64,000 bases of DNA from Nioella nitratireducens (GTDB taxonomy: Bacteria; Pseudomonadota; Alphaproteobacteria; Rhodobacterales; Rhodobacteraceae). The translations under genes and the position numbers were made by a program. The DNA is taken from NCBI RefSeq assembly GCF_001879715.1, contig NZ_MNBW01000008.1, positions 1 through 64,000 of the forward strand. The letters run 5' to 3'. Shown in pieces: positions 1-64,000 of this stretch (position 1 is its first letter; each line of letters starts with the position of its first letter). A model generated the notes under the pieces. That model saw nothing but the letters and a program-made list of their open reading frames with translations, did no database searches and was not told the DNA's origin.

Positions 1-46
1 CGACCTTCGCCTTGAACTCGGGCGCGTGCTGCTTGCGTTTCGACAT
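1..46 (-). CDS. IS3-family transposase OrfA, N-terminal 15 residues only
   Basis: The first 15 codons read [15 protein letters not shown], the typical opening of the small OrfA helix-turn-helix protein of IS3-family elements (basic start, then PEFKAKV). An AAGGAG ribosome site lies 7 bases upstream of the ATG at 44-46. OrfA binds the element's ends and is normally joined to the OrfB integrase by programmed frameshifting. The rest lies beyond the start of the window, so I cannot say whether the gene is intact. Confidence 0.75.
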
Positions 47-126
47 CTCTGATCTCCTTCTCGTCGAAGATCAGCAAACTGCAATTCGTAGCTTATGTCA
101 GTGTCCGAAATTCGGGGGGTAGCTCA
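1..126 (-). mobile_element. End of an IS3-type insertion sequence, cut by the window edge
   Basis: Read on the minus strand, bases 126 to about 90 look like an IS3-type terminal repeat: the sequence starts TGAGCTACCCCCCGAA and goes on into TTCGGACACTGACATAAGC. It leads through a short leader into a transposase start at base 46. The TG...CA-type boundary and the position of the first gene fit IS3-family elements. Only this end is present, so the element's length, its second frame and the target duplication cannot be seen. The outer boundary at 126 is inferred from the TGAG terminus. Confidence 0.7.
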
Positions 127-140
127 GGGTGTTTGAATGA

Positions 141-184
141 TTTCCGACATACCTGTCAGAAATATCCGACAAAGGTGTCGGAAA
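141..184. promoter_or_regulatory. Two contiguous 22-base dyads, candidate operator of ilvD
   Basis: Bases 141-162 read TTTCCGACA, TACC, TGTCAGAAA. Bases 163-184 read TATCCGACA, AAGG, TGTCGGAAA. Each is an inverted repeat with a 4-base centre, the two units abut exactly, and their centres are 22 bases (about two helical turns) apart. This is the layout of a double operator for a dimeric repressor or activator. The ilvD start codon is 93 bases downstream. The regulator is unknown. Confidence 0.6.
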
Positions 185-276
185 CCCTAACGGCAGCACC
201 CGGAAATATCCGCCGCCGCATATGGCCCTCGCCAGCCTCATGCGCTAAGCAATCCCCGCTCGACAGGAGGACCGAC

Positions 277-2109
277 ATGCCCAGATACCGTTCCCGCACG
301 ACCACCCATGGCCGCAACATGGCCGGCGCCCGTGGCCTTTGGCGCGCCACCGGCATGACCGAAGGCGATTGGGACAAGCCCATCATCGCCATCGTCAACA
401 GCTTTACACAGTTCGTGCCGGGCCATGTGCATCTGAAAGACCTCGGCCAGATGGTCGCGCGAGAGGTTGAGGCGGCGGGCGGTGTTGCCAAGGAATTCAA
501 TACGATAGCCGTTGATGACGGCATTGCCATGGGCCATGATGGAATGCTCTATTCCCTGCCCTCGCGCGAGGTGATTGCCGACAGCGTCGAATACATGGTC
601 AACGCCCATTGCGCCGACGCGATGGTCTGCATTTCGAACTGCGACAAGATCACACCGGGCATGCTGATGGCCGCGATGCGGTTGAATATCCCGGTGATTT
701 TCGTCTCTGGCGGGCCGATGGAAGCGGGCAAGATCGACATTGCTGATCTGGAAATGACCAAGGTCGACCTCGTCGATGCCATGGTCGCCGCCGCGAATGA
801 CAGCTTCACCGACGCTCAGGTGCAGCATATCGAGGAAAACGCCTGCCCGACCTGCGGGTCGTGTTCGGGCATGTTCACGGCTAACTCTATGAATTGCCTG
901 GCAGAAGCACTCGGGTTGGCGCTTCCGGGCAACGGCTCCACGCTCGCCACCCATGCCGACCGCAAGGGGTTGTTCCTGGAGGCAGGACGCAAGATCGTCG
1001 AGATCGCAAAGCGCCATTACGAGGACGAGGAAAAAGGCCTGCTGCCGCGCGAGATTGCCACATACGAGGCGTTCGAGAACGCCATGAGCCTCGACATCGC
1101 CATGGGCGGGTCCACCAACACCGTGCTGCACCTGCTGGCTATTGCCCATGAAGGCGAGGTCGATTTCACCATGACCGACATGGATCGCCTCAGCCGCAAG
1201 GTGCCCTGCCTGTGCAAGGTCGCGCCCAACACCGCCAATGTCCATATGGAGGATATCCACCGCGCCGGCGGCATCTTCTCAATTCTCGGCGAACTCAGCC
1301 GTGCGGGCCTGTTGCACAACGACGTCAGCACCGTGCATTCCCAAACCATGGGCGAAGCCATCGCCAAGTGGGACATCGCCGTAGCCAACAACCCCGAGGC
1401 CGAGCAACTGTTCAAGGCCGCGCCCGGTGGTGTGCGCACCACGCAGGCCTTCAGCCAGTCGAACCGCTACAAGGAACTGGACACCGACCGCACCAACGGT
1501 GTGATCCGCGACAAGGAAAACGCCTTCAGCCAAGACGGTGGCCTTGCGGTGTTGTTCGGCAATATCGCCGAAGATGGCTGCATCGTGAAAACCGCCGGGG
1601 TCGATTCCAGCATCCTGCAATTCACCGGCACCGCCCATGTCTGCGAAAGCCAGGACGAGGCGGTCAGCAACATCCTGACCGGCAAGGTCAAGGAAGGCGA
1701 CGTGGTCGTCATCCGCTACGAGGGGCCGCGCGGCGGGCCGGGGATGCAGGAAATGCTCTACCCGACCTCCTACCTCAAGTCGAAGGGGCTGGGCAAAGCC
1801 TGCGCGTTGTTGACCGATGGGCGCTTTTCTGGCGGCACCTCGGGTCTTTCAATCGGCCATGTCTCGCCCGAGGCGGCAGAGGGTGGCGCGATCGGTCTTG
1901 TCCAGGACGGCGACACGATCGAAATCGACATCCCGAACCGCACCATCAACCTCGCCGTGTCGGATGCGGAACTGGCCGAGCGCCGCGCCGCACAGGACGC
2001 CGCCGGATGGCAACCCGCCAAGCCGCGCAGGCGCCAGGTGTCGACCGCGCTCAAGGCCTATGCCGCCCTGACCACCAGCGCCGCCAAGGGCGCCGTTCGC
2101 CAAGTCTGA
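277..2109 (+). CDS. ilvD: Dihydroxy-acid dehydratase, E. coli IlvD type
   Basis: Dehydrates 2,3-dihydroxy-isovalerate and 2,3-dihydroxy-3-methylvalerate to the 2-keto acids that precede valine and isoleucine (cytoplasm). The 610 residues match the 616-residue E. coli enzyme along the whole length. Landmarks are [13 protein letters not shown] near residue 41, NCDKITPGM at 121-129 with Cys122, and [12 protein letters not shown] at 189-200. The lack of a Cys in the NSFTQF segment and the overall match suggest the oxygen-sensitive [4Fe-4S] class. The ATG at 277 has an AGGAGG site 6 bases upstream; an in-frame TTG at 133 would add 48 residues unlike the family and would run through the dyad repeats, so I reject it. 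A class IV aminotransferase follows after 15 bases, probably co-transcribed. A second, different ilvD lies at 29547-31280. Confidence 0.96.
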
Positions 2110-2124
2110 AAAGGAACCACGCCC

Positions 2125-2988
2125 ATGACTCGTACCGTCTATGTGAACGGAGAATATCTGCCCGAGACCGAGGCCAAGGTGTCGATCTTCGACCGTGGCT
2201 TCCTGATGGCCGATGGCGTCTACGAAGTGACAAGCGTGCTTGGCGGCAAGCTTATCGACTTCGACGGACACGCCGCGCGTCTGGCCCGGTCGTTGGCCGA
2301 GCTGGACATGAAGCAATCGGTCACCCACGAAGAGTTGTTGGAAATTCACCGCGAACTGGTGACGCGGAACGAGATCACCGACGGGTTGATCTATCTGCAA
2401 ATCACCCGTGGCGCGCCGGGCGACCGTGATTTCGCCTTCCCGCCCGAGGACACCGAGCCGACCATCGTGCTGTTCACCCAGAACAAGCCGGGTCTGGCCG
2501 ATGCGCCGCAGGCCAAGACCGGGATCAAGGTCATCTCGATCGAGGATCTGCGCTGGCATCGCCGCGATATCAAGACGGTGCAACTGCTCTACCCCTCGAT
2601 GGGCAAGATGATGGCCAAGAAGGCGGGCTGCGACGATGCGTGGATGGTCGAAGAAGGCTTCGTGACCGAAGGCACCTCGAACAACGCCTATATCGTCACC
2701 AAGGACGGCACCATCGTCACCCGGCACCTTTCCAACGACATCCTTCACGGCATCACCCGTGCCGCCGTGCTGCGCTTTGCCAAAGAAGCGCAGGTGAAGG
2801 TGGAAGAACGCCCCTTCACCATCGAAGAGGCGCAGAACGCGGCAGAGGCGTTCATCACCTCGGCCTCGGCCTTCGTGATGCCGGTTGTCGAGATCGACGG
2901 CCAACCCGTGGGCGACGGCAAGGTCGGCCCCCTCGCCCCGCGCATCCGCGAGATCTATCTTGAGGAAATGCGCAAGGCCGCAATCTGA
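2125..2988 (+). CDS. Class IV aminotransferase, D-amino-acid transaminase-like
   Basis: A 287-residue PLP enzyme of fold type IV. It has the D-amino-acid transaminase landmarks: DRGFLMADGVYE at 23-34, the expected catalytic lysine in DIKTVQLL (Lys150), and TEGTSNN (Glu182) that holds the cofactor nitrogen. Length and motif spacing follow the Bacillus D-alanine transaminase. The likely reaction is transamination between D-alanine or another D-amino acid and 2-oxoglutarate, giving D-glutamate for cell wall use. Its position 15 bases behind ilvD also allows a role with branched-chain keto acids, because this family and IlvE are close relatives. Substrate is inferred, not shown. A strong terminator follows. 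Confidence 0.85.
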   Translation: MTRTVYVNGEYLPETEAKVSIFDRGFLMADGVYEVTSVLGGKLIDFDGHAARLARSLAELDMKQSVTHEELLEIHRELVTRNEITDGLIYLQITRGAPGDRDFAFPPEDTEPTIVLFTQNKPGLADAPQAKTGIKVISIEDLRWHRRDIKTVQLLYPSMGKMMAKKAGCDDAWMVEEGFVTEGTSNNAYIVTKDGTIVTRHLSNDILHGITRAAVLRFAKEAQVKVEERPFTIEEAQNAAEAFITSASAFVMPVVEIDGQPVGDGKVGPLAPRIREIYLEEMRKAAI

Positions 2989-3012
2989 ACCACGGCACAT
3001 GGATCAAGACGG

Positions 3013-3038
3013 GGCGGCCTTGCGGGGTCGCCTTTTTT
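3013..3038 (+). terminator. Rho-independent terminator after the ilvD-aminotransferase unit
   Basis: GGCGGCC (3013-3019) pairs with GGTCGCC (3026-3032) with one G-T pair and a 6-base loop, followed directly by six T. Confidence 0.85.
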
Positions 3039-3170
3039 CATGAGCGCGTGCGGCTTTGCCCGAATGACACAAAACCGCGCCCCGGGGGCCTGTTTCAGCA
3101 GACTCCCTTTTACTTTCCCCTTGGCTGCGATATGTGCCGCGCTGTTCCCAGCAAAGAGGACAAGATCATT

Positions 3171-4193
3171 ATGGGTTACAAAGTTGCCGTTGTCGGCGCC
3201 ACGGGTAACGTGGGCCGCGAAATGCTGAACATCCTGGCCGAGCGCCAGTTCCCGGTGGACGAGCTTGCCGCGCTGGCATCCCGTCGTTCCCTTGGGACCG
3301 AGTGCAGCTTCGGTGACAAAACCGTCAAGACCCAGGACCTTGCCACATTCGACTTCACCGGGTGGGATATCGCGCTGTTCGCCATCGGCTCGGACGCGAC
3401 CAAGGAATATGCGCCCAAGGCCGCAAAGGCGGGCTGCATCGTGATCGACAATTCGTCGCTCTACCGCTACGACCCGGACGTTCCGCTGGTGGTGCCGGAG
3501 TGTAACCCCGAGGCGGTTGACGGCTATTCCAAGAAGAACATCATCGCGAACCCCAACTGCTCGACCGCGCAGATGGTGGTGGCGCTGAAACCGCTGCATG
3601 ACCGCGCCAAGATCAAGCGCGTGGTAGTTTCGACCTACCAGTCGGTATCCGGTTCCGGCAAAGAGGCCATCGACGAGCTGTGGGACCAGACCAAGGGCAT
3701 GTATGTGCCGGGTCAGGAAGTGGCACCGTCCGTCTACCCCAAGCAGATCGCTTTCAACGTGATCCCGCATATCGACGTGTTCCTTGAAGACGGCTCGACC
3801 AAGGAAGAATGGAAGATGGTCGCCGAGACCAAGAAGATCATCGACCCGTCGATCAAGGTCACGGCCACCTGCGTGCGCGTGCCGGTCTTCGTCGGCCACT
3901 CGGAATCGATCAATATCGAGTTCGAAGAGCATCTCGACGAGGAAGAGGCGCGCGACATCCTGCGGTCGGCGCCGGGGATTCTGGTGGTCGATAAACGCGA
4001 GGATGGCGGCTACGTCACGCCGGTGGAATGCGTGGGCGACTTCGCCACCTTCATCAGCCGTATCCGTCAGGATTCGACCATCGACAACGGCATCAACCTG
4101 TGGTGCGTGTCCGACAACCTGCGCAAGGGCGCGGCGCTGAACGCGGTTCAGATCGCCGAAACGCTTGGAAAGCGGGTGTTGAAGAAGGGCTAA
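3171..4193 (+). CDS. asd: Aspartate-semialdehyde dehydrogenase
   Basis: Reduces aspartyl phosphate to aspartate semialdehyde, the branch point to lysine/diaminopimelate, threonine and methionine. 340 residues. The NADP-binding loop GATGNVG is at residues 9-15 and the catalytic cysteine is Cys130 in NPNCSTAQ. The conserved GSGKEA and the GHSE segment with the acid-base histidine are also present. I start at the ATG at 3171, with AAAGAGGA 10 bases upstream. An earlier in-frame start at 3048 would add 41 unrelated residues. The stop TAA overlaps the TAG of the convergent gene on the other strand by two bases. The gene seems to be a single transcription unit. Confidence 0.96.
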   Translation: MGYKVAVVGATGNVGREMLNILAERQFPVDELAALASRRSLGTECSFGDKTVKTQDLATFDFTGWDIALFAIGSDATKEYAPKAAKAGCIVIDNSSLYRYDPDVPLVVPECNPEAVDGYSKKNIIANPNCSTAQMVVALKPLHDRAKIKRVVVSTYQSVSGSGKEAIDELWDQTKGMYVPGQEVAPSVYPKQIAFNVIPHIDVFLEDGSTKEEWKMVAETKKIIDPSIKVTATCVRVPVFVGHSESINIEFEEHLDEEEARDILRSAPGILVVDKREDGGYVTPVECVGDFATFISRIRQDSTIDNGINLWCVSDNLRKGAALNAVQIAETLGKRVLKKG

Positions 4194-4663
4194 TCTTCTT
4201 CGATCACCTCGAAATCTTCCTCCATGTCCTCGGGCGCCAGTCGTTCGAGGACATGTTGCATTTTGCGGGGATGACCCGGCATCGGCGCACGGAAACGTTT
4301 GACCAGCCGCGTATAGGCAAAGCCGAGATCAGAGCTCTTGCACAACCGCTCGTCCCCCGAAAGGCGATGCACGGTCAAGCCACCGCCCGAAGGGCGCAGC
4401 TCGTAGCCGAGATCAGACAGGCGGCGATGCAGATCTTGCCAACTGCGGGCTTCGGCCATGGCCCCCGCCAAAAGGCGCTGAAGCCGTGCCACAAGCCGCC
4501 CATCGGCGCAATTGCGCGCCTTGGTATTTGCCTGGCGCTTCAACTCGGACGCGATGAGACCCCGCACGATGAACCCAACGGTTACATCCTGACGGCGCGC
4601 CAGCGCGTCCAGAGCCTGCAAATCCCGCGGCGCAAGGCGAATGGTAAGTGATTCTCCGAACAT
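4190..4663 (-). CDS. Conserved protein, ribbon-helix-helix-like N-terminus
   Basis: 157 residues of unknown function. The first 45 residues (SLTIRLAPRDLQALDALARR, then a helix with FIVRGLIASELKR) look like a ribbon-helix-helix DNA-binding fold. A central segment, WQDLHRRLSDLGYELRPSGGGL at about 74-95, resembles a part found near relaxase/mobilisation proteins in which a small domain reads a sugar-phosphate or nucleic-acid substrate. The acidic tail (EDMEEDFEVIEED) is striking. There are no mobilisation genes nearby. The start codon sits 35 bases after the stop of carbonic anhydrase on the same strand, so the two are probably co-transcribed. DNA binding is inferred from the N-terminus only. 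Confidence 0.7.
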   Translation of the reverse strand: MFGESLTIRLAPRDLQALDALARRQDVTVGFIVRGLIASELKRQANTKARNCADGRLVARLQRLLAGAMAEARSWQDLHRRLSDLGYELRPSGGGLTVHRLSGDERLCKSSDLGFAYTRLVKRFRAPMPGHPRKMQHVLERLAPEDMEEDFEVIEED

Positions 4664-4698
4664 GGTTCGCAGTGTGGCAAACCACGGTTGACGACCGG

Positions 4699-5349
4699 TT
4701 AAACCTGCACAAAGGCCCGGTGCGCCGGGTCATACATCTCTAACCCGCCCGAGCGGATCTCGGTCCACAGCCCATGTAGGCTAAGCTGCCCTTCATGGAC
4801 CGCCTCGGACACGAAGGGGAAGGTCATCAGGTTTTCAAGCGACACCAGAACACTTTGCTTTTCCAAGACTTTCTGGCGCTCGTCCTTGTCCGTGATATGC
4901 GCGGTCGCTTCGCAGGCCGGGCGCAGCATTTCCATCCAGCGGCCGACGAAGCTGGTCGATTTCTCCAGCTCCGGCGCCTCGCCCGAGCACATCTGGATGC
5001 ACCCGTTCACACCGCCGCAGCTCGAATGCCCCAGCACCACGATATGCGCCACCTTCAGCGAAGAAACCGCGAATTCGACCGCCGCCGAGGTGCCGTGATG
5101 GTCGCCATCGGGCGCATAGGGCGGCACGAGGTTGGCGATATTGCGGTGAATGAAGAACTCGCCGGTTTCCGCCCCGAATATCGAGGTCACGTGCACGCGG
5201 CTGTCACAGCAGGAAATCACCATCGCCCGAGGATGCTGGCCCTCGTCGGCCAGACGCCGGAACCAAGCCTGGTTCTCGGCATAGTCGGTGGATTTCCATG
5301 CATGGTAGCGACGAACAAGGTAGGCTGGCAGGGGGGTTGCAGTCGTCAT
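4699..5349 (-). CDS. can: Beta-class carbonic anhydrase
   Basis: Interconverts carbon dioxide and bicarbonate, supplying bicarbonate to carboxylases such as acetyl-CoA carboxylase. 216 residues, the usual bacterial length. The zinc ligands and catalytic pair are visible: Cys47 in SCCDSR, with Asp49-Arg51 as the dyad, and His108 and Cys111 in GHSSCGGV. The conserved FFIHRNIANLVPP segment is also present. It is followed by the ribbon-helix-helix-like gene on the same strand and is divergent from the small gene at 5493. Confidence 0.94.
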   Translation of the reverse strand: MTTATPLPAYLVRRYHAWKSTDYAENQAWFRRLADEGQHPRAMVISCCDSRVHVTSIFGAETGEFFIHRNIANLVPPYAPDGDHHGTSAAVEFAVSSLKVAHIVVLGHSSCGGVNGCIQMCSGEAPELEKSTSFVGRWMEMLRPACEATAHITDKDERQKVLEKQSVLVSLENLMTFPFVSEAVHEGQLSLHGLWTEIRSGGLEMYDPAHRAFVQV

Positions 5350-5492
5350 CCAAGGTCCTCATCTGTCCCGATCCCCCTGATAGGCAGGATTTCTCGAAAG
5401 TTCGAGGTTTTTTTCCAAACGCGCCGCAACGGTTTCTTCAGCATGGTCGGGCAAGGTCGCCTCATTCCGTGGGGGCGGAAGGGAAGTGAGTG

Positions 5493-5876
5493 ATGGAGCA
5501 ACATGTAACCGCTTTGCGGCCAGAAGAACCTGCGCGGTTCAACCCCGACCGGTTGGAACGCCTGTGCGATGAAATAGGAGAGGTGCGCGCCGAGCACGAG
5601 GTGGCGCGCGCGCTGGAAACAATCAGCCGTCATATCCGGACCCTCGGCAGTATCACTCCGCTGGACGACGCCGGCGCCTGTTGCGCGCCATTGCGGGCCC
5701 TGACCGCCACCTCGGACCGAATCGGCATGGCCACGTTGGCGCGGGTCGCACGCGATGTGCTGGCCTGTATCGAACGGCGCGATCCGGTTGCGCTCTCGGC
5801 CACCTACGCAAGGCTCTTGCGGGTTGGAGAACGGTCGCTGCACGCGATTTGGGATCTGGAGGACGTGTCTGGCTGA
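5493..5876 (+). CDS. Small helical protein of unknown function
   Basis: 127 residues, mostly predicted helix, with two cysteines (CC, near residue 64) and no membrane segment or signal peptide. The pattern of evenly spaced helices (DRLERLCDEIGEVRAEHEVARALETISRHI, then a second pair of helices) is reminiscent of a four-helix bundle such as an Hpt domain, but I do not see the HxxKG phosphoacceptor motif, so a phosphotransfer role is not supported. The ATG at 5493 has a GGAAG site 8 bases upstream; an overlapping GTG at 5490 is also possible. The aminopeptidase gene starts 61 bases later on the same strand. Confidence 0.65.
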   Translation: MEQHVTALRPEEPARFNPDRLERLCDEIGEVRAEHEVARALETISRHIRTLGSITPLDDAGACCAPLRALTATSDRIGMATLARVARDVLACIERRDPVALSATYARLLRVGERSLHAIWDLEDVSG

Positions 5877-5937
5877 ACCTCCTTGCAGCCGCCACTGGCC
5901 ACGTTAGGCTGACCCCATACCGAGGTGATGGAGTCCC

Positions 5938-7323
5938 ATGTCCAGACAATTTGCCCCTACCGACCCCGCCGCGATCCCCGTGACCTGCATCGACAGCGAC
6001 GCGATGGAGGCCGCGCTGGCCAACCTGCCACCGGATCAGGCGGGGTGGGCCGAAACCAGCGGTTTTTCCGGCGCCTTGGGCGAGGTCTGCCCCCTGCCCA
6101 ATGGCGCAGGCGGCATGTCGCGGGTGTTGCTGGGCCGGGGCGATGTGCCCGCGCGGGCCCGACAGCGCTTTGCCCTTGGCGCGGCGATTGCAGCCCTGCC
6201 GGACGGCACTTATCGGCTCGATACCGCCTTGCCAGAAGACGAGATGCGGGAAGCCGCGCTCGGCTATCTCCTGGCTGGTTATCGGTTTGGACGCTACAAG
6301 GAAGCCTCTACCCCCAAGGCGCGTCTGGTCGCCCCCGAGGGGCTGGACGCCACCCTGCTGGAAACCATCGCTGCGGGCGAGGTGCTGACTCGCGACCTGA
6401 TCAACACGCCCGCCAATGACATGGGGCCGGACGCGTTGGAACTGGCTGTGCGCGATCTGGCCAACGCGTTCGGCGCCGCCGTGGACGTGACCTTGGGCGA
6501 CACGCTGATCGAGGCGAATTTTCCCCTGATCCACGCCGTGGGGCGCGCTTCGGACACTGCGCCGCGCCTGATCGAGATGACATGGGGCACCACCGGCCCG
6601 ACCCTGACGCTGGTCGGCAAGGGGGTGTGCTTCGACACCGGCGGGTTGAACCTCAAGCCCGGCGCCTCGATGGGGTTGATGAAAAAGGATATGGGCGGGT
6701 CGGCCACGGTCCTTGGTCTTGCGCGGATGATCATGGGCGCGGGTCTGCCCGTGCGGCTGCGCGTGCTGATCCCGGCGGTGGAAAATGCTGTCTCGGGCAA
6801 CGCCTTTCGCCCCGGCGACATCCTGACCGCGCGCAACGGGCTCACGGTCGAGATCAACAATACCGACGCCGAGGGGAGGCTGGTTCTGGCCGACGCTCTG
6901 GCGTTTGCCACCGAAACCCCATCCGACCTGCTGATTTGCATGGCGACCCTGACCGGGGCCGCGCGCGTGGCCGTCGGGCCGGACCTTGCGCCGTTCTACA
7001 CCGATGACGAGCAGGTCGCCGCTGCCCTGTCCGCCAGCGGCGCGGCGCAGGCCGACCCGGTCTGGCGGATGCCCTTTCACGCCCCCTACGAGACGATGAT
7101 TCAACCGACGATCGCCGATCTCGACAATGCGCCCAAGGGCGGGTTTGCCGGGTCGATCACCGCCGCGCTGTTCCTGCGCCGCTTTGCACGGGCCGCACCG
7201 CGGTTTGCACATTTCGACATTTACGGATGGCAGCCCGTTGATGCCCCCGCCCGCCCCAAGGGTGGTGTCGGGCAGGGCGCACGCGCCATCTTCGCCACTT
7301 TGCCGGAGGTGCTGAACCTATGA
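5938..7323 (+). CDS. M17 leucyl aminopeptidase family metallopeptidase
   Basis: 461 residues. The C-terminal catalytic domain carries the M17 signatures: GKGVCFDTGGLNLK at 227-240 (Lys228 and the Asp metal ligand) and the hallmark NTDAEGRL at 309-316 with two carboxylate ligands. The KKDMGGSA segment at 249-256 supplies the second lysine and aspartate. The N-terminal 150 residues are divergent from classic PepA, as in the alphaproteobacterial subgroup. It should remove N-terminal residues from short peptides using two metal ions in the cytoplasm. Its stop codon overlaps the ATG of an NlpC/P60 peptidase (ATGA), so the two are translationally coupled and probably act on the same peptides, plausibly murein-derived ones. 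Confidence 0.93.
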   Translation: MSRQFAPTDPAAIPVTCIDSDAMEAALANLPPDQAGWAETSGFSGALGEVCPLPNGAGGMSRVLLGRGDVPARARQRFALGAAIAALPDGTYRLDTALPEDEMREAALGYLLAGYRFGRYKEASTPKARLVAPEGLDATLLETIAAGEVLTRDLINTPANDMGPDALELAVRDLANAFGAAVDVTLGDTLIEANFPLIHAVGRASDTAPRLIEMTWGTTGPTLTLVGKGVCFDTGGLNLKPGASMGLMKKDMGGSATVLGLARMIMGAGLPVRLRVLIPAVENAVSGNAFRPGDILTARNGLTVEINNTDAEGRLVLADALAFATETPSDLLICMATLTGAARVAVGPDLAPFYTDDEQVAAALSASGAAQADPVWRMPFHAPYETMIQPTIADLDNAPKGGFAGSITAALFLRRFARAAPRFAHFDIYGWQPVDAPARPKGGVGQGARAIFATLPEVLNL

Positions 7324-8147
7324 GCCACGACCCCCGCACGACCCTGTCCAACGGAAACGTCGCCCATTTGTCCCTGCGCGGCAAAGTGTCGGCTGACCGC
7401 TATGTCGAAGGCCGCCGCCTGATGGTCACACAACCGATGGCCAACATCACCGATGAACCGCGCGGGCGCCGCGTCAGCCAGTTGTTGTTCGGCGAGGTGT
7501 TCCACGTCCTCGACACCTATGACGGTTTTTCCTTTGGCCAGGCGGAACGAGACGGGCAGGTTGGCTATGTGTTGTCGGGGGCACTGGTGTCGCCGGAATT
7601 GCCGACGCATTGGGTTGCGGCCCCCGCCACGCATCTTTACCCCAAGCCCGACCTCAAGGCCCCGCCCGAGGTGGCAATCTTTTTTGGCTCACCCGTGCGG
7701 GTGGTGGGCGAAAGCGGCAATTACCGACGTATCCATACCGGCCACTTTATCCCCAAACCCCATCTGCAACCGATCAAGGCCCGCTTCGGCGACCCCGTGG
7801 GCGTGGCGGATTTGTTCCTGGGCTCGCCTTACTTGTGGGGCGGCAGCAGCCGATGGGGCCTTGATTGTTCTGGCCTGATCCAGATGGCGCTGCTGGCCTG
7901 CGGCATTCCCTGCCCGCGCGACTCGGATCAACAGATGACGCTTGGACAAGAACTGCCGCAGGGCGACTCGCTCCGGCGCGGGGACATCGTGTTCTGGAAA
8001 GGGCATGTCGGTTTCATGGCCAATGACCGGATGCTGCTGCACGCCAATGCCACGCATATGGCCGTGGCCTATGAACCACTGAAAGATGCGGCCGCCCGGA
8101 TCGAAGAGGCTGGCGAAGGCCCGATCATGGCGCGCCGTCGGCTGTAG
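7320..8147 (+). CDS. NlpC/P60 (C40) peptidase with bacterial SH3 domains
   Basis: 275 residues. Two SH3-like segments (about 30-95 and 100-150) precede a C40 domain. The catalytic cysteine is Cys183 in DCSGL, with His229 in GHVGF and His241 as the remaining residues. Family members cut the gamma-D-glutamyl-meso-diaminopimelate bond of murein peptides. There is no recognisable signal peptide at the N-terminus, so it may work in the cytoplasm on recycled peptides, together with the aminopeptidase whose stop codon overlaps its start. Domain assignment is firm; localisation and substrate are inferred. Confidence 0.92.
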   Translation: MSHDPRTTLSNGNVAHLSLRGKVSADRYVEGRRLMVTQPMANITDEPRGRRVSQLLFGEVFHVLDTYDGFSFGQAERDGQVGYVLSGALVSPELPTHWVAAPATHLYPKPDLKAPPEVAIFFGSPVRVVGESGNYRRIHTGHFIPKPHLQPIKARFGDPVGVADLFLGSPYLWGGSSRWGLDCSGLIQMALLACGIPCPRDSDQQMTLGQELPQGDSLRRGDIVFWKGHVGFMANDRMLLHANATHMAVAYEPLKDAAARIEEAGEGPIMARRRL

Positions 8148-8152
8148 GGGCG

Positions 8153-8494
8153 CTACTCGACGGCGCGGATCAGCTTGCGTTCCAGAACCCGCAGCACGGT
8201 TTTCAGGTCGTGGCCGCGTTTCAGGATTTGGCCATCCATGCCGATGACCGAATATTGCCCTTGCCGGTCGCGCAGCTTGGGGCGTTTCTCGATGCGGTAA
8301 ATCGGATGTTCGGCGGTGCGCCGGAAGATCGAAAAGACCGCCACCTCGCGCAGGCACGATATCCCGTAATCGCGCCATTCCCCCGCCGCCACCATGCGGC
8401 CATACAGCCCGAGGATCACCCCCAACTCGGTGCGGTGGAAGGCAACTTGGTCCTGCTGCGGGACGGGGCCGGTCGGCTGAAACTGCATCACCAT
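8153..8494 (-). CDS. DUF2794 family protein
   Basis: A short protein conserved in alphaproteobacteria, of unknown function. The core reads FHRTELGVILGLYGRMVAAGEWRDYG, then FSIFRRTAEHPIYRIEKRP and a C-terminal ILKRGHDLKTVLRVLERKL, which is the DUF2794 pattern. I place the start at 8494, giving 113 residues. The frame stays open to an ATG at 8539 (128 residues), and an ATG at 8488 is equally possible. No ribosome site decides between them. It is convergent with the NlpC/P60 gene, 5 bases apart. Confidence 0.82.
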   Translation of the reverse strand: MVMQFQPTGPVPQQDQVAFHRTELGVILGLYGRMVAAGEWRDYGISCLREVAVFSIFRRTAEHPIYRIEKRPKLRDRQGQYSVIGMDGQILKRGHDLKTVLRVLERKLIRAVE

Positions 8495-8639
8495 TATCCA
8501 AGATTGGCGCGGTGCAGGGCGTATTTCAAGCGCCGCCATGGAATTGACGCAAAAGAGCCGTGCAGAAACCGTCGCTGTTCCCTCAATTTGCCCGGTGCCG
8601 CGGTCAGGTTGGTTGCCGTAGTGATGAGCATTGTCTCAC

Positions 8640-8732
8640 CCCGGCGACGCGGAATTCTTGCCCCCACCCAGTTCGCGTCGTCGGGACTACACCGGATAAG
8701 AAAGGCCCCGCGCAAGAATGCCGGGGCCTTTT
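8640..8732 (+). ncRNA. Candidate small RNA or leader: long hairpin then terminator
   Basis: Bases 8640-8654 pair with 8672-8685 in a 14-pair stem (one G-T pair, one bulged G). The 17-base loop contains CCCCCACCC, which could bind Shine-Dalgarno sequences. A second hairpin with a T tail follows at 8701-8732. There is no open frame. The loop recalls the C-rich loops of Rhodobacter stress-induced hairpin RNAs (the CCUCCUCCC-motif family), but the motif is not identical and I see no clear promoter. It may instead be the leader of the gene at 8836. Confidence 0.4.
8701..8732 (+). terminator. Rho-independent terminator, may act both ways
   Basis: AAAGGCCCCG (8701-8710) and CGGGGCCTTTT (8722-8732) form a 10-pair stem with an 11-base loop and T residues at the 3' end. 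No protein gene on the plus strand ends just before it, which suggests that a non-coding transcript does. Confidence 0.75.
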
Positions 8733-8835
8733 CTGTTCATATTCGCACAGATCACGTAAAATTCTACCTAATCGTGCGTTCTGAGAGATGAACCTACTTT
8801 TTCTCCACGTCAAATTTCATCACAGGAGACAGACG

Positions 8836-9804
8836 ATGAAAGCTGCTGTCATCCGCGTTCCGGGCGCGCCGGGAGTACTGAAAATTGAAGACCGGGAGAT
8901 TCCAGACAGCCGGGACGGCTGGGTGCGGATCAGGGTGAAAGCCTTTGGACTGAACCGCTCGGAACTTTTCACCAGACAAGGGCATTCCCCCAACGTGTCT
9001 TTCCCCCGCATTCTGGGGATTGAGGCCGTGGGAAAGGTTGATGATGACCCGTCTGGCAGGCTGGCCAAGGGCCAGATCGTTGCAACGGCGATGGGCGGTA
9101 TGGGTCGGATTTTTGACGGCGGATATGCAGAGTACACGTCGGTCCCGGCGTCGCAGGTCATGCCGCTGACCACGTCGCTTGACTGGCGCGTTCTCGGGGC
9201 GCTCCCGGAGATGGTTCAAACTGCACATGGTGCCCTGAACACCGGCCTTGGATTGAAGGCGGGCGATAGCCTGTTGATCCGTGGCGGAACGACCTCGGTC
9301 GGTCTGACAGCAGCGGGTCTGGCAAAAATGGCCGGGGCCGAGGTGATTGCGACAACACGCAAACCAGACCGCACCGACATGCTTAAAGCCAACGGCGCGG
9401 ATCATGTCGTGATTGATACCGGAGAAATCGCGGACGCGGTTCGGGCGATCAAACCCGGCGGTGTTTCAAAGGTCCTGGAATTGGTTGGAACCATGACATT
9501 GCTGGACAGCCTGCAAGCAACCGGCATTCATGGGACCGTCGCTATGGTCGGGATGGTCGGTAACGCATGGGAACTGGAACGGTTCAGCCCGATGGGTTCA
9601 ATTCCAACCGGTGTCAACCTGACCACCTACGCAGGCGGGTCAGAGGATTTCATTGCAACGCCTTTGCAAGCGTTTATCGACAAGGTCGAATCTGGAGAGA
9701 TCAAACCGCCCTTGGGCCCGGTGTTCACGCTTGGTCAGATTGCTCAGGCGCATGAGACGATGGAAAACGATCGGGCTGGTGGGAAGATTGTTGTATTGAC
9801 CTGA
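8836..9804 (+). CDS. Zinc-type alcohol dehydrogenase/quinone oxidoreductase family protein
   Basis: 322 residues of the medium-chain reductase superfamily. It has a GroES-like N-terminal domain (GWVRIRVKAFGLNRSE at about 28-43, typical of quinone oxidoreductases), then a Rossmann domain with a glycine-rich RGGTTSVGLTAAGLAKMAG segment near residues 152-170. The cysteine and histidine zinc ligands of true alcohol dehydrogenases are absent, so it is probably an NADPH:quinone or enone reductase. The ATG at 8836 has AGGAGA 7 bases upstream; a further in-frame start at 8788 is less likely. Its codon use is visibly less GC-rich than its neighbours', and it is a lone gene between terminators, so horizontal acquisition is possible. 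Confidence 0.88.
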   Translation: MKAAVIRVPGAPGVLKIEDREIPDSRDGWVRIRVKAFGLNRSELFTRQGHSPNVSFPRILGIEAVGKVDDDPSGRLAKGQIVATAMGGMGRIFDGGYAEYTSVPASQVMPLTTSLDWRVLGALPEMVQTAHGALNTGLGLKAGDSLLIRGGTTSVGLTAAGLAKMAGAEVIATTRKPDRTDMLKANGADHVVIDTGEIADAVRAIKPGGVSKVLELVGTMTLLDSLQATGIHGTVAMVGMVGNAWELERFSPMGSIPTGVNLTTYAGGSEDFIATPLQAFIDKVESGEIKPPLGPVFTLGQIAQAHETMENDRAGGKIVVLT

Positions 9805-9841
9805 ACCCGTCTGCGGGACCGGACGTTGATCTTTTACAAAG

Positions 9842-9873
9842 GGCAGGCCCCGCGACATACTGCGGGGCTTGCC
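9842..9873. terminator. Hairpin between convergent genes, likely terminator
   Basis: GGCAGGCCCCGC (9842-9853) pairs with GCGGGGCTTGCC (9862-9873), 12 pairs including a G-T, with an 8-base loop. The T tract is weak on both strands. It lies between the reductase gene and ilvE, which converge. Confidence 0.6.
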
Positions 9874-9893
9874 ATTGGTTCCAGACATCCAGA

Positions 9894-10760
9894 CTACACG
9901 CGCACCAACTTTTCATATCCTTCCGCGATCTCTCGCGTCAGCGCGCCAACCTCGAAGGTGTCGTCGCCGATCTGGCCAACTGGCGTGACCTCGGCGGCGG
10001 AGCCGGTCAGCCAGCACTGTTCGAACCCCTCCAGCTCAGACGGCTCGATATAGCGCTCATGCACGGTGATGCCGCGTTCTTTCAGCATACCGATCACGGT
10101 CTGGCGGGTCAGGCCATTCAGGATCGCGTCGGGCAGCGGCGTGTGCACTTCACCATCCTTGACGAAGAAGATATTGGCGCCGGTCGCCTCGGCCACGTAG
10201 CCGCGATAATCGAGGAACATCGCGTCCGAGCAGCCTTTGGCCTCGGCTGCGTGTTTCGACATGGTGCAGATCATGTAAAGGCCAGCGGCCTTGGCGGCGG
10301 TCGGGATGGTCTCGGGGCTTGGGCGTTTCCACTTGGCGATATCCAGCTTGGCGCCCTTCATCTTGGCGTCGCCGTAGTAATCGCCCCAGGCCCAGGCCGT
10401 CACCGCCATGCGCACCTTGTTGCGCGCGGCGGAGACTCCCATATCCTCTCCCGCGCCACGGAAGGCCACGACGCGCACATAGGCGTTGTCCAGCCCGTTG
10501 GCCTCTAGCACCGCGCGTTTGGCGGCCTCGATCTCATCCACTGAGTAGGGGATAGGCATATCCATCATCTCGCCCGATTTCAGCAGCCGTTCCGAGTGCT
10601 TACGGCTGAGAAATACCTTGCCGTCATAGCACCGCTCGCCTTCGAAAACCGACGAAGCGTAGTGCAGGGCGTGGGTCAGGACGTGCACCTGTGCATCCCG
10701 CCACGGCACCAGCATGCCATCCATCCAGATTTGACCGTCGCGATCATCATATGCACTCAT
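9894..10760 (-). CDS. ilvE: Branched-chain amino acid aminotransferase
   Basis: Transfers the amino group of glutamate to the keto acids of valine, leucine and isoleucine (and back). 288 residues, PLP fold type IV. Features are the early THALHYASSVFEGER (29-43), the likely cofactor lysine Lys157 in TAAKAAGLY, and GYVAEATGANIFFV (187-200) with Glu191. This supports IlvE rather than the D-amino-acid enzyme at 2125. It is transcribed on its own, away from both ilvD copies, and is divergent from petP with a 176-base promoter region between them. Confidence 0.93.
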   Translation of the reverse strand: MSAYDDRDGQIWMDGMLVPWRDAQVHVLTHALHYASSVFEGERCYDGKVFLSRKHSERLLKSGEMMDMPIPYSVDEIEAAKRAVLEANGLDNAYVRVVAFRGAGEDMGVSAARNKVRMAVTAWAWGDYYGDAKMKGAKLDIAKWKRPSPETIPTAAKAAGLYMICTMSKHAAEAKGCSDAMFLDYRGYVAEATGANIFFVKDGEVHTPLPDAILNGLTRQTVIGMLKERGITVHERYIEPSELEGFEQCWLTGSAAEVTPVGQIGDDTFEVGALTREIAEGYEKLVRV

Positions 10761-10858
10761 CGTCGTACCCTTCCACCGAGCCGCAGGGATAAAATTCCAA
10801 TTATTGCGCCAAATATGCCCGGTTCGGACATAAAATTTCGCAAAACCGGACTTTCGGT

Positions 10859-10899
10859 ATCAATTGATTCTTGGAAAGTCAATAAGGCTGACATAAACT
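10859..10899 (+). promoter_or_regulatory. Candidate petP promoter with adjoining palindrome
   Basis: TTGGAA (10871-10876) and TAAACT (10894-10899) are 17 bases apart. A perfect 10-base palindrome ATCAATTGAT (10859-10868) lies just upstream of the -35 box, where a regulator such as a MarR-type dimer could bind. The petP start is 37 bases after the -10 box. Confidence 0.4.
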
Positions 10900-10936
10900 C
10901 GGACCAGAGGCAGAAAACCCAAAGGGGGCCGAGATT

Positions 10937-11452
10937 ATGGCCGAACGCAGCCCGGCGAATAGCGCCAGCAGTGGGGAGAACCTGCTCTTCCTGACAGACG
11001 AGCAGTTGCGGCGGGGGATCGAGGCGATGTTCTTCGCCTATCGTGGCTTTACCGCCGATCCAGATCGCATCCTTGAAAACCATGCCTATGGGCGCGCGCA
11101 TCATCGGGCGATTCACTTCATCAACCGCAGTCCCGGCACCACGGTGAACAACCTTTTGGCGATCCTCGGGGTGACCAAGCAGTCGCTCAACCGGGTTTTG
11201 CGCACCTTGGTCGAGGATGGGCTGGTCGAAAGCCGCGTTGGCACGCGCGACAAACGTGAACGCCATCTTTACCTGACTGAAAAGGGCATCGCGCTGGAAC
11301 GAGAGTTGTCCGAGGCACAGCGCACCCGGATGCGCGCCGCCTATCGTGCCGCCGGGCCCGAGGCGGTGGCGGGTTTTCGCACCGTGCTGGAACATATGAT
11401 GGACCCGGACCTGCGCCGGCACTACCTTTCTGCCACAGAGGGAGAGAGATGA
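10937..11452 (+). CDS. petP: MarR-family regulator, PetP-like
   Basis: 171 residues with a winged helix: LLAILGVTKQSLNRVLRTLVEDGLVESR at about 74-101, followed by the wing RDKRERHLYLTEKG. This is the PetP type known from Rhodobacter, where petP and petR form a pair beside the cytochrome bc1 genes. The next gene is a response regulator whose ATG overlaps this stop (ATGA), as expected for petP-petR. The bc1 genes themselves are not in this window. The ATG at 10937 follows AAAGGGGG. The assignment rests on the domain plus the partner gene. Confidence 0.85.
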   Translation: MAERSPANSASSGENLLFLTDEQLRRGIEAMFFAYRGFTADPDRILENHAYGRAHHRAIHFINRSPGTTVNNLLAILGVTKQSLNRVLRTLVEDGLVESRVGTRDKRERHLYLTEKGIALERELSEAQRTRMRAAYRAAGPEAVAGFRTVLEHMMDPDLRRHYLSATEGER

Positions 11453-12162
11453 GCGATCCGGCCGCACACCTGCTGATCGTCGATGATGACGAGCGTATCC
11501 GGGGGCTTTTGCAAAAGTTCCTGATCCGCAACAGATTCATCGTGACTGCAGCCCGCGACGCAGCCCATGCGCGGCGCTTGCTGGAGGGGCTGGATTTCGA
11601 CCTGATCGTGTTGGACGTCATGATGCCGGGCGAAGACGGCATCAGCCTGACCCGATCATTGCGGGAAACGCTCGCTACTCCCATCATGCTGCTGACTGCG
11701 CGGGGCGAGGCCAGCGACCGGATTTCGGGGTTGGAGGCCGGGGCGGACGACTACCTGCCAAAGCCTTTCGAACCTCGGGAATTGCTGCTTCGGATCAACG
11801 CCATCCTGCGGCGCGTTCCGGCCGTGTCCGAGGACAAATCCGCGCCGAAAATGCTGCATCTGGGGCCAATCCGCTATGACCTCGAACGCGGCGAATTGTG
11901 GCAGGGCCAGACCCCCATTCGCCTGACCGCGACCGAGGCCGCCTTGATGCGCATCTTTTCGGCCTGCCCGAACGAACCGGTCAGCCGCACGCAATTGGTG
12001 GAAGATCTTGGCCGCGACAAGGGCGCAGGCAGCAGCACCAGCCAGGAACGCGCGGTCGATGTGCAGATTACCCGCCTGCGTCGCAAGATCGAGGCGGACC
12101 CGAAACAGCCGCGCTACCTGCAAACAGTGCGCGGCGCAGGCTATATGCTGGCCCCCGATTGA
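11449..12162 (+). CDS. petR: OmpR-type response regulator, PetR-like
   Basis: 237 residues. A receiver domain (1-120) with acidic pair Asp12-Asp13, phosphoacceptor Asp56 in LIVLDVMMPG and the conserved lysine in LPKPFEP is followed by an OmpR winged-helix DNA-binding domain (about 135-235) with RAVDVQITRLRRKIE as recognition region. PetR is required for cytochrome bc1 expression in Rhodobacter capsulatus. No sensor kinase gene is next to it, so it is an orphan in this window. It is coupled to petP by a 4-base overlap. The histone-deacetylase-like genes follow after 7 bases and may share the transcript. Confidence 0.9.
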   Translation: MSDPAAHLLIVDDDERIRGLLQKFLIRNRFIVTAARDAAHARRLLEGLDFDLIVLDVMMPGEDGISLTRSLRETLATPIMLLTARGEASDRISGLEAGADDYLPKPFEPRELLLRINAILRRVPAVSEDKSAPKMLHLGPIRYDLERGELWQGQTPIRLTATEAALMRIFSACPNEPVSRTQLVEDLGRDKGAGSSTSQERAVDVQITRLRRKIEADPKQPRYLQTVRGAGYMLAPD

Positions 12163-12169
12163 GGTTTCC

Positions 12170-13096
12170 ATGACCATCCTGATGACTAACGACTCGGGCC
12201 TTGAACACCAGATGCCGCAAGGCCACCCCGAACAGATTGCGCGGCTGGAATTCGTCAACGCGGCCCTGTCCGCGCCCGGCTTTGACGATCTGGATCGCCG
12301 CCCCTCGCCGATGGCGGACGAGACCGACCTGCTGCTGGCCCATCCCGAAGGCCATGTCACCCGCATCCGGGACGCCGCGCCCAAGGCCGGGCTGATCGCA
12401 CTCGACCCGGATACGTCGATGTCGCCCGGCACATGGCAGGCCGCGTTGCGCGGGGTGGGCGGCTGTCTGGCCGCCGTCGATGCGGTGCTGGCGGGCGAAG
12501 CGAAAAACGCTTTCGTCGCCACGCGCCCGCCCGGCCACCATGCCGAAAAAACACGGCCCATGGGCTTTTGCCTGTTCGGCAACGTCGCCATCGCCGCAAA
12601 ACATGCGTTGGGCCGCCACGGCCTGTCACGCGTCGCCATTGTCGATTTCGACGTGCACCACGGCAACGGCACCCAAGACCTGCTGTGGGATGAAGACCGT
12701 GTGCTGTTCATCTCGTCCCACCAGATGCCGCTCTATCCCGGCACCGGGGCCGCGCACGAACGCGGCGCGCATGGCAATATCCTGAACGTGCCGCTGTCGC
12801 CCGGATCGGATGGCGAGACAATGCGCTCGATCTACGGCTCGCGCCTGTTGCCGCGTCTACGCGATTACCAGCCAGAGCTTGTCCTTGTTTCAGCCGGGTT
12901 CGATGCCCATTCCGATGACCCGCTGGCCAACCTGAATTGGTCCACCGAGGATTTCGCGTGGCTCACGCGGGAATTGTGCAAGGTGGCGGACGAGGTCTGC
13001 GAGGGGCGCATCGTCTCGTCCCTCGAAGGTGGCTACAATCTGCCAGCGCTCGCCAATGCGACCGCGGCTCATGTTCTCGCTCTGATGGAGGCATAG
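12170..13096 (+). CDS. Histone deacetylase family (arginase-fold) hydrolase, copy 1
   Basis: 308 residues of the arginase/deacetylase fold. RPPGHHAE at 119-126 contains the catalytic His pair (123-124). VDFDVHHGNGTQD at 158-170 carries the zinc-binding Asp161 and His163. A C-terminal SAGFDAHSDDPL segment supplies further ligands. Bacterial members act on acetylated small molecules such as polyamines, acetoin-linked substrates or lysine side chains; the substrate cannot be told here. The ATG at 12170 lies 7 bases behind petR. The next gene is a close paralogue that starts one base after this stop. Confidence 0.9.
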   Translation: MTILMTNDSGLEHQMPQGHPEQIARLEFVNAALSAPGFDDLDRRPSPMADETDLLLAHPEGHVTRIRDAAPKAGLIALDPDTSMSPGTWQAALRGVGGCLAAVDAVLAGEAKNAFVATRPPGHHAEKTRPMGFCLFGNVAIAAKHALGRHGLSRVAIVDFDVHHGNGTQDLLWDEDRVLFISSHQMPLYPGTGAAHERGAHGNILNVPLSPGSDGETMRSIYGSRLLPRLRDYQPELVLVSAGFDAHSDDPLANLNWSTEDFAWLTRELCKVADEVCEGRIVSSLEGGYNLPALANATAAHVLALMEA

Positions 13097-14035
13097 GTGG
13101 CCACAGGGCTGATCACCCATCCAGATTGCCTGACTCATGTGACGCCCGCGCATGTCCATGAGCAACCCGCCCGGCTGGCCCGTGTGTTGCGCGCGATCGA
13201 GGGGCTACCGGTTTTCCATTTTCCCGCTCTCATGGTCGAAGAAGACTACCTGCTGCGCTGTCACAGTCCCGCCTACCTTGCGCGCATCAAGGCCGCGATC
13301 CCCGAGACCGGCTTTACCATGATGGACCCGGACACCGACGAAGAAACTTTCCTGTCGCCGACGTCGCTCTATGCCCTTTCCCGCGCCGCGGGGGGCGTGA
13401 AGCGGGCGATTGATCTGGTGATGGAGGGCGAGGTCGATAACGCCTTTGCCGCCATCCGCCCGCCCGGCCACCATGCCGAACAGGAATTGCCTATGGGCTT
13501 TTGCTTTTACGGCAACGTGGCGCTTGGCGCGAAATATGCGATCCAGCATCACGGCCTGACCCGCGTCGCCATTGTCGATTTCGACGTGCATCATGGCAAT
13601 GGCACGCAGGCATTGTTGTGGGACGAACCGCGCGCACTGCTTATCACCTCGCAGCAAATGCCGCTCTGGCCCGATACCGGCGACGTGTCAGAGACCGGCG
13701 CGCACAACAACGTGCTGAACGTGCCCCTCGCCCCCGGCACGGGCGGCGCCGCGATGCGAGAGGCTTACGAGTCCACGATTTTCCCTCGGCTTGACGCCTA
13801 CCGGCCCGAATTGCTTCTGGTCTCGGCCGGGTTCGACTGCCACGCCGCCGACCCGCTGTCCGATCTGGCGTGGGTCGAAGAGGATTACGAGTGGCTCACC
13901 CACCGGCTTTGCGATATTGCGGAGCGGTATTGCGGCGGTCGGTTGGTCTCGACACTCGAAGGCGGCTATGATCTGGACGCCCTCGCGGCCTCGACTGCCG
14001 CCCATGTGCGCGTTTTGACGGAGAGAAGCGGATGA
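13097..14035 (+). CDS. Histone deacetylase family hydrolase, copy 2
   Basis: 312 residues, paralogous to the preceding gene. It has the same catalytic signatures, RPPGHHAEQELPMGFCFYGN at 121-140 and VDFDVHHGNGTQ at 160-171, and the same SAGFDCHAADPL region. The start is a GTG directly after the upstream TAG, with GGAGG 5 bases before it. The N-terminal half differs more than the catalytic half, which suggests an old tandem duplication and possible change in substrate. The stop overlaps xseB by 4 bases, so it belongs to the xseB-ispA-dxs transcript. Confidence 0.9.
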   Translation: MATGLITHPDCLTHVTPAHVHEQPARLARVLRAIEGLPVFHFPALMVEEDYLLRCHSPAYLARIKAAIPETGFTMMDPDTDEETFLSPTSLYALSRAAGGVKRAIDLVMEGEVDNAFAAIRPPGHHAEQELPMGFCFYGNVALGAKYAIQHHGLTRVAIVDFDVHHGNGTQALLWDEPRALLITSQQMPLWPDTGDVSETGAHNNVLNVPLAPGTGGAAMREAYESTIFPRLDAYRPELLLVSAGFDCHAADPLSDLAWVEEDYEWLTHRLCDIAERYCGGRLVSTLEGGYDLDALAASTAAHVRVLTERSG

Positions 14036-14277
14036 GCGACCAGAAACCGATCGACGACATGAGCTTCGAAGAAGCAATCCGGGAATTGGAAAGCGTGGTC
14101 GGCCAGCTAGACCGGGGCGACGTGGCGCTGGAAGATTCAATCAAGCTTTATGAACGCGGTGCCAAGCTGAAAGCCCGCTGCGAGGCCAAGCTGAAGGAAG
14201 CCGAGGAAAAGGTCGCCCAGATCACGCTGGATTCCGAAGGCCAGCCCACCGGGGCGAAACCCGTCGAGGGGCTCTGA
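14032..14277 (+). CDS. xseB: Exodeoxyribonuclease VII small subunit
   Basis: 81 residues. The XseB signature is clear: MSFEEAIRELESVVGQLDRGDVALEDSIKLYERGAKL (about 10-46), a helical hairpin that packs on XseA. The complex degrades single-stranded DNA during mismatch repair. The large subunit XseA is not in the window. The start overlaps the stop of the second deacetylase-like gene, and ispA starts 3 bases after this stop; the xseB-ispA-dxs order is common in proteobacteria. Confidence 0.95.
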   Translation: MSDQKPIDDMSFEEAIRELESVVGQLDRGDVALEDSIKLYERGAKLKARCEAKLKEAEEKVAQITLDSEGQPTGAKPVEGL

Positions 14278-14280
14278 CGC

Positions 14281-15147
14281 TTGTTCACGGACGCTTTGAA
14301 AACAGCGCAGGACGCGATTGCACGCGCCCTGTCGGACCGCATGGCAAAACTCGGACCCGACCGGGTGGCCGAGGGGATGCGCTACGCCACGGCGGGTGGC
14401 AAGCGGCTGCGCGGGTTCCTCGTGCTGGAAACGGCGCGGTTGACCGGCGGCGACGCGACGCCGGCAATGCAGGCGGCCTGCGCCGTGGAATGCCTCCATG
14501 CCTATAGCCTCGTCCATGACGACCTGCCTTGCATGGATGACGACGACCTGCGCCGGGGCCTGCCGACCGTTCACAAGACCTGGGACGAGGCGACCGCCGT
14601 TCTGGTGGGCGACGCGCTGCAAAGTTTCGCATTTGAACTGCTGGCCGACCCCATCACAGGGGACGCCGACCAGCGCGCCGAATTGGTCCTGACGCTGGCG
14701 CGCGCCGCCGGGCCGCAAGGCATGGTTCTGGGCCAAGCGCAGGACATTGCAGCCGAAACCGCCGAGAGGCCCCTGACACTTGCCCAGATCACCGAGTTGC
14801 AGGCCAACAAGACCGGCGCTTTGCTGGAATGGCCGGCCCATGCCGGGGCCATCCTTGGCCGAGCCGATTCTGCTCCGCTGCGCCACTACGCCCGCGCGCT
14901 TGGCCTTGCCTTTCAGATTGCGGATGACATCTTGGATGTAGAGGGCGATGCTGAAAAGGCGGGCAAGGCGCTGCGAAAGGATGCCGAGGCCGGAAAGGCG
15001 ACCTTTGTGTCGCTGCTCGGGCTGGACGGGGCCAAAACCCGTGCGTCCGCACTGATTGCCGAGGCGGAACAGGCGCTGTCGCCCTATGGGCCGCAGGCCG
15101 AGACCTTGAAGCAGCTCGCTCGTTTCGTTATCTCGCGCGATCAATAG
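14281..15147 (+). CDS. ispA: Farnesyl diphosphate synthase (polyprenyl synthetase)
   Basis: Condenses isopentenyl diphosphate with dimethylallyl and geranyl diphosphate. 288 residues. The first aspartate-rich motif is DDLPCMDD at 80-87 and the second DDILD at 215-219, with GGKRLR at 39-44 for diphosphate binding. The start appears to be TTG at 14281, three bases after xseB; an in-frame ATG at 14341 would remove 20 residues that match the family's first helix. Dxs, which supplies the precursor pathway, is encoded 28 bases downstream. Confidence 0.94.
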
Positions 15148-15175
15148 GCGCATCGCGCGCGCCCCGGAGAGCCAC

Positions 15176-17101
15176 ATGAGCCATCATCCCGACACGCCCC
15201 ACCTGGACCGGATCCAGTCCCCGGCCGACCTGCGCGGCCTGTCGGATAGCGAGCTGCGCCGCATCGCCGATGAGCTGCGCACCGAAACCATCGCCGCCGT
15301 CAGCCAGACCGGCGGACATTTGGGCGCGGGCCTTGGCGTTGTGGAACTGACCGTTGCGTTGCATGCCGTCTTTGACACCCCGCGCGACAAGCTGGTCTGG
15401 GACGTGAGCCATCAGTGCTATCCCCACAAAATCCTGACCGGGCGGCGCGACCGGATGCCGACCCTGCGCAAGAGGGGGGGGATTTCGGGCTTCACCAAGC
15501 GCAGCGAGTCGCCCTACGACCCGTTCGGAGCTGCGCATTCGTCGACCTCCATTTCCGCCGCGCTCGGGTTTTCCGTGGCCCGCGATCTGGGCGGCGTGCC
15601 CGACACTGGCGCAGGCGACGCGATTGCCGTCATCGGTGACGGGGCGATGTCCGGGGGCATGGCGTTCGAAGCGATGAACAACGCGGGCCATCTGGGCAAA
15701 CGGCTGTTCGTGATCCTCAACGACAACGAGATGAGCATCGCGCCCCCGACCGGGGCCATGTCCTCCTACCTCTCGCGGCTCTATGCGGGGGCACCGTTCC
15801 AGGAATTGAAAGCCGCCGCCAAGGGCGCCGTCTCGCTGCTGCCCGGACCGTTTCAGGAAGGCGCCCGCCGGGCCAAGGAACTGCTCAAGGCCGCAACCGT
15901 CGGCGGCACCCTGTTCGAGGAACTGGGCTTTTCCTATGTCGGCCCTATCGACGGGCATGACATGGAGCAACTTCTGGCCGTTCTACGCACCGTCAAGGCG
16001 CGGGCCGATGGGCCGATCCTGATCCATACGATCACCAAGAAGGGCAAGGGCTTTCGCCACGCGGAAGGCACGCCAGACAGGGGACACGCCCGCGCGCCGT
16101 TTGACGTGGTCACAGGCGAACAGCGCAAGGCGCCGTCGAATGCGCCGAGCTATACCAAGGTCTTCGCAAGAAGCCTGATCAAGGAGGCCGAGGCAGACGA
16201 CAAGATCGTCGCCGTCACCGCCGCGATGCCCGATGGCACCGGGCTGGACCTGTTCGCAGAACGCTTCCCGAAGCGCACCTTCGACGTCGGGATAGCGGAA
16301 CAGCACGCCGTCACCTTTTGCGCCGGGATGGCGGCGGGCGGGATGAAGCCTTTTGCCGCGATCTATTCGACCTTCCTGCAACGCGGCTACGATCAGGTTG
16401 TGCATGATGTGGCGATCCAACGCCTGCCGGTGCGTTTCGCCATCGACCGGGCCGGGCTGGTCGGGGCCGATGGCGCGACCCATGCCGGGTCGTTCGACGT
16501 GGCCTATCTGGCCAACCTGCCGGGGTTCGTGGTGATGGCCGCCGCAGACGAGGCGGAGCTTGTGCACATGGTCGCCACTGCTGCCGCGCATAACGATGGC
16601 CCAATCGCCTTCCGCTATCCGCGTGGCGAAGGCGTTGGCGTCGAGATGCCGGAGCGTGGTGTTCCACTGGAAATCGGCAAGGGCCGGATGATCCAAGAGG
16701 GCAAGGATGTGGCGATCCTGTCCTTCGGCACCCGCCTGTCCGAAGTGCAAAAGGCCGCCGAGGCGCTGTCGGCCAAGGGCATCACCCCCACCATCGCCGA
16801 TGCCCGCTTTGCCAAGCCGCTGGACCGTGACATGATCCTGCGCCTTGCGGCGGACCACGACGCGCTGATCACCATCGAAGAAGGTGCGGTGGGCGGCTTC
16901 GGCAGCCATGTCGCGCACCTGTTGGCGGAAGAGGGCGTGTTCGACCACGGGCTCAAATTCCGCTCGATGGTGCTGCCCGACATCTTCATTGATCAGGCCA
17001 GCCCAAGCGACATGTATGCGGTCGCCGCGATGAATGCGGACGATATCGAGGCCAAGGTGCTGGATGTGCTGGGCGTTGCGTCGATGGGCAAGCGCGCCTG
17101 A
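15176..17101 (+). CDS. dxs: 1-deoxy-D-xylulose-5-phosphate synthase
   Basis: First step of the methylerythritol phosphate pathway: pyruvate plus glyceraldehyde 3-phosphate give deoxyxylulose phosphate and carbon dioxide, with thiamine diphosphate. 641 residues, full length. The thiamine motif GDGAMSGG is at 154-161 followed by [14 protein letters not shown] (47-55) holds a catalytic histidine, and [11 protein letters not shown] (about 370) carries the glutamate that activates the cofactor. Strong CDS start at 15176 behind GGAGAG. It ends the deacetylase-xseB-ispA-dxs unit. Confidence 0.97.
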
Positions 17102-17164
17102 GGTGACGGGGTGTCGCCGCGCTGACGCGCGCCGATCCGGGGGGCCCTGCCGGGCCGCTGGCCG

Positions 17165-17959
17165 TTACAAATACCCTTCTGACCGGAACGACAGTTCCCG
17201 CGCCTTGCCGATGATCAGGTGATCGTGAATCACGATATTCAACACTTCGGCGGCATCGCGGATGGCATAGGTCATATCGACATCCGCTTGGCTCGGCGTC
17301 GGGTCGCCAGAGGGGTGGTTATGCACAAGGATGAGTGCCGAGGCATTCAATTCCAAAGCGCGCTTCACCACCTCTCGCGGATAGACGGGCACGTGATCGA
17401 CGGTTCCTGACTGCTGTTCCTCATCCGCGATCAGCACGTTCTTGCGGTCGAGGAAGAGAATACGGAACTGTTCGATATCGCGGTGGGCCATCGCCGATTG
17501 GCAATAGTCCAACAGCGCATCCCATGACGACAGCACCGGTTTGTTCATCACCCGCGCGCGCGCCATGCGATGGCCGATCGCCTCCATCAGCTTGATCTCG
17601 AACACCGCGGCATCGCCCACGCCCTTCACCTCCTTCAGCCGGGCAGGCGGGGCGGCCAGCACATGATTCAGGTCTCCGAAGGTTTTGAGCAACCGCTTGG
17701 CCAATGGCTTGGTGTCGCCCCGCCGATTGGCCCGGTAGAGCAGCATTTCCAACAATTCGTAATCGGGCACCGCCGCCGCGCCGCCGTTTGTAAAGCGGTC
17801 TCGCAATCGTTGACGGTGGAATCGGCGGTGATCTTCTTCGATCTCGTCCAGCGGCTTTGGCGCCATCTTGGGTTGCGGCCCAAGCACAGAAGGCCTGCCG
17901 GGATCGAACTCGAATCCCGGCAAGGGTTGTTCACTTAATCGGGTCGCGGCACGGGTCAT
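17165..17959 (-). CDS. radC: RadC family JAB-domain protein
   Basis: 264 residues. A helix-hairpin-helix region (ARLKEVKGVGDAAVFEI, about 107-123) precedes the JAB metalloprotease-like domain, with HNHPSGDPTPSQAD at 213-226 as the zinc-binding motif. Despite the name, a repair function for RadC is doubtful; the family is widespread and its role is unsettled. The N-terminal 45 residues are extended and poorly conserved. It converges with dxs. Confidence 0.92.
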   Translation of the reverse strand: MTRAATRLSEQPLPGFEFDPGRPSVLGPQPKMAPKPLDEIEEDHRRFHRQRLRDRFTNGGAAAVPDYELLEMLLYRANRRGDTKPLAKRLLKTFGDLNHVLAAPPARLKEVKGVGDAAVFEIKLMEAIGHRMARARVMNKPVLSSWDALLDYCQSAMAHRDIEQFRILFLDRKNVLIADEEQQSGTVDHVPVYPREVVKRALELNASALILVHNHPSGDPTPSQADVDMTYAIRDAAEVLNIVIHDHLIIGKARELSFRSEGYL

Positions 17960-17993
17960 ACCGCAACTCTCGCGCGAAAGGATTAACAGAGGG

Positions 17994-18680
17994 TTAGGGC
18001 TGGCTGGCGCGATACGTCAGGCTGTTGGCCACGCGGGTCGACATGGATTGCAGCAGCGTTTCGCCATTGGTGACCGGCACCATCGACAAATTGATCGCCG
18101 AAATGGCGACATAGCTCTGCGCGCCGACCGGGTTGGGATGGGCGGTCAAGCGCAACAGCATCGGCCCAAGCTCTGCGTCCGTGTAGCGCGCGATCAGGTG
18201 CGCGCCCATGTATCCCTCGAACGGATAAGCCTCCAGCGCCAGCATCTCGGCCCCCGCCAGACCTTGGGACACCTGCGGGAAAATCACGTCGCGCAGCACG
18301 GCCGAGGCGGTTTCGACCCGTGCGCGCACGGGATCTTGCGCATCGTCTGCCGCCATCGGCAGCGGCGTCGGCACGATCAGGACGCTTTCGAGAAACGCGC
18401 GCGGGTCGCCCACGGCGAAGGTGAACTTGGCAAGCCCGTTTCCGCCCGGCTCGCCATCCGCGATCACCTCGACAGGGTCTTGCGCCGGGACCGAGACCGA
18501 GAAGGGCACCGGCACCTCGACGTCGTGATCCTCGGCATAGACCTCGTCGAACAGGAAGATCCGGTTGGCATAGGCCCCGTCCAACGCGAACAGGTTGAAC
18601 GGCGCAGGGTCGCTGTCCTGCGCAAGTGCCGCGCCGGACAGGCCGAACGCAGCCAGAGTGAGTGCCAGAATGAACCGCAT
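17994..18680 (-). CDS. Secreted protein of unknown function
   Basis: 228 residues. A clear signal peptide, FILALTLAAFGLSGAALAQ, has a predicted cut after residue 20. The mature part is neutral to acidic, without cysteines, repeats or recognised enzyme motifs. I start at the ATG at 18680; the frame stays open upstream to 18818 but without a signal peptide. It lies between radC and map on the same strand with short gaps (34 and 67 bases). I do not recognise the family. Confidence 0.75.
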   Translation of the reverse strand: MRFILALTLAAFGLSGAALAQDSDPAPFNLFALDGAYANRIFLFDEVYAEDHDVEVPVPFSVSVPAQDPVEVIADGEPGGNGLAKFTFAVGDPRAFLESVLIVPTPLPMAADDAQDPVRARVETASAVLRDVIFPQVSQGLAGAEMLALEAYPFEGYMGAHLIARYTDAELGPMLLRLTAHPNPVGAQSYVAISAINLSMVPVTNGETLLQSMSTRVANSLTYRASQP

Positions 18681-18747
18681 GATGCCCCCAAGGTTTACAA
18701 TCAGGCGCACCCTAGGCGCGCCCAAGGGCAGGGTCAAACGGATGGGG

Positions 18748-19578
18748 TCAGCCGTAGGTCGGGTGGAATTTTCCCGCCGGGGACAGGGTAAAGATCTCGC
18801 ACCCGTCCGCCGTAACACCGATGGAATGCTCGAATTGTGCAGACAGGCTCTTGTCGCGGGTCACCGCTGTCCAATCATCGGCCAGAACCTTGGTTTCGGG
18901 GCGGCCCAGGTTCACCATCGGTTCGATGGTAAAGAACATGCCCTCCTCCAGCACCGGCCCGGTGCCCGCGCGACCGTAGTGCAGAACGTTGGGCGGCGCG
19001 TGAAACACCTGCCCCAGACCGTGACCGCAGAAATCGCGGACAACCGACATGCGGTGGCCTTCCACAAAGCTTTGGATGGCAAAGCCGATGTCGCCAAACG
19101 TGTTGCCAGGCTTGACCGCCTCGATCCCCTTGAACAGGGCATCATGGGTGATTTCGATCAATCGCTCAGACTTACGGCCCAGTTTGCCCGCCACATACAT
19201 CCGGCTTGTGTCCCCGAACCAGCCATCGACGATCACGGTGACGTCGATGTTCAGGATGTCACCATCCTTGAGCGTCTTGGGCCCCGGAATGCCATGACAG
19301 ACAACATGGTTCACGGAAATGCAGGACGCGTGCTGATAGCCCTTGTAGCCGATCGTGGCCGATGTCGCCCCGGCCTCGGTCACACGGCGTTCGATTTCGG
19401 CGTCGATGGCCTCGGTCGTCGTGCCCGGTTCGATCATCGGGATGATGTCATCGAGGATGCGCGCAGCCAGCGCCCCGGCCTTGTGCATCCCTGCAAAATC
19501 GCCGTCACTATGAATGCGGATGCCGTCCTTGGTCAGACGGCCGTCGAACTTGTCCAACTCAGTCGCTCCTTGGGCCAT
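18748..19578 (-). CDS. map: Methionine aminopeptidase type I
   Basis: Removes the N-terminal methionine of new proteins. The five metal ligands are visible in order: NIDVTVIVDGWFGDTSRMY (two Asp), GHGLGQVFH (His), IEPM (Glu) and FEHSIGV (Glu). ASCISVNHVVCHGIP holds the substrate-side histidine. Start is uncertain. I use ATG 19578 (276 residues). A TTG at 19557 has AAGGAG 8 bases upstream and would give 269 residues, nearer the E. coli length. It is divergent from mscS. Confidence 0.95.
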   Translation of the reverse strand: MAQGATELDKFDGRLTKDGIRIHSDGDFAGMHKAGALAARILDDIIPMIEPGTTTEAIDAEIERRVTEAGATSATIGYKGYQHASCISVNHVVCHGIPGPKTLKDGDILNIDVTVIVDGWFGDTSRMYVAGKLGRKSERLIEITHDALFKGIEAVKPGNTFGDIGFAIQSFVEGHRMSVVRDFCGHGLGQVFHAPPNVLHYGRAGTGPVLEEGMFFTIEPMVNLGRPETKVLADDWTAVTRDKSLSAQFEHSIGVTADGCEIFTLSPAGKFHPTYG

Positions 19579-19695
19579 ATCGGGCTGCAACCTAAGACAG
19601 GATCGCCCCAGATGCCAGAGGGCGAGCCGATTTGCCGCCGGGGCCGAGTTGGGCTAGCTGTGGGGCCACGCGCATTCGAACAGGACCAAGACCAA

Positions 19696-20550
19696 ATGAA
19701 CGCTCTATCTACCTTTTTACAAACCGACATCGGCGGGGGCCGCACCGTTGGCGATCTCCTGACACTGGATTTCCTGACGCAGCTGTTCGGCAGTGTCTTT
19801 GCCGCGATCCTCATTCTGATCGCGGCCTTCATCATCGGCGGCTGGCTCAAGCGCAAGATCATCAGAATCGCGCTGGCCAGCGAACAGATGGATGACACGC
19901 TGTTCACCTTTCTCGGCAATCTCGTCCGCTACATCGTGCTGATCTTCGCGGCGCTGATTGTGCTCAACACCTTCGGCATCCAGACCACCTCGATGATCGC
20001 CGCAATCGGTGCTGCCGGTCTGGCGATTGGCCTGGCATTGCAGGGCACGCTGTCGAACCTTGCCGCCGGGGTAATGATCATCATCTTTCGGCCTATCAAG
20101 CTGGGCGATTTCGTCACTATTGCGGGGCAATCCGGCACGGTGAAGGACATCACGCTGAACACGACCGAGCTTGCCAGCCTCGACAACGTGCAGATCATCA
20201 TCCCGAACGCCAGCGTCTGGGGCAGCGTCATCACCAACTACTCGGTCTATGACACCCGCCGGGCGGAATGGACCTTTGGCGTCTCCTACGGCTCGAACCT
20301 CGCCACGGCGGAACAGGTGATCCGCGACGCGATCTTGTCCGACCCCCGTGCCCTGACCGACCCTGAACCGTTCTGCCAGGTGAACAACCTCGGCGACAGC
20401 TCGGTCGATTTCCTTGTGCGGGTCTGGTGCAAATCCTCCGACAAGTTTTCCTTCGAGGCGGATATGAAGCGCAAGGTGAAGGAAGGGCTGGACAAGGCCG
20501 GGATCGACATCCCGTTCCCCACGCAGACGCTCATTCAAGTCTCGGAATAG
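19696..20550 (+). CDS. Small-conductance mechanosensitive channel (MscS family)
   Basis: 284 residues. Three transmembrane helices: about 30-50 (LFGSVFAAILILIAAFIIGG), 70-95, and the glycine/alanine-rich pore helix AAIGAAGLAIGLALQGTLSNLAAGVMIIIFRP (about 102-133), the hallmark of MscS. The cytoplasmic beta domain follows (KLGDFVTIAGQSGTVKDI), then the alpha/beta vestibule. It opens under membrane tension and releases solutes after osmotic downshock. The ATG at 19696 has AGGA 10 bases upstream. A perfect dyad spans its stop codon. Confidence 0.93.
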   Translation: MNALSTFLQTDIGGGRTVGDLLTLDFLTQLFGSVFAAILILIAAFIIGGWLKRKIIRIALASEQMDDTLFTFLGNLVRYIVLIFAALIVLNTFGIQTTSMIAAIGAAGLAIGLALQGTLSNLAAGVMIIIFRPIKLGDFVTIAGQSGTVKDITLNTTELASLDNVQIIIPNASVWGSVITNYSVYDTRRAEWTFGVSYGSNLATAEQVIRDAILSDPRALTDPEPFCQVNNLGDSSVDFLVRVWCKSSDKFSFEADMKRKVKEGLDKAGIDIPFPTQTLIQVSE

Positions 20551-20574
20551 GCTCTATTCGGCGCTTTAGAGCCT
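20549..20574. repeat. Perfect 8-base inverted repeat over two convergent stop codons
   Basis: AGGCTCTA (20549-20556) and TAGAGCCT (20567-20574) flank a 10-base spacer. The arms include the mscS TAG stop and the sfsA TAA stop. There is no T tract on either strand, so it is only a possible bidirectional terminator. Confidence 0.5.
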
Positions 20575-21264
20575 GATTTCACGACCAAGGGTCACCTCTT
20601 CGGGGGTGATCCTGCAATCGAAACACAGCGCCTCTACCCCGGCGATCCGGGCCTGTTCAAAGGCCGCCGCATAGACGGGGTCGATGTCCCCGGCGACGGC
20701 GAACCGGTCGCAATCGGTGCGCTGGACGAGGTAGAGCATCACGGCCCGGTGCCCTTCTGAAACCATCGCGGACAGCTCGCCCAGATGCTTCGCGCCGCGC
20801 GCCGTCTTGCTGTCTGGAAATTCGGCCAGCCCCGGCTCACGGCTCAGCGTCACCGACTTCACCTCGACATAGGCATCCCGCCGGCCGGGGCCGGACAGCA
20901 GGAAGTCGATCCGGCTGTTCTGACCGTATTTCACCTCGGGCCGCACGATCTCATACCCGTCCAGCCCCGCGACCTGCCCCGCCTCCAGCGCCGCGCGCAG
21001 CATCCGGTTGGGCACCGATGTATCGACGCCGGTGAAATGCCCTTCTCCATGGTCCACCAGCCGCCAGCCGAATTTCAGCTTCTTTTTCGGGTCGTCATTA
21101 GGCTCCAGCCAGACGCGCATCCCCGGTTCGGCCAGCCCCAACATGCTGCCGGGATTGGCACAGTGGGCGGTGATCTCGCCGCCGCTTTCCAGGTCGCAAT
21201 CCGCGAGGAAACGCTTGTAGCGACGGATCAGCCGAGCGGGGACAAGGGGGGTTTGAAAGCGCAT
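20566..21264 (-). CDS. sfsA: SfsA family protein (sugar fermentation stimulation homologue)
   Basis: 232 residues of the SfsA family: an N-terminal OB-like part (RYKRFLADCDL, then AHCANPGSMLGL at about 32-43) and a C-terminal nuclease-like fold with RIDFLLSGPGRRDAYVEVKSVTL (118-140), containing the Asp and Glu-x-Lys typical of PD-(D/E)xK enzymes. The name comes from maltose gene effects in E. coli; the biochemical role is not settled and a DNA/RNA nuclease or binding role is plausible from the fold. Divergent from the cinA-like operon. Confidence 0.93.
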   Translation of the reverse strand: MRFQTPLVPARLIRRYKRFLADCDLESGGEITAHCANPGSMLGLAEPGMRVWLEPNDDPKKKLKFGWRLVDHGEGHFTGVDTSVPNRMLRAALEAGQVAGLDGYEIVRPEVKYGQNSRIDFLLSGPGRRDAYVEVKSVTLSREPGLAEFPDSKTARGAKHLGELSAMVSEGHRAVMLYLVQRTDCDRFAVAGDIDPVYAAAFEQARIAGVEALCFDCRITPEEVTLGREIRL

Positions 21265-21311
21265 GGCCCGGGCCTATACCTGAGGCCAGACTGAGGCAAG
21301 GACGAGCGAGA

Positions 21312-22040
21312 ATGACAAACCCAAGCGCCGCCATGCTGGTGATCGGAGACGAAATCCTCTCTGGTCGCACGCGCGATTCCAACATGAACCACCTCGCCAA
21401 GCAACTGACCGCCCATGGCATCGACCTGCGCGAGGCGCGGATGATCCCCGATGAGCGGGACGTCATCATTTCGACGGTGCAAACGCTGAGCGCGGCCTAC
21501 GATCACCTGTTCACATCGGGCGGCATTGGCCCCACCCATGACGACATCACCGCCGAGGCCGTGGCCGCTGCTTTCGACACGCCCATCGGCGTGCGCGACG
21601 ATGCCCGCGCGATCCTTCAGGCCCATTATGACCGTTCGGGGCGCGAGATGAACGAGGCCCGCCTGCGCATGGCCCGCATCCCCGACGGCGCGATCCTGAT
21701 CGACAACCCCGTTTCCGCCGCGCCCGGTTTCACGCTGCAAAATGTCCATGTCATGGCCGGGGTGCCCTCGGTCTTCGAGGCGATGGTCGCCTCGATCGTG
21801 CCGACACTGGCCGGTGGCGCGCCGGTCATGTCCCAAACCCTCTGCATTCAGCGCGGCGAGGGCGACATCGCGGGGCCGCTGAGCAATCTGGCCGAAGACT
21901 ACCCGGACCTGTCCATCGGCTCTTATCCCTTTATCCGCGACGGGGCGTATGGGTCCAACATCGTGGTGCGGGGCACGGATGGGGCCCGGATCGACGCGGT
22001 GATCACGGCCCTCGCCGCGCTCTTCCCGGGGTCCGAATGA
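21312..22040 (+). CDS. CinA N-terminal (molybdopterin-binding) domain protein
   Basis: 242 residues. The molybdopterin-binding fold shows GDEILSGRTRDSN (12-24) and FTSGGIGPTHDDIT (66-79). Only the N-terminal COG1058 domain of CinA is present; the C-terminal nicotinamide-nucleotide amidase domain is missing, as in many alphaproteobacteria. COG1058 domains can hydrolyse ADP-ribose-type substrates, so a role in nucleotide clean-up is possible. First gene of a four-gene unit; its stop overlaps the next start by 4 bases. Confidence 0.9.
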   Translation: MTNPSAAMLVIGDEILSGRTRDSNMNHLAKQLTAHGIDLREARMIPDERDVIISTVQTLSAAYDHLFTSGGIGPTHDDITAEAVAAAFDTPIGVRDDARAILQAHYDRSGREMNEARLRMARIPDGAILIDNPVSAAPGFTLQNVHVMAGVPSVFEAMVASIVPTLAGGAPVMSQTLCIQRGEGDIAGPLSNLAEDYPDLSIGSYPFIRDGAYGSNIVVRGTDGARIDAVITALAALFPGSE

Positions 22041-22756
22041 CCGTCTCGGCTCAGGCGCTTTTCGATACCGTCGAGGCCACCTGGCCCGCCGCTGAAACCC
22101 GGCGGATTGGCCCATGGCTGGTGCGGGATGGCAAGGGCGGCGGCAAGCGTGTGTCTGCCGTCACTCCCCTGCCCGGCTGGACCCCCACGGACATACCGCA
22201 GGCCGAGGCCGCTTGCCGCGATCTGGGACAAGACCTGCTGTTCCAACTACGCCCCGAGGAGACCGCGCTTGACTCTGCCCTTGCGGCGCGCGGCTATGAG
22301 GTGGTCGACCCGGTCGACCTGCTCGCCTGCCCGGTCGAGGCGCTGACCGCCGATCTGCATCGGCTGGCCGCCATCCCCTGCTGGCCGCCGCTGGCCGTGC
22401 AGACGGAAATCTGGGCCACGGGCGGCATCGGCCCCGCGCGTCTTGCCGTGATGCAACGTGCCCAAGGCCCGAAAACAGCCCTGCTCGGTCGCCATGACGA
22501 CCACGCAGCCGCGACCGCGTTTGTCGCCATTCATGATGGCACCGCCATGCTGCACGGGTTGGAGGTCGCCTCGACAGCCCGGCGTCAGGGCATCGGGCGG
22601 GTGATGATGCAGGGCGCGGCCAACTGGGCGGCCCGCCACGGTGCGCGGGATCTTGCCGTTTTGGTTGTCAAAGCAAACAAACCCGCCCAAAGTCTCTACC
22701 GAGCTCTGGGAATGACCCCGGTGACTGACTATTTTTATCGCATCAAGAAGGGCTGA
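22037..22756 (+). CDS. GNAT family N-acetyltransferase
   Basis: 239 residues. The C-terminal half is a GNAT domain: VASTARRQGIGRVMMQGAANWAARHG (about 176-201) is the acetyl-CoA pyrophosphate-binding loop and helix, and VVKANKPAQSLYRALGM (214-230) is the conserved C-terminal strand. The N-terminal half is less conserved and may be a second, degenerate acetyltransferase fold. Substrate unknown. It is coupled to the cinA-like gene by a 4-base overlap. Confidence 0.88.
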   Translation: MTVSAQALFDTVEATWPAAETRRIGPWLVRDGKGGGKRVSAVTPLPGWTPTDIPQAEAACRDLGQDLLFQLRPEETALDSALAARGYEVVDPVDLLACPVEALTADLHRLAAIPCWPPLAVQTEIWATGGIGPARLAVMQRAQGPKTALLGRHDDHAAATAFVAIHDGTAMLHGLEVASTARRQGIGRVMMQGAANWAARHGARDLAVLVVKANKPAQSLYRALGMTPVTDYFYRIKKG

Positions 22757-22759
22757 GAC

Positions 22760-23335
22760 TTGGCTAAACCGAACCCGAAGAGCACCGCACTCGACCTGCC
22801 GCCGATGGACCCGCTGCCAGAGGCGACGCAGAAATATTTTGACATTTGTGACGACAAGCTGGGGCTGATCCCCAACGTGCTGGCCGCCTACGCGTTCGAC
22901 GCGGACAAGCTCAACGCCTTTACGGCGATGTATAATGACCTGATGCTGGGCGACAGCACCCTGACCAAGCTGGAACGCGAGATGATCGCCGTGGTGGTGT
23001 CGGCGGTGAACCGGTGCTTCTACTGCCTCACCGCCCATGGTCAGGCCGTGCGGGCGCTGTCGGGCGACCCGATCCTTGGCGAAATGCTGGTGATGAACTA
23101 CCGCGTCGCCGATCTGGAGCCCAAGCAACGCGCCATGCTGGATTTCGCGGTCAAGATGACCGAGGCGAGCTACAAGATCGAAGAGGCCGATCGTCAGGAA
23201 TTGCGCGACGTGGGCTTCTCGGACAAGGATATCTGGGACATCGCCTCGGTCGCGTCCTTTTTCAACATGACCAACCGCCATGCCTCGGCCGTCGATATGC
23301 GGCCCAATGACGAGTACCACGGCCAGAACCGGTGA
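22760..23335 (+). CDS. Peroxidase-related (AhpD/carboxymuconolactone decarboxylase-like) protein
   Basis: 191 residues. RCFYCLTAHGQAVR at about 90-103 contains the CxxC-x3-H active site of AhpD-like alkylhydroperoxidases. LTKLEREMIAVVVSAVN just before it is the usual helix. Such proteins reduce peroxides using a dithiol partner. The start is a TTG at 22760, three bases after the GNAT stop, with AAGGG upstream; the N-terminal proline-rich stretch matches family members. The last four bases overlap the OmpA-like gene. Confidence 0.88.
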   Translation: MAKPNPKSTALDLPPMDPLPEATQKYFDICDDKLGLIPNVLAAYAFDADKLNAFTAMYNDLMLGDSTLTKLEREMIAVVVSAVNRCFYCLTAHGQAVRALSGDPILGEMLVMNYRVADLEPKQRAMLDFAVKMTEASYKIEEADRQELRDVGFSDKDIWDIASVASFFNMTNRHASAVDMRPNDEYHGQNR

Positions 23336-24258
23336 TCCGCGCGGCGCTCATATCCCTTTCTCTGCTGGCCGCCCTGCCCGCGCAGGCGCTGCAACTCGAC
23401 ATGCCCGGCGTGGCCGAGCTGTCGCATGAGGAAGATGAGAGCGCCACGAATTACAGCCTGCCGGTCTCGCCATGGGTAGATGGCGGGGCCGAGATGCAGA
23501 CAGTTCAGGGCGCGCTCAGCCGTTCGGTCTGGCAGATCGCCGACTATGGCGGCAACAGCGCGCAGTTGATGGCCCATCTGCGCAGCCAGTTGGAGGAACA
23601 GGGCTACCAGCCCGTCTTTGCCTGTGACGCCACGCTCTGCGGCGGCTTCGATTTCCGCTTTGCCATGGATGTAACGCCGGAACCGACGATGCATGTGGAC
23701 CTTGGCGACTTCGCCTATCTGGTGGCACGACTGCCGAGCGACGAGGGCGATGAATATATCGGTCTTCTGACCTCTCGCGGCGGCAATCGTGGGTATGTCC
23801 ACATGGTCCGCATCAGCCCGGCCAGCATGGAACCGGTGGATGTGGCCGTGTCCACCCGCTCGCCCAACGGTGCCGAAATTCAGGATTTGCGCGAAAGCCT
23901 TGCGCTTGATGGCCGCGCGACCTTGGGCGATCTCAGCTTTGCCACCGGGTCGGCGACCCTGTCGCTTGGCGAGTATCCGTCACTGGTCGATCTGGCGGGC
24001 TATCTGGCCGACAACCCCGATACACGGGTGGTTCTGGTTGGCCACACCGATGCCGAAGGGTCGCTGGACGGCAATATCGCCCTCAGCCGTGCTCGGGCCG
24101 AAGCGGTGCGACGCTACATGATCGAGACGCTTGGCGCGGATGGTGCGCAACTGGCAGCGGAAGGCGTGGGTTATCTCGCCCCACGCGCCAACAACAGCAG
24201 CGACGAGGGCCGGCAACAAAACAGGCGGGTCGAGGTGGTGATCACCTCAACCCGCTAA
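23332..24258 (+). CDS. OmpA-family outer membrane protein
   Basis: 308 residues. Signal peptide about 1-19 (LISLSLLAALPAQA). An N-terminal unknown domain of about 170 residues has one likely disulfide (ACDATLCGG). A C-terminal OmpA peptidoglycan-binding domain follows: LSFATGSATLSLG, then VVLVGHTDAEGSLDGNIALSRARAEAVRRYM and NRRVEVVI. It probably anchors the outer membrane to murein. The start is a GTG overlapping the preceding TGA. It closes the four-gene unit. Confidence 0.9.
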   Translation: MIRAALISLSLLAALPAQALQLDMPGVAELSHEEDESATNYSLPVSPWVDGGAEMQTVQGALSRSVWQIADYGGNSAQLMAHLRSQLEEQGYQPVFACDATLCGGFDFRFAMDVTPEPTMHVDLGDFAYLVARLPSDEGDEYIGLLTSRGGNRGYVHMVRISPASMEPVDVAVSTRSPNGAEIQDLRESLALDGRATLGDLSFATGSATLSLGEYPSLVDLAGYLADNPDTRVVLVGHTDAEGSLDGNIALSRARAEAVRRYMIETLGADGAQLAAEGVGYLAPRANNSSDEGRQQNRRVEVVITSTR

Positions 24259-24262
24259 GGTG

Positions 24263-24286
24263 CCCCCGCCCGGACAAGGCAGGGGG
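24263..24286. terminator. GC-rich hairpin between convergent ompA-like and lysR genes
   Basis: CCCCCGCC (24263-24270) pairs with GGC and GGGGG (24278-24286) with one bulged A; the loop has 7 bases. No T tract, so termination is only inferred from position. Confidence 0.4.
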
Positions 24287-24323
24287 GTGGCATGGATATT
24301 GAAACGTTGGGAAGGGGTCGGCC

Positions 24324-25229
24324 TTACCAGTCCTGCGGGCCGACATCCTTGAACTGCTCGACGAGAAAGTCGATGAAAGCGCGCACCTTGGGTTGCGTGT
24401 AGCGGCCCGGCGGATAGACCGCGTAAATGCCCTGCACCTCTTCCGGCAGATCTGGAATGGCGTCTTCCAGAAGGCCCTGCCGCATCGGTTCGGCATACAG
24501 GAAGCTCGGCAGGTAGGCGATCCCCAGCCCGCCGATGGCGGCGTTGAGCAGCGATTGCCCGTCATTCACCGTCAGCGACCCCGCCGTGCGCACCTGACGC
24601 TTTTCGCCAGAGGGGGCCGTGATTTTCCAAACGTTCCCCGCCGCCTGGTTGGAATAGTGCAGCAGCTTGTGGTCGTTCAGATCGTCGATCCGCTCGGGTC
24701 GGCCAAATTGCTGGAAATAGCTCGGGCTGGCGATCATCCGCTTGGTGGTTTCCGTCAGCTTGCGGGCCCGCAATGTGCTGTCTTCCAGCTCACCCACCCG
24801 GATTGCCATGTCGAAGCCTTCGGAAATCAGCTCTACATAGCGATTGTTAAGCACCATGTTCACGGTGATATCGGGATAGGCATGCAGGAATTCGCCCAAG
24901 ATTGGCGAGAGGTGATTGACCCCGAAATCGGTGGCCACCGACACTCGCAACATGCCCGAAGGCGCGGATTGCATCGCCGTCACCAGCGCGTCTGCCTCTC
25001 CGGCATCGTTCAAGACACGTCGGGCGCGGTCGTAATAGGCCAAACCGATCTCGGTCGGGCTGACCCGCCGCGTCGTGCGGTTCAACAGCCGCGCACCAAG
25101 GCGGGTCTCAAGGCTCGACACATGCTTTGACACTGCCGATTTGGAAATGCCCATTTTCTTGGCCGCGTCCGTGAATCCCCCCTGATCCACCACGGTGGCG
25201 AAGGCTTCCATTTCCGTCAAACGGTCCAT
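24324..25229 (-). CDS. LysR-family transcriptional regulator
   Basis: 301 residues. The N-terminal winged helix (MDRLTEMEAFATVVDQGGFTDAAKKMG, then SKSAVSKHVSSLETRLGARLLNRTTRRVSPTEIG) is typical LysR of the CrgA/DsdC-like branch, and the remainder is the periplasmic-binding-like effector domain. I start at ATG 25229; the open frame reaches 25370 but without similarity. It is not divergent from an obvious target; fadH lies upstream on the same strand, separated by a 261-base gap that contains a long perfect dyad. Confidence 0.9.
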   Translation of the reverse strand: MDRLTEMEAFATVVDQGGFTDAAKKMGISKSAVSKHVSSLETRLGARLLNRTTRRVSPTEIGLAYYDRARRVLNDAGEADALVTAMQSAPSGMLRVSVATDFGVNHLSPILGEFLHAYPDITVNMVLNNRYVELISEGFDMAIRVGELEDSTLRARKLTETTKRMIASPSYFQQFGRPERIDDLNDHKLLHYSNQAAGNVWKITAPSGEKRQVRTAGSLTVNDGQSLLNAAIGGLGIAYLPSFLYAEPMRQGLLEDAIPDLPEEVQGIYAVYPPGRYTQPKVRAFIDFLVEQFKDVGPQDW

Positions 25230-25356
25230 TGGGTCACCTGTATGCTTATACTCATCTCCCCAACGGTATCGTTTCCAAATGCGGCGCGATTGGGGAACGC
25301 AACAGGCCAAAGCCGGGTAATACAGCGGATCGTTAAGGGCAGGGAAACAGATGACG

Positions 25357-25391
25357 CGCCACATTGTCATGCAGTTGTGGACAATGTGGCG
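25357..25391. repeat. Perfect 12-base inverted repeat upstream of lysR
   Basis: CGCCACATTGTC (25357-25368) and GACAATGTGGCG (25380-25391) with an 11-base spacer. No T tract follows on either strand. It lies in the 261-base gap between fadH and the LysR gene, both on the minus strand. It could be an operator for the LysR gene or a stable RNA end for fadH. Confidence 0.6.
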
Positions 25392-25490
25392 ATAGCAAAG
25401 GTTTTGTTGTCGGCAGGCTTATGAAAGGCGCGGGGTGGGCCATACTCCCTGCGCAGGGATCGCCACCATTCGGCGCCGGTCCCCAACGTG

Positions 25491-27575
<2,085 letters not shown>

Positions 27576-27608
27576 CTACGCCGCGTCATGCGCGAGCCTG
27601 CCGAAACG

Positions 27609-27986
27609 TCAGTCAGTTCCGGTTTCCGTGCAATGACGGCGAAAGGCACGTTTGAGCAGTTCCAGCTCTTCCCGCAAAAACTCCACTTCGGCCCGAATGT
27701 CTTCCTCCAGCGGCTCGCCGGTCAGGAATGTCACCCGATCCAACACGTTGCCACTGGCCGCGCTGCGAAATCGGACTGTCTGCACCCCGTCCGACAGCAC
27801 CGAAACCGGCAGCTCGAAAGACGCAAGGAAATGGCCCGGATGCCCGTCCATCTCGACCAGATCGAGCGTGCCGATCACCTTGTCCACATGCACCGCCTCT
27901 ACCACCGGCGGCTTGCCCAAGGCGTTCAACAGCCCCTCGTAGCGGCCCGCGGCGAGGCGTGTCTTGCGCAGGGTGGTGTCCGGCAT
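27609..27986 (-). CDS. Small protein of unknown function, C-terminal coiled coil
   Basis: 125 residues. The first 90 residues look like a small beta-rich domain (FLASFELPVSVLSDGVQTVRF). The last 35, EDIRAEVEFLREELELLKRAFRRHC, are predicted coiled coil. It starts 13 bases after the DUF6478 gene and probably belongs to the same transcript. Bacterial proteins of this shape sit next to DUF6478 or glycosyltransferase genes in Rhodobacteraceae, but I cannot name a function. Confidence 0.7.
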   Translation of the reverse strand: MPDTTLRKTRLAAGRYEGLLNALGKPPVVEAVHVDKVIGTLDLVEMDGHPGHFLASFELPVSVLSDGVQTVRFRSAASGNVLDRVTFLTGEPLEEDIRAEVEFLREELELLKRAFRRHCTETGTD

Positions 27987-27999
27987 CTGGCTGGTCTCC

Positions 28000-28752
28000 T
28001 TACAGGTCAGCGCGCGGCGCGCGGGTCAAGGTCAGGTCGGAAAGCTCGACCCGGTTCATCGCCGGGTTGTCGAATATCACGTCGATCCACACCTTTTCGA
28101 CCCGCTTTTCGTTGATGTTGGAATAGGCCAGATCGAACTCGGCCAGCCCGTCCCCATCCCGAATCTCGACCTGCCGCACCATCTGTTCGGTGTTCGGCCC
28201 ATGCTGCACGTTCAACCGCGCATAAAGCTCGATCGGGTTTTCCCGTTTGATCCGGCACCGCACGCTGTAAAAGTGGTTCCGGGTCAGGCCGGAAATCCCC
28301 TCGGGCGGCAAGGACAGCACCAGCGACAGAAACGACCCGTCAAAGCGCAAGACGTCCAGCGCCACGGCATAGGGCGCGGCACTGTCCCATCCGCCACGGG
28401 TCTGGCGCAAGGTAATCTCGGATTGGGCGCAGTCGTGAAACAACGTCACGTGGTCCGACAGGTGATAAGGCGAGGCCAGTTCCACGATCCCGCGCGGGTC
28501 GCGGCGGTCGATCCATGGCGACGGTCGCCACGCCCAATCACATTGATCGGGGCGCACGATTCCGGCAGCAGGGTCGACGGTATGGGCATTTTCGGCAGCG
28601 GCGGAAAACCGGTCAAGCTTGCGCCGCAGCCGCCGCGCCGTGCGATCCAGTTGCTCAAGCTCGCTCGCCGGCAGGCGCTCCGCCCGATCGGCCAGCGCTT
28701 GCCAGCGCTGAACGGATCCTTGCAACAACCTCTTTTCAAGAAAACCGCTCAT
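28000..28752 (-). CDS. DUF6478 family protein
   Basis: 250 residues. It has a basic N-terminal helical region (LDRTARRLRRKLDRF) then a beta-rich domain with VTLFHDCAQSEITLRQTRG and RCRIKRENPIELYARLNVQHGPNTEQM, which I recognise as the DUF6478 pattern found in Rhodobacteraceae. No signal peptide, no catalytic motif. Function unknown. A gene for a coiled-coil protein follows 13 bases downstream, then fadH. Confidence 0.75.
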   Translation of the reverse strand: MSGFLEKRLLQGSVQRWQALADRAERLPASELEQLDRTARRLRRKLDRFSAAAENAHTVDPAAGIVRPDQCDWAWRPSPWIDRRDPRGIVELASPYHLSDHVTLFHDCAQSEITLRQTRGGWDSAAPYAVALDVLRFDGSFLSLVLSLPPEGISGLTRNHFYSVRCRIKRENPIELYARLNVQHGPNTEQMVRQVEIRDGDGLAEFDLAYSNINEKRVEKVWIDVIFDNPAMNRVELSDLTLTRAPRADL

Positions 28753-28804
28753 GGCCGTAGGCCACCCCCTGAATACACATGCCGCCGGGCTTATCCGCCG
28801 GTCG

Positions 28805-29566
28805 TTAATTTCCCATTATTCTCCGAAACAGGCCGATATTCCAGAGGGCTCCGCCCGTGGCGGGCGCCGCGGCGGGCGCGGGCGCGGGTCTGGGGCTGGT
28901 CGGGGCCGGTCTCGGCTGCGCCGCCGCGACCGGGGGCGCGCCCCCCACGCCATCATTGGCCGCCAGAACCGCATCGGTAAAGGACCGCAAGGTACCAAGG
29001 CTGGTCTCGGCGTCGATCGGGCTTTCCTCGGTCCCCAGCACAGTCAGGGTTGCGATGCGGTCGCCCACGTCCAGGTAAGACCGCCAGTAATCATGCGACA
29101 CGCCCTGCAAGTCGCTGGTGCTGCTGTCGCGGGCACGCAGGAAATACACTTCACCCTGATGAAAACTGTCCAGCAATTCAACCGTGTCAGCCTCGCCCGA
29201 CCGGCTCAGCAATTGCCGCCCCTCGTCTGAAGAAAAAAAGGCATCCAGTTCAGGGATTGCATCGCGCAGGCTTTGCTCCGGGTCCGCTTCGGAAATCGAC
29301 GCCGTCAGGACCGCCCGGACCGAGGGCTGCCCGGCACTGCGCCGGTTCGAGATCACCGCGCAATTGCCCAGCAATACAAACGCCGAATCCTCGCTTTCGC
29401 GGGTCGAACCGGGGTCGATACAAAATCCGTCCGGTCCGGCCACGATCACCCGGTCCGACGTCACAGCCATCTCGCGCACCGGCGGTGATCCAACGGGGCC
29501 AAACCCGCCACATCCCGCCAGCAACAGAACAAGGGCCAGACCGGGCCTAGAGGTCCATATACGCAT
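28805..29566 (-). CDS. Lipoprotein of unknown function
   Basis: 253 residues. The start region LALVLLLAGCGG is a lipobox, with Cys19 as the expected lipidated residue. Mature protein has two cysteines (GFCIDPG and LGNC) and a C-terminal proline-alanine-rich linker followed by GALWNIGLFRRIMGN, which may contact membrane. Its first 20 bases overlap the end of the second ilvD (shared strand, different frame), so translation is coupled. I do not recognise the family. Confidence 0.75.
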   Translation of the reverse strand: MRIWTSRPGLALVLLLAGCGGFGPVGSPPVREMAVTSDRVIVAGPDGFCIDPGSTRESEDSAFVLLGNCAVISNRRSAGQPSVRAVLTASISEADPEQSLRDAIPELDAFFSSDEGRQLLSRSGEADTVELLDSFHQGEVYFLRARDSSTSDLQGVSHDYWRSYLDVGDRIATLTVLGTEESPIDAETSLGTLRSFTDAVLAANDGVGGAPPVAAAQPRPAPTSPRPAPAPAAAPATGGALWNIGLFRRIMGN

Positions 29567-31280
29567 GTCGTTCCTCTTTTCCGCCGGGATGGGTCACGGC
29601 GCCAAACTTTGCCGACCCCACGAGCCGGGCGTATTTCCACAATGCGCCAGAGCCATAAATCGTCTCGCGCGGTCCCGGCCATGCGTCTTTCCGCGCGGCC
29701 AGATCCTCGTCGCCCAGCGCCACCGACAATTCGCCCTTGATCGCGTCGATGGTGATCATGTCGCCGTCCTGCAACAGGGCAATCGGCCCGCCATGGGCCG
29801 CCTCTGGCCCGACGTGACCAACGCAGAACCCGCGCGTTGCACCGGAAAACCGGCCATCGGTGATCAGGGCAACCTTCTTGCCCATGCCCTGACCGCTCAG
29901 CGCCGCCGTGGTGGCCAGCATCTCACGCATCCCCGGCCCGCCTGCGGGGCCTTCGTTGCGGATGACGAGCACGTCGCCTTCCTTGTAGGATCGTGCCTTG
30001 ACCGCCGCAAAGGCATCTTCTTCGCACTCGAACACGCGGGCCGGACCGGTAAAGACCTGATCCTCGGCACTCATACCGGCCACTTTCACGATGGCCCCAT
30101 CGGGCGCGATGTTGCCCATCAGCCCAACGACACCGCCGGTTGCGGTCAACGGCGTTTCAATCGGGTGAATCACCTTGCCATCGGCCTGGCGCTCGATCCG
30201 GTCCAGCTCTTCGCCCAAGGACCGGCCGCTTGCCGTCATGCAATCCTCATGGATCAGCCCTGCCTTGCGCAGCTCCTTCATGACCACCGGCACGCCGCCG
30301 ACCTCGTACAGATCCTTGGCCACGTATTCGCCGCCCGGCTTGAGGTTCACGAAATAGGGCGTGTCGTGGAAAATCTCGCACACATCCTGAAGGTTGAAAT
30401 CAATCCCCGCCTCATGCGCAATCGCAGGCAGGTGCAAACCGGCATTGGTGCTGCCGCCGGTGCAGGCCACGACCCGCGCGGCGTTCTGCAAGGATTTCAA
30501 CGTCACGATATCCCGCGCGCGGATGTTCTTTTCCAACAGGGTCATCACCGCATCGCCAGAGGCCGTGCCATAAGCATCCCGGCTTTCATAAGGCGCAGGC
30601 GCGCCCGAGGAATTCATCAAGGCAAGCCCGATGGCTTCGGACACACAGGCCATCGTGTTGGCGGTAAACTGCCCGCCGCAGGCCCCGGCACTGGGGCAGG
30701 CCACCTTTTCCAGCGCGCGCAATTCCTCGTCCGAATTGGCCCCCGCCTGATGGCGGCCCACGGCCTCGAACACATCCTGCACCGTGACGTCCTTGCCCTT
30801 GAACCGCCCCGGCAGGATCGACCCACCATAGATGAACACCGACGGCACGTTCAGTCGCACCATTGCCATCATCATCCCCGGCAAGCTCTTGTCACAGCCC
30901 GCAAGCCCCACAAGGGCGTCATAGCAATGTCCGCGCATGGTCAACTCCACCGTGTCGGTGATCGCATCGCGGCTGGCCAGCGACGCGCGCATCCCCTCGT
31001 GCCCCATGGCGATGCCGTCGGTCACGGTGATGGTGGTAAACTCGCGCGGAGTGCCGCCAGCGTGTTTCACCCCCATCTTCACCGACTGCGCCTGCCGCGA
31101 CAGCGCGATGTTGCAGGGCGCGGCCTCGTTCCAGCAGGTGGCGACCCCGACGAAGGGCTGCGCGACCTCTTCCTCGCTCAGCCCCATGGCATAGAGAAAC
31201 GACCGGTGCGGCGCCTTGGCGGGGCCAACTGTGGTGTGCCGACTGGGAAGGCTCGACTTGTCGATCGGGTGTTTCGGCAT
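29547..31280 (-). CDS. ilvD: Dihydroxy-acid dehydratase, second copy ([2Fe-2S]-type)
   Basis: 577 residues. Same reaction as the ilvD at 277-2109 but a different subfamily. GVATCWNEAAPCNIAL at 45-60 brings an extra Cys49, with Cys129 in GCDKSLPGM and a third in VACPSAGACGGQFTANTM. This three-cysteine layout is that of the plant and mycobacterial [2Fe-2S] enzymes. The length (577 against 610) and segment GGSTNAGLHLPAIAHE fit. Start is ATG 31280 with a good match from MPKHPIDKSSLPSRHTTVGP. A lipoprotein gene overlaps its end by 20 bases. Divergent from the CPBP gene. Cluster type is inferred from the cysteine pattern. Confidence 0.94.
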   Translation of the reverse strand: MPKHPIDKSSLPSRHTTVGPAKAPHRSFLYAMGLSEEEVAQPFVGVATCWNEAAPCNIALSRQAQSVKMGVKHAGGTPREFTTITVTDGIAMGHEGMRASLASRDAITDTVELTMRGHCYDALVGLAGCDKSLPGMMMAMVRLNVPSVFIYGGSILPGRFKGKDVTVQDVFEAVGRHQAGANSDEELRALEKVACPSAGACGGQFTANTMACVSEAIGLALMNSSGAPAPYESRDAYGTASGDAVMTLLEKNIRARDIVTLKSLQNAARVVACTGGSTNAGLHLPAIAHEAGIDFNLQDVCEIFHDTPYFVNLKPGGEYVAKDLYEVGGVPVVMKELRKAGLIHEDCMTASGRSLGEELDRIERQADGKVIHPIETPLTATGGVVGLMGNIAPDGAIVKVAGMSAEDQVFTGPARVFECEEDAFAAVKARSYKEGDVLVIRNEGPAGGPGMREMLATTAALSGQGMGKKVALITDGRFSGATRGFCVGHVGPEAAHGGPIALLQDGDMITIDAIKGELSVALGDEDLAARKDAWPGPRETIYGSGALWKYARLVGSAKFGAVTHPGGKEERHAYMDL

Positions 31281-31406
31281 GGTCAAATCCCTCTGTTCGG
31301 TGTCGTTTCCAACAGGAATAGAGACCGCGACTCCACCGCACAAGCGTGATTGCCGCAGACCGCCCGCCGGGTTAGGATGAAAAGAAAAAGCAGGCAGACC
31401 CGAGCA

Positions 31407-32297
31407 ATGATCTATCCCGCGCATGACGCCTATGTCGCGCCCGCGCGCGCGCATCCGCAAATCTGGCGGCTCGTTCTGGGCTTTCTTCTGGCGTGCGCGA
31501 TATCCACGCTCTGGGTGATCGGCCTCTTCGTGCTCGTCTACCTCGTCGCCGGGATCGAGGGCGGCCCGGCCTGGATCAATCGCATGACCATGGCCGACAC
31601 GCCCACCTCGGCGCTGCTGGTGATCGGCACGCTGTGGGGCCTCGCGCTAGGCGCCATGGCCGCCACCCGCGCCCTGCACCGCCGCAGCGTCTGGACACTT
31701 TTCGGCCGTCTGCGCCGGTTGCGCCGGGGCTTTTTCATCGCGGCCCTCGCCTGTGGCGTGGCTCTCGCCCTTTCGTCACTGATCCCGTTCGGCTACACCC
31801 CCGTCGCCAATCTCGGCCTCGGCTTGTGGCTCAACTTCCTGCCGCTGGCCCTCGTGGTGATCCTCGGGCAGACGCTGGCGGAAGAACTGTTCTTCCGCGG
31901 CTACCTGCAACAACAACTCGCCGCCCGATTCCATTCGCCGCTGGTCTGGATGCTGGTGCCCTCGGCCCTTTTCGGTCTGGCCCATTTCGACCCGTCCAAC
32001 GGCCCGCTTCTGTCATGGCTCACCGTCGCGGCCACGGGCCTTTTCGGTCTCTGCGCCGCAGACCTGACCGCGCGCACCGGTTCCATCGGTGCCGCCTGGG
32101 GCTTTCACTTCGCCAACAACGTCGCCGCGATCCTTGTCGTCGCGCTCAGCGGCTCGCTCTCGGGTCTCGCGCTCTACACCACGCCGTTCGGCCCGGCCGA
32201 GGCGGGTATCCTCGCCCCGTTGCTGGCCCGCGACATGGCCACCACCGTGGTGATCTGGGGCGTGATCCGCTTTATCCTGTCCAGAAACGCCCGCTAA
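31407..32297 (+). CDS. CPBP (CAAX-like) intramembrane metalloprotease
   Basis: 296 residues with about eight membrane segments. The CPBP motifs are present: EELFFR at 159-164 (Glu-Glu-x3-Arg), FGLAHF with His193, and HFANN with His234 and Asn238. Substrate is unknown; family members cut CAAX-type or bacteriocin-related peptides or have maturation roles. The start at 31407 is preceded by the weak site GCAGACCCGAG. accD follows 73 bases later, with its own candidate promoter between. Confidence 0.9.
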   Translation: MIYPAHDAYVAPARAHPQIWRLVLGFLLACAISTLWVIGLFVLVYLVAGIEGGPAWINRMTMADTPTSALLVIGTLWGLALGAMAATRALHRRSVWTLFGRLRRLRRGFFIAALACGVALALSSLIPFGYTPVANLGLGLWLNFLPLALVVILGQTLAEELFFRGYLQQQLAARFHSPLVWMLVPSALFGLAHFDPSNGPLLSWLTVAATGLFGLCAADLTARTGSIGAAWGFHFANNVAAILVVALSGSLSGLALYTTPFGPAEAGILAPLLARDMATTVVIWGVIRFILSRNAR

Positions 32298-32309
32298 GCC
32301 ACGCCGCAA

Positions 32310-32338
32310 TTGCATTTCCCGGCCATGCGTCATATCTC
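32310..32338 (+). promoter_or_regulatory. Candidate promoter of accD-folC
   Basis: TTGCAT (32310-32315), 17-base spacer, TATCTC (32333-32338). The accD start is 32 bases downstream. The spacing is ideal but the -10 is imperfect. Confidence 0.35.
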
Positions 32339-32370
32339 GCACAGCGAGGACAGACAGCATCGGATCACGC

Positions 32371-33330
32371 ATGAACTGGATCACCAATTACGTCCGCCCG
32401 AGGATCAACTCGCTCTTCTCGCGCCGCGAGGTGCCCGAGAATCTGTGGTCGAAATGCCCCGAATGCGGAACGATGCTGTTCCATAGGGAATTGACCAACA
32501 ACCTCAATGTCTGTCCCAGCTGCGACCACCACATGGCGCTGACCCCGCGCGACCGGTTCACCGCGCTTTTCGACCAAGGCGTGTTCTCCGAGGTGCAGGT
32601 GCCAGTGCCGGTGCCCGACCCGCTGCATTTCCGCGATCAAAAGAAATACCCCGACCGCCTGCGCGCAGCGCAGCGCGCCACCGGCGAGCCCGAGGCCATG
32701 CTGGTCGCCGAGGGCGAGATCGGTCGCACCCGCATTGTCGCAGCCGCGCAGGACTTTTCCTTCATGGCCGGATCAATGTCGATGTATGTCGGCAATGCCA
32801 TCCTCGCAGCCGCCGAGCGCGCTGTGGAACGCAAACTGCCGCTGGTGCTGTTCTCGGCCGCGGGCGGTGCCCGGATGCAAGAGGGCATTCTCGGCCTGAT
32901 GCAGATGCCGCGCACGACAATCGCCGTGCAGATGCTCAAGGAAGCGGGCCTGCCCTACATCGTCGTCCTGACTCACCCGACCACGGGGGGCGTCACCGCC
33001 TCTTACGCGATGTTGGGCGATGTCCAGATCGCCGAGCCCAATGCCCTGATCGGCTTTGCCGGGGCCCGCGTGATCGAACAGACCATCCGCGAAACCCTGC
33101 CCGAAGGCTTCCAGCGCTCTGAATACCTGTTGGATCACGGCATGTTGGACCGCGTGACACATCGCAAGGACATGAAGGACGAACTCGTCACCATCCTGCG
33201 CATGATGCTGGGCGAACCGCCCGCCGTGCGCGGTGACCTGCCGCCGCCCGAACCCGTCGATGACCCCGCTCCGGCCCAAGACGTGACGCCCCCGGCGTCC
33301 CAGGATGAGGCGACAGACAAGGATGGCTGA
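32371..33330 (+). CDS. accD: Acetyl-CoA carboxylase carboxyltransferase subunit beta
   Basis: Carboxylates acetyl-CoA to malonyl-CoA together with AccA. 319 residues. The zinc ribbon is at the N-terminus, Cys29-Cys32 and Cys48-Cys51 (CPECGT...NVCPSCD). The carboxyltransferase fold includes SAAGGARMQEGILGLMQMP (about 151-169) and GGVTASYAMLGD. The last 30 residues are acidic and proline-rich, as in many alphaproteobacteria. The stop overlaps folC by 8 bases, so accD-folC is an operon, a common arrangement. Confidence 0.96.
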   Translation: MNWITNYVRPRINSLFSRREVPENLWSKCPECGTMLFHRELTNNLNVCPSCDHHMALTPRDRFTALFDQGVFSEVQVPVPVPDPLHFRDQKKYPDRLRAAQRATGEPEAMLVAEGEIGRTRIVAAAQDFSFMAGSMSMYVGNAILAAAERAVERKLPLVLFSAAGGARMQEGILGLMQMPRTTIAVQMLKEAGLPYIVVLTHPTTGGVTASYAMLGDVQIAEPNALIGFAGARVIEQTIRETLPEGFQRSEYLLDHGMLDRVTHRKDMKDELVTILRMMLGEPPAVRGDLPPPEPVDDPAPAQDVTPPASQDEATDKDG

Positions 33331-34603
33331 GGCCCGGTCCGACATCCTCCTTGACCGGATGATGTCGCTGCACCCGAAAATCATCGACCTCACCTTGGAC
33401 AGGATGCACCGGCTTCTGGCAGCGCTTGACCGCCCCGAGGCCAAATTGCCCCCGGTGATACATATCGCGGGCACCAACGGCAAGGGCTCCACCCTCGCCA
33501 TGCTGCGCGCGGGGATCGAGGGCGCCGGGCAATCGGCCCATGTCTACACCTCGCCCCATCTGGCGCGCTTTCACGAGCGTATCCGGCTGTCGGGCGCCTT
33601 GATCGACGAAGACCTGCTGAGTGATATCCTCGACGAATGCCTTGCGGCCAACGGCCCCGATTCGATCACCTATTTCGAAATCACCACCGCTGCAGCCCTG
33701 CTGGCATTCACCCGCGCGCCCGCCGACTGGACCCTGCTGGAAACCGGCCTTGGCGGGCGGCTTGACGCGACCAACGTGGTCGACCAGCCGCGCCTGACGA
33801 TCCTCACGCCCATCGACCTCGACCATCAGCAATACCTGGGCGAGACCCTCGCCGAGATCGCCACCGAGAAAGCCGGGATCATCAAGCGCGGCGTGCCCTG
33901 CGTGGTCGGCCCGCAACAGGATGAGGCGCTGGAGGTGATCGAGGCCCGCGCAGAGCGCCTTGGTGCGCCTCTTTTGGCCTTTGGCCAGCATTGGCATGTC
34001 TGGGAAGAACGCGGCCGCCTGATCTTTCAGGACGAAACCGGCCTCATCGACCTGCCGCTGCCCAACCTCGTGGGCGGGCACCAGATCGTCAACGCGGGCG
34101 CGACGCTTGCCGCGCTGCGCCATCTTGGCTCCGATGAAACAGCCTGCGAGGCCGCCGTCACTCAGGCAGAGTGGCCCGCCCGGATGCAGCGGCTCAAGGC
34201 CGGCCCGCTGGTCGAGATCGCACAGGCCGCGGGCAGCGACCTGTGGCTTGACGGCGGCCATAACCCCGCCGCCGCCCTCGCCATCGTCGAATCGCTCTCG
34301 CGCCTGCCGGAAAAACCCACGCACCTGATCTGCGGGATGCTCAACACCAAGGACGTGGGCGGCTTCATGCGCCCCCTCGCCGGTGTGGCCGACAGCCTGC
34401 ACGGCGTGTCGATCCCCGGTCAGGCGGCCACGCTCTCGGGGGCAGAGACCGTGGCCAAGGCCCGAGCCTCCGGCCTGACCGCCGAGACCGCCGATGACCT
34501 GGAAAGCGCCCTCCGGGCGATCCTGTCGCAACATCCCGGCGCGCGCGTCCTGATCTGCGGCTCGCTCTACCTCGCCGGAATCGTCCTTCAGCAAAACGGC
34601 TGA
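33323..34603 (+). CDS. folC: Bifunctional folylpolyglutamate/dihydrofolate synthase
   Basis: Joins glutamate to dihydropteroate and extends the tail of folates. 426 residues. The ATP-binding GTNGKGST is at 50-57, with YTSPHLARFHERIR behind it and the Mur-ligase-like DGGHNP motif near residue 310. I start at ATG 33323, which overlaps the accD stop; an earlier ATG at 33305 in the same frame would give 432 residues and cannot be excluded. Convergent with the AttH-like gene. Confidence 0.94.
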   Translation: MAEARSDILLDRMMSLHPKIIDLTLDRMHRLLAALDRPEAKLPPVIHIAGTNGKGSTLAMLRAGIEGAGQSAHVYTSPHLARFHERIRLSGALIDEDLLSDILDECLAANGPDSITYFEITTAAALLAFTRAPADWTLLETGLGGRLDATNVVDQPRLTILTPIDLDHQQYLGETLAEIATEKAGIIKRGVPCVVGPQQDEALEVIEARAERLGAPLLAFGQHWHVWEERGRLIFQDETGLIDLPLPNLVGGHQIVNAGATLAALRHLGSDETACEAAVTQAEWPARMQRLKAGPLVEIAQAAGSDLWLDGGHNPAAALAIVESLSRLPEKPTHLICGMLNTKDVGGFMRPLAGVADSLHGVSIPGQAATLSGAETVAKARASGLTAETADDLESALRAILSQHPGARVLICGSLYLAGIVLQQNG

Positions 34604-34617
34604 TGTGCCCTTGAACG

Positions 34618-34643
34618 GGGTGGCGCCCTTACCTGGCGCCCCC
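34618..34643 (+). terminator. GC-rich hairpin behind folC
   Basis: GGCGCC (34622-34627) pairs with GGCGCC (34635-34640). The outer GGG (34618-34620) and CCC (34641-34643) extend it after a one-base bulge. The loop has 7 bases. No T tract, so termination is inferred from position. Confidence 0.4.
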
Positions 34644-34661
34644 GCCGAAACCCGCGTTTTC

Positions 34662-34705
34662 GGTGTACGCATGGTGTACGGGGGGTGCACAGGGGGTGTA
34701 CGGGG
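34662..34705. repeat. Four tandem 11-base repeats with a GTGTAC core
   Basis: The units are in exact phase: GGTGTACGCAT (34662-34672), GGTGTACGGGG (34673-34683), GGTGCACAGGG (34684-34694) and GGTGTACGGGG (34695-34705). They sit in the 117-base gap between two convergent genes. No open frame. The 11-base period is one helical turn, so all copies face one side of the DNA. Confidence 0.75.
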
Positions 34706-34720
34706 GGCGACCGCCCATTT

Positions 34721-35758
34721 TCAGTATCCTGTCATCTCCAGATACCCGCGCCCCGTGTGGCTGCCCGCAATGGAAATCGGCCCTTCCCAATAGGGAAAGC
34801 TGACCCCCATCCACGCCTGCGGATTGAGCGCCTCGACAGTCACGTCAACGCCCCTCACCGGCAGTGCGACCCGCCATTCGGTCGGCACCTCTCGTCCCTC
34901 TATTTCCACGTGATTCAAGGGGGTTAGCTGCAAAGCCCCGTCCCCGTAAGGCGTCGGTGTGCCGTCCGGTGCGATCCACGTGGCCGAAGTGAACAGCGCC
35001 GCCCCGCGCAGCCCGAACCCCATCAACCGCGCGCCCGTGTCAAAGCTGAGCGAGAACCAATCCCACCCGCTCTGATCCTCGGCCAAGGGCTGTGACGACC
35101 ATTCCCGATCCAACCAGCCCTGCCCTGTCACCGCCACCGGCCCATCCGGCAAAGTCACCACACCGCTAACCTCATAAAAAGGCTGCGAAAAATAGTGGCT
35201 TGCCTGCCCGCCCGGTGACTTCACGGAATAGCCCCGGTCGCCCTGCAACACGATGGGCCCGGTCGCGTGCAGCGCCAGGTCATAGGCAAAATCAGCCCCC
35301 CGCGCCCGCACCGTCATATCTTCGAGTCCCGCACCCGTTGCGAGCATCTGCCAATCGTCGATAAAGGTTTCAAAAGGCGTGGAAATTACCCCCGCCTGCC
35401 CAATCCCCCCGCGCGCCAGACGCTCCGCCACGTGGTGCTCTTCGGCACTCGTTACAGCGGCATGACCCATCCAGACTTGCGGGCTCTGCCACCCCTCTCC
35501 CTCACCGGGCCGCATGGCGCTGCGAAACAAGGTCCATTGCACCCCGTATTGCGCCCCGTCGTCGCCCTCTAGCGTCGCGGTCAGATACCACCATTCAATG
35601 CGAAAATCCGGGTGCGCACCGTGGTCTTGCGGGAAGCTGATGACATGCTGCGGGTCAGGCATGGCAAAGCCCTCGGCCTCGGTTCCAAGGCCCGAAAACC
35701 CCTGTGTCAGAGCCTGATTTGCCCAGAAGATCGCCAGCAGCAGCACCCTAACGTTCAT
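34721..35758 (-). CDS. AttH-like lipocalin-fold protein (carotenoid 1,2-hydratase family)
   Basis: 345 residues. A signal peptide (residues 1-19) is followed by the AttH/CrtC-type pattern: HPDFRIEWWYLTATLEGDDGAQYGVQWTLFR, then SHYFSQPFYEVSG and GWLDREWSSQPL, GWDWFSLSF. Proteins of this type are extracytoplasmic lipocalin-like molecules encoded after ABC exporters of the AttEFGH group, first described in Agrobacterium as involved in attachment. Its start overlaps the permease gene by 11 bases, so it is co-transcribed. Confidence 0.9.
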   Translation of the reverse strand: MNVRVLLLAIFWANQALTQGFSGLGTEAEGFAMPDPQHVISFPQDHGAHPDFRIEWWYLTATLEGDDGAQYGVQWTLFRSAMRPGEGEGWQSPQVWMGHAAVTSAEEHHVAERLARGGIGQAGVISTPFETFIDDWQMLATGAGLEDMTVRARGADFAYDLALHATGPIVLQGDRGYSVKSPGGQASHYFSQPFYEVSGVVTLPDGPVAVTGQGWLDREWSSQPLAEDQSGWDWFSLSFDTGARLMGFGLRGAALFTSATWIAPDGTPTPYGDGALQLTPLNHVEIEGREVPTEWRVALPVRGVDVTVEALNPQAWMGVSFPYWEGPISIAGSHTGRGYLEMTGY

Positions 35759-38144
35759 TGGAAAACACCTTCAGCAAATGCGCGGGCGGCATCCGCAAAA
35801 GCCCGAGCGCGGGATAGGCCGCCGCCAGCGCCGAAGACAGAACGGCCAGCCCCAGCAACCGCACCCAATCCAGAGGAAACAGCATCATCGGCAACCGCCA
35901 GCCAAAGGCCACCACGTTCACCACCGCCAGCAGCACCCACGCCAGCGCCAGCCCCACGGGCAAGGCCACCGCCCAGGTGATCAACACCAACCCAAGGCTG
36001 CGCCCCAGTTCGATCCACGCCAACCGCGCCCGTGTCTGCCCAAGCGCCCAAAGCGGTGCGACCTGCGGCAGGCGCATGGTTGCCAAGGTCATCAGGCTCG
36101 CCAGCAGTGCAAACCCGGCGACGGCCAAGGTCAGCACGTTCAGCGCGCCGGTGACGCGAAAGGTTTGGTCGAACACATCAATCGACGCCTGTTTGACCCG
36201 CTCTTGGTCCACAACGGCCCCATCCGGCAGGTCGAAGCGGTCCTGCAAGGTCGCGATCACCGCGCCACGCCGCTCCGGGTCGATCCGTATCGCGGTGCGC
36301 TGCTCTTGCACGTCATCGAACCGATCCCGCAAAAGGGACAGGGCGATCATCGCCTGTCCGGTGGGGTTCCCGTAGTCCGAGTAGACACCGCCAACCGGCA
36401 GGGTCAGACCATTCGTCAAGCGCACGGGATCACCCGGCGACAGCCCCTCGCGCAAGGAAAGCTGTTCGTTGATCAGGGCAACCTGTCCGGCTGCCAATGC
36501 ATCCCAAACATGCGGAACAGAGACTATCATGGGCCAATACTCTCGATAGGTGGCATGATCCGCCACCCCGTAAACACGGCCCGGTGCGCCAGCAATCCGC
36601 GACTCGGCGTAGGCGATTGGCAAGGTCGCATCGACCATCGGGGCCAGCATGGCCCGGATCTCCTCGGCCTGCCCGTTGCTGGCGGCGGTGACGTAAAGCT
36701 CTGACACCAGCCGCTGGTTGAGCCAACCGAGGAACGTCTGCCGGAACGATCCCACCATCGTGGACACCCCGACATTGGCCGACAGGGCCAGCAGCAGCGC
36801 CATAAGCGCCAGCGACAGACCGGGCAATTGTTGGCGCGTATCGGCCAAAATCCACTCTGGCAACGCGCCCCGCACCATCCGCGACAGCCCCGCAAGGATC
36901 AAGGACACCACAGGCGGCAACATCAGCGCCGCGCCAAGCAACAGCGCCCCAAGGCAGAGAAACCCAGCGATCAGGCTGCCCCCGGTGGCCCCTGCGACAC
37001 CGCTTGTTCCGAACAAGGCAAGCGCTCCGGCGACCTGCCAACGCCGCCCCTTGGCGGATGCCATGGCCCAGGCCCGAGGCTGCGCGGGTGCGAGCAGGGG
37101 CATTCGCGCCACTTTCCACACGGCCTGCGCCGCTGACAGCCATGCCCCCAACATCGCGATCAGCAGGCCGACCCCGGCCCAAAGTGGCCGGAACGCCAGT
37201 GACCCGCCAATATCCGCACCGTATAGGCTGCGCAGCGTGCCCGCCACGTCGGGCAGCAGCGCCGCCGCCACGAAATATCCCAGAAAAACGCCCACCGAAC
37301 CGGCGATCAGGGCGATACCCGTAACCTCGACCATCAGGGCCCCGACCAGGCGGCCAAGCGGCAGGCCAAGGGCGCGTAGGGTGCGAAAGACCGGGCGGCG
37401 CTGCTCAAAGGCCAGCCCGATGGTGGAATGCACGATGAACAGCCCCACGGCAAAGGACAGGAAGCCGAAAGCCGTCAGGTTTAGGTGAAAGCTCTGCGTC
37501 AGACGCGAGAGGTCGCGGTCCTCACTTGGTTGCTGTCGGGTCAGGGACGTGACCTCGGCCAGCGCGGGCAGGCCGGCGGGTTGATCGGGCAGGATCGTCA
37601 GGAAGGAAGGGTCTTGCTGATCCAAAAGCCGCGCGGCCACCGACAGATCGGTGAGGATGAGGCCCGGCGCGATCCCCTCAACCGGCACGAAATTCGGCAT
37701 TTCCCGTTGGTCAGAGACGATATTCACCCCCGGCGTGACGAAGGCCTGCCCCGGCCCTGTCAGGAACGCGGTCGGATCGACAAGGCTCTCGCCGGCGGCC
37801 TGTGGCAGGATACCCTGCGGCGCCGTCAGCGGGTCGATCCCCAGCAAGCGCCACCGCTCTGCTCCGATCTGCACATGCCCGCCGATCACCGGGGACACCA
37901 GCCACCCAGCCCGGCGCAGCGCGATATAATCCGCCATCGGCACGGGCTGGCCATCTGGCGTCACCAACCGGTCATAGCTTTGGGCCGTCACGCTGGCCGC
38001 GGCGCGGGCGTAGCTTTGGCGGGCTTCCTCGTTGATCGCTTGCACGCCCGACCAAAGGGCCGTGGCCAGCGCGAGGCCCAGCATCAGTGTGACCAGTTGG
38101 CCGGGGTGGCGCCGCCAATGGGACAAGAGCGTGAGCAGCGCCAT
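35748..38144 (-). CDS. FtsX-like ABC transporter permease, duplicated type
   Basis: 798 residues. An N-terminal membrane helix (VTLMLGLALATALWSGV) is followed by a large extracytoplasmic region, and FtsX-type membrane blocks of three helices occur near 235-335 and at the C-terminus (about 690-790). The size and two blocks suggest a fusion of the two permeases seen separately as AttF and AttG. The partner ATPase gene ends exactly where this begins (TGA then ATG). The system probably exports or extracts a lipid or lipoprotein towards the AttH-like protein. Confidence 0.9.
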   Translation of the reverse strand: MALLTLLSHWRRHPGQLVTLMLGLALATALWSGVQAINEEARQSYARAAASVTAQSYDRLVTPDGQPVPMADYIALRRAGWLVSPVIGGHVQIGAERWRLLGIDPLTAPQGILPQAAGESLVDPTAFLTGPGQAFVTPGVNIVSDQREMPNFVPVEGIAPGLILTDLSVAARLLDQQDPSFLTILPDQPAGLPALAEVTSLTRQQPSEDRDLSRLTQSFHLNLTAFGFLSFAVGLFIVHSTIGLAFEQRRPVFRTLRALGLPLGRLVGALMVEVTGIALIAGSVGVFLGYFVAAALLPDVAGTLRSLYGADIGGSLAFRPLWAGVGLLIAMLGAWLSAAQAVWKVARMPLLAPAQPRAWAMASAKGRRWQVAGALALFGTSGVAGATGGSLIAGFLCLGALLLGAALMLPPVVSLILAGLSRMVRGALPEWILADTRQQLPGLSLALMALLLALSANVGVSTMVGSFRQTFLGWLNQRLVSELYVTAASNGQAEEIRAMLAPMVDATLPIAYAESRIAGAPGRVYGVADHATYREYWPMIVSVPHVWDALAAGQVALINEQLSLREGLSPGDPVRLTNGLTLPVGGVYSDYGNPTGQAMIALSLLRDRFDDVQEQRTAIRIDPERRGAVIATLQDRFDLPDGAVVDQERVKQASIDVFDQTFRVTGALNVLTLAVAGFALLASLMTLATMRLPQVAPLWALGQTRARLAWIELGRSLGLVLITWAVALPVGLALAWVLLAVVNVVAFGWRLPMMLFPLDWVRLLGLAVLSSALAAAYPALGLLRMPPAHLLKVFSNER

Positions 38145-38804
38145 TCAGGCAGCCTCCAACCGGCCACGGCTGAGATGCACGCGCCGGGAAAACCGCGCGG
38201 CGAGGCGGTTGGAGTGGGTTGCCATGATCAGGGCCGCGCCGGACTCGGCCACCAGATCGAGCATCAGGGACATGACCGCATCACCGGTATCCTCGTCGAG
38301 GTTTCCGGTCGGCTCATCGGCCAGCACCACCTTGGGATGGTTGGCCAACGTCCGTCCGATGGCGACACGTTGCTGTTGCCCGCCGGAAAGCTGCTCGGGA
38401 TAGCGCTGTTGCATCCCCGACAGGCCGAGCCGGTCGATCAGCCGTTGCGTCAGGGCGGCGTCAAAACGCCCGGCCAGCCGCGCCTGAAGGGCGATGTTCT
38501 GCGCCACGGTCAGCGACGGGACGAGGTTGAATTGCTGAAAGACGAGCCCGACCGTATCGCGCCGCACGGTGGCACGGGCGGTGTCGCCCAGGGCGGTGAT
38601 CTCTTGCCCGTCGAGGGTGATCGACCCCTTATCCGGCAGGTCCAGACCTCCAATCAGGTGTAACAGCGTGCTTTTCCCAGATCCGCTTTCGCCGGTCAGC
38701 GCCACGGTCTCTTTGCTGCCGACGGACAACGACACGTCGCTGAGAACCGCCACCGGGCCCTCGCCCGAGCGGTAGGTCTTGCTCACAGTTTCAACGCGCA
38801 CCAT
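38145..38804 (-). CDS. ABC transporter ATP-binding protein, LolD/AttE-like
   Basis: 219 residues, the first gene of the export operon. The Walker A motif is GESGSGKST at 38-46, the signature is LSGGQQQR at about 139-146, and Walker B ends VLADEPTGNLD. The domain is of the MacB/LolD type that pairs with FtsX-like permeases. The start codon at 38804 is divergent from a cobalamin riboswitch, 88 bases from its first paired base. The stop touches the permease start. Confidence 0.93.
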   Translation of the reverse strand: MVRVETVSKTYRSGEGPVAVLSDVSLSVGSKETVALTGESGSGKSTLLHLIGGLDLPDKGSITLDGQEITALGDTARATVRRDTVGLVFQQFNLVPSLTVAQNIALQARLAGRFDAALTQRLIDRLGLSGMQQRYPEQLSGGQQQRVAIGRTLANHPKVVLADEPTGNLDEDTGDAVMSLMLDLVAESGAALIMATHSNRLAARFSRRVHLSRGRLEAA

Positions 38805-38892
38805 TGGCCTACCATCCTTTTCCCTGATCTTGGCCGCCGGGCGGCAGTTTCAAGTTGACCAAGCCGAGTGAGAGGCGCAAGGATTCCCCCAC

Positions 38893-39079
38893 GATGGTTT
38901 TCCAAAGGGTCAAAGCCCTACGGAAATGAAAAGGGAATGCGGTGCGGGGTCTGCCCCCAAATCCGCAACTGCCCCCGCAACTGTAAGCGGAGAGCGCCCC
39001 CACCAATTGCCACTGGCCCCGGGACGGGCCGGGAAGGCACGGGGACCGCATCGACCCGCAAGTCAGGAGACCTGCCATC
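38893..39079 (+). promoter_or_regulatory. Cobalamin riboswitch
   Basis: The conserved elements appear in order: GGGAATGCGGTG (38933-38944), CCGCAACTGCCCCCGCAACTG (38964 on), the B12-box core GCCACTG (39009-39015), GGGAAGGC (39031 on) and AGTCAGGAGACCTGCC (39061-39076). GATGG (38893-38897) pairs with CCATC (39075-39079) to close helix P1. It precedes the DUF1636 gene. Adenosylcobalamin binding normally lowers expression of the downstream gene. An expression platform is visible at 39111-39157. Confidence 0.95.
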
Positions 39080-39110
39080 AGACTGCAAACCCGAGGGCGG
39101 GGTGTCCTTC

Positions 39111-39157
39111 GAGGGGGGTTTCGCACCCTCCCGATCCGTCCATCAAAGCGCGGAGGG
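39111..39157 (+). promoter_or_regulatory. Candidate expression platform masking the ribosome site
   Basis: CCCTCC (39126-39131) can pair with GGAGGG (39152-39157), which is the ribosome site of the DUF1636 gene, 5 bases from its ATG. An upstream GAGGG (39111-39115) can pair with the same CCCTC and free the site. This points to translational rather than terminator-type control. Confidence 0.5.
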
Positions 39158-39161
39158 CGCG

Positions 39162-39542
39162 ATGATTCTGACTGAACAGGATATGTCCTATAGCTGCACG
39201 ACCTGCCCCAAGACAGGGCGCCCCTGTCTGGCCGGGCTGAAACTGGCCAAGCAACTGGCCGGGGCGATCCGGGCCAGCGGCGCGATAGTGGATGAGACTT
39301 TCGAGATGACCGGCCACGGCGCGTTGGAGGGCTGCGATGGCGGCGCGTGTGATGTGGTTTATCGTCTCTGTAAAATGGAAATCAGTGTCTTTTGCGGTGT
39401 CGATCAGGGGGCAGACCCGGATCAGTTGCAGGCGTTTGCCAACGCATTTCTGGGCGGCGGGCCGATCCCATCCAGCCCCATCCCCCGCGCCATGATCGTG
39501 GCCGAACGCCGCACGGCAGAGACGGCCCACGCACACGCCTGA
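39162..39542 (+). CDS. DUF1636 cysteine-rich predicted metal-binding protein
   Basis: 126 residues with seven cysteines (12, 15, 22, 58, 63, 70, 78). SCTTCPKTGRPC at 11-22 and CDGGACDVVYRLC at 58-70 are the DUF1636 (COG5469) pattern, predicted to bind metal. A cobalamin riboswitch sits directly upstream, so the protein belongs to the B12 regulon and may handle cobalt or a precursor. The ATG at 39162 has GGAGGG 5 bases before it; an open frame extends to 38868 only through the riboswitch and is not a real start. No other cobalamin genes are nearby. Confidence 0.92.
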   Translation: MILTEQDMSYSCTTCPKTGRPCLAGLKLAKQLAGAIRASGAIVDETFEMTGHGALEGCDGGACDVVYRLCKMEISVFCGVDQGADPDQLQAFANAFLGGGPIPSSPIPRAMIVAERRTAETAHAHA

Positions 39543-39605
39543 ACACGGCACTGGACAGCGCGGGCCAAGCTGGCACTCTTTGCGGATCAGCGAAAAGGAG
39601 GGCCC

Positions 39606-40304
39606 ATGCCAAACGGACGCATCGATTCAGTCGAACGGGCGATGTCCATCCTGTCGGCCTTTTCAAGCCAACGCCGCCGCATGACGCTGGCGGAACTGGC
39701 CGAGGAAACCGGCCTGCACAAAAGCACCGTCTCGCGGCAGGCGCGGTCTATGTTGCTGTACGGGTTTTTGACGCGGGATGCAGACGGGCGGTTCGGAATC
39801 GGGGCGTCGGTCTGGCGCTTGGGGCTGATCTTTCGGCAGGATTACCAGAACGGCGCCATCATTCGCCCCGCCTTGCGCGATCTGGTCGCAAAAACCGGGG
39901 AAACCGCATCCTTTTACGTCCAGGCGGGTGACGACAGGGTATGCCTCTACCGGGAAAATTCACCCAACCTGATCCGCTATCACCTGGAAGAAGGGATGCG
40001 GCTGCCGATGGATCGGGGGTCGGTTGCGATGGTGCTGCGCCGGGCCGCTGGCGAAGAGGTGCCGAAGGGGATCACCTTCACCCCGGCCGGGTCCGTGACG
40101 CTTGAAGGCGGACGCAACCCCAACATCGCCTCGGTGGCGACGCCGGTCCATGACGGCGATGGCCGGTTGCTGGGCGCCTTGGCGGTGTCGGGGCTGACCA
40201 CGCGGTTTACGGCGGACCGTCGGACCGCCGCCCTCGACCTGTTGGAAAGTCACGCGGCCGCGTTGCGGCTACGGTCTGGCGATCTGGGTGAAAACAGTCT
40301 CTAA
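39606..40304 (+). CDS. IclR-family transcriptional regulator
   Basis: 232 residues. The N-terminal helix-turn-helix (ERAMSILSAFSSQRRRMTLAELAEETGLHKSTVSRQARSMLLYGFL) is the IclR winged helix, and the C-terminal GAF-like effector domain includes NIASVATPVHDGDGRLLGALAVSG. Effector and targets are unknown. An AAAGGAGGG site lies before the ATG at 39606. It follows the DUF1636 gene by 63 bases and may be expressed with it. A perfect dyad spans its stop codon. Confidence 0.92.
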   Translation: MPNGRIDSVERAMSILSAFSSQRRRMTLAELAEETGLHKSTVSRQARSMLLYGFLTRDADGRFGIGASVWRLGLIFRQDYQNGAIIRPALRDLVAKTGETASFYVQAGDDRVCLYRENSPNLIRYHLEEGMRLPMDRGSVAMVLRRAAGEEVPKGITFTPAGSVTLEGGRNPNIASVATPVHDGDGRLLGALAVSGLTTRFTADRRTAALDLLESHAAALRLRSGDLGENSL

Positions 40305-40321
40305 AATGGGGTTTAGAGACT
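40296..40321. repeat. Perfect 10-base inverted repeat over two convergent stop codons
   Basis: AGTCTCTAAA (40296-40305) and TTTAGAGACT (40312-40321) with a 6-base spacer. It contains the stop of the IclR gene and the stop of zapE. On the minus strand it runs into TGTTTTC, so it may be the zapE terminator. Confidence 0.6.
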
Positions 40322-41405
40322 ATTCCGCACCCCAATCAGCGCTCTGCATTTCTCTAAGCCGAGAGGCCGTGCGTTCAAATTCGAAACTGCCCGATCCTTC
40401 GAGGTAGAGCCTTTCCGGCTCATCCTCGGCCGAGAGGATGACCCGCGTGCGCGCTTCATACAGTGCATCCACGAGGGTCACAAACCGCTTGGCCTCGTTA
40501 AATTTTCCACTGTCCAGACGCGGCACGTTTTCCAGCACCAGGAGCTTTACCGCCCCCGCCAGTGCAAGGTAGTCGGCTGGGCCAAGGGGACGCCCGCAAA
40601 GATCCCAGAAATCCACCCGCGCCATGCCCGCCCAATAGCTGGGCAGATGCACCTCGCGGCCCTTGACCTCCAGCACCAGTTCCTCGCTCTTGCCGCCGGT
40701 CAGGTCGCGCCAGATTTCGTCTATGGCCTTGCGCGCGGCAGCATCGGCGGGGGCGAAATACGTCCGCTCTCCGGCCAGACGGTCTTGGCGGTAGTCCGTC
40801 AGGCTGGCGATTTCGTGCACTTCCAGCGTGTCGTTCAGCAGGTCGATGAAGGGCAGGAAAAGCTGCCGGTTCAGCCCATCCTTGTAAAGGTCGGCAGGCG
40901 GGCGGTTGGACGTTGTCACCACGACGACCCCGGCCTCGAACAACAGGTCGAACAGGCGGCCCACGATCATCGCGTCGGTGATATCGGTGATCTGCATCTC
41001 GTCAAAGCAAAGCAGGCTGACATCCTTGATCACCGCCTCGGCGACCGGTTTCAGCGCATCCTCGACACCCGTTTTGCGGGCCTCGTGCAGGGCCGTCTGG
41101 ATTTCCTGCATGAAGCCGTGAAAGTGCACGCGGCGTTTGCGGGTGATCCCGGTATGTTGAAAGAACAGGTCCATCAGCATGGATTTGCCGCGCCCGACCC
41201 CGCCCCACAGATACAGACCACGCATACCGTCCGGCATCGTCGGTTTGAAGAACCGGCCAAGGAAACCCGTCGGTTTGGCGGGCCTCTCTTCCAGTTTCTC
41301 GCGCAGCTCTTCGAGCACCAGAAGAACTTCTCGCTGGCCGGGATCAGGACGCAACAGACCCTCGGCCACGCGGGTATCGTAGATGGCTTGCAAATGCTGT
41401 GACAT
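40320..41405 (-). CDS. zapE: Cell division protein ZapE (AFG1-like ATPase)
   Basis: 361 residues. Walker A GGVGRGKS at 68-75, Walker B LLCFDEMQITD near 128, and the family's FHGFMQEIQ and TSNRPPADLYKDGLNR segments. ZapE associates with the Z ring, and AFG1 homologues remove proteins from membranes. I start at ATG 41405, where family similarity begins (MSQHLQAIYDTRV); an open frame continues to 41771 without it. It lies between an IclR regulator and an MFS carrier. Confidence 0.93.
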   Translation of the reverse strand: MSQHLQAIYDTRVAEGLLRPDPGQREVLLVLEELREKLEERPAKPTGFLGRFFKPTMPDGMRGLYLWGGVGRGKSMLMDLFFQHTGITRKRRVHFHGFMQEIQTALHEARKTGVEDALKPVAEAVIKDVSLLCFDEMQITDITDAMIVGRLFDLLFEAGVVVVTTSNRPPADLYKDGLNRQLFLPFIDLLNDTLEVHEIASLTDYRQDRLAGERTYFAPADAAARKAIDEIWRDLTGGKSEELVLEVKGREVHLPSYWAGMARVDFWDLCGRPLGPADYLALAGAVKLLVLENVPRLDSGKFNEAKRFVTLVDALYEARTRVILSAEDEPERLYLEGSGSFEFERTASRLREMQSADWGAE

Positions 41406-41532
41406 GCCCCGACCTAGCCCGAAGCCCCCGCGCGGTGCCATAGGAAATTGATGACTGCCATCACGCTTTGGCATTTGACAGGACAGAAACCCTGACCGAT
41501 TGTCACCGCACGCGACAACAGGACCGACGCCG

Positions 41533-42777
41533 ATGCCCGACCGCAGCCCCGTTTTCACGCCCGTCCTGATCGGCGGGTGCCTGATCATCTTGCTGAGCTT
41601 TGCCATCCGGGCGAGTTTCGGCGTGTTCCAGATCCCGATTGCCGAAGAATTCGGCTGGCCGCGGGCAGAGTTCAGCCTTGCGATTGCCATCCAGAACCTT
41701 GCCTGGGGCATCGGCCAGCCGATCTTTGGCGCGATTGCCGAGAAATTCGGGGATCGCAAGGCCATCATCATGGGGGCGGTGCTTTATGCCCTAGGGCTGG
41801 TTCTGTCGGCGGGGGCCACCCTGCCGATCCAGCATCAGGCGCTGGAAATGCTGGTGGGGTTCGGCATCGCGGGCACCGGCTTTGGCGTGATCCTTGCCAT
41901 CGTGGGCCGCGCCAGTTCCGATGAAAACCGGTCGCTGTCGCTTGGCATCGCCACTGCCGCTGGCTCGGCCGGGCAGATCGTGGGTGCGCCGTTTGCCGAA
42001 TACCTGCTGACGCAAATGACATGGCAGAGCGTCTTCCTGATTTTCGCGGTCGTCATCCTCGCCACGCTTCTTGTGCTGCCGATGCTGCGGGCCCCGGAAA
42101 TGGCCAGCAAGGCAGAGATCGAGGAAAGCATGGGTCAGATCCTGCGCAAGGCATTCCGCGACCCATCGTTCACGCTGATCTTTGTCGGGTTCTTTTCCTG
42201 CGGCTATCAATTGGCCTTCATCACCGCGCATTTCCCGGCGCTGGTGACCGAGATGTGCGGGGCCATCGTGCCCGGCTCGATGCTGCACAATATCGGCATT
42301 ACCTCGACCTCGGCGCTTGGGGCCGTGTCCATTGCGCTGATCGGTTTGGCCAATGTGGGGGGGACCGTTCTAGCCGGTTGGCTTGGCACGCGGTTTCCCA
42401 AGAAATACCTGCTGGCGCTGATTTATACGGGCCGGACGATCACCGCCTCGATGTTCATCCTGATGCCGATCACGCCCACGACCGTTATCGTGTTTTCCAT
42501 CGTCATGGGGTCGCTCTGGCTGGCCACCGTGCCGCTGACCAGCGGGCTCTTGGCCTATCTCTACGGCTTGCGCTACATGGGCACGCTTTACGGGATCGTC
42601 TTCTTCAGCCACCAGTTGGGCGGCTTCCTCGGCGTGTTGCTTGGGGGGTGGATGTATGACCTATACGGCAATTACACCGCCGTCTGGTGGATTGGCGTCG
42701 GCGTGGGGGCACTGTCCGCCGTGGTTCACTTGCCGATCACCGAAAGGCCCCTCAATACCCGAGGGGCCCCGGCGTGA
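41533..42777 (+). CDS. MFS transporter, oxalate/formate antiporter-like
   Basis: 414 residues, 12 predicted membrane helices. FGVFQIPIAEEFGWPRAEFSLA near 30-51 is the typical first loop of the OFA-type group, and GQPIFGAIAEKFGDRKAI the cytosolic loop 2-3 motif. Substrate is unknown, probably a monocarboxylate. The ATG at 41533 follows CAGGACCGACGCCG; a GTG at 41500 is also open. Convergent, three bases apart, with the ornithine-cyclodeaminase-like gene. Confidence 0.88.
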   Translation: MPDRSPVFTPVLIGGCLIILLSFAIRASFGVFQIPIAEEFGWPRAEFSLAIAIQNLAWGIGQPIFGAIAEKFGDRKAIIMGAVLYALGLVLSAGATLPIQHQALEMLVGFGIAGTGFGVILAIVGRASSDENRSLSLGIATAAGSAGQIVGAPFAEYLLTQMTWQSVFLIFAVVILATLLVLPMLRAPEMASKAEIEESMGQILRKAFRDPSFTLIFVGFFSCGYQLAFITAHFPALVTEMCGAIVPGSMLHNIGITSTSALGAVSIALIGLANVGGTVLAGWLGTRFPKKYLLALIYTGRTITASMFILMPITPTTVIVFSIVMGSLWLATVPLTSGLLAYLYGLRYMGTLYGIVFFSHQLGGFLGVLLGGWMYDLYGNYTAVWWIGVGVGALSAVVHLPITERPLNTRGAPA

Positions 42778-42780
42778 TCG

Positions 42781-43698
42781 TTACCGGCCCTGCCACGCAG
42801 ACAGGATGTAACGGCTGGTCATCAGATCCAGATGCGCGCCGCCGCCGTTCTTGAAGAAGGTGATTTCCGCGTCGTCCTGGCGGGTCATTTTCCCGGCGGC
42901 GAGGTCATAAAAATCCGACACGATATCGGCCTCGGTGATCACGCCCCGATCAAGTGGGATCTGGATCTCGCCAATATGGCCAATGGTGGTGGCGCGGCTG
43001 TCGACATGGACCGAGGCACGGCGCAACACCTCGTCATCGACTTCGCGCATGTCGGGGCGGTAGGCACCGATCACGTCAATATGCTGACCGGGACGTAACC
43101 ATTCGCCCTTGAGCAGCGGTTCCGTGGACATGGTGGCAGAGGTGACGATATCGGCCTGCCCCACGGCCTCGGCCAGATCGGGCGCGGCGCTGGTGTTGGG
43201 GTAGTCTGCTGCAAACGCCTCGGCCTTCGCCACGGTCCGGTTCCACACAAGGAACCGCGCGTCGGGGAAGAGCGCGCCATAGGCCTGCCGCAGCGAATGG
43301 CCCACGGTGCCCGCGCCGACGATCAGGATCACGTCGCTGTCCTTGCGCGCCAGTTGCGCGGCGCCGAGCAGGCTGTCCCCTGCCGTCTTCCACTTCGTCA
43401 CGAGATGGAAATCCACAAGCGCGGCGAGCGAGCCGTCTCCATCGTCATAAAGGTTCACCGCCCCCTGGATCATCGCGACGCCCTTGTCAGGGTTGCCGGG
43501 AAAGACATTGGCGGTTTTCACCAGCGATCCCATCCCGTCGATCCAGGCCGCGCGCGACAGCAACGTGTCCTTGCCGCGATACAGGAATGTATCGCCGATC
43601 TCGGCCTTGGGCAGGCGGTGACCGGCGCGGAAGGACTCGATCAGGTCGAGCCAGTTCAGTTGTGCTTCGGCCTCCTTGCCGATGATCTCGAACGTCAT
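42781..43698 (-). CDS. Ornithine cyclodeaminase/mu-crystallin family protein
   Basis: 305 residues. The NAD(P) fold has VGAGTVGHSLRQAY (127-140). KTANVFPGNPDKG, DFHLVTKWKTA and DVIGAYRPDMREVD follow the family pattern. Members can be ornithine cyclodeaminase, alanine dehydrogenase or ketimine reductase; I cannot tell which. It is the last gene of a unit with the HAD hydrolase and fghA, with a 4-base overlap to the HAD gene. Confidence 0.88.
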   Translation of the reverse strand: MTFEIIGKEAEAQLNWLDLIESFRAGHRLPKAEIGDTFLYRGKDTLLSRAAWIDGMGSLVKTANVFPGNPDKGVAMIQGAVNLYDDGDGSLAALVDFHLVTKWKTAGDSLLGAAQLARKDSDVILIVGAGTVGHSLRQAYGALFPDARFLVWNRTVAKAEAFAADYPNTSAAPDLAEAVGQADIVTSATMSTEPLLKGEWLRPGQHIDVIGAYRPDMREVDDEVLRRASVHVDSRATTIGHIGEIQIPLDRGVITEADIVSDFYDLAAGKMTRQDDAEITFFKNGGGAHLDLMTSRYILSAWQGR

Positions 43699-44318
43699 GG
43701 GGTGGACTCCTCTTGTGTCAGCAGGCCGTGGGCAACAAGTTGATCCGCCAACCCTTGCGGACCCTCGAACAGATGTCCATGCCAGCCGCGATCCAGCGCG
43801 GTGGCGATGTTTTCGGGCCGATCGTCGGTGAAGAACAGCGCCTGCGGGGACAGGCCCGATTCAGTCTCTAACACGGCATAAAACGCAGGGTCCGGCTTGG
43901 CCAGGCGACGTTGGCCCGAAATGAATTCGCGGTCAAACTCGGTCAGGAAATCATACTCTCCTTGCGCGATTTCGTAGGTTTCGACACCGAAATTGGACAG
44001 GGCGAAGATTGGAATACCCTTGGCACGCAGGGCGCGCAGCAGGTGCACGCTGTGCGGAATCGCGGGGCGGGCCATCTCTATCCAGCGATCATGCCAGAGG
44101 CGAATTTCGTCTCTAAACCGGGGGTTTTCGTCTGCAAACGGGTAAATGACCTCTTGGAAGCCGTCCCCCATATCCAGCCGCGCGTTCATTGCGTCGAGGT
44201 CGACAGAGGCGAACAACTCTCGCCGCCGGTCCTCTCCGATCTCGCGGTCGTAAAACGCGACCGGATCCCAGTTGATCAGAACCCGGCCAATGTCGAAAAC
44301 AACTGCCTCGATGGTCAT
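43695..44318 (-). CDS. HAD-family hydrolase, YihX-like
   Basis: 207 residues. The first HAD motif is FDIGRVLINWD with Asp9 as expected nucleophile and Gly11 at +2, as in YihX-like sugar phosphatases, which also have a glycine there. Motif II is FALSNFG and motif III KPDPAFY, with FFTDDRPENIATA as motif IV. Substrate unknown. Overlaps of 4 bases on both sides place it between fghA and the cyclodeaminase-like gene in one transcript. Confidence 0.88.
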   Translation of the reverse strand: MTIEAVVFDIGRVLINWDPVAFYDREIGEDRRRELFASVDLDAMNARLDMGDGFQEVIYPFADENPRFRDEIRLWHDRWIEMARPAIPHSVHLLRALRAKGIPIFALSNFGVETYEIAQGEYDFLTEFDREFISGQRRLAKPDPAFYAVLETESGLSPQALFFTDDRPENIATALDRGWHGHLFEGPQGLADQLVAHGLLTQEESTP

Positions 44319-45154
44319 GCACTGACACCGTAGAGCGCCTCGGCATGGAAGCTGACGTGATCTTCCATGAAAGTGGAAACGAAGAAATACGAGTGATCGT
44401 ACCCCGGCTGCATCCGCAGCGTGGCAGGCTGACGGCGGGCGGCGATGGCCCCGGCCAGAGCCTCGGTTCCCAACAGATCGCCGAATTGATCGGCGGTGCC
44501 GGTGTCGATCAGGATCGGGCCGGGAAACCCGGTTTCGCGCATCAGCATGGTGGCGTCATGCGGCTCCCATAGCGCGGTATTTTCACCCAGATAGGCCGTT
44601 AGCTGCTTCTGGCCCCAATCGCTTTCCATCGGGTTGCAGATCGGCGCGAAAGCCGAAACGCTGGCAAACCGGTCGGGGAAGTTCATGGCGATGGTCAGCG
44701 CGCCGTGGCCGCCCATGGAATGGCCGGTGATGCCCTGCCGCTCGGGGTCCAGTGCAAAGCGTTTGAACAGTTGGGCTGGCAGGTCTTCTGCGATGTAGTC
44801 CCACATCTGGAAATGCTCGGCCCACGGGTCTTGCGTGGCGTTCACGTAAAAACCGGCCCCCTGCCCCAGATCATAGGCCTCGTCATTCGGCACACCGGCC
44901 CCGCGCGGGCTGGTGTCGGGAAAGACCAGCGCAATGCCCTGCTCGGCGGCCCAAAGTTGCGCACCCGCCTTCCCCATCGCGTTTTCATGGGTGCAGGTCA
45001 GGCCCGAAAGATACCAAAGGACGGGAACCGGCCCATCCTCGGCCTCGGCGGGCAGGAACAGCCCGAAGGTCATGTCGGTGCCGGTCGCGTCCGAGGCGTG
45101 GGAATAAACCCCTTGGGTGCCCCCGAAACAGCGGTTCTCGGAAATCGTTTCCAT
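44315..45154 (-). CDS. fghA: S-formylglutathione hydrolase
   Basis: Hydrolyses S-formylglutathione to formate and glutathione, the second step of glutathione-dependent formaldehyde oxidation. 279 residues, alpha/beta hydrolase of the esterase D type. The nucleophile is Ser146 in GHSMGGHG. LSGLTCTHENAMGKAG and PGYDHSYFF (last histidine) match the family. The ATG at 45154 begins with METISENRCFGGTQG, the family start; the open frame to 45187 is not needed. The first step enzyme is encoded at 48202-49314. Confidence 0.95.
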   Translation of the reverse strand: METISENRCFGGTQGVYSHASDATGTDMTFGLFLPAEAEDGPVPVLWYLSGLTCTHENAMGKAGAQLWAAEQGIALVFPDTSPRGAGVPNDEAYDLGQGAGFYVNATQDPWAEHFQMWDYIAEDLPAQLFKRFALDPERQGITGHSMGGHGALTIAMNFPDRFASVSAFAPICNPMESDWGQKQLTAYLGENTALWEPHDATMLMRETGFPGPILIDTGTADQFGDLLGTEALAGAIAARRQPATLRMQPGYDHSYFFVSTFMEDHVSFHAEALYGVSA

Positions 45155-45220
45155 CGGATCTGATCCTTGTTCTGATTGACCGCCCAAGGGGTAACGCGGG
45201 CATTCCGGGGCGGCAAGCTT

Positions 45221-46153
45221 TCAGAGCAGCGGCGTTACCCATGCGATGACAAGCGACACGGTCAGGATCGACACGGCGGTCGAAATCAGGATCGCGGCGG
45301 ACACCCGCTGCGGAGCGACGCCGTAATGTTGCGCCAACATATAGACGTTGCCCGCCACGGGCAGCGAGGCCGCCGAAATCATCACCGCCGCGTCGAACAG
45401 GGGCACCGGGAAGATCAACAGGGCCGCAACCGCGACAGCAGCAGGGTGCAGCACCAGCTTGCAAAAGCTCAGCCAGCCCGCAACCGAAAGGCGTTCGGCC
45501 GATTTCCCCGCCAGCGATGCCCCGATGGCAAAAAGCGCGCCGGGGGTGGCGGCGTTGCCAAGCAGCGCGAGAAATTCATTCACGACATCGGGGATCGGCA
45601 GGGCAAGGCCCGAGACCAGCAGACCCAGACCAATCGACACGATCATCGGGTTGCGCAGCAGCCCGCCGCCGATGGTGCGCAAAACGCCGATTGACATCTG
45701 CCCATCACGCGACCCGGTAATGAGAATGGTGATCAGGCTGGAAAACACGATCAGGTCGATGGCCAATACCATCAGCACCGGGCCCGCCGCCTCGGGCCCC
45801 ATCAGCACCACAAGCATCGGCACCCCGAGAAACCCGGTATTGCCGATCACCGCGCATTGCGCCTCGACCGCCGCTTCGGCCACGCTGACCCCGCGCAGGA
45901 ACGCCACAAAGGTCGCCAACAGATAGACCACGGTGCAACCAAGCAGATAGGCCGCGACGAACCACCAATCGAAGATTTCGGACAATGAAAGGTTGGCCGA
46001 GAACCGGAACAACATGGCTGACAGGGCGAAATAAAAGACAAACTTGGTCAGGTAGGCCGTCGCCTCGCCCGAGAAAAAACCCGTGCGCCCCGACTGGAAG
46101 CCCAATCCGATCAACGCAAAAAACGGCAACGTCTTCAGAAAAATCTCGATCAT
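45221..46153 (-). CDS. AEC-family transporter (auxin efflux carrier type)
   Basis: 310 residues with about ten membrane helices in the two-halves layout of AEC carriers; the central loop DGQMSIGVLRTIGGGLLRNPMIVSIGLG is typical. Such carriers export organic acids or amino acids. It lies 66 bases upstream of fghA on the same strand, and is divergent from a TetR regulator that may control it. Confidence 0.88.
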   Translation of the reverse strand: MIEIFLKTLPFFALIGLGFQSGRTGFFSGEATAYLTKFVFYFALSAMLFRFSANLSLSEIFDWWFVAAYLLGCTVVYLLATFVAFLRGVSVAEAAVEAQCAVIGNTGFLGVPMLVVLMGPEAAGPVLMVLAIDLIVFSSLITILITGSRDGQMSIGVLRTIGGGLLRNPMIVSIGLGLLVSGLALPIPDVVNEFLALLGNAATPGALFAIGASLAGKSAERLSVAGWLSFCKLVLHPAAVAVAALLIFPVPLFDAAVMISAASLPVAGNVYMLAQHYGVAPQRVSAAILISTAVSILTVSLVIAWVTPLL

Positions 46154-46253
46154 GTCGTCTTCGCTAGGACAAGTCCCGCAGACTGTCCAGCGCGGGCATC
46201 GCTTGATGAACTGAACTGGTCGGTTTATTCATGATCTGGGCAGGAGGACACCG

Positions 46254-46868
46254 ATGAATATCAACGCGCCGCTCAAAAAGGGACGCAAGTACGATCAGGT
46301 GGTCGCCGGGGCGCGCGAGGTCTTTCTGAAAGAGGGCTTCGAAGGGGCTAGCGTTGACCAGATTGCGCGGGATGCGGGCGTGTCCAAGGCAACGCTCTAC
46401 AGCTATTTCCCGGACAAACAGGCCCTGTTCATGGCCGTTCTGACATCGCAATGCATGCAGCAATCGGACGAGGCCATGGGGATCGAGATCCTGCAACAGC
46501 CCGTGCCCGAGGCGCTGTATTCCATTGCGCGGTCTTTCCTTGGCTACCTGATGTCCGATTTCTCGGTGCAGGTGTTCCGGGTCTGCGTCGCCGAATCGGC
46601 CCGGTTTCCCGACCTTGGCCGCGCGTTTTACGAGAGCGGGCCACAACAGGCGCTGGATCAGATCGCAAGCTATTTCGCCAGCGAAAAGGTGCAGCAAGAC
46701 CTGACCATCGACGACCCTTACCTTGCCGCGGACCAGTTTCTTCAGCTTTGCCGCGCGGACATGTTGCTGCGCAAGATCCTCAACGTCGAAACCGATGTCT
46801 CGGATGAGGCCATCGAGCGTATCGCGCGGGAAACCGTCAAGATGTTCCTTGCCCGCTATCGCCGCTAG
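46254..46868 (+). CDS. TetR/AcrR-family regulator
   Basis: 204 residues. The HTH is EGFEGASVDQIARDAGVSKATLYSYFPDKQALFMAV at about 28-63, with an all-helical ligand domain after it. AGGAGG lies before the ATG at 46254. The intergenic region with the divergent AEC gene (46154-46253) contains an imperfect dyad around AACTGGTCGGTT, a plausible shared operator. Ligand unknown. Confidence 0.92.
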   Translation: MNINAPLKKGRKYDQVVAGAREVFLKEGFEGASVDQIARDAGVSKATLYSYFPDKQALFMAVLTSQCMQQSDEAMGIEILQQPVPEALYSIARSFLGYLMSDFSVQVFRVCVAESARFPDLGRAFYESGPQQALDQIASYFASEKVQQDLTIDDPYLAADQFLQLCRADMLLRKILNVETDVSDEAIERIARETVKMFLARYRR

Positions 46869-46871
46869 GCG

Positions 46872-47579
46872 TCAGTCGATTCGCCGCACGAACAGTTGAT
46901 TTCCCTCGGCACGCTTGGTTTCCAGCGTCCTGATTTCCTTGACCAGATCCGAAAGCTTTTTCTTGCCGTAACTGCGAGTATCAAAATCCGGATGCGCCGC
47001 CACGATCTGCTGGCCGAGCGTGCCAAGGTTGAACCATTCGCTGTCCTGATCAATGCCATCCATGGCGTGATAGATCAGGTCGCGGGCCTCGTTGATCTTG
47101 CGCATCGAGGTATCCGCACGCTGCGTCTTGTCATCTTCCTGCTCGATATTCTCGATGAAGATGAACCGCTTGCAGGCTTTACGGAAGGCTTCGGGCGTTT
47201 TCTTCTGGCCGATGCCATAGACATCGAGGCCCTGTTCCCGGATACGGCTGGCGAGCCGGGTGAAATCGCTGTCGGAACTGACCAGAACAAAACCGTCAAA
47301 GCGGGCGGTGTGCAGCAGGTCCATCGCGTCGATCACCAGCGCGATGTCGCTGGCATTCTTGCCCACGGTATTGGCGGGCTGATGGAAGGGAACCAGCCCG
47401 TGCTCTGCCTGCACCCGGTTCCATCCCGCCATCTGCTGCGACGAGAAGTCCCCGTAAATGCGGCGCACGCTGGCCTCTCCAAAGCGGGCGATTTCATCGA
47501 AAATCGCCTTGGTGTGCTTGGGCGACGTGTTGTCGGCGTCCACGAGGACGGCCAGCAGCGGGGTTGTTGTTTCGGCCAC
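46872..47579 (-). CDS. NYN/LabA-like nuclease domain protein with OST-HTH-like tail
   Basis: 235 residues. The NYN (PIN-like) domain has LAVLVDADNTSPKHTKAIFDEI, GKNASDIALVIDAMD and LVSSDSDFTRLASRI, with the acidic residues expected of metal-dependent RNases. The C-terminal part (WFNLGTLGQQIVAAHPDFDTRSYGKKKLSDLV) resembles the LOTUS/OST-HTH domain that binds RNA. The start is a GTG at 47579 with AAGGAG 7 bases upstream; longer open frames to 47627 lack a ribosome site. Probably a cytoplasmic RNA nuclease. Confidence 0.9.
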   Translation of the reverse strand: MAETTTPLLAVLVDADNTSPKHTKAIFDEIARFGEASVRRIYGDFSSQQMAGWNRVQAEHGLVPFHQPANTVGKNASDIALVIDAMDLLHTARFDGFVLVSSDSDFTRLASRIREQGLDVYGIGQKKTPEAFRKACKRFIFIENIEQEDDKTQRADTSMRKINEARDLIYHAMDGIDQDSEWFNLGTLGQQIVAAHPDFDTRSYGKKKLSDLVKEIRTLETKRAEGNQLFVRRID

Positions 47580-47611
47580 GAGGGGGCTCCTTGTTTCTGC
47601 GCGATCTCGCG

Positions 47612-47743
47612 TCATGCGCAGGCGCACGGCATCTGTCGAGAGATGGTATGCACGAGGTCGGCCATCTCTTCGACCGTGAAATTGCCGTTGAACGCGATCT
47701 TGCCGCTTGAAACCGCCTGACGGATCACCCGTGAGGCATCCGG
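47612..47743 (-). other. In-frame open stretch after the stop of the next gene
   Basis: The 43 codons following the TAA (47744-47746) of the secreted protein stay open in the same frame until a TGA at 47612-47614. They read on as PDASRVIRQAVSSGKIAFNG and end EEMADLVHTISRQMPCACA. The composition looks protein-like. It may be a separate small gene (GTG at 47728, 38 residues), a degenerate C-terminus, or chance. I saw no ribosome site. Confidence 0.25.
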
Positions 47744-48148
47744 TTACTTGTTGCCGCCGGGGTTCGGAAACCCGGTGCCGCTGCGAGGCACTTGTTGATC
47801 CCAGAGGTTCGTCAACCGATCGGCCACGGTCTCGCGGGCGTCGTTGTCAGAGTCGCTGTTGTAAACAACCAGGAACGGGGCCACCAGGCCGGCCTCGATC
47901 GGGCAAATGAATAGCGCATCGACGACATCCCCCCGCAGGTCGTAGCCGCCAATCGTCCATTCGCTGCGCCCGGTGAATCCGTCCCCGCCATAGGTCGCGC
48001 GATAGGCATCAACAGTGGCCTCGGCCAGACGCATACATTCGGCCCGCTCATCGACAGACCCTAGGTCATTCACGGTCCAGCCTTCGGCGCTGGCCACGGT
48101 TGCACCCATGAAAAGGGCGGATGCGGCGAGAAAAGACGTGAGCTTCAT
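47744..48148 (-). CDS. Small secreted protein of unknown function
   Basis: 134 residues. Signal peptide 1-21 (LTSFLAASALFMGATVASA), mature part with two cysteines (AECMRL and FICPIE) that could pair. GYDLRGDVVDALFICPIEAGLVAPFLVVY is the most conserved-looking stretch. No known motif. It follows adhC on the minus strand, but the adhC terminator at 48164-48195 separates them, so it has its own promoter or lives on read-through. Confidence 0.75.
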   Translation of the reverse strand: MKLTSFLAASALFMGATVASAEGWTVNDLGSVDERAECMRLAEATVDAYRATYGGDGFTGRSEWTIGGYDLRGDVVDALFICPIEAGLVAPFLVVYNSDSDNDARETVADRLTNLWDQQVPRSGTGFPNPGGNK

Positions 48149-48163
48149 GAAATCCTCCTGACC

Positions 48164-48195
48164 AAAACGGGCCGACCCCGACTCAGGGGTCGGCC
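48164..48195 (-). terminator. Rho-independent terminator of the formaldehyde dehydrogenase gene
   Basis: On the minus strand GGCCGACCCC (48195-48186) pairs perfectly with GGGGTCGGCC (48179-48170) over a 6-base loop, followed by CGTTTTGG. Confidence 0.8.
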
Positions 48196-48201
48196 TCGGG
48201 A

Positions 48202-49314
48202 TCAGTATACCACGACCGAGCGGATCGATTCGCCGGCATGCATCAAGTCGAAGCCCTTATTTATGTCGTCGAGCGACAGAGTGTGGGTGATCATCGGGTC
48301 GATCTCGATCTTGCCCTGCATGTACCAGTCCACGATTTTCGGCACATCGGTCCGGCCACGCGCACCGCCAAAGGCCGTGCCACGCCAGACGCGACCAGTG
48401 ACCAGTTGGAACGGACGGGTCGAAATCTCGGCGCCAGCGGGTGCCACGCCGATGATCACGCTTTCACCCCAGCCCTTGTGGGCCGATTCCAGTGCCGCGC
48501 GCATCACCTGCACATTTCCGGTGGCATCAAAGGTATAGTCCCCTCCGCCGCCGGTCAGCTCGACCAGATGGGCCACCAGATCACCCTCGATTTCCGAGGG
48601 GTTCACGAAGTCGGTCATGCCGAACCGTTCGGCCATCGGCTTCTTGTCGTTGTTCAGGTCAACGCCGACGATCCTGTCAGCGCCCGCCAGCCGCAGACCC
48701 TGAATGACGTTGAGACCGATACCCCCCAGACCAAAGACGATACCAGTGGCGCCGATTTCGACCTTGGCGGTGTTGATGACCGCGCCGATGCCCGTGGTCA
48801 CACCACAGCCGATGTAGCAAATCTTGTCGAAAGGTGCATCCTCGCGCACTTTTGCCAGCGCAATTTCCGGCAGGACGGTGTGGTTGGCGAAGGTCGAGCA
48901 GCCCATGTAGTGCAGGATGGGGGTGCCATCGAGCATCGAGAACCGGGTGGTGCCGTCGGGCATAAGGCCCTGGCCCTGCGTGGCGCGGATCGCCTGACAC
49001 AGGTTGGTCTTGCCAGAAAGGCAATATTCACATTCCCGGCATTCCGGCGTGTAAAGCGGGATGACATGATCGCCGGGCTTGAGAGACGTCACGCCGGGGC
49101 CCACCTCGACCACCACGCCCGCGCCTTCATGGCCAAGGATGGCGGGAAACAGCCCTTCGGGATCGGCACCGGACAGGGTGAATTCGTCGGTGTGGCAAAT
49201 GCCCGTGGCCTTGATCTCGACCAACACTTCGCCCTCTTTCGGGCCTTCAAGGTTGACCTCCATCACTTCCAACGGTTTTCCGGCCTCTAGGGCGACGGCG
49301 GCACGGGTGCGCAT
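48202..49314 (-). CDS. adhC: S-(hydroxymethyl)glutathione dehydrogenase (class III alcohol dehydrogenase)
   Basis: Oxidises the formaldehyde-glutathione adduct to S-formylglutathione with NAD. 370 residues, normal for the class. Catalytic zinc ligands are Cys40 (GICHTDE) and His62 (GHEGAG); the structural zinc is held by Cys92, Cys95, Cys98 and Cys106. The NAD motif [12 protein letters not shown] lies near 195. Start is ATG 49314, where the [17 protein letters not shown] family start falls; an open frame to 49419 is discounted. The pathway's next enzyme FghA is encoded at 44315-45154. In marine Rhodobacteraceae formaldehyde comes from demethylation of methylated compounds. Other names for the gene: frmA, flhA, adhI. 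Confidence 0.95.
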
Positions 49315-49461
49315 GCAAATTCCTCTCTTCGATTTTGCGTTGGTCCAAAGCCTGTGCCAAAGTGGCGGCGGTTTCAATGCAGATAGCCTGCGCTTGGGTA
49401 TCTTTTTGCGCTGTGCCAAGGCCGTATTTCACCGGGTACGACCGCAGGGTGCCGCCATCCC

Positions 49462-49490
49462 TTGCGTTCCCTGCGGAATCCTCCTATATG
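49462..49490 (+). promoter_or_regulatory. Promoter of the rimP-nusA-infB operon
   Basis: TTGCGT (49462-49467), 17-base spacer, TATATG (49485-49490). A transcript would start near 49497, and run about 70 bases before a terminator-like hairpin and 84 bases before the rimP start codon. Confidence 0.6.
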
Positions 49491-49545
49491 CCCTGTCAAC
49501 AGCGGCGCGCCGGTCTCTGACCGAACGTTCCACCGGGAAATATCG

Positions 49546-49568
49546 ACGGGCCGCGCGCCCGTTTTTTT
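49546..49568 (+). terminator. Leader terminator (attenuator candidate) just before rimP
   Basis: ACGGGC (49546-49551) pairs with GCCCGT (49557-49562), then six T (49563-49568). It sits between the promoter and the rimP start at 49581. An upstream GGCGCGC (49504-49510) could pair instead with GCGCGCC (49553-49559) and prevent the hairpin. Confidence 0.7.
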
Positions 49569-49580
49569 GTGTTTGGAAAC

Positions 49581-50171
49581 ATGTCAGACCTGATTGCCAA
49601 AACCGCGATGGACCAGCGAATGGCCGAAATCATCACCCCCGTGATCGAGGGAATGGGATTCGAGCTGGTGCGCGTCCGCCTGATGAGCGGCAAGACCAAG
49701 ACGTTGCAGATCATGGCCGAACGGCCCGAGGGCGGGATAGAAGTGGACAATTGCGCCGACATCTCGACCGCCGTCAGCGCCATCCTCGACGTTGAAGACC
49801 CGATCGAGGACAACTACACCCTCGAAGTCTCGTCCCCCGGAATCGACCGGCCTTTGACCCGGCTGAAGGATTTTGACACGTGGCAGGGCTACGAGGCCAA
49901 GCTGGAAACCGACGACCTGATCGACGGTCGCCGCCGCTTCAAGGGTGTGCTGGCGGGGATCGAGGGCAGCGAGGTGCTGATCAACCTGCCCGACCAGGAC
50001 GGTCAGGACGTGACCCTCGGGCTTGAATTCGACTGGTTGAGCGATGCGAAACTGGTCCTGACCGATGAACTGATCACCGAAATGCTGCGCCAACGCAAGG
50101 CCGCCGGCACCATCGACGAAACCCAATTCGACGAGATAGAAACCGAAGAGCCTGGAAAGGCGGAGGACTGA
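49581..50171 (+). CDS. rimP: Ribosome maturation factor RimP
   Basis: 196 residues. Both RimP domains are visible: the N-terminal alpha-beta domain ([30 protein letters not shown]), then [13 protein letters not shown] and [15 protein letters not shown]; the C-terminal SH3-like part and an acidic tail follow. RimP helps assemble the 30S subunit. The ATG at 49581 is preferred; GTG at 49569 lies right after the terminator hairpin. nusA begins 4 bases after the stop. Confidence 0.94.
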
Positions 50172-50174
50172 CCC

Positions 50175-51803
50175 ATGGCAATCACCAGTGCAAACCAGCT
50201 GGAGCTTTTGCAAACCGCCGAGGCCGTGGCCCGCGAAAAGATGATCGACCCCGGTCTGGTCATCGAGGCGATGGAAGAGTCGCTCGCCCGCGCCGCCAAA
50301 TCGCGCTACGGCTCCGAGCTTGATATTCGCGTCCATATCGACCGCAAGACCGGCAAGGCCACCTTCACCCGTGTCCGCACCGTGGTCGAAGAGGTCGAGA
50401 ACCACTTTACAGACCTGACCCTCCGCGACGCCCGCGCGTTCAAGGAAGACGCCGAGATCGGCGACGAGATCATCGACGAAGTGCCGCCGGTTGACATGGG
50501 CCGGATCGCCGCGCAATCGGCCAAGCAGGTCATCCTGCAAAAGGTCCGTGAAGCCGAGCGCGACCGCCAGTTCGAAGAGTTCAAGGATCGCAAGGGCACC
50601 ATCATCAACGGTCTGGTCAAGCGCGAGGAATACGGCAACGTCATCGTCGATATCGGTCGTGGCGAAGCGGTTCTGCGCCGGAACGAGAAGATCGGCCGCG
50701 AAAGCTATCGCCCCAATGACCGGATCCGCGTCTACATCAAGGACGTGCGCCGCGAACCGCGCGGACCGCAGATCTTCCTCAGCCGCACCGCGCCGGAATT
50801 CATGGCCGAGCTGTTCAAGATGGAAGTGCCGGAAATCTATGACGGCATCATCGAGATCAAGGCCGTCGCCCGTGACCCCGGTTCGCGCGCCAAGATTGCC
50901 GTCATTTCCTATGACAACTCGATCGACCCGGTCGGTGCCTGCGTCGGTATGCGCGGCAGCCGCGTTCAGGCCGTCGTGAACGAGTTGCAGGGCGAAAAGA
51001 TCGACATCATTCCTTGGAACGACGATCAACCGACGTTCCTTGTGAACGCGCTGCAACCTGCGGAAGTGTCCAAGGTCGTGCTCGATGAAGACGCCGGCAA
51101 GATCGAAGTGGTCGTGCCGGATGAACAACTGTCGCTGGCGATCGGTCGCCGTGGTCAGAACGTGCGCCTCGCCTCGCAGTTGACTGGCCTCGACATCGAC
51201 ATTCTGACCGAGGAAGAAGAAAGCGCCCGCCGTCAGGCCGAATTCGCCGAGCGGACCCAGATCTTCATGGATACGCTCGATCTCGACGAATTCTTCGCCC
51301 AGCTTCTGGTCTCCGAAGGCTTCACCTCGCTGGAGGAAGTGGCCTATGTCGAACTGGACGAACTGCTGGTCATTGACGGTGTGGACGAAGACACCGCCAA
51401 CGAACTTCAGGCCCGTGCCCGCGACTACCTCGAAGAACAGAACAAGAAGGCCCTGGAACGCGCCAAGGAACTGGGTGTCGAGCAGAGCCTTATTGATTTT
51501 GAAGGTCTGACTCCCCAAATGCTGGAAGCATTGGGGGAAGACGGCATCAAGACGCTGGACGACTTCGCCACTTGCGCCGACTGGGAACTGGCCGGGGGCT
51601 GGACCACGGTCGACGGCCAGCGCGTCAAGGACGATGGCCTGCTGGAAAAATTCGAAGTCAGCCTCGAAGAAGCCCAGAACATGGTGATGACCGCCCGTCT
51701 GCAACTGGGTTGGGTCACCATCGAAGAGCTTGAAGCAGACGCCGCCGCTGCCGCCGCCGCAGAAGACGACGCAGAGCCCGCCGAAGAGGAGGCCGGGTCC
51801 TGA
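50175..51803 (+). CDS. nusA: Transcription termination/antitermination factor NusA
   Basis: 542 residues. Domains in order: N-terminal polymerase-binding region, S1 domain (GLVKREEYGNVIVDIGRGEAVLRRNE, about 136-161), KH1 and KH2 (GACVGMRGSRVQAVVNELQGEKIDI; AIGRRGQNVRLASQLTG), then two C-terminal helix-hairpin-helix repeats with LLVIDGVDEDTANELQARA and an alanine/acidic tail. NusA controls pausing, termination and antitermination, and in E. coli regulates its own operon. The 4-base gap to rimP and the short gap to ylxR indicate one transcript. Confidence 0.96.
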   Translation: MAITSANQLELLQTAEAVAREKMIDPGLVIEAMEESLARAAKSRYGSELDIRVHIDRKTGKATFTRVRTVVEEVENHFTDLTLRDARAFKEDAEIGDEIIDEVPPVDMGRIAAQSAKQVILQKVREAERDRQFEEFKDRKGTIINGLVKREEYGNVIVDIGRGEAVLRRNEKIGRESYRPNDRIRVYIKDVRREPRGPQIFLSRTAPEFMAELFKMEVPEIYDGIIEIKAVARDPGSRAKIAVISYDNSIDPVGACVGMRGSRVQAVVNELQGEKIDIIPWNDDQPTFLVNALQPAEVSKVVLDEDAGKIEVVVPDEQLSLAIGRRGQNVRLASQLTGLDIDILTEEEESARRQAEFAERTQIFMDTLDLDEFFAQLLVSEGFTSLEEVAYVELDELLVIDGVDEDTANELQARARDYLEEQNKKALERAKELGVEQSLIDFEGLTPQMLEALGEDGIKTLDDFATCADWELAGGWTTVDGQRVKDDGLLEKFEVSLEEAQNMVMTARLQLGWVTIEELEADAAAAAAAEDDAEPAEEEAGS

Positions 51804-51828
51804 GCGCAGGTCGCGGAGGGTCTGGTCG

Positions 51829-52458
51829 ATGACGCGGGGCGGCCAAATGAAATCGCGCGATGACGCCGAACGGCGGTGCATCGCCACCGGAGAAACCCAG
51901 CCCAAGGCCGGGTTGATCCGCTTTGTTGTCGGGCCGGGCGATATTGTCGTGCCCGACATCCTTGAAAAGCTGCCCGGCCGGGGCATCTGGGTTTCGGCGG
52001 AACGGGCGGCGTTGGACCTCGCTGTGAAGAAATCGCTTTTCAGCCGTGGTGCGAAAAAGAAAGTGACGGTGCCGGACGACCTCATCACGCAGGTCGATAC
52101 CGTGCTGTCACGGCATGTTGTGGACCTGATCGCGCTGGCCCGAAAGTCGGGTGTGGCCGTGGCCGGGTTCGAAAAGGTCAAGACCTGGCTCGCAGAGGGT
52201 CGGGCGCGTGTCCTGTTTCAGGCCATCGACGGTTCTGAGCGGGGAAAAACGAAACTTTGGACGCCGGAAGGTGGCCGGTTTTTCGGCTGTTTGACGGCCG
52301 ATGAATTGGGTTTGGCATTCGGGCGCCAACGTGTGATACATGGCGCGCTTGCGACTGGCGGACTCGAGCGACGTGTTGTAGAGGAGGCCTCGAAGCTGCG
52401 AGGCCTGCGCGGCACATACGGCGAATATCTCGCCGGGAAGGATACGAAAGACGTATGA
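51829..52458 (+). CDS. YlxR (DUF448) and L7Ae-like RNA-binding protein
   Basis: 209 residues. The N-terminal YlxR domain has [24 protein letters not shown] and [18 protein letters not shown]; the second half ([34 protein letters not shown]) is an L7Ae-type RNA-binding fold, a fusion seen in alphaproteobacteria. In E. coli-like operons ylxR is between nusA and infB, as here. The ATG at 51829 follows GGAGGG; an internal ATG is at 51847. Its stop overlaps the infB start by 4 bases. Confidence 0.9.
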
Positions 52459-54953
52459 GCGATCAAGACGGTAAAAAACCCCTCGGACTTTCTGGCGGCG
52501 CCCGGTCGGGCCGCGTGAACCAGAGCTTCTCTCGCGGGCGGACAAAAAGCGTGGTCGTGGAAACCAAACGCAAGCGCGTTGTGGTGCCCAAGCCCGGCGC
52601 GTCCGGCGCAGGGTCCGATGGTCCCAAGCGGCCTTCCGGGGTGTCCGACTCCGAAATGGAGCGCCGGTTGAAAGCGCTACAGGCCGCCAAGGCCCGAGAA
52701 TCTGAAGACGCGGAACGTCGTGAGCGCGAGGAACGCGAACGCGAGGAAGAGCGTGCCCGCCGCAAGGCCGAGATCGAAGCCAAGGAGCGCGAAGAGCGTG
52801 AGCGCGAGGACGCGCTGAAAGCCAAGGCAGAAGAAGACGAGCGCCGCAAACGCGAAGAGGAAGAGCGTCGCAAGGCGGAAAAGGCCGGCACTTCTGCACC
52901 GCGCCCGGCCGCGCCCGCCGCCGAACCGAACGCTCCGAAAGAAGAGCGCGCGGCACGGCCGACGCCGACCAAGACCGGCGCGCCGACCCCGGCGAAGCGG
53001 GACAAGGAACGCGACGACAAGAACACCCGCAACAAGGGTGACCGCGACGGTCGCCGGTCCGGCAAACTGACCGTGAACCAGGCGCTTGCCGGTGGCGAAG
53101 GCGGTCGGCAACGGTCGATGGCCGCGATGAAGCGCAAGCAGGAACGCGCCCGTCAGAAAGCCATGGGTGGTCAGCAGGAACGCGAAAAGATCGTGCGCGA
53201 CGTGCAGGTGCCCGAAGCCATCATGGTCTCGGAACTGGCGAACCGCATGGCCGAGCGTGTTGCGGACGTGGTCAAAGAGCTCATGAAAATGGGCATGATG
53301 GTCACGCAGAACCAATCCGTCGACCAAGAAACCGCCGAACTGATCGTCGAGGAATTCGGCCACCGATTTGTGCGGGTGTCGGATTCGGACGTGGAACAGG
53401 TGATCGACACCGTCAAGGACAAGGACGAAGACCTGCAATCGCGGGCCCCCGTGATCACCATCATGGGCCACGTCGACCACGGCAAGACCTCGCTTCTGGA
53501 TGCGATCCGGAACGCCAAGGTCGTTGCAGGCGAGGCGGGTGGCATCACCCAGCACATCGGCGCCTATCAGGTGAATACCGACAGTGGCTCGCTGCTGACC
53601 TTCCTCGATACGCCCGGCCACGCCGCGTTTACGTCGATGCGGGCGCGCGGCGCTCAGGTCACGGATATCGTGGTTCTGGTGGTGGCTGCCGATGATTCGG
53701 TCATGCCGCAGACCATCGAAGCCATCAACCACGCAAAGGCAGCGGGTGTTCCGATGATCGTTGCGATCAACAAGGTCGACAAACCGGCCGCTGATCCAAT
53801 GAAGGTGCGCACCGAACTGCTGCAACACGAAGTGGTCGTCGAAGCGATGTCAGGCGAGGTACAGGACGTGGAAGTCTCTGCCCATACCGGGCAGGGCCTC
53901 GATGAATTGCTGGAAGCCATTGCGCTGCAAGCCGAGATCCTTGAACTCAAGGCCAATCCCGAACGCGCCGCACAGGGTGCCGTGATCGAAGCGCAGCTCG
54001 ACGTTGGTCGGGGTCCGGTCGCCACTGTTCTGGTTCAGAACGGCACGCTCAAGCAAGGCGATATCTTCGTCGTGGGCGAGCAGTGGGGCAAGGTCCGCGC
54101 GTTGGTCAACGACAAGGGCGAACGTGTCAAAGAAGCCGGTCCTTCGGTTCCGGTCGAGGTTCTGGGTCTCAACGGCACACCCGAAGCGGGCGACGTGTTG
54201 AACGTTGTCGACACCGAAGCGCAGGCGCGTGAAATCGCGGAATACCGCGAAAATGCCGCCAAGGAAAAACGGGCCGCTGCCGGGGCTGCGACCACGCTCG
54301 ATCAGCTCTTGGCCAAGGCCAAGGCAGACGAGAACGTGGCCGAACTGCCGGTTCTGGTGAAGGCCGACGTGCAAGGGTCTGCCGAAGCCATCGCGCAAGC
54401 ATTGGAAAAGGTCGGCAACGACGAGGTGCGCGTGCGGATGCTGCATTCCGGCGTGGGCGCGATCACCGAATCCGATATCGGCCTGGCCGAAGCGTCGGGC
54501 GCGCCGGTCATCGGCTTCAACGTCCGGGCCAACGCACCGGCACGCAACGCCGCGAACCAGAAGGGTGTCGAGATCCGCTATTACTCGGTGATCTACGACC
54601 TTGTGGACGACGTGAAGAAGGCGGCCTCGGGCCTCCTGTCTGCTGAAGTGCGCGAGAACTTTATTGGCTATGCCGAGATCAAGGACACCTTCCGCGTGTC
54701 CGGCGTCGGCACGGTTGCAGGCTGTCTGGTGACCGAAGGCATTGCCCGCCGGTCGGCCGGGGTGCGCCTGCTGCGTGACAACGTGGTGATCCACGAAGGC
54801 ACGCTTAAGACGCTCAAACGCTTCAAGGACGAGGTCAAGGAAGTGCAGTCCGGTCAGGAATGCGGCATGGCCTTCGAGAACTATGACGACATCCGCAAGG
54901 GCGACGTCATCGAGATCTTCGAACGCGAAGAGGTCGAGCGCTCGCTCGATTGA
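52455..54953 (+). CDS. infB: Translation initiation factor IF-2
   Basis: 832 residues. A long charged N-terminal region (about 60-250) is rich in RER/EEE blocks and [11 protein letters not shown], typical of IF-2. The G domain has GHVDHGKTS (about 342), DTPGHAAF and NKVD, then domains II and III, and the C-terminal fMet-tRNA-binding domain with [12 protein letters not shown]. It positions initiator tRNA at the start codon. The N-terminus overlaps the ylxR stop. A strong terminator follows 21 bases after the stop. Confidence 0.97.
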
Positions 54954-54973
54954 TCGCCAGAGACTCCATCAAG

Positions 54974-55006
54974 AAAAAGGCGCGCCCGGTTGGACGCGCC
55001 TTTTTT
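54974..55006. terminator. Strong terminator after infB, works in both directions
   Basis: AAAAAGGCGCG (to 54984) pairs with CGCGCC and six T (54995-55006), 10-base loop. A runs on one side and T runs on the other serve both the infB transcript and the convergent cytochrome gene. Confidence 0.9.
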
Positions 55007-55028
55007 GTTTCTGGATCGACGCGCCCGA

Positions 55029-55484
55029 TTATTCCGACGCGGTGTCTTCCTCGACCAGCGAGGCAAGGAAAGCGTAGATATTCGCGGCATCCTCTTCACT
55101 GATTCGCGGCTGCGGCGTCATCGTCGAGCGGCCACGCTCGCCGGTGAACTCGGTCAGGAAGGCCGAGGCGTTCGGCACATAGGAAACGAAATGCTCTTCG
55201 GTCCAGACCAGTTCGGCATCATGGGCGGCCTGCATAAGCGGCGAATAGCGGAAATCCTCGACCGATCCGGCGGTGCGGCCCGGCAGGCCATAGAGGTTCG
55301 GCCCGACGCGCCCGTTCCGACCCGCCAGAACCTCACCGGCGGGGTTGCGGACGACGTGGCAGGTAATGCAGGTGTTGAACGCCTCTGCGCCAGCCTCGGG
55401 ATCGCCGCTCATGTCGCCGTGGCCGTCAGCAAAGGCCATGGGTGCTGCGAGGATCGCAGTTGCAAAGGTCAGTTTGCGGATCAT
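55029..55484 (-). CDS. Cytochrome c (soluble class I, c2-like)
   Basis: 151 residues. Signal peptide 1-19 ([16 protein letters not shown]). Haem site CITCH at 39-43, and a probable axial methionine in STMTPQ (Met122). The [12 protein letters not shown] segment is the class I signature. A periplasmic electron carrier that may shuttle between cytochrome bc1 and an oxidase, which is in line with a PetR-type regulator elsewhere in the window. AAAGGAG lies before the ATG. Confidence 0.92.
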
Positions 55485-55582
55485 TGACTCGTCTCCTTTA
55501 ATTGCGTCGCATTGGAATATAGCGCCTCATGCAAAAATTTCGTGTCTCGATTTGTCACGGTCTTCGCAGGGACCGCGCCCCC

Positions 55583-55612
55583 CTTGTTCGCGCCACGCAC
55601 GGGGGTCATATA
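55583..55612 (+). promoter_or_regulatory. Candidate heat-shock-type promoter of hslVU
   Basis: CTTGTTC (55583-55589) and CATATA (55607-55612) are 17 bases apart. The CTTG start is the sigma-32-like -35 element of alphaproteobacteria, but the -10 is a weak match. The hslV start is 21 bases downstream. Confidence 0.4.
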
Positions 55613-55632
55613 CGAGGAAACAAGGAGACCCT

Positions 55633-56190
55633 ATGAGCAATTCCGACTTTCCCGGCTGGCACGGCACAACCATCATCGGCATCCGCAAGGGCGACGAGGT
55701 CGTCGTGGCGGGCGACGGACAGGTCAGTCTTGGGCAAACCGTGATCAAGGGCACCGCCCGCAAGGTGCGCCGCATCGCCCCCGGTGGATACGAGGTGGTG
55801 GCAGGCTTCGCCGGGTCGACCGCCGATGCCTTTGCCCTGCTGGAACGACTGGAAGCCAAGTTAGAGGCGACACCGGGCCAGTTGCAGCGCGCCAGCGTCG
55901 AACTGGCCAAGGATTGGCGCACTGACAAGTATCTGCAAAAGCTGGAGGCAATGCTGATCGTCACCGATGGCCGCGACCTCTATGTCATCACCGGCGCGGG
56001 CGATGTGTTGGAGCCTGAATACGGGATCGCGGCGATCGGATCGGGCGGGAACTATGCCCTCGCTGCTGCCCGCGCGCTGATCGACAGCGACATGGACGCC
56101 GAAGGCATCGCCCGCCGCGCCATGTCCATCGCTTCTGACATCTGCGTCTACACCAACGGCAACCTGACGGTAGAGCGAATCAAGGCCTGA
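55633..56190 (+). CDS. hslV: ATP-dependent protease subunit HslV
   Basis: 185 residues. The proteasome-like fold starts after a short propeptide at Thr12 in [20 protein letters not shown], the active-site residue. [25 protein letters not shown] and [29 protein letters not shown] follow the family. HslV hydrolyses unfolded proteins delivered by HslU. An AAGGAG site lies before ATG 55633; the frame is open further upstream but has no similarity. hslU starts 41 bases later. Confidence 0.96.
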
Positions 56191-56231
56191 TCGCCGCCAC
56201 CGCCTTGGATACACATCCCGAAAGGACCGGA

Positions 56232-57545
56232 ATGACCGACCTTACCCCCCGCGAAATCGTGTCCGAGCTGGACCGCTTCATCATCGGCCAGAAAGACGCC
56301 AAGCGCGCCGTTTCCGTGGCTCTGCGCAACCGCTGGCGGCGCAAGCAACTGGGCGATGACCTGCGCGATGAAGTATACCCCAAGAACATCCTGATGATTG
56401 GGCCCACCGGGGTCGGCAAGACCGAGATCAGCCGCCGCCTTGCGAAGCTCGCCCGTGCGCCATTCATCAAGGTAGAGGCAACCAAGTTCACCGAAGTGGG
56501 CTATGTCGGCCGCGATGTGGAACAGATCATCCGCGACCTGGTGGATTCCGCGCAGGTGATGGTGCGCGAACACATGCGCGAAGAGGTCAAGGCCAGCGCG
56601 TACCAAGCCGCGGAAGACCGCGTGATCGAGACCTTGGCGGGCACGGATGCCCGCGACCAGACGCGCGAGATGTTTCGCAAGAAGCTGCGTTCTGGCGAGT
56701 TGGACGACAAGGTGATCGAGCTTGAGCTGACCGAAAGCTCCAGCCCGATGGGCGGCATGTTCGAGATCCCCGGCCAACCCGGTGGCATGGGCGGCGGGAT
56801 GATGAATCTTGGGGATATCTTCGGCAAGGCCTTCGGCGGGCGCACCGTCAAGCGCAAGATGACCGTCGCCGCCAGTTACGAGATCCTGATCGACGAAGAG
56901 GCCGACAAGTTGCTCGATCCCGAAACCGTCGCCCGCGAGGCCGTTCGCGCGGTCGAACAGAACGGGATCGTGTTCATTGACGAGATCGACAAGGTCTCGG
57001 CCCGGTCGGACGCGCGTGGCGCGGATGTATCGCGGGAGGGGGTGCAACGCGACCTGCTGCCATTGATCGAGGGCACGACCGTCAGCACCAAGCACGGCCC
57101 GGTCAAGACCGACCATATCCTGTTCATCGCGTCGGGGGCGTTCCACATCGCCAAGCCATCGGACCTGCTGCCTGAATTGCAAGGGCGTCTGCCGATCCGG
57201 GTGGAACTGCGCGCGCTGACCGAAGAAGATTTTGTGCGTATCCTGACCGAAACCGACAATGCGCTGACCCGGCAATACACCGCCCTGATGGCCACCGAAG
57301 AGGTCGCCGTCAGCTTCACCGACGATGGCATCGCGGCTCTGGCCAAGATCGCGGCGGATGTGAACCAAAGCGTTGAGAACATCGGTGCGCGGCGTCTTTA
57401 TACGGTCATGGAGCGTGTATTCGAAGAATTGAGCTTCACCGCCCCGGACCGGACCGGCGATACCGTGGTCGTGAATGCCGATTTCGTCGAAAAGAACCTT
57501 GGCGAGCTGATGCGCTCTGCCGATCTGGGGCGCTACGTGCTATAG
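56232..57545 (+). CDS. hslU: ATP-dependent protease ATPase subunit HslU
   Basis: 437 residues. Walker [10 protein letters not shown] at 57-65, Walker [11 protein letters not shown] near 253, and the I-domain containing [18 protein letters not shown]. The C-terminal AAA part ends with the family's [16 protein letters not shown] and GRYVL-type tail that docks on HslV. The I-domain glycine/methionine stretch is typical. The ATG at 56232 is preferred over an open frame to 56205. A terminator follows directly. Confidence 0.97.
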
Positions 57546-57571
57546 GCGGGGAATTCCGTCCCCGCCTTTTT
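57544..57571 (+). terminator. Rho-independent terminator of hslVU
   Basis: AGGCGGGGA (57544-57552) pairs with TCCCCGCCT (57559-57567), followed by a T run to 57571. The left arm includes the end of the hslU stop codon. Confidence 0.9.
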
Positions 57572-57579
57572 GGTGCCCT

Positions 57580-58671
57580 GTGCTGCGTCCCCTTCTTTTC
57601 GCCCTCCTGACCTTGCTGGCCGCCTGTGGCGCCACCCCGCGACTCGTCGTGACACCCGATGTTGCGCCGGGCGCGGGGCAGCGGACGGTCTATGTTGCCA
57701 CCAACCGCACCTACGAAGATCGGCACTTCTCTGCCGGTCGAGAGAGGGCGCTGGAATATACGCGGTTCTCCGTCTCTATTCCGCCGAATAGAGAGGTCGG
57801 GGAAATCACTTGGCCGCGCGGGCCGGTGGCCAACCCCGAGACGGATTTCACCGTGACCGAGGCCGACCGCTACAGCGGCGCCGAGGCCTTTCGCAACGAT
57901 ATTCACAATGCCCTGATGGCCCTGCCGCCCAGTGACCGAGAGGTCGTGGTGTTCGTGCATGGCTATAACAGCAACTTCGCCGCCGGGCTGATGCGGGCGG
58001 CGCAGATGGCCCACGATTATGACACGCCGGGGCTGGTGACACATTTCGCGTGGCCCAGTGCGGGCCAGCCGCTTGGCTATGCGTTCGACCGGGAAAGTGC
58101 GATGTTCTCACGCGATGCGCTGGAGACGTTCTTGCGCGATCTCGATCGGGCAGGCGCGACCCGCATCCTGCTGGTCGCCCATTCCCTCGGCGCACATCTG
58201 ACGATGGAAACCCTGCGCCAGATCCGCCTGTCGGGCAACGACGCGGTTCTGGACAGCCTGTCGGGCGTGGCGCTTGTGTCGCCCGATATCGACATCGAAC
58301 TCTTCCAGTCACAGGCCCGCGCCGTCAGCCCGCTGCCGGAACCCTTCGTGATCATCACGTCGCGCAATGACCGGGCGCTGCGGGTGTCGGCTGGCCTGAC
58401 CGGGCGGCAGAACCGGCTTGGCAATCTGGGCGAACCAGAGGATGTGGCAGAGTTTCCCATTACCCTGATCGACATTTCCGCCTTTCGGTCAGGGGCAGGG
58501 GATTGGTCGAACCATTCCACCTTTGCCACATCGCCGTCGCTGATCCACATGTTCCGGGGGCTGCCCGAGATTGGGCGTGGCGAGATAGACGTGCCCGTCG
58601 ACCTGTGGACCGGCACGGTCCTGACCGTCAGGAATGCGACCCAGATCCTTTTGACACCGGTGACACAGTGA
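57580..58671 (+). CDS. Lipoprotein alpha/beta hydrolase (DUF900 type)
   Basis: 363 residues. Lipobox LLAAC with Cys16, so a lipoprotein. The hydrolase fold has VFVHGYNSNF (125-134) as oxyanion strand, AHSLGAHLTME with Ser202, and a late aspartate/histidine region (NRALR, then DWSNHSTF). DUF900 proteins have an unknown substrate. The start is GTG 57580, 8 bases after the terminator T run. The stop overlaps the next GTG, so it is coupled to the MFS gene. Confidence 0.88.
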   Translation: MLRPLLFALLTLLAACGATPRLVVTPDVAPGAGQRTVYVATNRTYEDRHFSAGRERALEYTRFSVSIPPNREVGEITWPRGPVANPETDFTVTEADRYSGAEAFRNDIHNALMALPPSDREVVVFVHGYNSNFAAGLMRAAQMAHDYDTPGLVTHFAWPSAGQPLGYAFDRESAMFSRDALETFLRDLDRAGATRILLVAHSLGAHLTMETLRQIRLSGNDAVLDSLSGVALVSPDIDIELFQSQARAVSPLPEPFVIITSRNDRALRVSAGLTGRQNRLGNLGEPEDVAEFPITLIDISAFRSGAGDWSNHSTFATSPSLIHMFRGLPEIGRGEIDVPVDLWTGTVLTVRNATQILLTPVTQ

Positions 58672-59894
58672 ACGCGGGCCTTGCCTTTCTGCGCGCCAAC
58701 GCGGCGTTTCTACTGGCCGGAGTGTTGCTGACCTTCACCTCCAGCTTTGGGCAGACGTTTTTTATCTCGATCTTCGCAGGCGAGATCATGGGGGCGTTTT
58801 CGCTGACGGATGGCCAATGGGGCCTGATCTATTCGGCGGGCACCACAGCCTCGGCCCTTGTCATGGTCTGGTCCGGGGTGCTGACCGACCGTCTGCGTGT
58901 CCGGGTGTTGGGGGCGGTTGTTCTCGCGGCCCTATCCGGGGCCTGCCTGTTCATGGCGGTGAACCCATGGGCAGCGCTGTTGCCTGTCTCTGTCTTTCTT
59001 TTGCGTTTCACGGGGCAGGGGATGACCAGCCATATGGCCTCGGTCGCCATGGCGCGGTGGTTCGTGGCGACGCGGGGCAAGGCGTTGGCGATTGCCACGG
59101 CTGGATTTGCGCTTGGCGAGGCGATCCTGCCGTTGCTCTTCGTATGGGCGATGACGGTGATGGACTGGCGCTGGCTCTGGATCGGGGCGGCCGGGTTCGT
59201 TCTGGCGATGCTGCCGCTGATGCAGCGCCTTCTGCGGCAGGAACGCACGCCGCAATCCTTGGCAGCGGACGATGCGGGCATTGGCATGGACAACCGCCAC
59301 TGGACCCGGATGGACATGCTGCGTCATCCGCTGTTCTGGTTCGTGCTGCCGTCGATCCTTGGCCCATCGGCCTTTGTCACCGCCCTGTTTTTCCAACAGG
59401 TGCACCTTGCCGAGGTAAAAGGCTGGAGCCATGTGAGCTTCGTCGCGCTGTTCCCGCTTTATACGGTGGTTTCAACCCTGTTCATGGCACTGGCGGGATG
59501 GGCCTTGGACAAGTTCGGGACCAGCCGTTTGATGCCCTTTTATCAACTGCCCATTGCTGCGAGTTTCATCGTCATGGCGAGTGCTGGCAGCCTTTGGGGC
59601 GCGGCCGTGGCCTTTGCCCTGATGGCGATGACCACCGGGGCCAATTCAACGCTTCCCTCGGCCTTTTGGGCAGAGTTCTACGGCACGCGCCATATCGGCG
59701 GGATCAAGTCGATCGCCACCGCGGCGATGGTTCTGGGGTCGGCCATCGGACCCGCGATTTCCGGTGTCTTGATCGACGCGGGCATCACGTTCCCCGAGCA
59801 GATGCTGGGTATCGCGCTTTGGTTCCTTCTGGCGTCCGGGCTGATGTGGGTCGGTGTCGCCCAAGCCGCGCGGGCGCTACCGCGGGCGGCGTAG
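58668..59894 (+). CDS. MFS transporter
   Basis: 408 residues with 12 predicted membrane helices. The loop between helices 2 and 3 reads SGVLTDRLRVRVLG, the MFS motif A region. RFTGQGMTSHMASVAMARWFVATRGKALAIATAGFALGE is the second conserved stretch. Substrate unknown. The start is a GTG overlapping the hydrolase stop (GTGA); an open frame to 58503 lies inside the hydrolase gene and is not a credible start. Its 3' end overlaps the Smr gene by 18 bases on the opposite strand. Confidence 0.88.
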   Translation: MNAGLAFLRANAAFLLAGVLLTFTSSFGQTFFISIFAGEIMGAFSLTDGQWGLIYSAGTTASALVMVWSGVLTDRLRVRVLGAVVLAALSGACLFMAVNPWAALLPVSVFLLRFTGQGMTSHMASVAMARWFVATRGKALAIATAGFALGEAILPLLFVWAMTVMDWRWLWIGAAGFVLAMLPLMQRLLRQERTPQSLAADDAGIGMDNRHWTRMDMLRHPLFWFVLPSILGPSAFVTALFFQQVHLAEVKGWSHVSFVALFPLYTVVSTLFMALAGWALDKFGTSRLMPFYQLPIAASFIVMASAGSLWGAAVAFALMAMTTGANSTLPSAFWAEFYGTRHIGGIKSIATAAMVLGSAIGPAISGVLIDAGITFPEQMLGIALWFLLASGLMWVGVAQAARALPRAA

Positions 59895-60476
59895 ATAGAC
59901 ATAATAGGCCCCGGTGCCGCCGTGCCGGATATGGGCCTCGCGGATGTCCAGCACAACCATGCCGAGCGGCGGCATATGCAGCCAGTTCGGCACCTGATGC
60001 TTCAACACCCCGCGCCGGATCGGGATCGGGCCAGGATCGTCGCGATCCTTGCCCTTGCCCGTAATCACGAGAACCAAGCGCAATCCGTCGTCATAGGCAT
60101 CGAGGATGAACCGTGTCAGCGCCGGATGGGCCTGGGCCAGCGTCATTCCATGCAGGTCAATCCGCGCCTCGGGCTTCATCTTGCCGCGCACCATCTTCTT
60201 GTGGGTGGAATGGTCCATTCGCACCGGGGCATGGGCCAGGCGGTCCGACACGGACGGTGCCAGGTGGCTGCCGGGCAGGGGGCCGGTGGCGGTTTCACCA
60301 ATGCGGAAATCGCTGACTTCAAAGCTTTGCTTGCGCTTTGGCTTGGCGTGAACCGGCTCTGTCGGGCGCTCTTCTTCGCGCGGCTTTTCGGGGCGCGCGG
60401 AGGTGATCGTTTTGGCCACGGCGGACCAGATCTGCCGATCTTCTTCGCTGAGTTTTCCGGGTTTGCGGCGGGCCAT
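59877..60476 (-). CDS. Smr/MutS2-type domain protein
   Basis: 199 residues. The Smr domain is in the C-terminal half: IDLHGMTLAQAHPALTRFILDAYDDGLRLVLVITGKGKDRDDPGPIPIRRGVLKHQVPNWL (about 100-165). The N-terminal 90 residues are basic and unstructured. Smr proteins act as nucleases or nucleic-acid-binding factors. It follows mltA on the same strand with a 1-base gap. Confidence 0.92.
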   Translation of the reverse strand: MARRKPGKLSEEDRQIWSAVAKTITSARPEKPREEERPTEPVHAKPKRKQSFEVSDFRIGETATGPLPGSHLAPSVSDRLAHAPVRMDHSTHKKMVRGKMKPEARIDLHGMTLAQAHPALTRFILDAYDDGLRLVLVITGKGKDRDDPGPIPIRRGVLKHQVPNWLHMPPLGMVVLDIREAHIRHGGTGAYYVYLRRPR

Positions 60477-60477
60477 G

Positions 60478-61500
60478 TCAGACGTCCGGCGCCATCAGGT
60501 TGGCCAGCTCGATCGGCATCAGCACAATCATCCGCCCAGGGTCACGGATGCGCCCGGCCTCTTGCCCCGCCGCATCGCCGAACCCATAGAAGATATCTGC
60601 CCGCTGCGCCCCCTGAATGGCCGACCCCGTATCCTGCGCGATCATGAGGCGGCGCATCGGAGTTTCGCCATCCTTCTCGATCCAGACCGGTGCCCCAAGC
60701 GGAGTGAACACGGGGTCCACCGCGATACTGCGCATGGCCGTGATCGAGCGGTTCATCGCCCCAAGGGGCCCGTCGTTTTCATTTCGGGTCCGGATCACCC
60801 GGAAAAAGACGTAGGCCGGGTTGTGGTAGAGCAATTCCCGCCCTTCAGCCCCGTGCCGCCGAACCCACGACTGGATGACCTGGGCTGACACCTGATGCGC
60901 CTGATAAACCCCCCGCCGGACAAGCTCCTGACCGACAGACCGGTAATTGCGACCATTGCGCCCGGCATAGCCGACGCGGATCACATGACCGTCGGTCAGG
61001 CGAATACGGCCCGAGCCCTGAATCTGCAGAAAGAACAGCTCCACCGGATCATCGACCCAGGCAATTTCCAGACCGCGCCCGTCCAACACCCCGTCCTGGT
61101 CGATCTCGCGGCGGGTATAGTAGGGTTCCGCTATATCGGGGGGCAGGCGATAGACCGGATAGCGATAGCGCCCGGTGCGCGTTCGCGATCCGTTCAGTTC
61201 CGGCTCGAAATAGCCGGTGAACAGGGCCGGGTCTTCGCCACCGATCAGGACCGGGCGAAAGAACAGCTCGAAAAAGGTGCGTGCGTTGGGTTCCTGTTGC
61301 GCCACCGCGCAGAGACGCAGCCATTCGCCATCCATGTCAGGACAGGTGTTGAGAAAGACCCGAAGCGCGGCTTCGTGGTCATCCTCGGCCCATCCCTCAA
61401 GATCGTCGAACGACAATATCTGTGCTGTCTGCTGTGCCATGACGGGCGCAGAAAACAGAACCGCGGCGGACAAGACCAGCGAAAAAAGCCCGCCGCGCAT
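60478..61500 (-). CDS. mltA: Membrane-bound lytic murein transglycosylase A
   Basis: 340 residues. Signal peptide 1-22 (LFSLVLSAAVLFSAPVMA). The MltA barrel begins at LFTGYFEPELNGSRTRTGRY, then FFLQIQGSGRIRLTDGHVIRVGYAGRNG, and the 3D domain with RLMIAQDTGSAIQGAQRADIFYGFG provides the catalytic aspartate. It cleaves the glycan strand leaving 1,6-anhydromuropeptides. No lipobox, so it may be soluble periplasmic. Preceded by the Tim44-like gene (6 bases). Confidence 0.95.
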   Translation of the reverse strand: MRGGLFSLVLSAAVLFSAPVMAQQTAQILSFDDLEGWAEDDHEAALRVFLNTCPDMDGEWLRLCAVAQQEPNARTFFELFFRPVLIGGEDPALFTGYFEPELNGSRTRTGRYRYPVYRLPPDIAEPYYTRREIDQDGVLDGRGLEIAWVDDPVELFFLQIQGSGRIRLTDGHVIRVGYAGRNGRNYRSVGQELVRRGVYQAHQVSAQVIQSWVRRHGAEGRELLYHNPAYVFFRVIRTRNENDGPLGAMNRSITAMRSIAVDPVFTPLGAPVWIEKDGETPMRRLMIAQDTGSAIQGAQRADIFYGFGDAAGQEAGRIRDPGRMIVLMPIELANLMAPDV

Positions 61501-61506
61501 GAAGGA

Positions 61507-62166
61507 TTACCCTCCGGTCGCGACCAGAACCCAGTTGGGGTTATCGCTGCCCATAGTGCGGCCGAACGTCCAGGCGTCCCGCTGGCGCTTTATTTCCGAG
61601 GGATCGCCCTCGATCACGTCCCCGGCGGCGTTGCGCACGACCGAGGTCAGTTCACCAGCAAAGCGCACCGTGATTTCCGCCTCGCTCGTGGCGCGGTCGA
61701 ACGTCGCATCATCGAGGGTTAATTCCCGCAGGCCGACAAAGCTCGCTTCGATGGACAAACCCTGACTCTCTCGCTGGCGGATTACCTCTTCGAAGGTTTC
61801 CAGAACATCCGGTGCAAGGAACGGACGCAGACCGTCAAGGTCGCCATTTTCGAACGCCATAAGGATCATTTCATAAGCGCCGCGCGCGCCTTGCAAAAAC
61901 TCGGATACACTGAACCCCGGCTCTGCCATTTTCATGGCGGCCAATGCCTTGGCGGCTTCGCTGCCGTCATCGACATGGTCGATGATATCGCGATCCGGGC
62001 CGCCTTCGATCACCTCGAAATCCCGGCGCGCAGTGTTGCTACGTTCCGCGCGCTCTTCGGGCGGGGTTTCATAACCATCCCGTGTTCCCAGAACGTTGCG
62101 CAACTTGAGGATCAGGAAAATCGCGATCCCGGCAAGCACCAACAGTTGCAACAGGGATGAACTCAT
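61507..62166 (-). CDS. Tim44/TimA-like domain protein
   Basis: 219 residues. One N-terminal membrane helix (LLQLLVLAGIAIFLILKL), an acidic linker, then the Tim44-like domain: SVSEFLQGARGAYEMILMAFENGDLDGLRPFLAPDVLETFEEVI (about 86-130) and a beta part with ITVRFAGELTSVV. Homologues in alphaproteobacteria (TimA) resemble mitochondrial Tim44, which links Hsp70 to import. It lies with mltA and smr in an apparent operon and is divergent from fxsA. Confidence 0.92.
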   Translation of the reverse strand: MSSSLLQLLVLAGIAIFLILKLRNVLGTRDGYETPPEERAERSNTARRDFEVIEGGPDRDIIDHVDDGSEAAKALAAMKMAEPGFSVSEFLQGARGAYEMILMAFENGDLDGLRPFLAPDVLETFEEVIRQRESQGLSIEASFVGLRELTLDDATFDRATSEAEITVRFAGELTSVVRNAAGDVIEGDPSEIKRQRDAWTFGRTMGSDNPNWVLVATGG

Positions 62167-62285
62167 TAGGTAACCTCTTCGTGGAAGGTGGGGTTAAATC
62201 TTTCCGACCGATGGCACATATGTAGGCAAGGGGACGGGTCAAGTCCATGTCACACACCCCGTGCCCGAAGACGAAAGGACGCATT

Positions 62286-62762
62286 ATGTGGTTGTTACTT
62301 CTGTTCATCGCCGTGCCGTTGATCGAAATCGCTCTTTTCATTCAGGTGGGCGGATTGATCGGCTTGTGGCCGACCTTGGGTATCGTCGTTCTGACGGCGG
62401 TTCTGGGGACGTCCCTTGTACGGTCGCAAGGGGCGCAGGCCATGGCTCGGCTGCGGAACAGTTTTGACGATCTGCGTGATCCGACCGAACCCTTGGCCCA
62501 TGGGGCGATGATCCTGTTTTCGGGCGCGCTGTTGCTGACGCCGGGCTTTTTCACCGATACGCTTGGTTTCGCCCTTCTGGTACCCGGCGTGCGAAACTGG
62601 GTGCTGCGCGAATTGCGCAAGCGGGTGAAGGTCGAGTCCATGGTTGCCGGTCAAAAGCAGTGGCGCGCGCAAGGGTCTGCCCCCGGCGACGTGATCGACG
62701 GCGAGTACGAAGTCGACGATTCTTCGCCGCGCAACGGTCCCTCTGGATGGACACAGCATTGA
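62286..62762 (+). CDS. FxsA-family inner membrane protein
   Basis: 158 residues. FxsA pattern: MWLLLLFIAVPLIEIALFIQVGGLIGLWPTLGIVVLTAVLGTSLVRSQGAQAMARL at the start gives the first helices, and HGAMILFSGALLLTPGFFTDTLGFALLVPGVR is the second pair. The acidic cytosolic tail is also typical. FxsA is linked to phage F exclusion in E. coli; the general role is unknown. The ATG at 62286 begins the conserved MWLLLL start. Confidence 0.94.
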   Translation: MWLLLLFIAVPLIEIALFIQVGGLIGLWPTLGIVVLTAVLGTSLVRSQGAQAMARLRNSFDDLRDPTEPLAHGAMILFSGALLLTPGFFTDTLGFALLVPGVRNWVLRELRKRVKVESMVAGQKQWRAQGSAPGDVIDGEYEVDDSSPRNGPSGWTQH

Positions 62763-62770
62763 GGCCCGCA

Positions 62771-62794
62771 TGTTTGCCTGATAAACGGCAAACA
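62771..62794 (+). repeat. Perfect 8-base inverted repeat upstream of secB
   Basis: TGTTTGCC (62771-62778) and GGCAAACA (62787-62794) with an 8-base spacer. It lies 24 bases upstream of the secB start, with no T tract, so it may be an operator or an mRNA leader helix. A TTGCCT...TTATAA promoter-like pair overlaps it but would start too close to the ribosome site. Confidence 0.45.
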
Positions 62795-62817
62795 ACCTTA
62801 TAACCTTGGAGATCCCA

Positions 62818-63330
62818 ATGGCCGAAGAAAACGGGACCGATACCCCCGAAGCAGCAGACACAGCAGCACAGCAACCCGTCCTGCCCAAGATGCAGGTTCT
62901 GGCACAGTTCATCCGCGACATGTCGTTTGAAAACATCGCGGCCCAGAAGGCGTTGCAGGGCAATACGCAGCCCGAGATTCAGGTTCAGGTCGGGGTCGAG
63001 GCGCGAAAGCGGTCGACGGAAAACCAGTATGACGTGATCGTCAAACTCAAGATCGACAGCAAGACCAAGGAAGATGGCGCACAGATCTTCCTGATCGAGC
63101 TGGACTATGCCGGCGTCTTCCAGGTCGAGAACGTGACCGAGCAGCAGTTGCACCCGTTCCTGCACATCGAGTGCCCGCGGATGTTGTTCCCCTTCATTCG
63201 CCGTATCGTGTCGGACCTGTCGCGCGACGGTGGCTTCCCTCCGCTGAACCTCGACAACATGGATTTCGTGCAGATCTATCGTAACCAATTGGCCCGCGCC
63301 GCACAGGCCAAGCCGCACGCCGACGCCTGA
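62818..63330 (+). CDS. secB: Protein-export chaperone SecB
   Basis: 170 residues. After an acidic lead comes LPKMQVLAQFIRDMSFENIAAQKAL, the start of the SecB fold; the core includes VIVKLKIDSKTKEDGAQIFLIELDYAGVFQVEN and HIECPRMLFPFIRRIVSDLSRDGGFPPLNLDNMDFVQIY. SecB keeps preproteins unfolded and passes them to SecA. GGAG lies 7 bases before ATG 62818. It ends one base before the stop of dnaQ on the other strand. Confidence 0.96.
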   Translation: MAEENGTDTPEAADTAAQQPVLPKMQVLAQFIRDMSFENIAAQKALQGNTQPEIQVQVGVEARKRSTENQYDVIVKLKIDSKTKEDGAQIFLIELDYAGVFQVENVTEQQLHPFLHIECPRMLFPFIRRIVSDLSRDGGFPPLNLDNMDFVQIYRNQLARAAQAKPHADA

Positions 63331-64000
63331 TCAGCCGAATTTCTTCCAGACAGCGCCGTCGCCCAACTCTTCTACGAAAGAGACATGGGCGGCGGCTTCT
63401 TCTTGCGTGATCCGCGCGGGCAGGGGCGTTGAGCGCGGGCGCGGGCGCCAGTCTTCGGTCACTTGTCCCTCGGTTTGGCGGCCGGTGGTCACTTGGAGTG
63501 CGAAATCAGGCTGCCGCCCGCCGATCAGCTCCAGATACACCTCTGCCAGAATTTCCGAGTCGAGCAATGCCCCGTGCTTTTCACGGCTGCTGTTATCGAT
63601 TCCAAAACGGCGGCACAGCGCATCGAGGGATGCCGGCGACCCCGGAAACCTGCGCCGCGCGATGGCCAGCGTATCCAGGGCCCGATCCCAGGGGATTTGT
63701 GGCAAGCCAAGCCAACGAAGCTCGGCGTTCAGGAATTTCATGTCAAAACTGGCGTTATGAATGATCAACTTGGAATCGCCACCGATGAATTCCAGGAACT
63801 GTTGGCCAAACGCTGAAAAAACAGGTTTGTCCTTGAGTGTGATCTCGCCGGGCTTTGCGTCCCGCGCCCCGGATTCCAGAAGGTCAGGGCCGATGCCGTG
63901 CACGCCAAAGGCCTCATCCGGCATTGACCGATCAGGGTTGATATAGACGTGAAACGTGCCGCCCGTGGGCAGGTGGTTATAAAGCTCGATAGCCCCGATT
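63331..64000 (-). CDS. dnaQ: DNA polymerase III epsilon subunit, N-terminus beyond window
   Basis: The proofreading exonuclease of the replicative polymerase, partial. Reading the minus strand inward from 64000, the frame is open as IGAIELYNHLPTGGTFHVYI, NPDRSMPDEAFGVHG and so on, so the protein starts outside the window; an internal ATG at 63924 is not the real start. ExoII shows as IIHNASFDMKFLNAELRWLGL and ExoIII as SSREKHGALLDSEILAEVYLELIGG. The first motif (FDTET) must lie beyond the edge. The C-terminal 60 residues are a typical linker and polymerase-binding tail. Convergent with secB. Confidence 0.94.
   Translation of the reverse strand, partial: IGAIELYNHLPTGGTFHVYINPDRSMPDEAFGVHGIGPDLLESGARDAKPGEITLKDKPVFSAFGQQFLEFIGGDSKLIIHNASFDMKFLNAELRWLGLPQIPWDRALDTLAIARRRFPGSPASLDALCRRFGIDNSSREKHGALLDSEILAEVYLELIGGRQPDFALQVTTGRQTEGQVTEDWRPRPRSTPLPARITQEEAAAHVSFVEELGDGAVWKKFG

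Follow-up and report, generated by a model that had tools for sequence, protein, structure and literature searches.

A cobalamin riboswitch of Nioella nitratireducens precedes a lone gene for a cysteine-rich protein related to DUF1636

Which step of vitamin B12 physiology does a cobalamin riboswitch serve when a single gene of no named family lies behind it, and how could the aptamer reach the start of that gene? The question is raised by a locus of N. nitratireducens, here studied within a 64 kb window, by which we mean the whole stretch of DNA that was analysed. The elements of the locus are as follows.

38878-39093, plus strand: cobalamin riboswitch aptamer RF00174 (cmscan 127.1 bits, model positions 1-189 of 189)
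38893-38897, plus strand: 5' strand of P1, GATGG, paired with CCATC at 39075-39079 (from the sequence and the RF00174 alignment)
38973-38978, plus strand: putative L5, CCCCGC, complementary to L13 (from the sequence)
39092-39111, plus strand: putative P13 hairpin (arms 39092-39096 and 39107-39111; from the sequence)
39097-39102, plus strand: putative L13, GCGGGG, the exact complement of L5
39126-39131, plus strand: CCCTCC, putative anti-Shine-Dalgarno, the exact complement of GGAGGG at 39152-39157
39148-39160, plus strand: hairpin GCGC-GGAGG-GCGC, whose loop holds the Shine-Dalgarno (covariation, 42 distinct arm pairs)
39162-39542, plus strand: gene of the 126-aa protein P0001, ATG to TGA (from translation; Cys15, Cys22, Cys58 and Cys63 invariant in the family alignments)

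The aptamer is the sole Rfam match at gathering score in the window; the genome as a whole has three RF00174 matches, this one included. It scores far above the gathering score of 31.5 bits (E 1.5e-31) and covers the model from end to end, which bears out the first-pass annotation in its claim of a complete cobalamin riboswitch closed by a GATGG/CCATC P1; the translated reading frame likewise has the seven cysteines given there, at positions 12, 15, 22, 58, 63, 70 and 78. Kissing between L5 and L13 has an established role in this riboswitch class, and by likeness to known members we assign the two loops putatively in the window leader. A GTG within L13, in frame with the gene in the window and in three genus-mates, was weighed as an upstream start and set aside in favour of the ATG that follows GGAGG, where the alignment of the family starts.

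Relatives of P0001 were sought at several depths. The sequence itself matched in 17 of 147 related genomes, its own included, and a profile of 11 members matched in 46 of the family's 295 genomes, with strong matches (E below 1e-30) in 15. The weaker matches that were inspected proved mostly to be DUF1636-like genes, hereafter H-type, which pass the PF07845 cut-off where compared (G040, G279, G187, G261 and the second match of G080); G215 and G255 belong to the group of P0001 itself, hereafter the new group. At the level of the class, a 38-row profile found matches in four of 385 genomes, namely the genome studied here, two of the same family and one of another family. These relatives came from the profile and whole-genome searches; scanning with peptide patterns of P0001 by itself had confirmed none. 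A species-wide scan (84,980 species, each represented by a single genome) confirmed 37 loci; it relied on two peptide patterns and, as Cys15 and Cys22 form part of one of them, is not blind to these cysteines. Five of the 37 loci are the same places as loci from the family genomes (G043, G254, G299, G354 and G215), and 24 are titled Leisingera, Phaeobacter, Tritonibacter, Ruegeria or Tropicibacter; Leisingera aquimarina DSM 24565 and Phaeobacter italicus CECT 7645 are among the strains with the gene. The family members come mostly from marine bacteria, and B12-producing bacteria of the Roseobacter group are thought to be important sources of the vitamin in the sea. One scan locus, L094 (JAHVJD010000004.1), is titled Nocardioides marinus, an actinobacterium by taxonomy, and carries a Roseobacter-type locus, so that the label looks wrong.

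The association with the riboswitch is close to universal. By cmscan, RF00174 precedes the gene in all 37 loci of the species-wide scan, and it precedes the gene or its DUF1636-like relative in 34 of the 35 distinct family-genome loci, a mixture of new-group and H-type genes drawn from sets with 16 of 17 loci and 18 of 19 sources positive and one miss in common. That sole miss is G045, where L014 and L035 are the same place; in the new-group alignment A3, which includes the window gene, 18 of 19 members have the riboswitch. The single member from outside the family has it as well. A further 17 matches of the 46-genome search stand outside the locus count, and the riboswitch lies just before two of them (G261 and G080). 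The exception G045 (L014, L064), alone among the family members found in having no riboswitch ahead of it, comes from a genome that gave no DUF1636 match, and its gene sits behind a LolD-like gene and a large gene, as in the neighbourhood of the window.

Moreover, the pairing is kept at different genomic sites: between folC and IclR-ZapE in the genus of the window, and near dnaX and ffs in others, ffs falling inside the fetched stretch in 35 of the 37 scan loci. In the genus-mate G002 the flanking LolD-FtsX and IclR-ZapE genes are present with a transporter gene between them, neither the gene nor the switch is found there, and both riboswitches of that genome lie on another contig. In G005, which is 81% complete, the stretch L151 gave neither a P0001 match nor a riboswitch; it begins at a contig end, and the absence is not firm. 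The description of the gene as a lone member of the B12 regulon is thus upheld, both by a switch-gene pairing found in dozens of genomes at different sites and by the joint absence of switch and gene from the corresponding region of G002. That a lone gene should keep its riboswitch across many species and sites argues strongly, if indirectly, for a component of B12 or cobalt handling that has so far been missed.

How the aptamer may act on the gene was approached through the leaders, 72 in number, with five places counted twice across the two locus sets. An L13 pattern lies 3' of the B12 box in 69 of them; two of the remaining three are incomplete as extracted and one has an extra base. GGAGG is present in 67, and in four of the other five the gene starts right after P13. 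Across the 42 distinct arm pairs around this Shine-Dalgarno, base pairs 1 to 4 form in 40, 42, 39 and 38 cases, against means of 38.1, 40.1, 31.6 and 26.7 after shuffling, a procedure that ignores descent; two-sided changes occur at pair 3 (CG/GC/TA) and pair 4 (GC/TA/AT), and nothing was seen for pairs 5 and 6. More telling is the start-codon control, in which a perfect 4-bp stem encloses 44 of 46 family GGAGG starts versus 1 of 103 other GGAGG starts in the window and the longer loci, the family members having been recognised by a motif. By free-energy folding alone, no more than 25 of 65 leaders form the hairpin with a probability above 0.5. The covarying Shine-Dalgarno hairpin offers a testable element of riboswitch output. 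In its full-length aptamer, its B12 box and its possible L5-L13 complementarity the window leader resembles the known translational cobalamin riboswitches of RF00174; unlike them, it displays the Shine-Dalgarno in a pentaloop closed by a covarying 4-bp stem, and many of its relatives have an ATG and a short frame after P13.

We consider it likely that the window gene is under a translational OFF switch. The riboswitch would be of the adenosylcobalamin type, and with ligand bound the L5-L13 kissing would keep P13 and L13 in place; CCCTCC would then pair over the Shine-Dalgarno and turn translation off. In the absence of ligand the Shine-Dalgarno would be displayed in the small conserved hairpin loop and translation would start, so that the product would be made as B12 runs low. 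Holding P13 and L13 in the window leader lowers the unpaired fraction of the Shine-Dalgarno from 0.60 to 0.01 with a 6-nt tail and from 0.63 to 0.05 with a 30-nt tail. Relative to the free state, the held state loses 6.5-6.8 kcal/mol of stability, a cost that ligand and kissing would have to pay. Folding of the genus-mates is mixed: with P13 held, the value goes from 0.90 to 0.01 (6-nt tail) and from 0.63 to 0.72 (30-nt tail) in L009, and from 0.74 to 0.01 and from 0.98 to 0.96, respectively, in L010, and in L011 the Shine-Dalgarno is closed in both states.

By analogy with ppe2 of M. tuberculosis, whose expression depends on an upstream ORF by termination-reinitiation according to the accessible part of its report (PMC11260477), the riboswitch could instead govern a leader ORF, with the gene translated by coupling. 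An ATG lies 18-31 nt past L13 in 43 of 66 leaders (30 of 47 non-redundant ones; the 66 are the 72 minus four direct starts and two incomplete as extracted), where the rest of the leader has a background of 0.119 per 16-nt stretch; of 29 non-redundant leaders, 26 keep its frame open as far as the hairpin, compared with 14 and 22 for the other two frames, and in some leaders, for example L016, L077, L079 and L080, the stop codon and the gene start share an ATGA. However, this excess of open frames is modest, the leaders are related by descent, and neither the window nor its three genus-mates has such an ATG, which makes us doubt that coupling is how the riboswitch controls the gene and removes the leader ORF as the mechanism of the window itself. 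The part of the relatives with a leader ORF and ATGA overlap is alike to the ppe2 switch, as far as described in that portion of the paper (PMC11260477), which concerns a different riboswitch variant and a different gene; the leader ORF is not found in the window. A still wider picture, to be taken as tentative, would join the two: a family of dedicated B12-shortage factors of mostly marine Rhodobacteraceae, with a cysteine set shifted from that of DUF1636, might use a new two-step expression platform in which P13 governs the leader ORF in many lineages and translation of that ORF opens the Shine-Dalgarno hairpin, the genus of the window having lost the ORF and using direct anti-Shine-Dalgarno pairing. 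Short leader ORFs right after P13 and over the ribosome-binding hairpin were seen in L016, L077, L079, L080, L013, L017 and L053, among others.

For the window, a direct translational OFF switch is our preferred reading, and the gene behind the riboswitch mostly stands alone. It had been claimed that no other gene lies downstream; this stands as to conserved partners but not to the letter, since an IclR-type regulator (39606-40304) begins on the same strand 63 nt past the P0001 stop. Between the two genes no terminator-like site turned up on the plus strand in a simple pattern scan, so co-transcription with IclR is possible in the window genome. As an operon partner IclR was nevertheless rejected: it lies about 4 kb away in the genus-mates, with ZnuABC between, and it is also present in G002 and G005, where the homologue search found no P0001 homologue. 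In the 36 of 37 scan loci with a called downstream gene, that gene runs opposite to the family gene in 28 and shares its strand in eight, at a distance of at least 114 nt, by the calls of a simple gene caller, three of the eight being short (92-103 aa). With no conserved partner downstream in most of the genomes examined, the gene can be tested by itself.

A few relatives do have company. At L068 (G153:C5; also L039) a new-group gene behind its riboswitch is followed by a second riboswitch and then by Peripla_BP_2, FecCD and ABC ATPase genes of BtuFCD type; an ABC ATPase and FecCD come next after the H-type gene of L070, with the same clusters at L071 by blastp, and a Peripla_BP_2 gene comes next after that of L072. 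In three genus-mates a ZnuABC-type operon is convergent beside the gene (by Pfam in L073, by the same sequence clusters in L059 and L074). Where these three have ZnuABC-type genes, the window has CrtC-like, FtsX and LolD genes between folC and IclR (34721-39605), so that the site is rearranged within the genus.

Apart from the window gene, the riboswitch regulon of the genome consists of DUF1636-cobW-cobN and of cbiM. Two canonical DUF1636 genes (PF07845) are present. The first (G000:C67:216971-217315) follows another cobalamin riboswitch, and its end lies 3 nt short of cobW, which cobN follows; the second and shorter one (G000:C67:230011-230271) stands just before the third riboswitch, with cbiM behind it. 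Between them lie CbiC, four tetrapyrrole-methylase genes and a gene of CobB/CbiA type, and the genome therefore encodes much of a B12 route.

Taken as a whole, a translational OFF switch set before a lone sister-family protein, which would hold a metal or Fe-S cluster by four cysteines and assist corrinoid metabolism, seems to us somewhat more probable than not. That P0001 serves B12 or cobalt metabolism is probable in itself, and cobalt handling or cobalamin salvage, as the first-pass annotation proposed, are possible roles. The known contexts, DUF1636 with cobW-cobN (cobalt insertion) and relatives with BtuFCD-type genes (corrinoid uptake), point to corrinoid or cobalt chemistry. Most likely P0001 would help at a reductive or metal step by which the cofactor is made or reclaimed, and as a first choice it would supply electrons for the reduction of corrinoid cobalt before adenosylation. 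We place an electron carrier first among the roles because this reduction is a step common to both contexts, and we rate its chance at a little under even.

Alternatively, P0001 could act as a chaperone or buffer for a metal (Co, Zn or Fe), delivering cobalt to the CobNST chelatase or protecting it for that enzyme. The DUF1636 gene immediately ahead of cobW and cobN speaks for this, as does the convergent ZnuABC-type transporter of the three genus-mates, and four cysteines fit Zn, Co or Fe-S equally; however, the BtuFCD-type context concerns corrinoids and needs no free cobalt, and the Znu neighbour is absent in the window genome, so that we see in the chaperone a possible role and a rather unlikely one.

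The name DUF1636, under which the gene had been introduced, could not be kept. P0001 matched no family of Pfam or NCBIfam at E<=10, DUF1636 included, and the PF07845 model (curated cut-off 31.6 bits, which P0001 does not reach) matched two other genes in the whole genome and not this one. A search of the literature found no paper mentioning COG5469, which we take to be the name of DUF1636 among the COGs. The available portions of papers naming DUF1636 were not found to treat riboswitches, and those of PMC4809877, PMC7689651 and PMC11260477, among other sources, yielded nothing on the P0001 family. Common descent is visible in profile comparisons, in which hhalign matched the new group to the H-type with 98.7% over 94 columns, another comparison giving 98.8% over 88 columns. 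In a tree of 71 sequences, whose detail is limited by few columns and several long branches, the 52 new-group rows form one side of a branch with support 100/100.

The cysteines tell the groups apart. All 52 new-group rows have a cysteine at the positions of Cys15, Cys22, Cys58 and Cys63, an invariance that for Cys15 and Cys22 is partly selected, because some rows came from peptide patterns, one containing both. The columns of these four correspond to Cys17, 24, 60 and 64 of the H-type, which are present in 17, 16, 17 and 17 of 17 H-type rows and in 2, 0, 2 and 1 of the two canonical DUF1636 copies of the genome. At the column of H-type Cys56 no new-group row has cysteine (Ala54 in P0001), compared with 16 of 17 H-type and both canonical sequences; at that of Cys14 (Cys12 in P0001) the counts are 6 of 52, 17 of 17 and 2 of 2. 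Cys78 is cysteine in 46 of 52 new-group rows and in no H-type row. Each half of the new-group protein thus retains two cysteines, partly other ones than the ligands proposed for DUF1636 in the accessible part of PMC4520260. This partly different cysteine set is our main reason for not filing P0001 as DUF1636 and for not assuming the same cofactor. By sequence comparison we regard the P0001 group as a distinct sister family of DUF1636, without a family name so far; it is like DUF1636 in length, in descent and in its place behind cobalamin riboswitches, and unlike it in the loss of Cys56, the near loss of Cys14, the failure of Pfam to detect P0001 and the usual position as a lone gene outside a cobW-cobN operon. 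The gene is accordingly no clean target for finding the role of DUF1636, as had been suggested, nor a clean proxy for it, because its group is a diverged sister that lacks a DUF1636 cysteine. P0001 likely binds a metal or a [2Fe-2S] cluster through the four invariant cysteines, and is probably cytosolic.

That P0001 is an ordinary DUF1636 protein overlooked by Pfam is quite improbable: the hhalign result, the matches of PF07845 to 19 of 38 members at E<=1 (best 4.1e-5; P0001 and the 37 loci of the species-wide scan) and the H-type counterparts of all four invariant cysteines favour it, but P0001 itself has no Pfam match even at E<=10, the new group separates with full support, and the H-type Cys56 is missing from all of its rows and Cys14 from all but six.

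The fold of the sister family was modelled with AlphaFold2, once with P0001 as the first sequence (pLDDT 87.7, pTM 0.83) and once with a Leisingera member first (88.8 and 0.82), and both models share the topology of two strands, a helix, three strands, a helix, a strand and a helix. Foldseek found no clear match for either in the PDB (best E 0.28 and 0.23), and the best VIA-align results, Z 5.4 (rmsd 2.5, 66 residues) and Z 4.5 (rmsd 3.0, 69 residues), are both pseudopilins and no clear matches. A longin/roadblock-like arrangement was set aside, its VIA Z of about 2-4 (e.g., 7u06_D, 3.9) being too weak for use. A sequence search of the PDB with the new family gave nothing at E<=10; the entry 9jn8, "ORF378", a solved structure that sequence comparison places in DUF1636 (E 3.5e-37 to the canonical DUF1636 gene of the genome), is not among the matches listed in the fold search for either model. 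No paper on 9JN8 was found, and papers with "ORF378", in their available parts, are apparently not about the P0001 family. For DUF1636 a thioredoxin-like [2Fe-2S] ferredoxin fold has been proposed in the accessible part of PMC4520260. The fold search of our two models gave no support for this fold and no clear other one, nor did it contradict a thioredoxin-like fold. Like the thioredoxin-like [2Fe-2S] ferredoxins, P0001 has two cysteine pairs in two loops, and the family spacing C-x6-C ... C-x3-C (x4 in P0001) presumably resembles the ferredoxin pattern; the last pair is offset by about four residues from the one proposed for DUF1636 in that part of PMC4520260.
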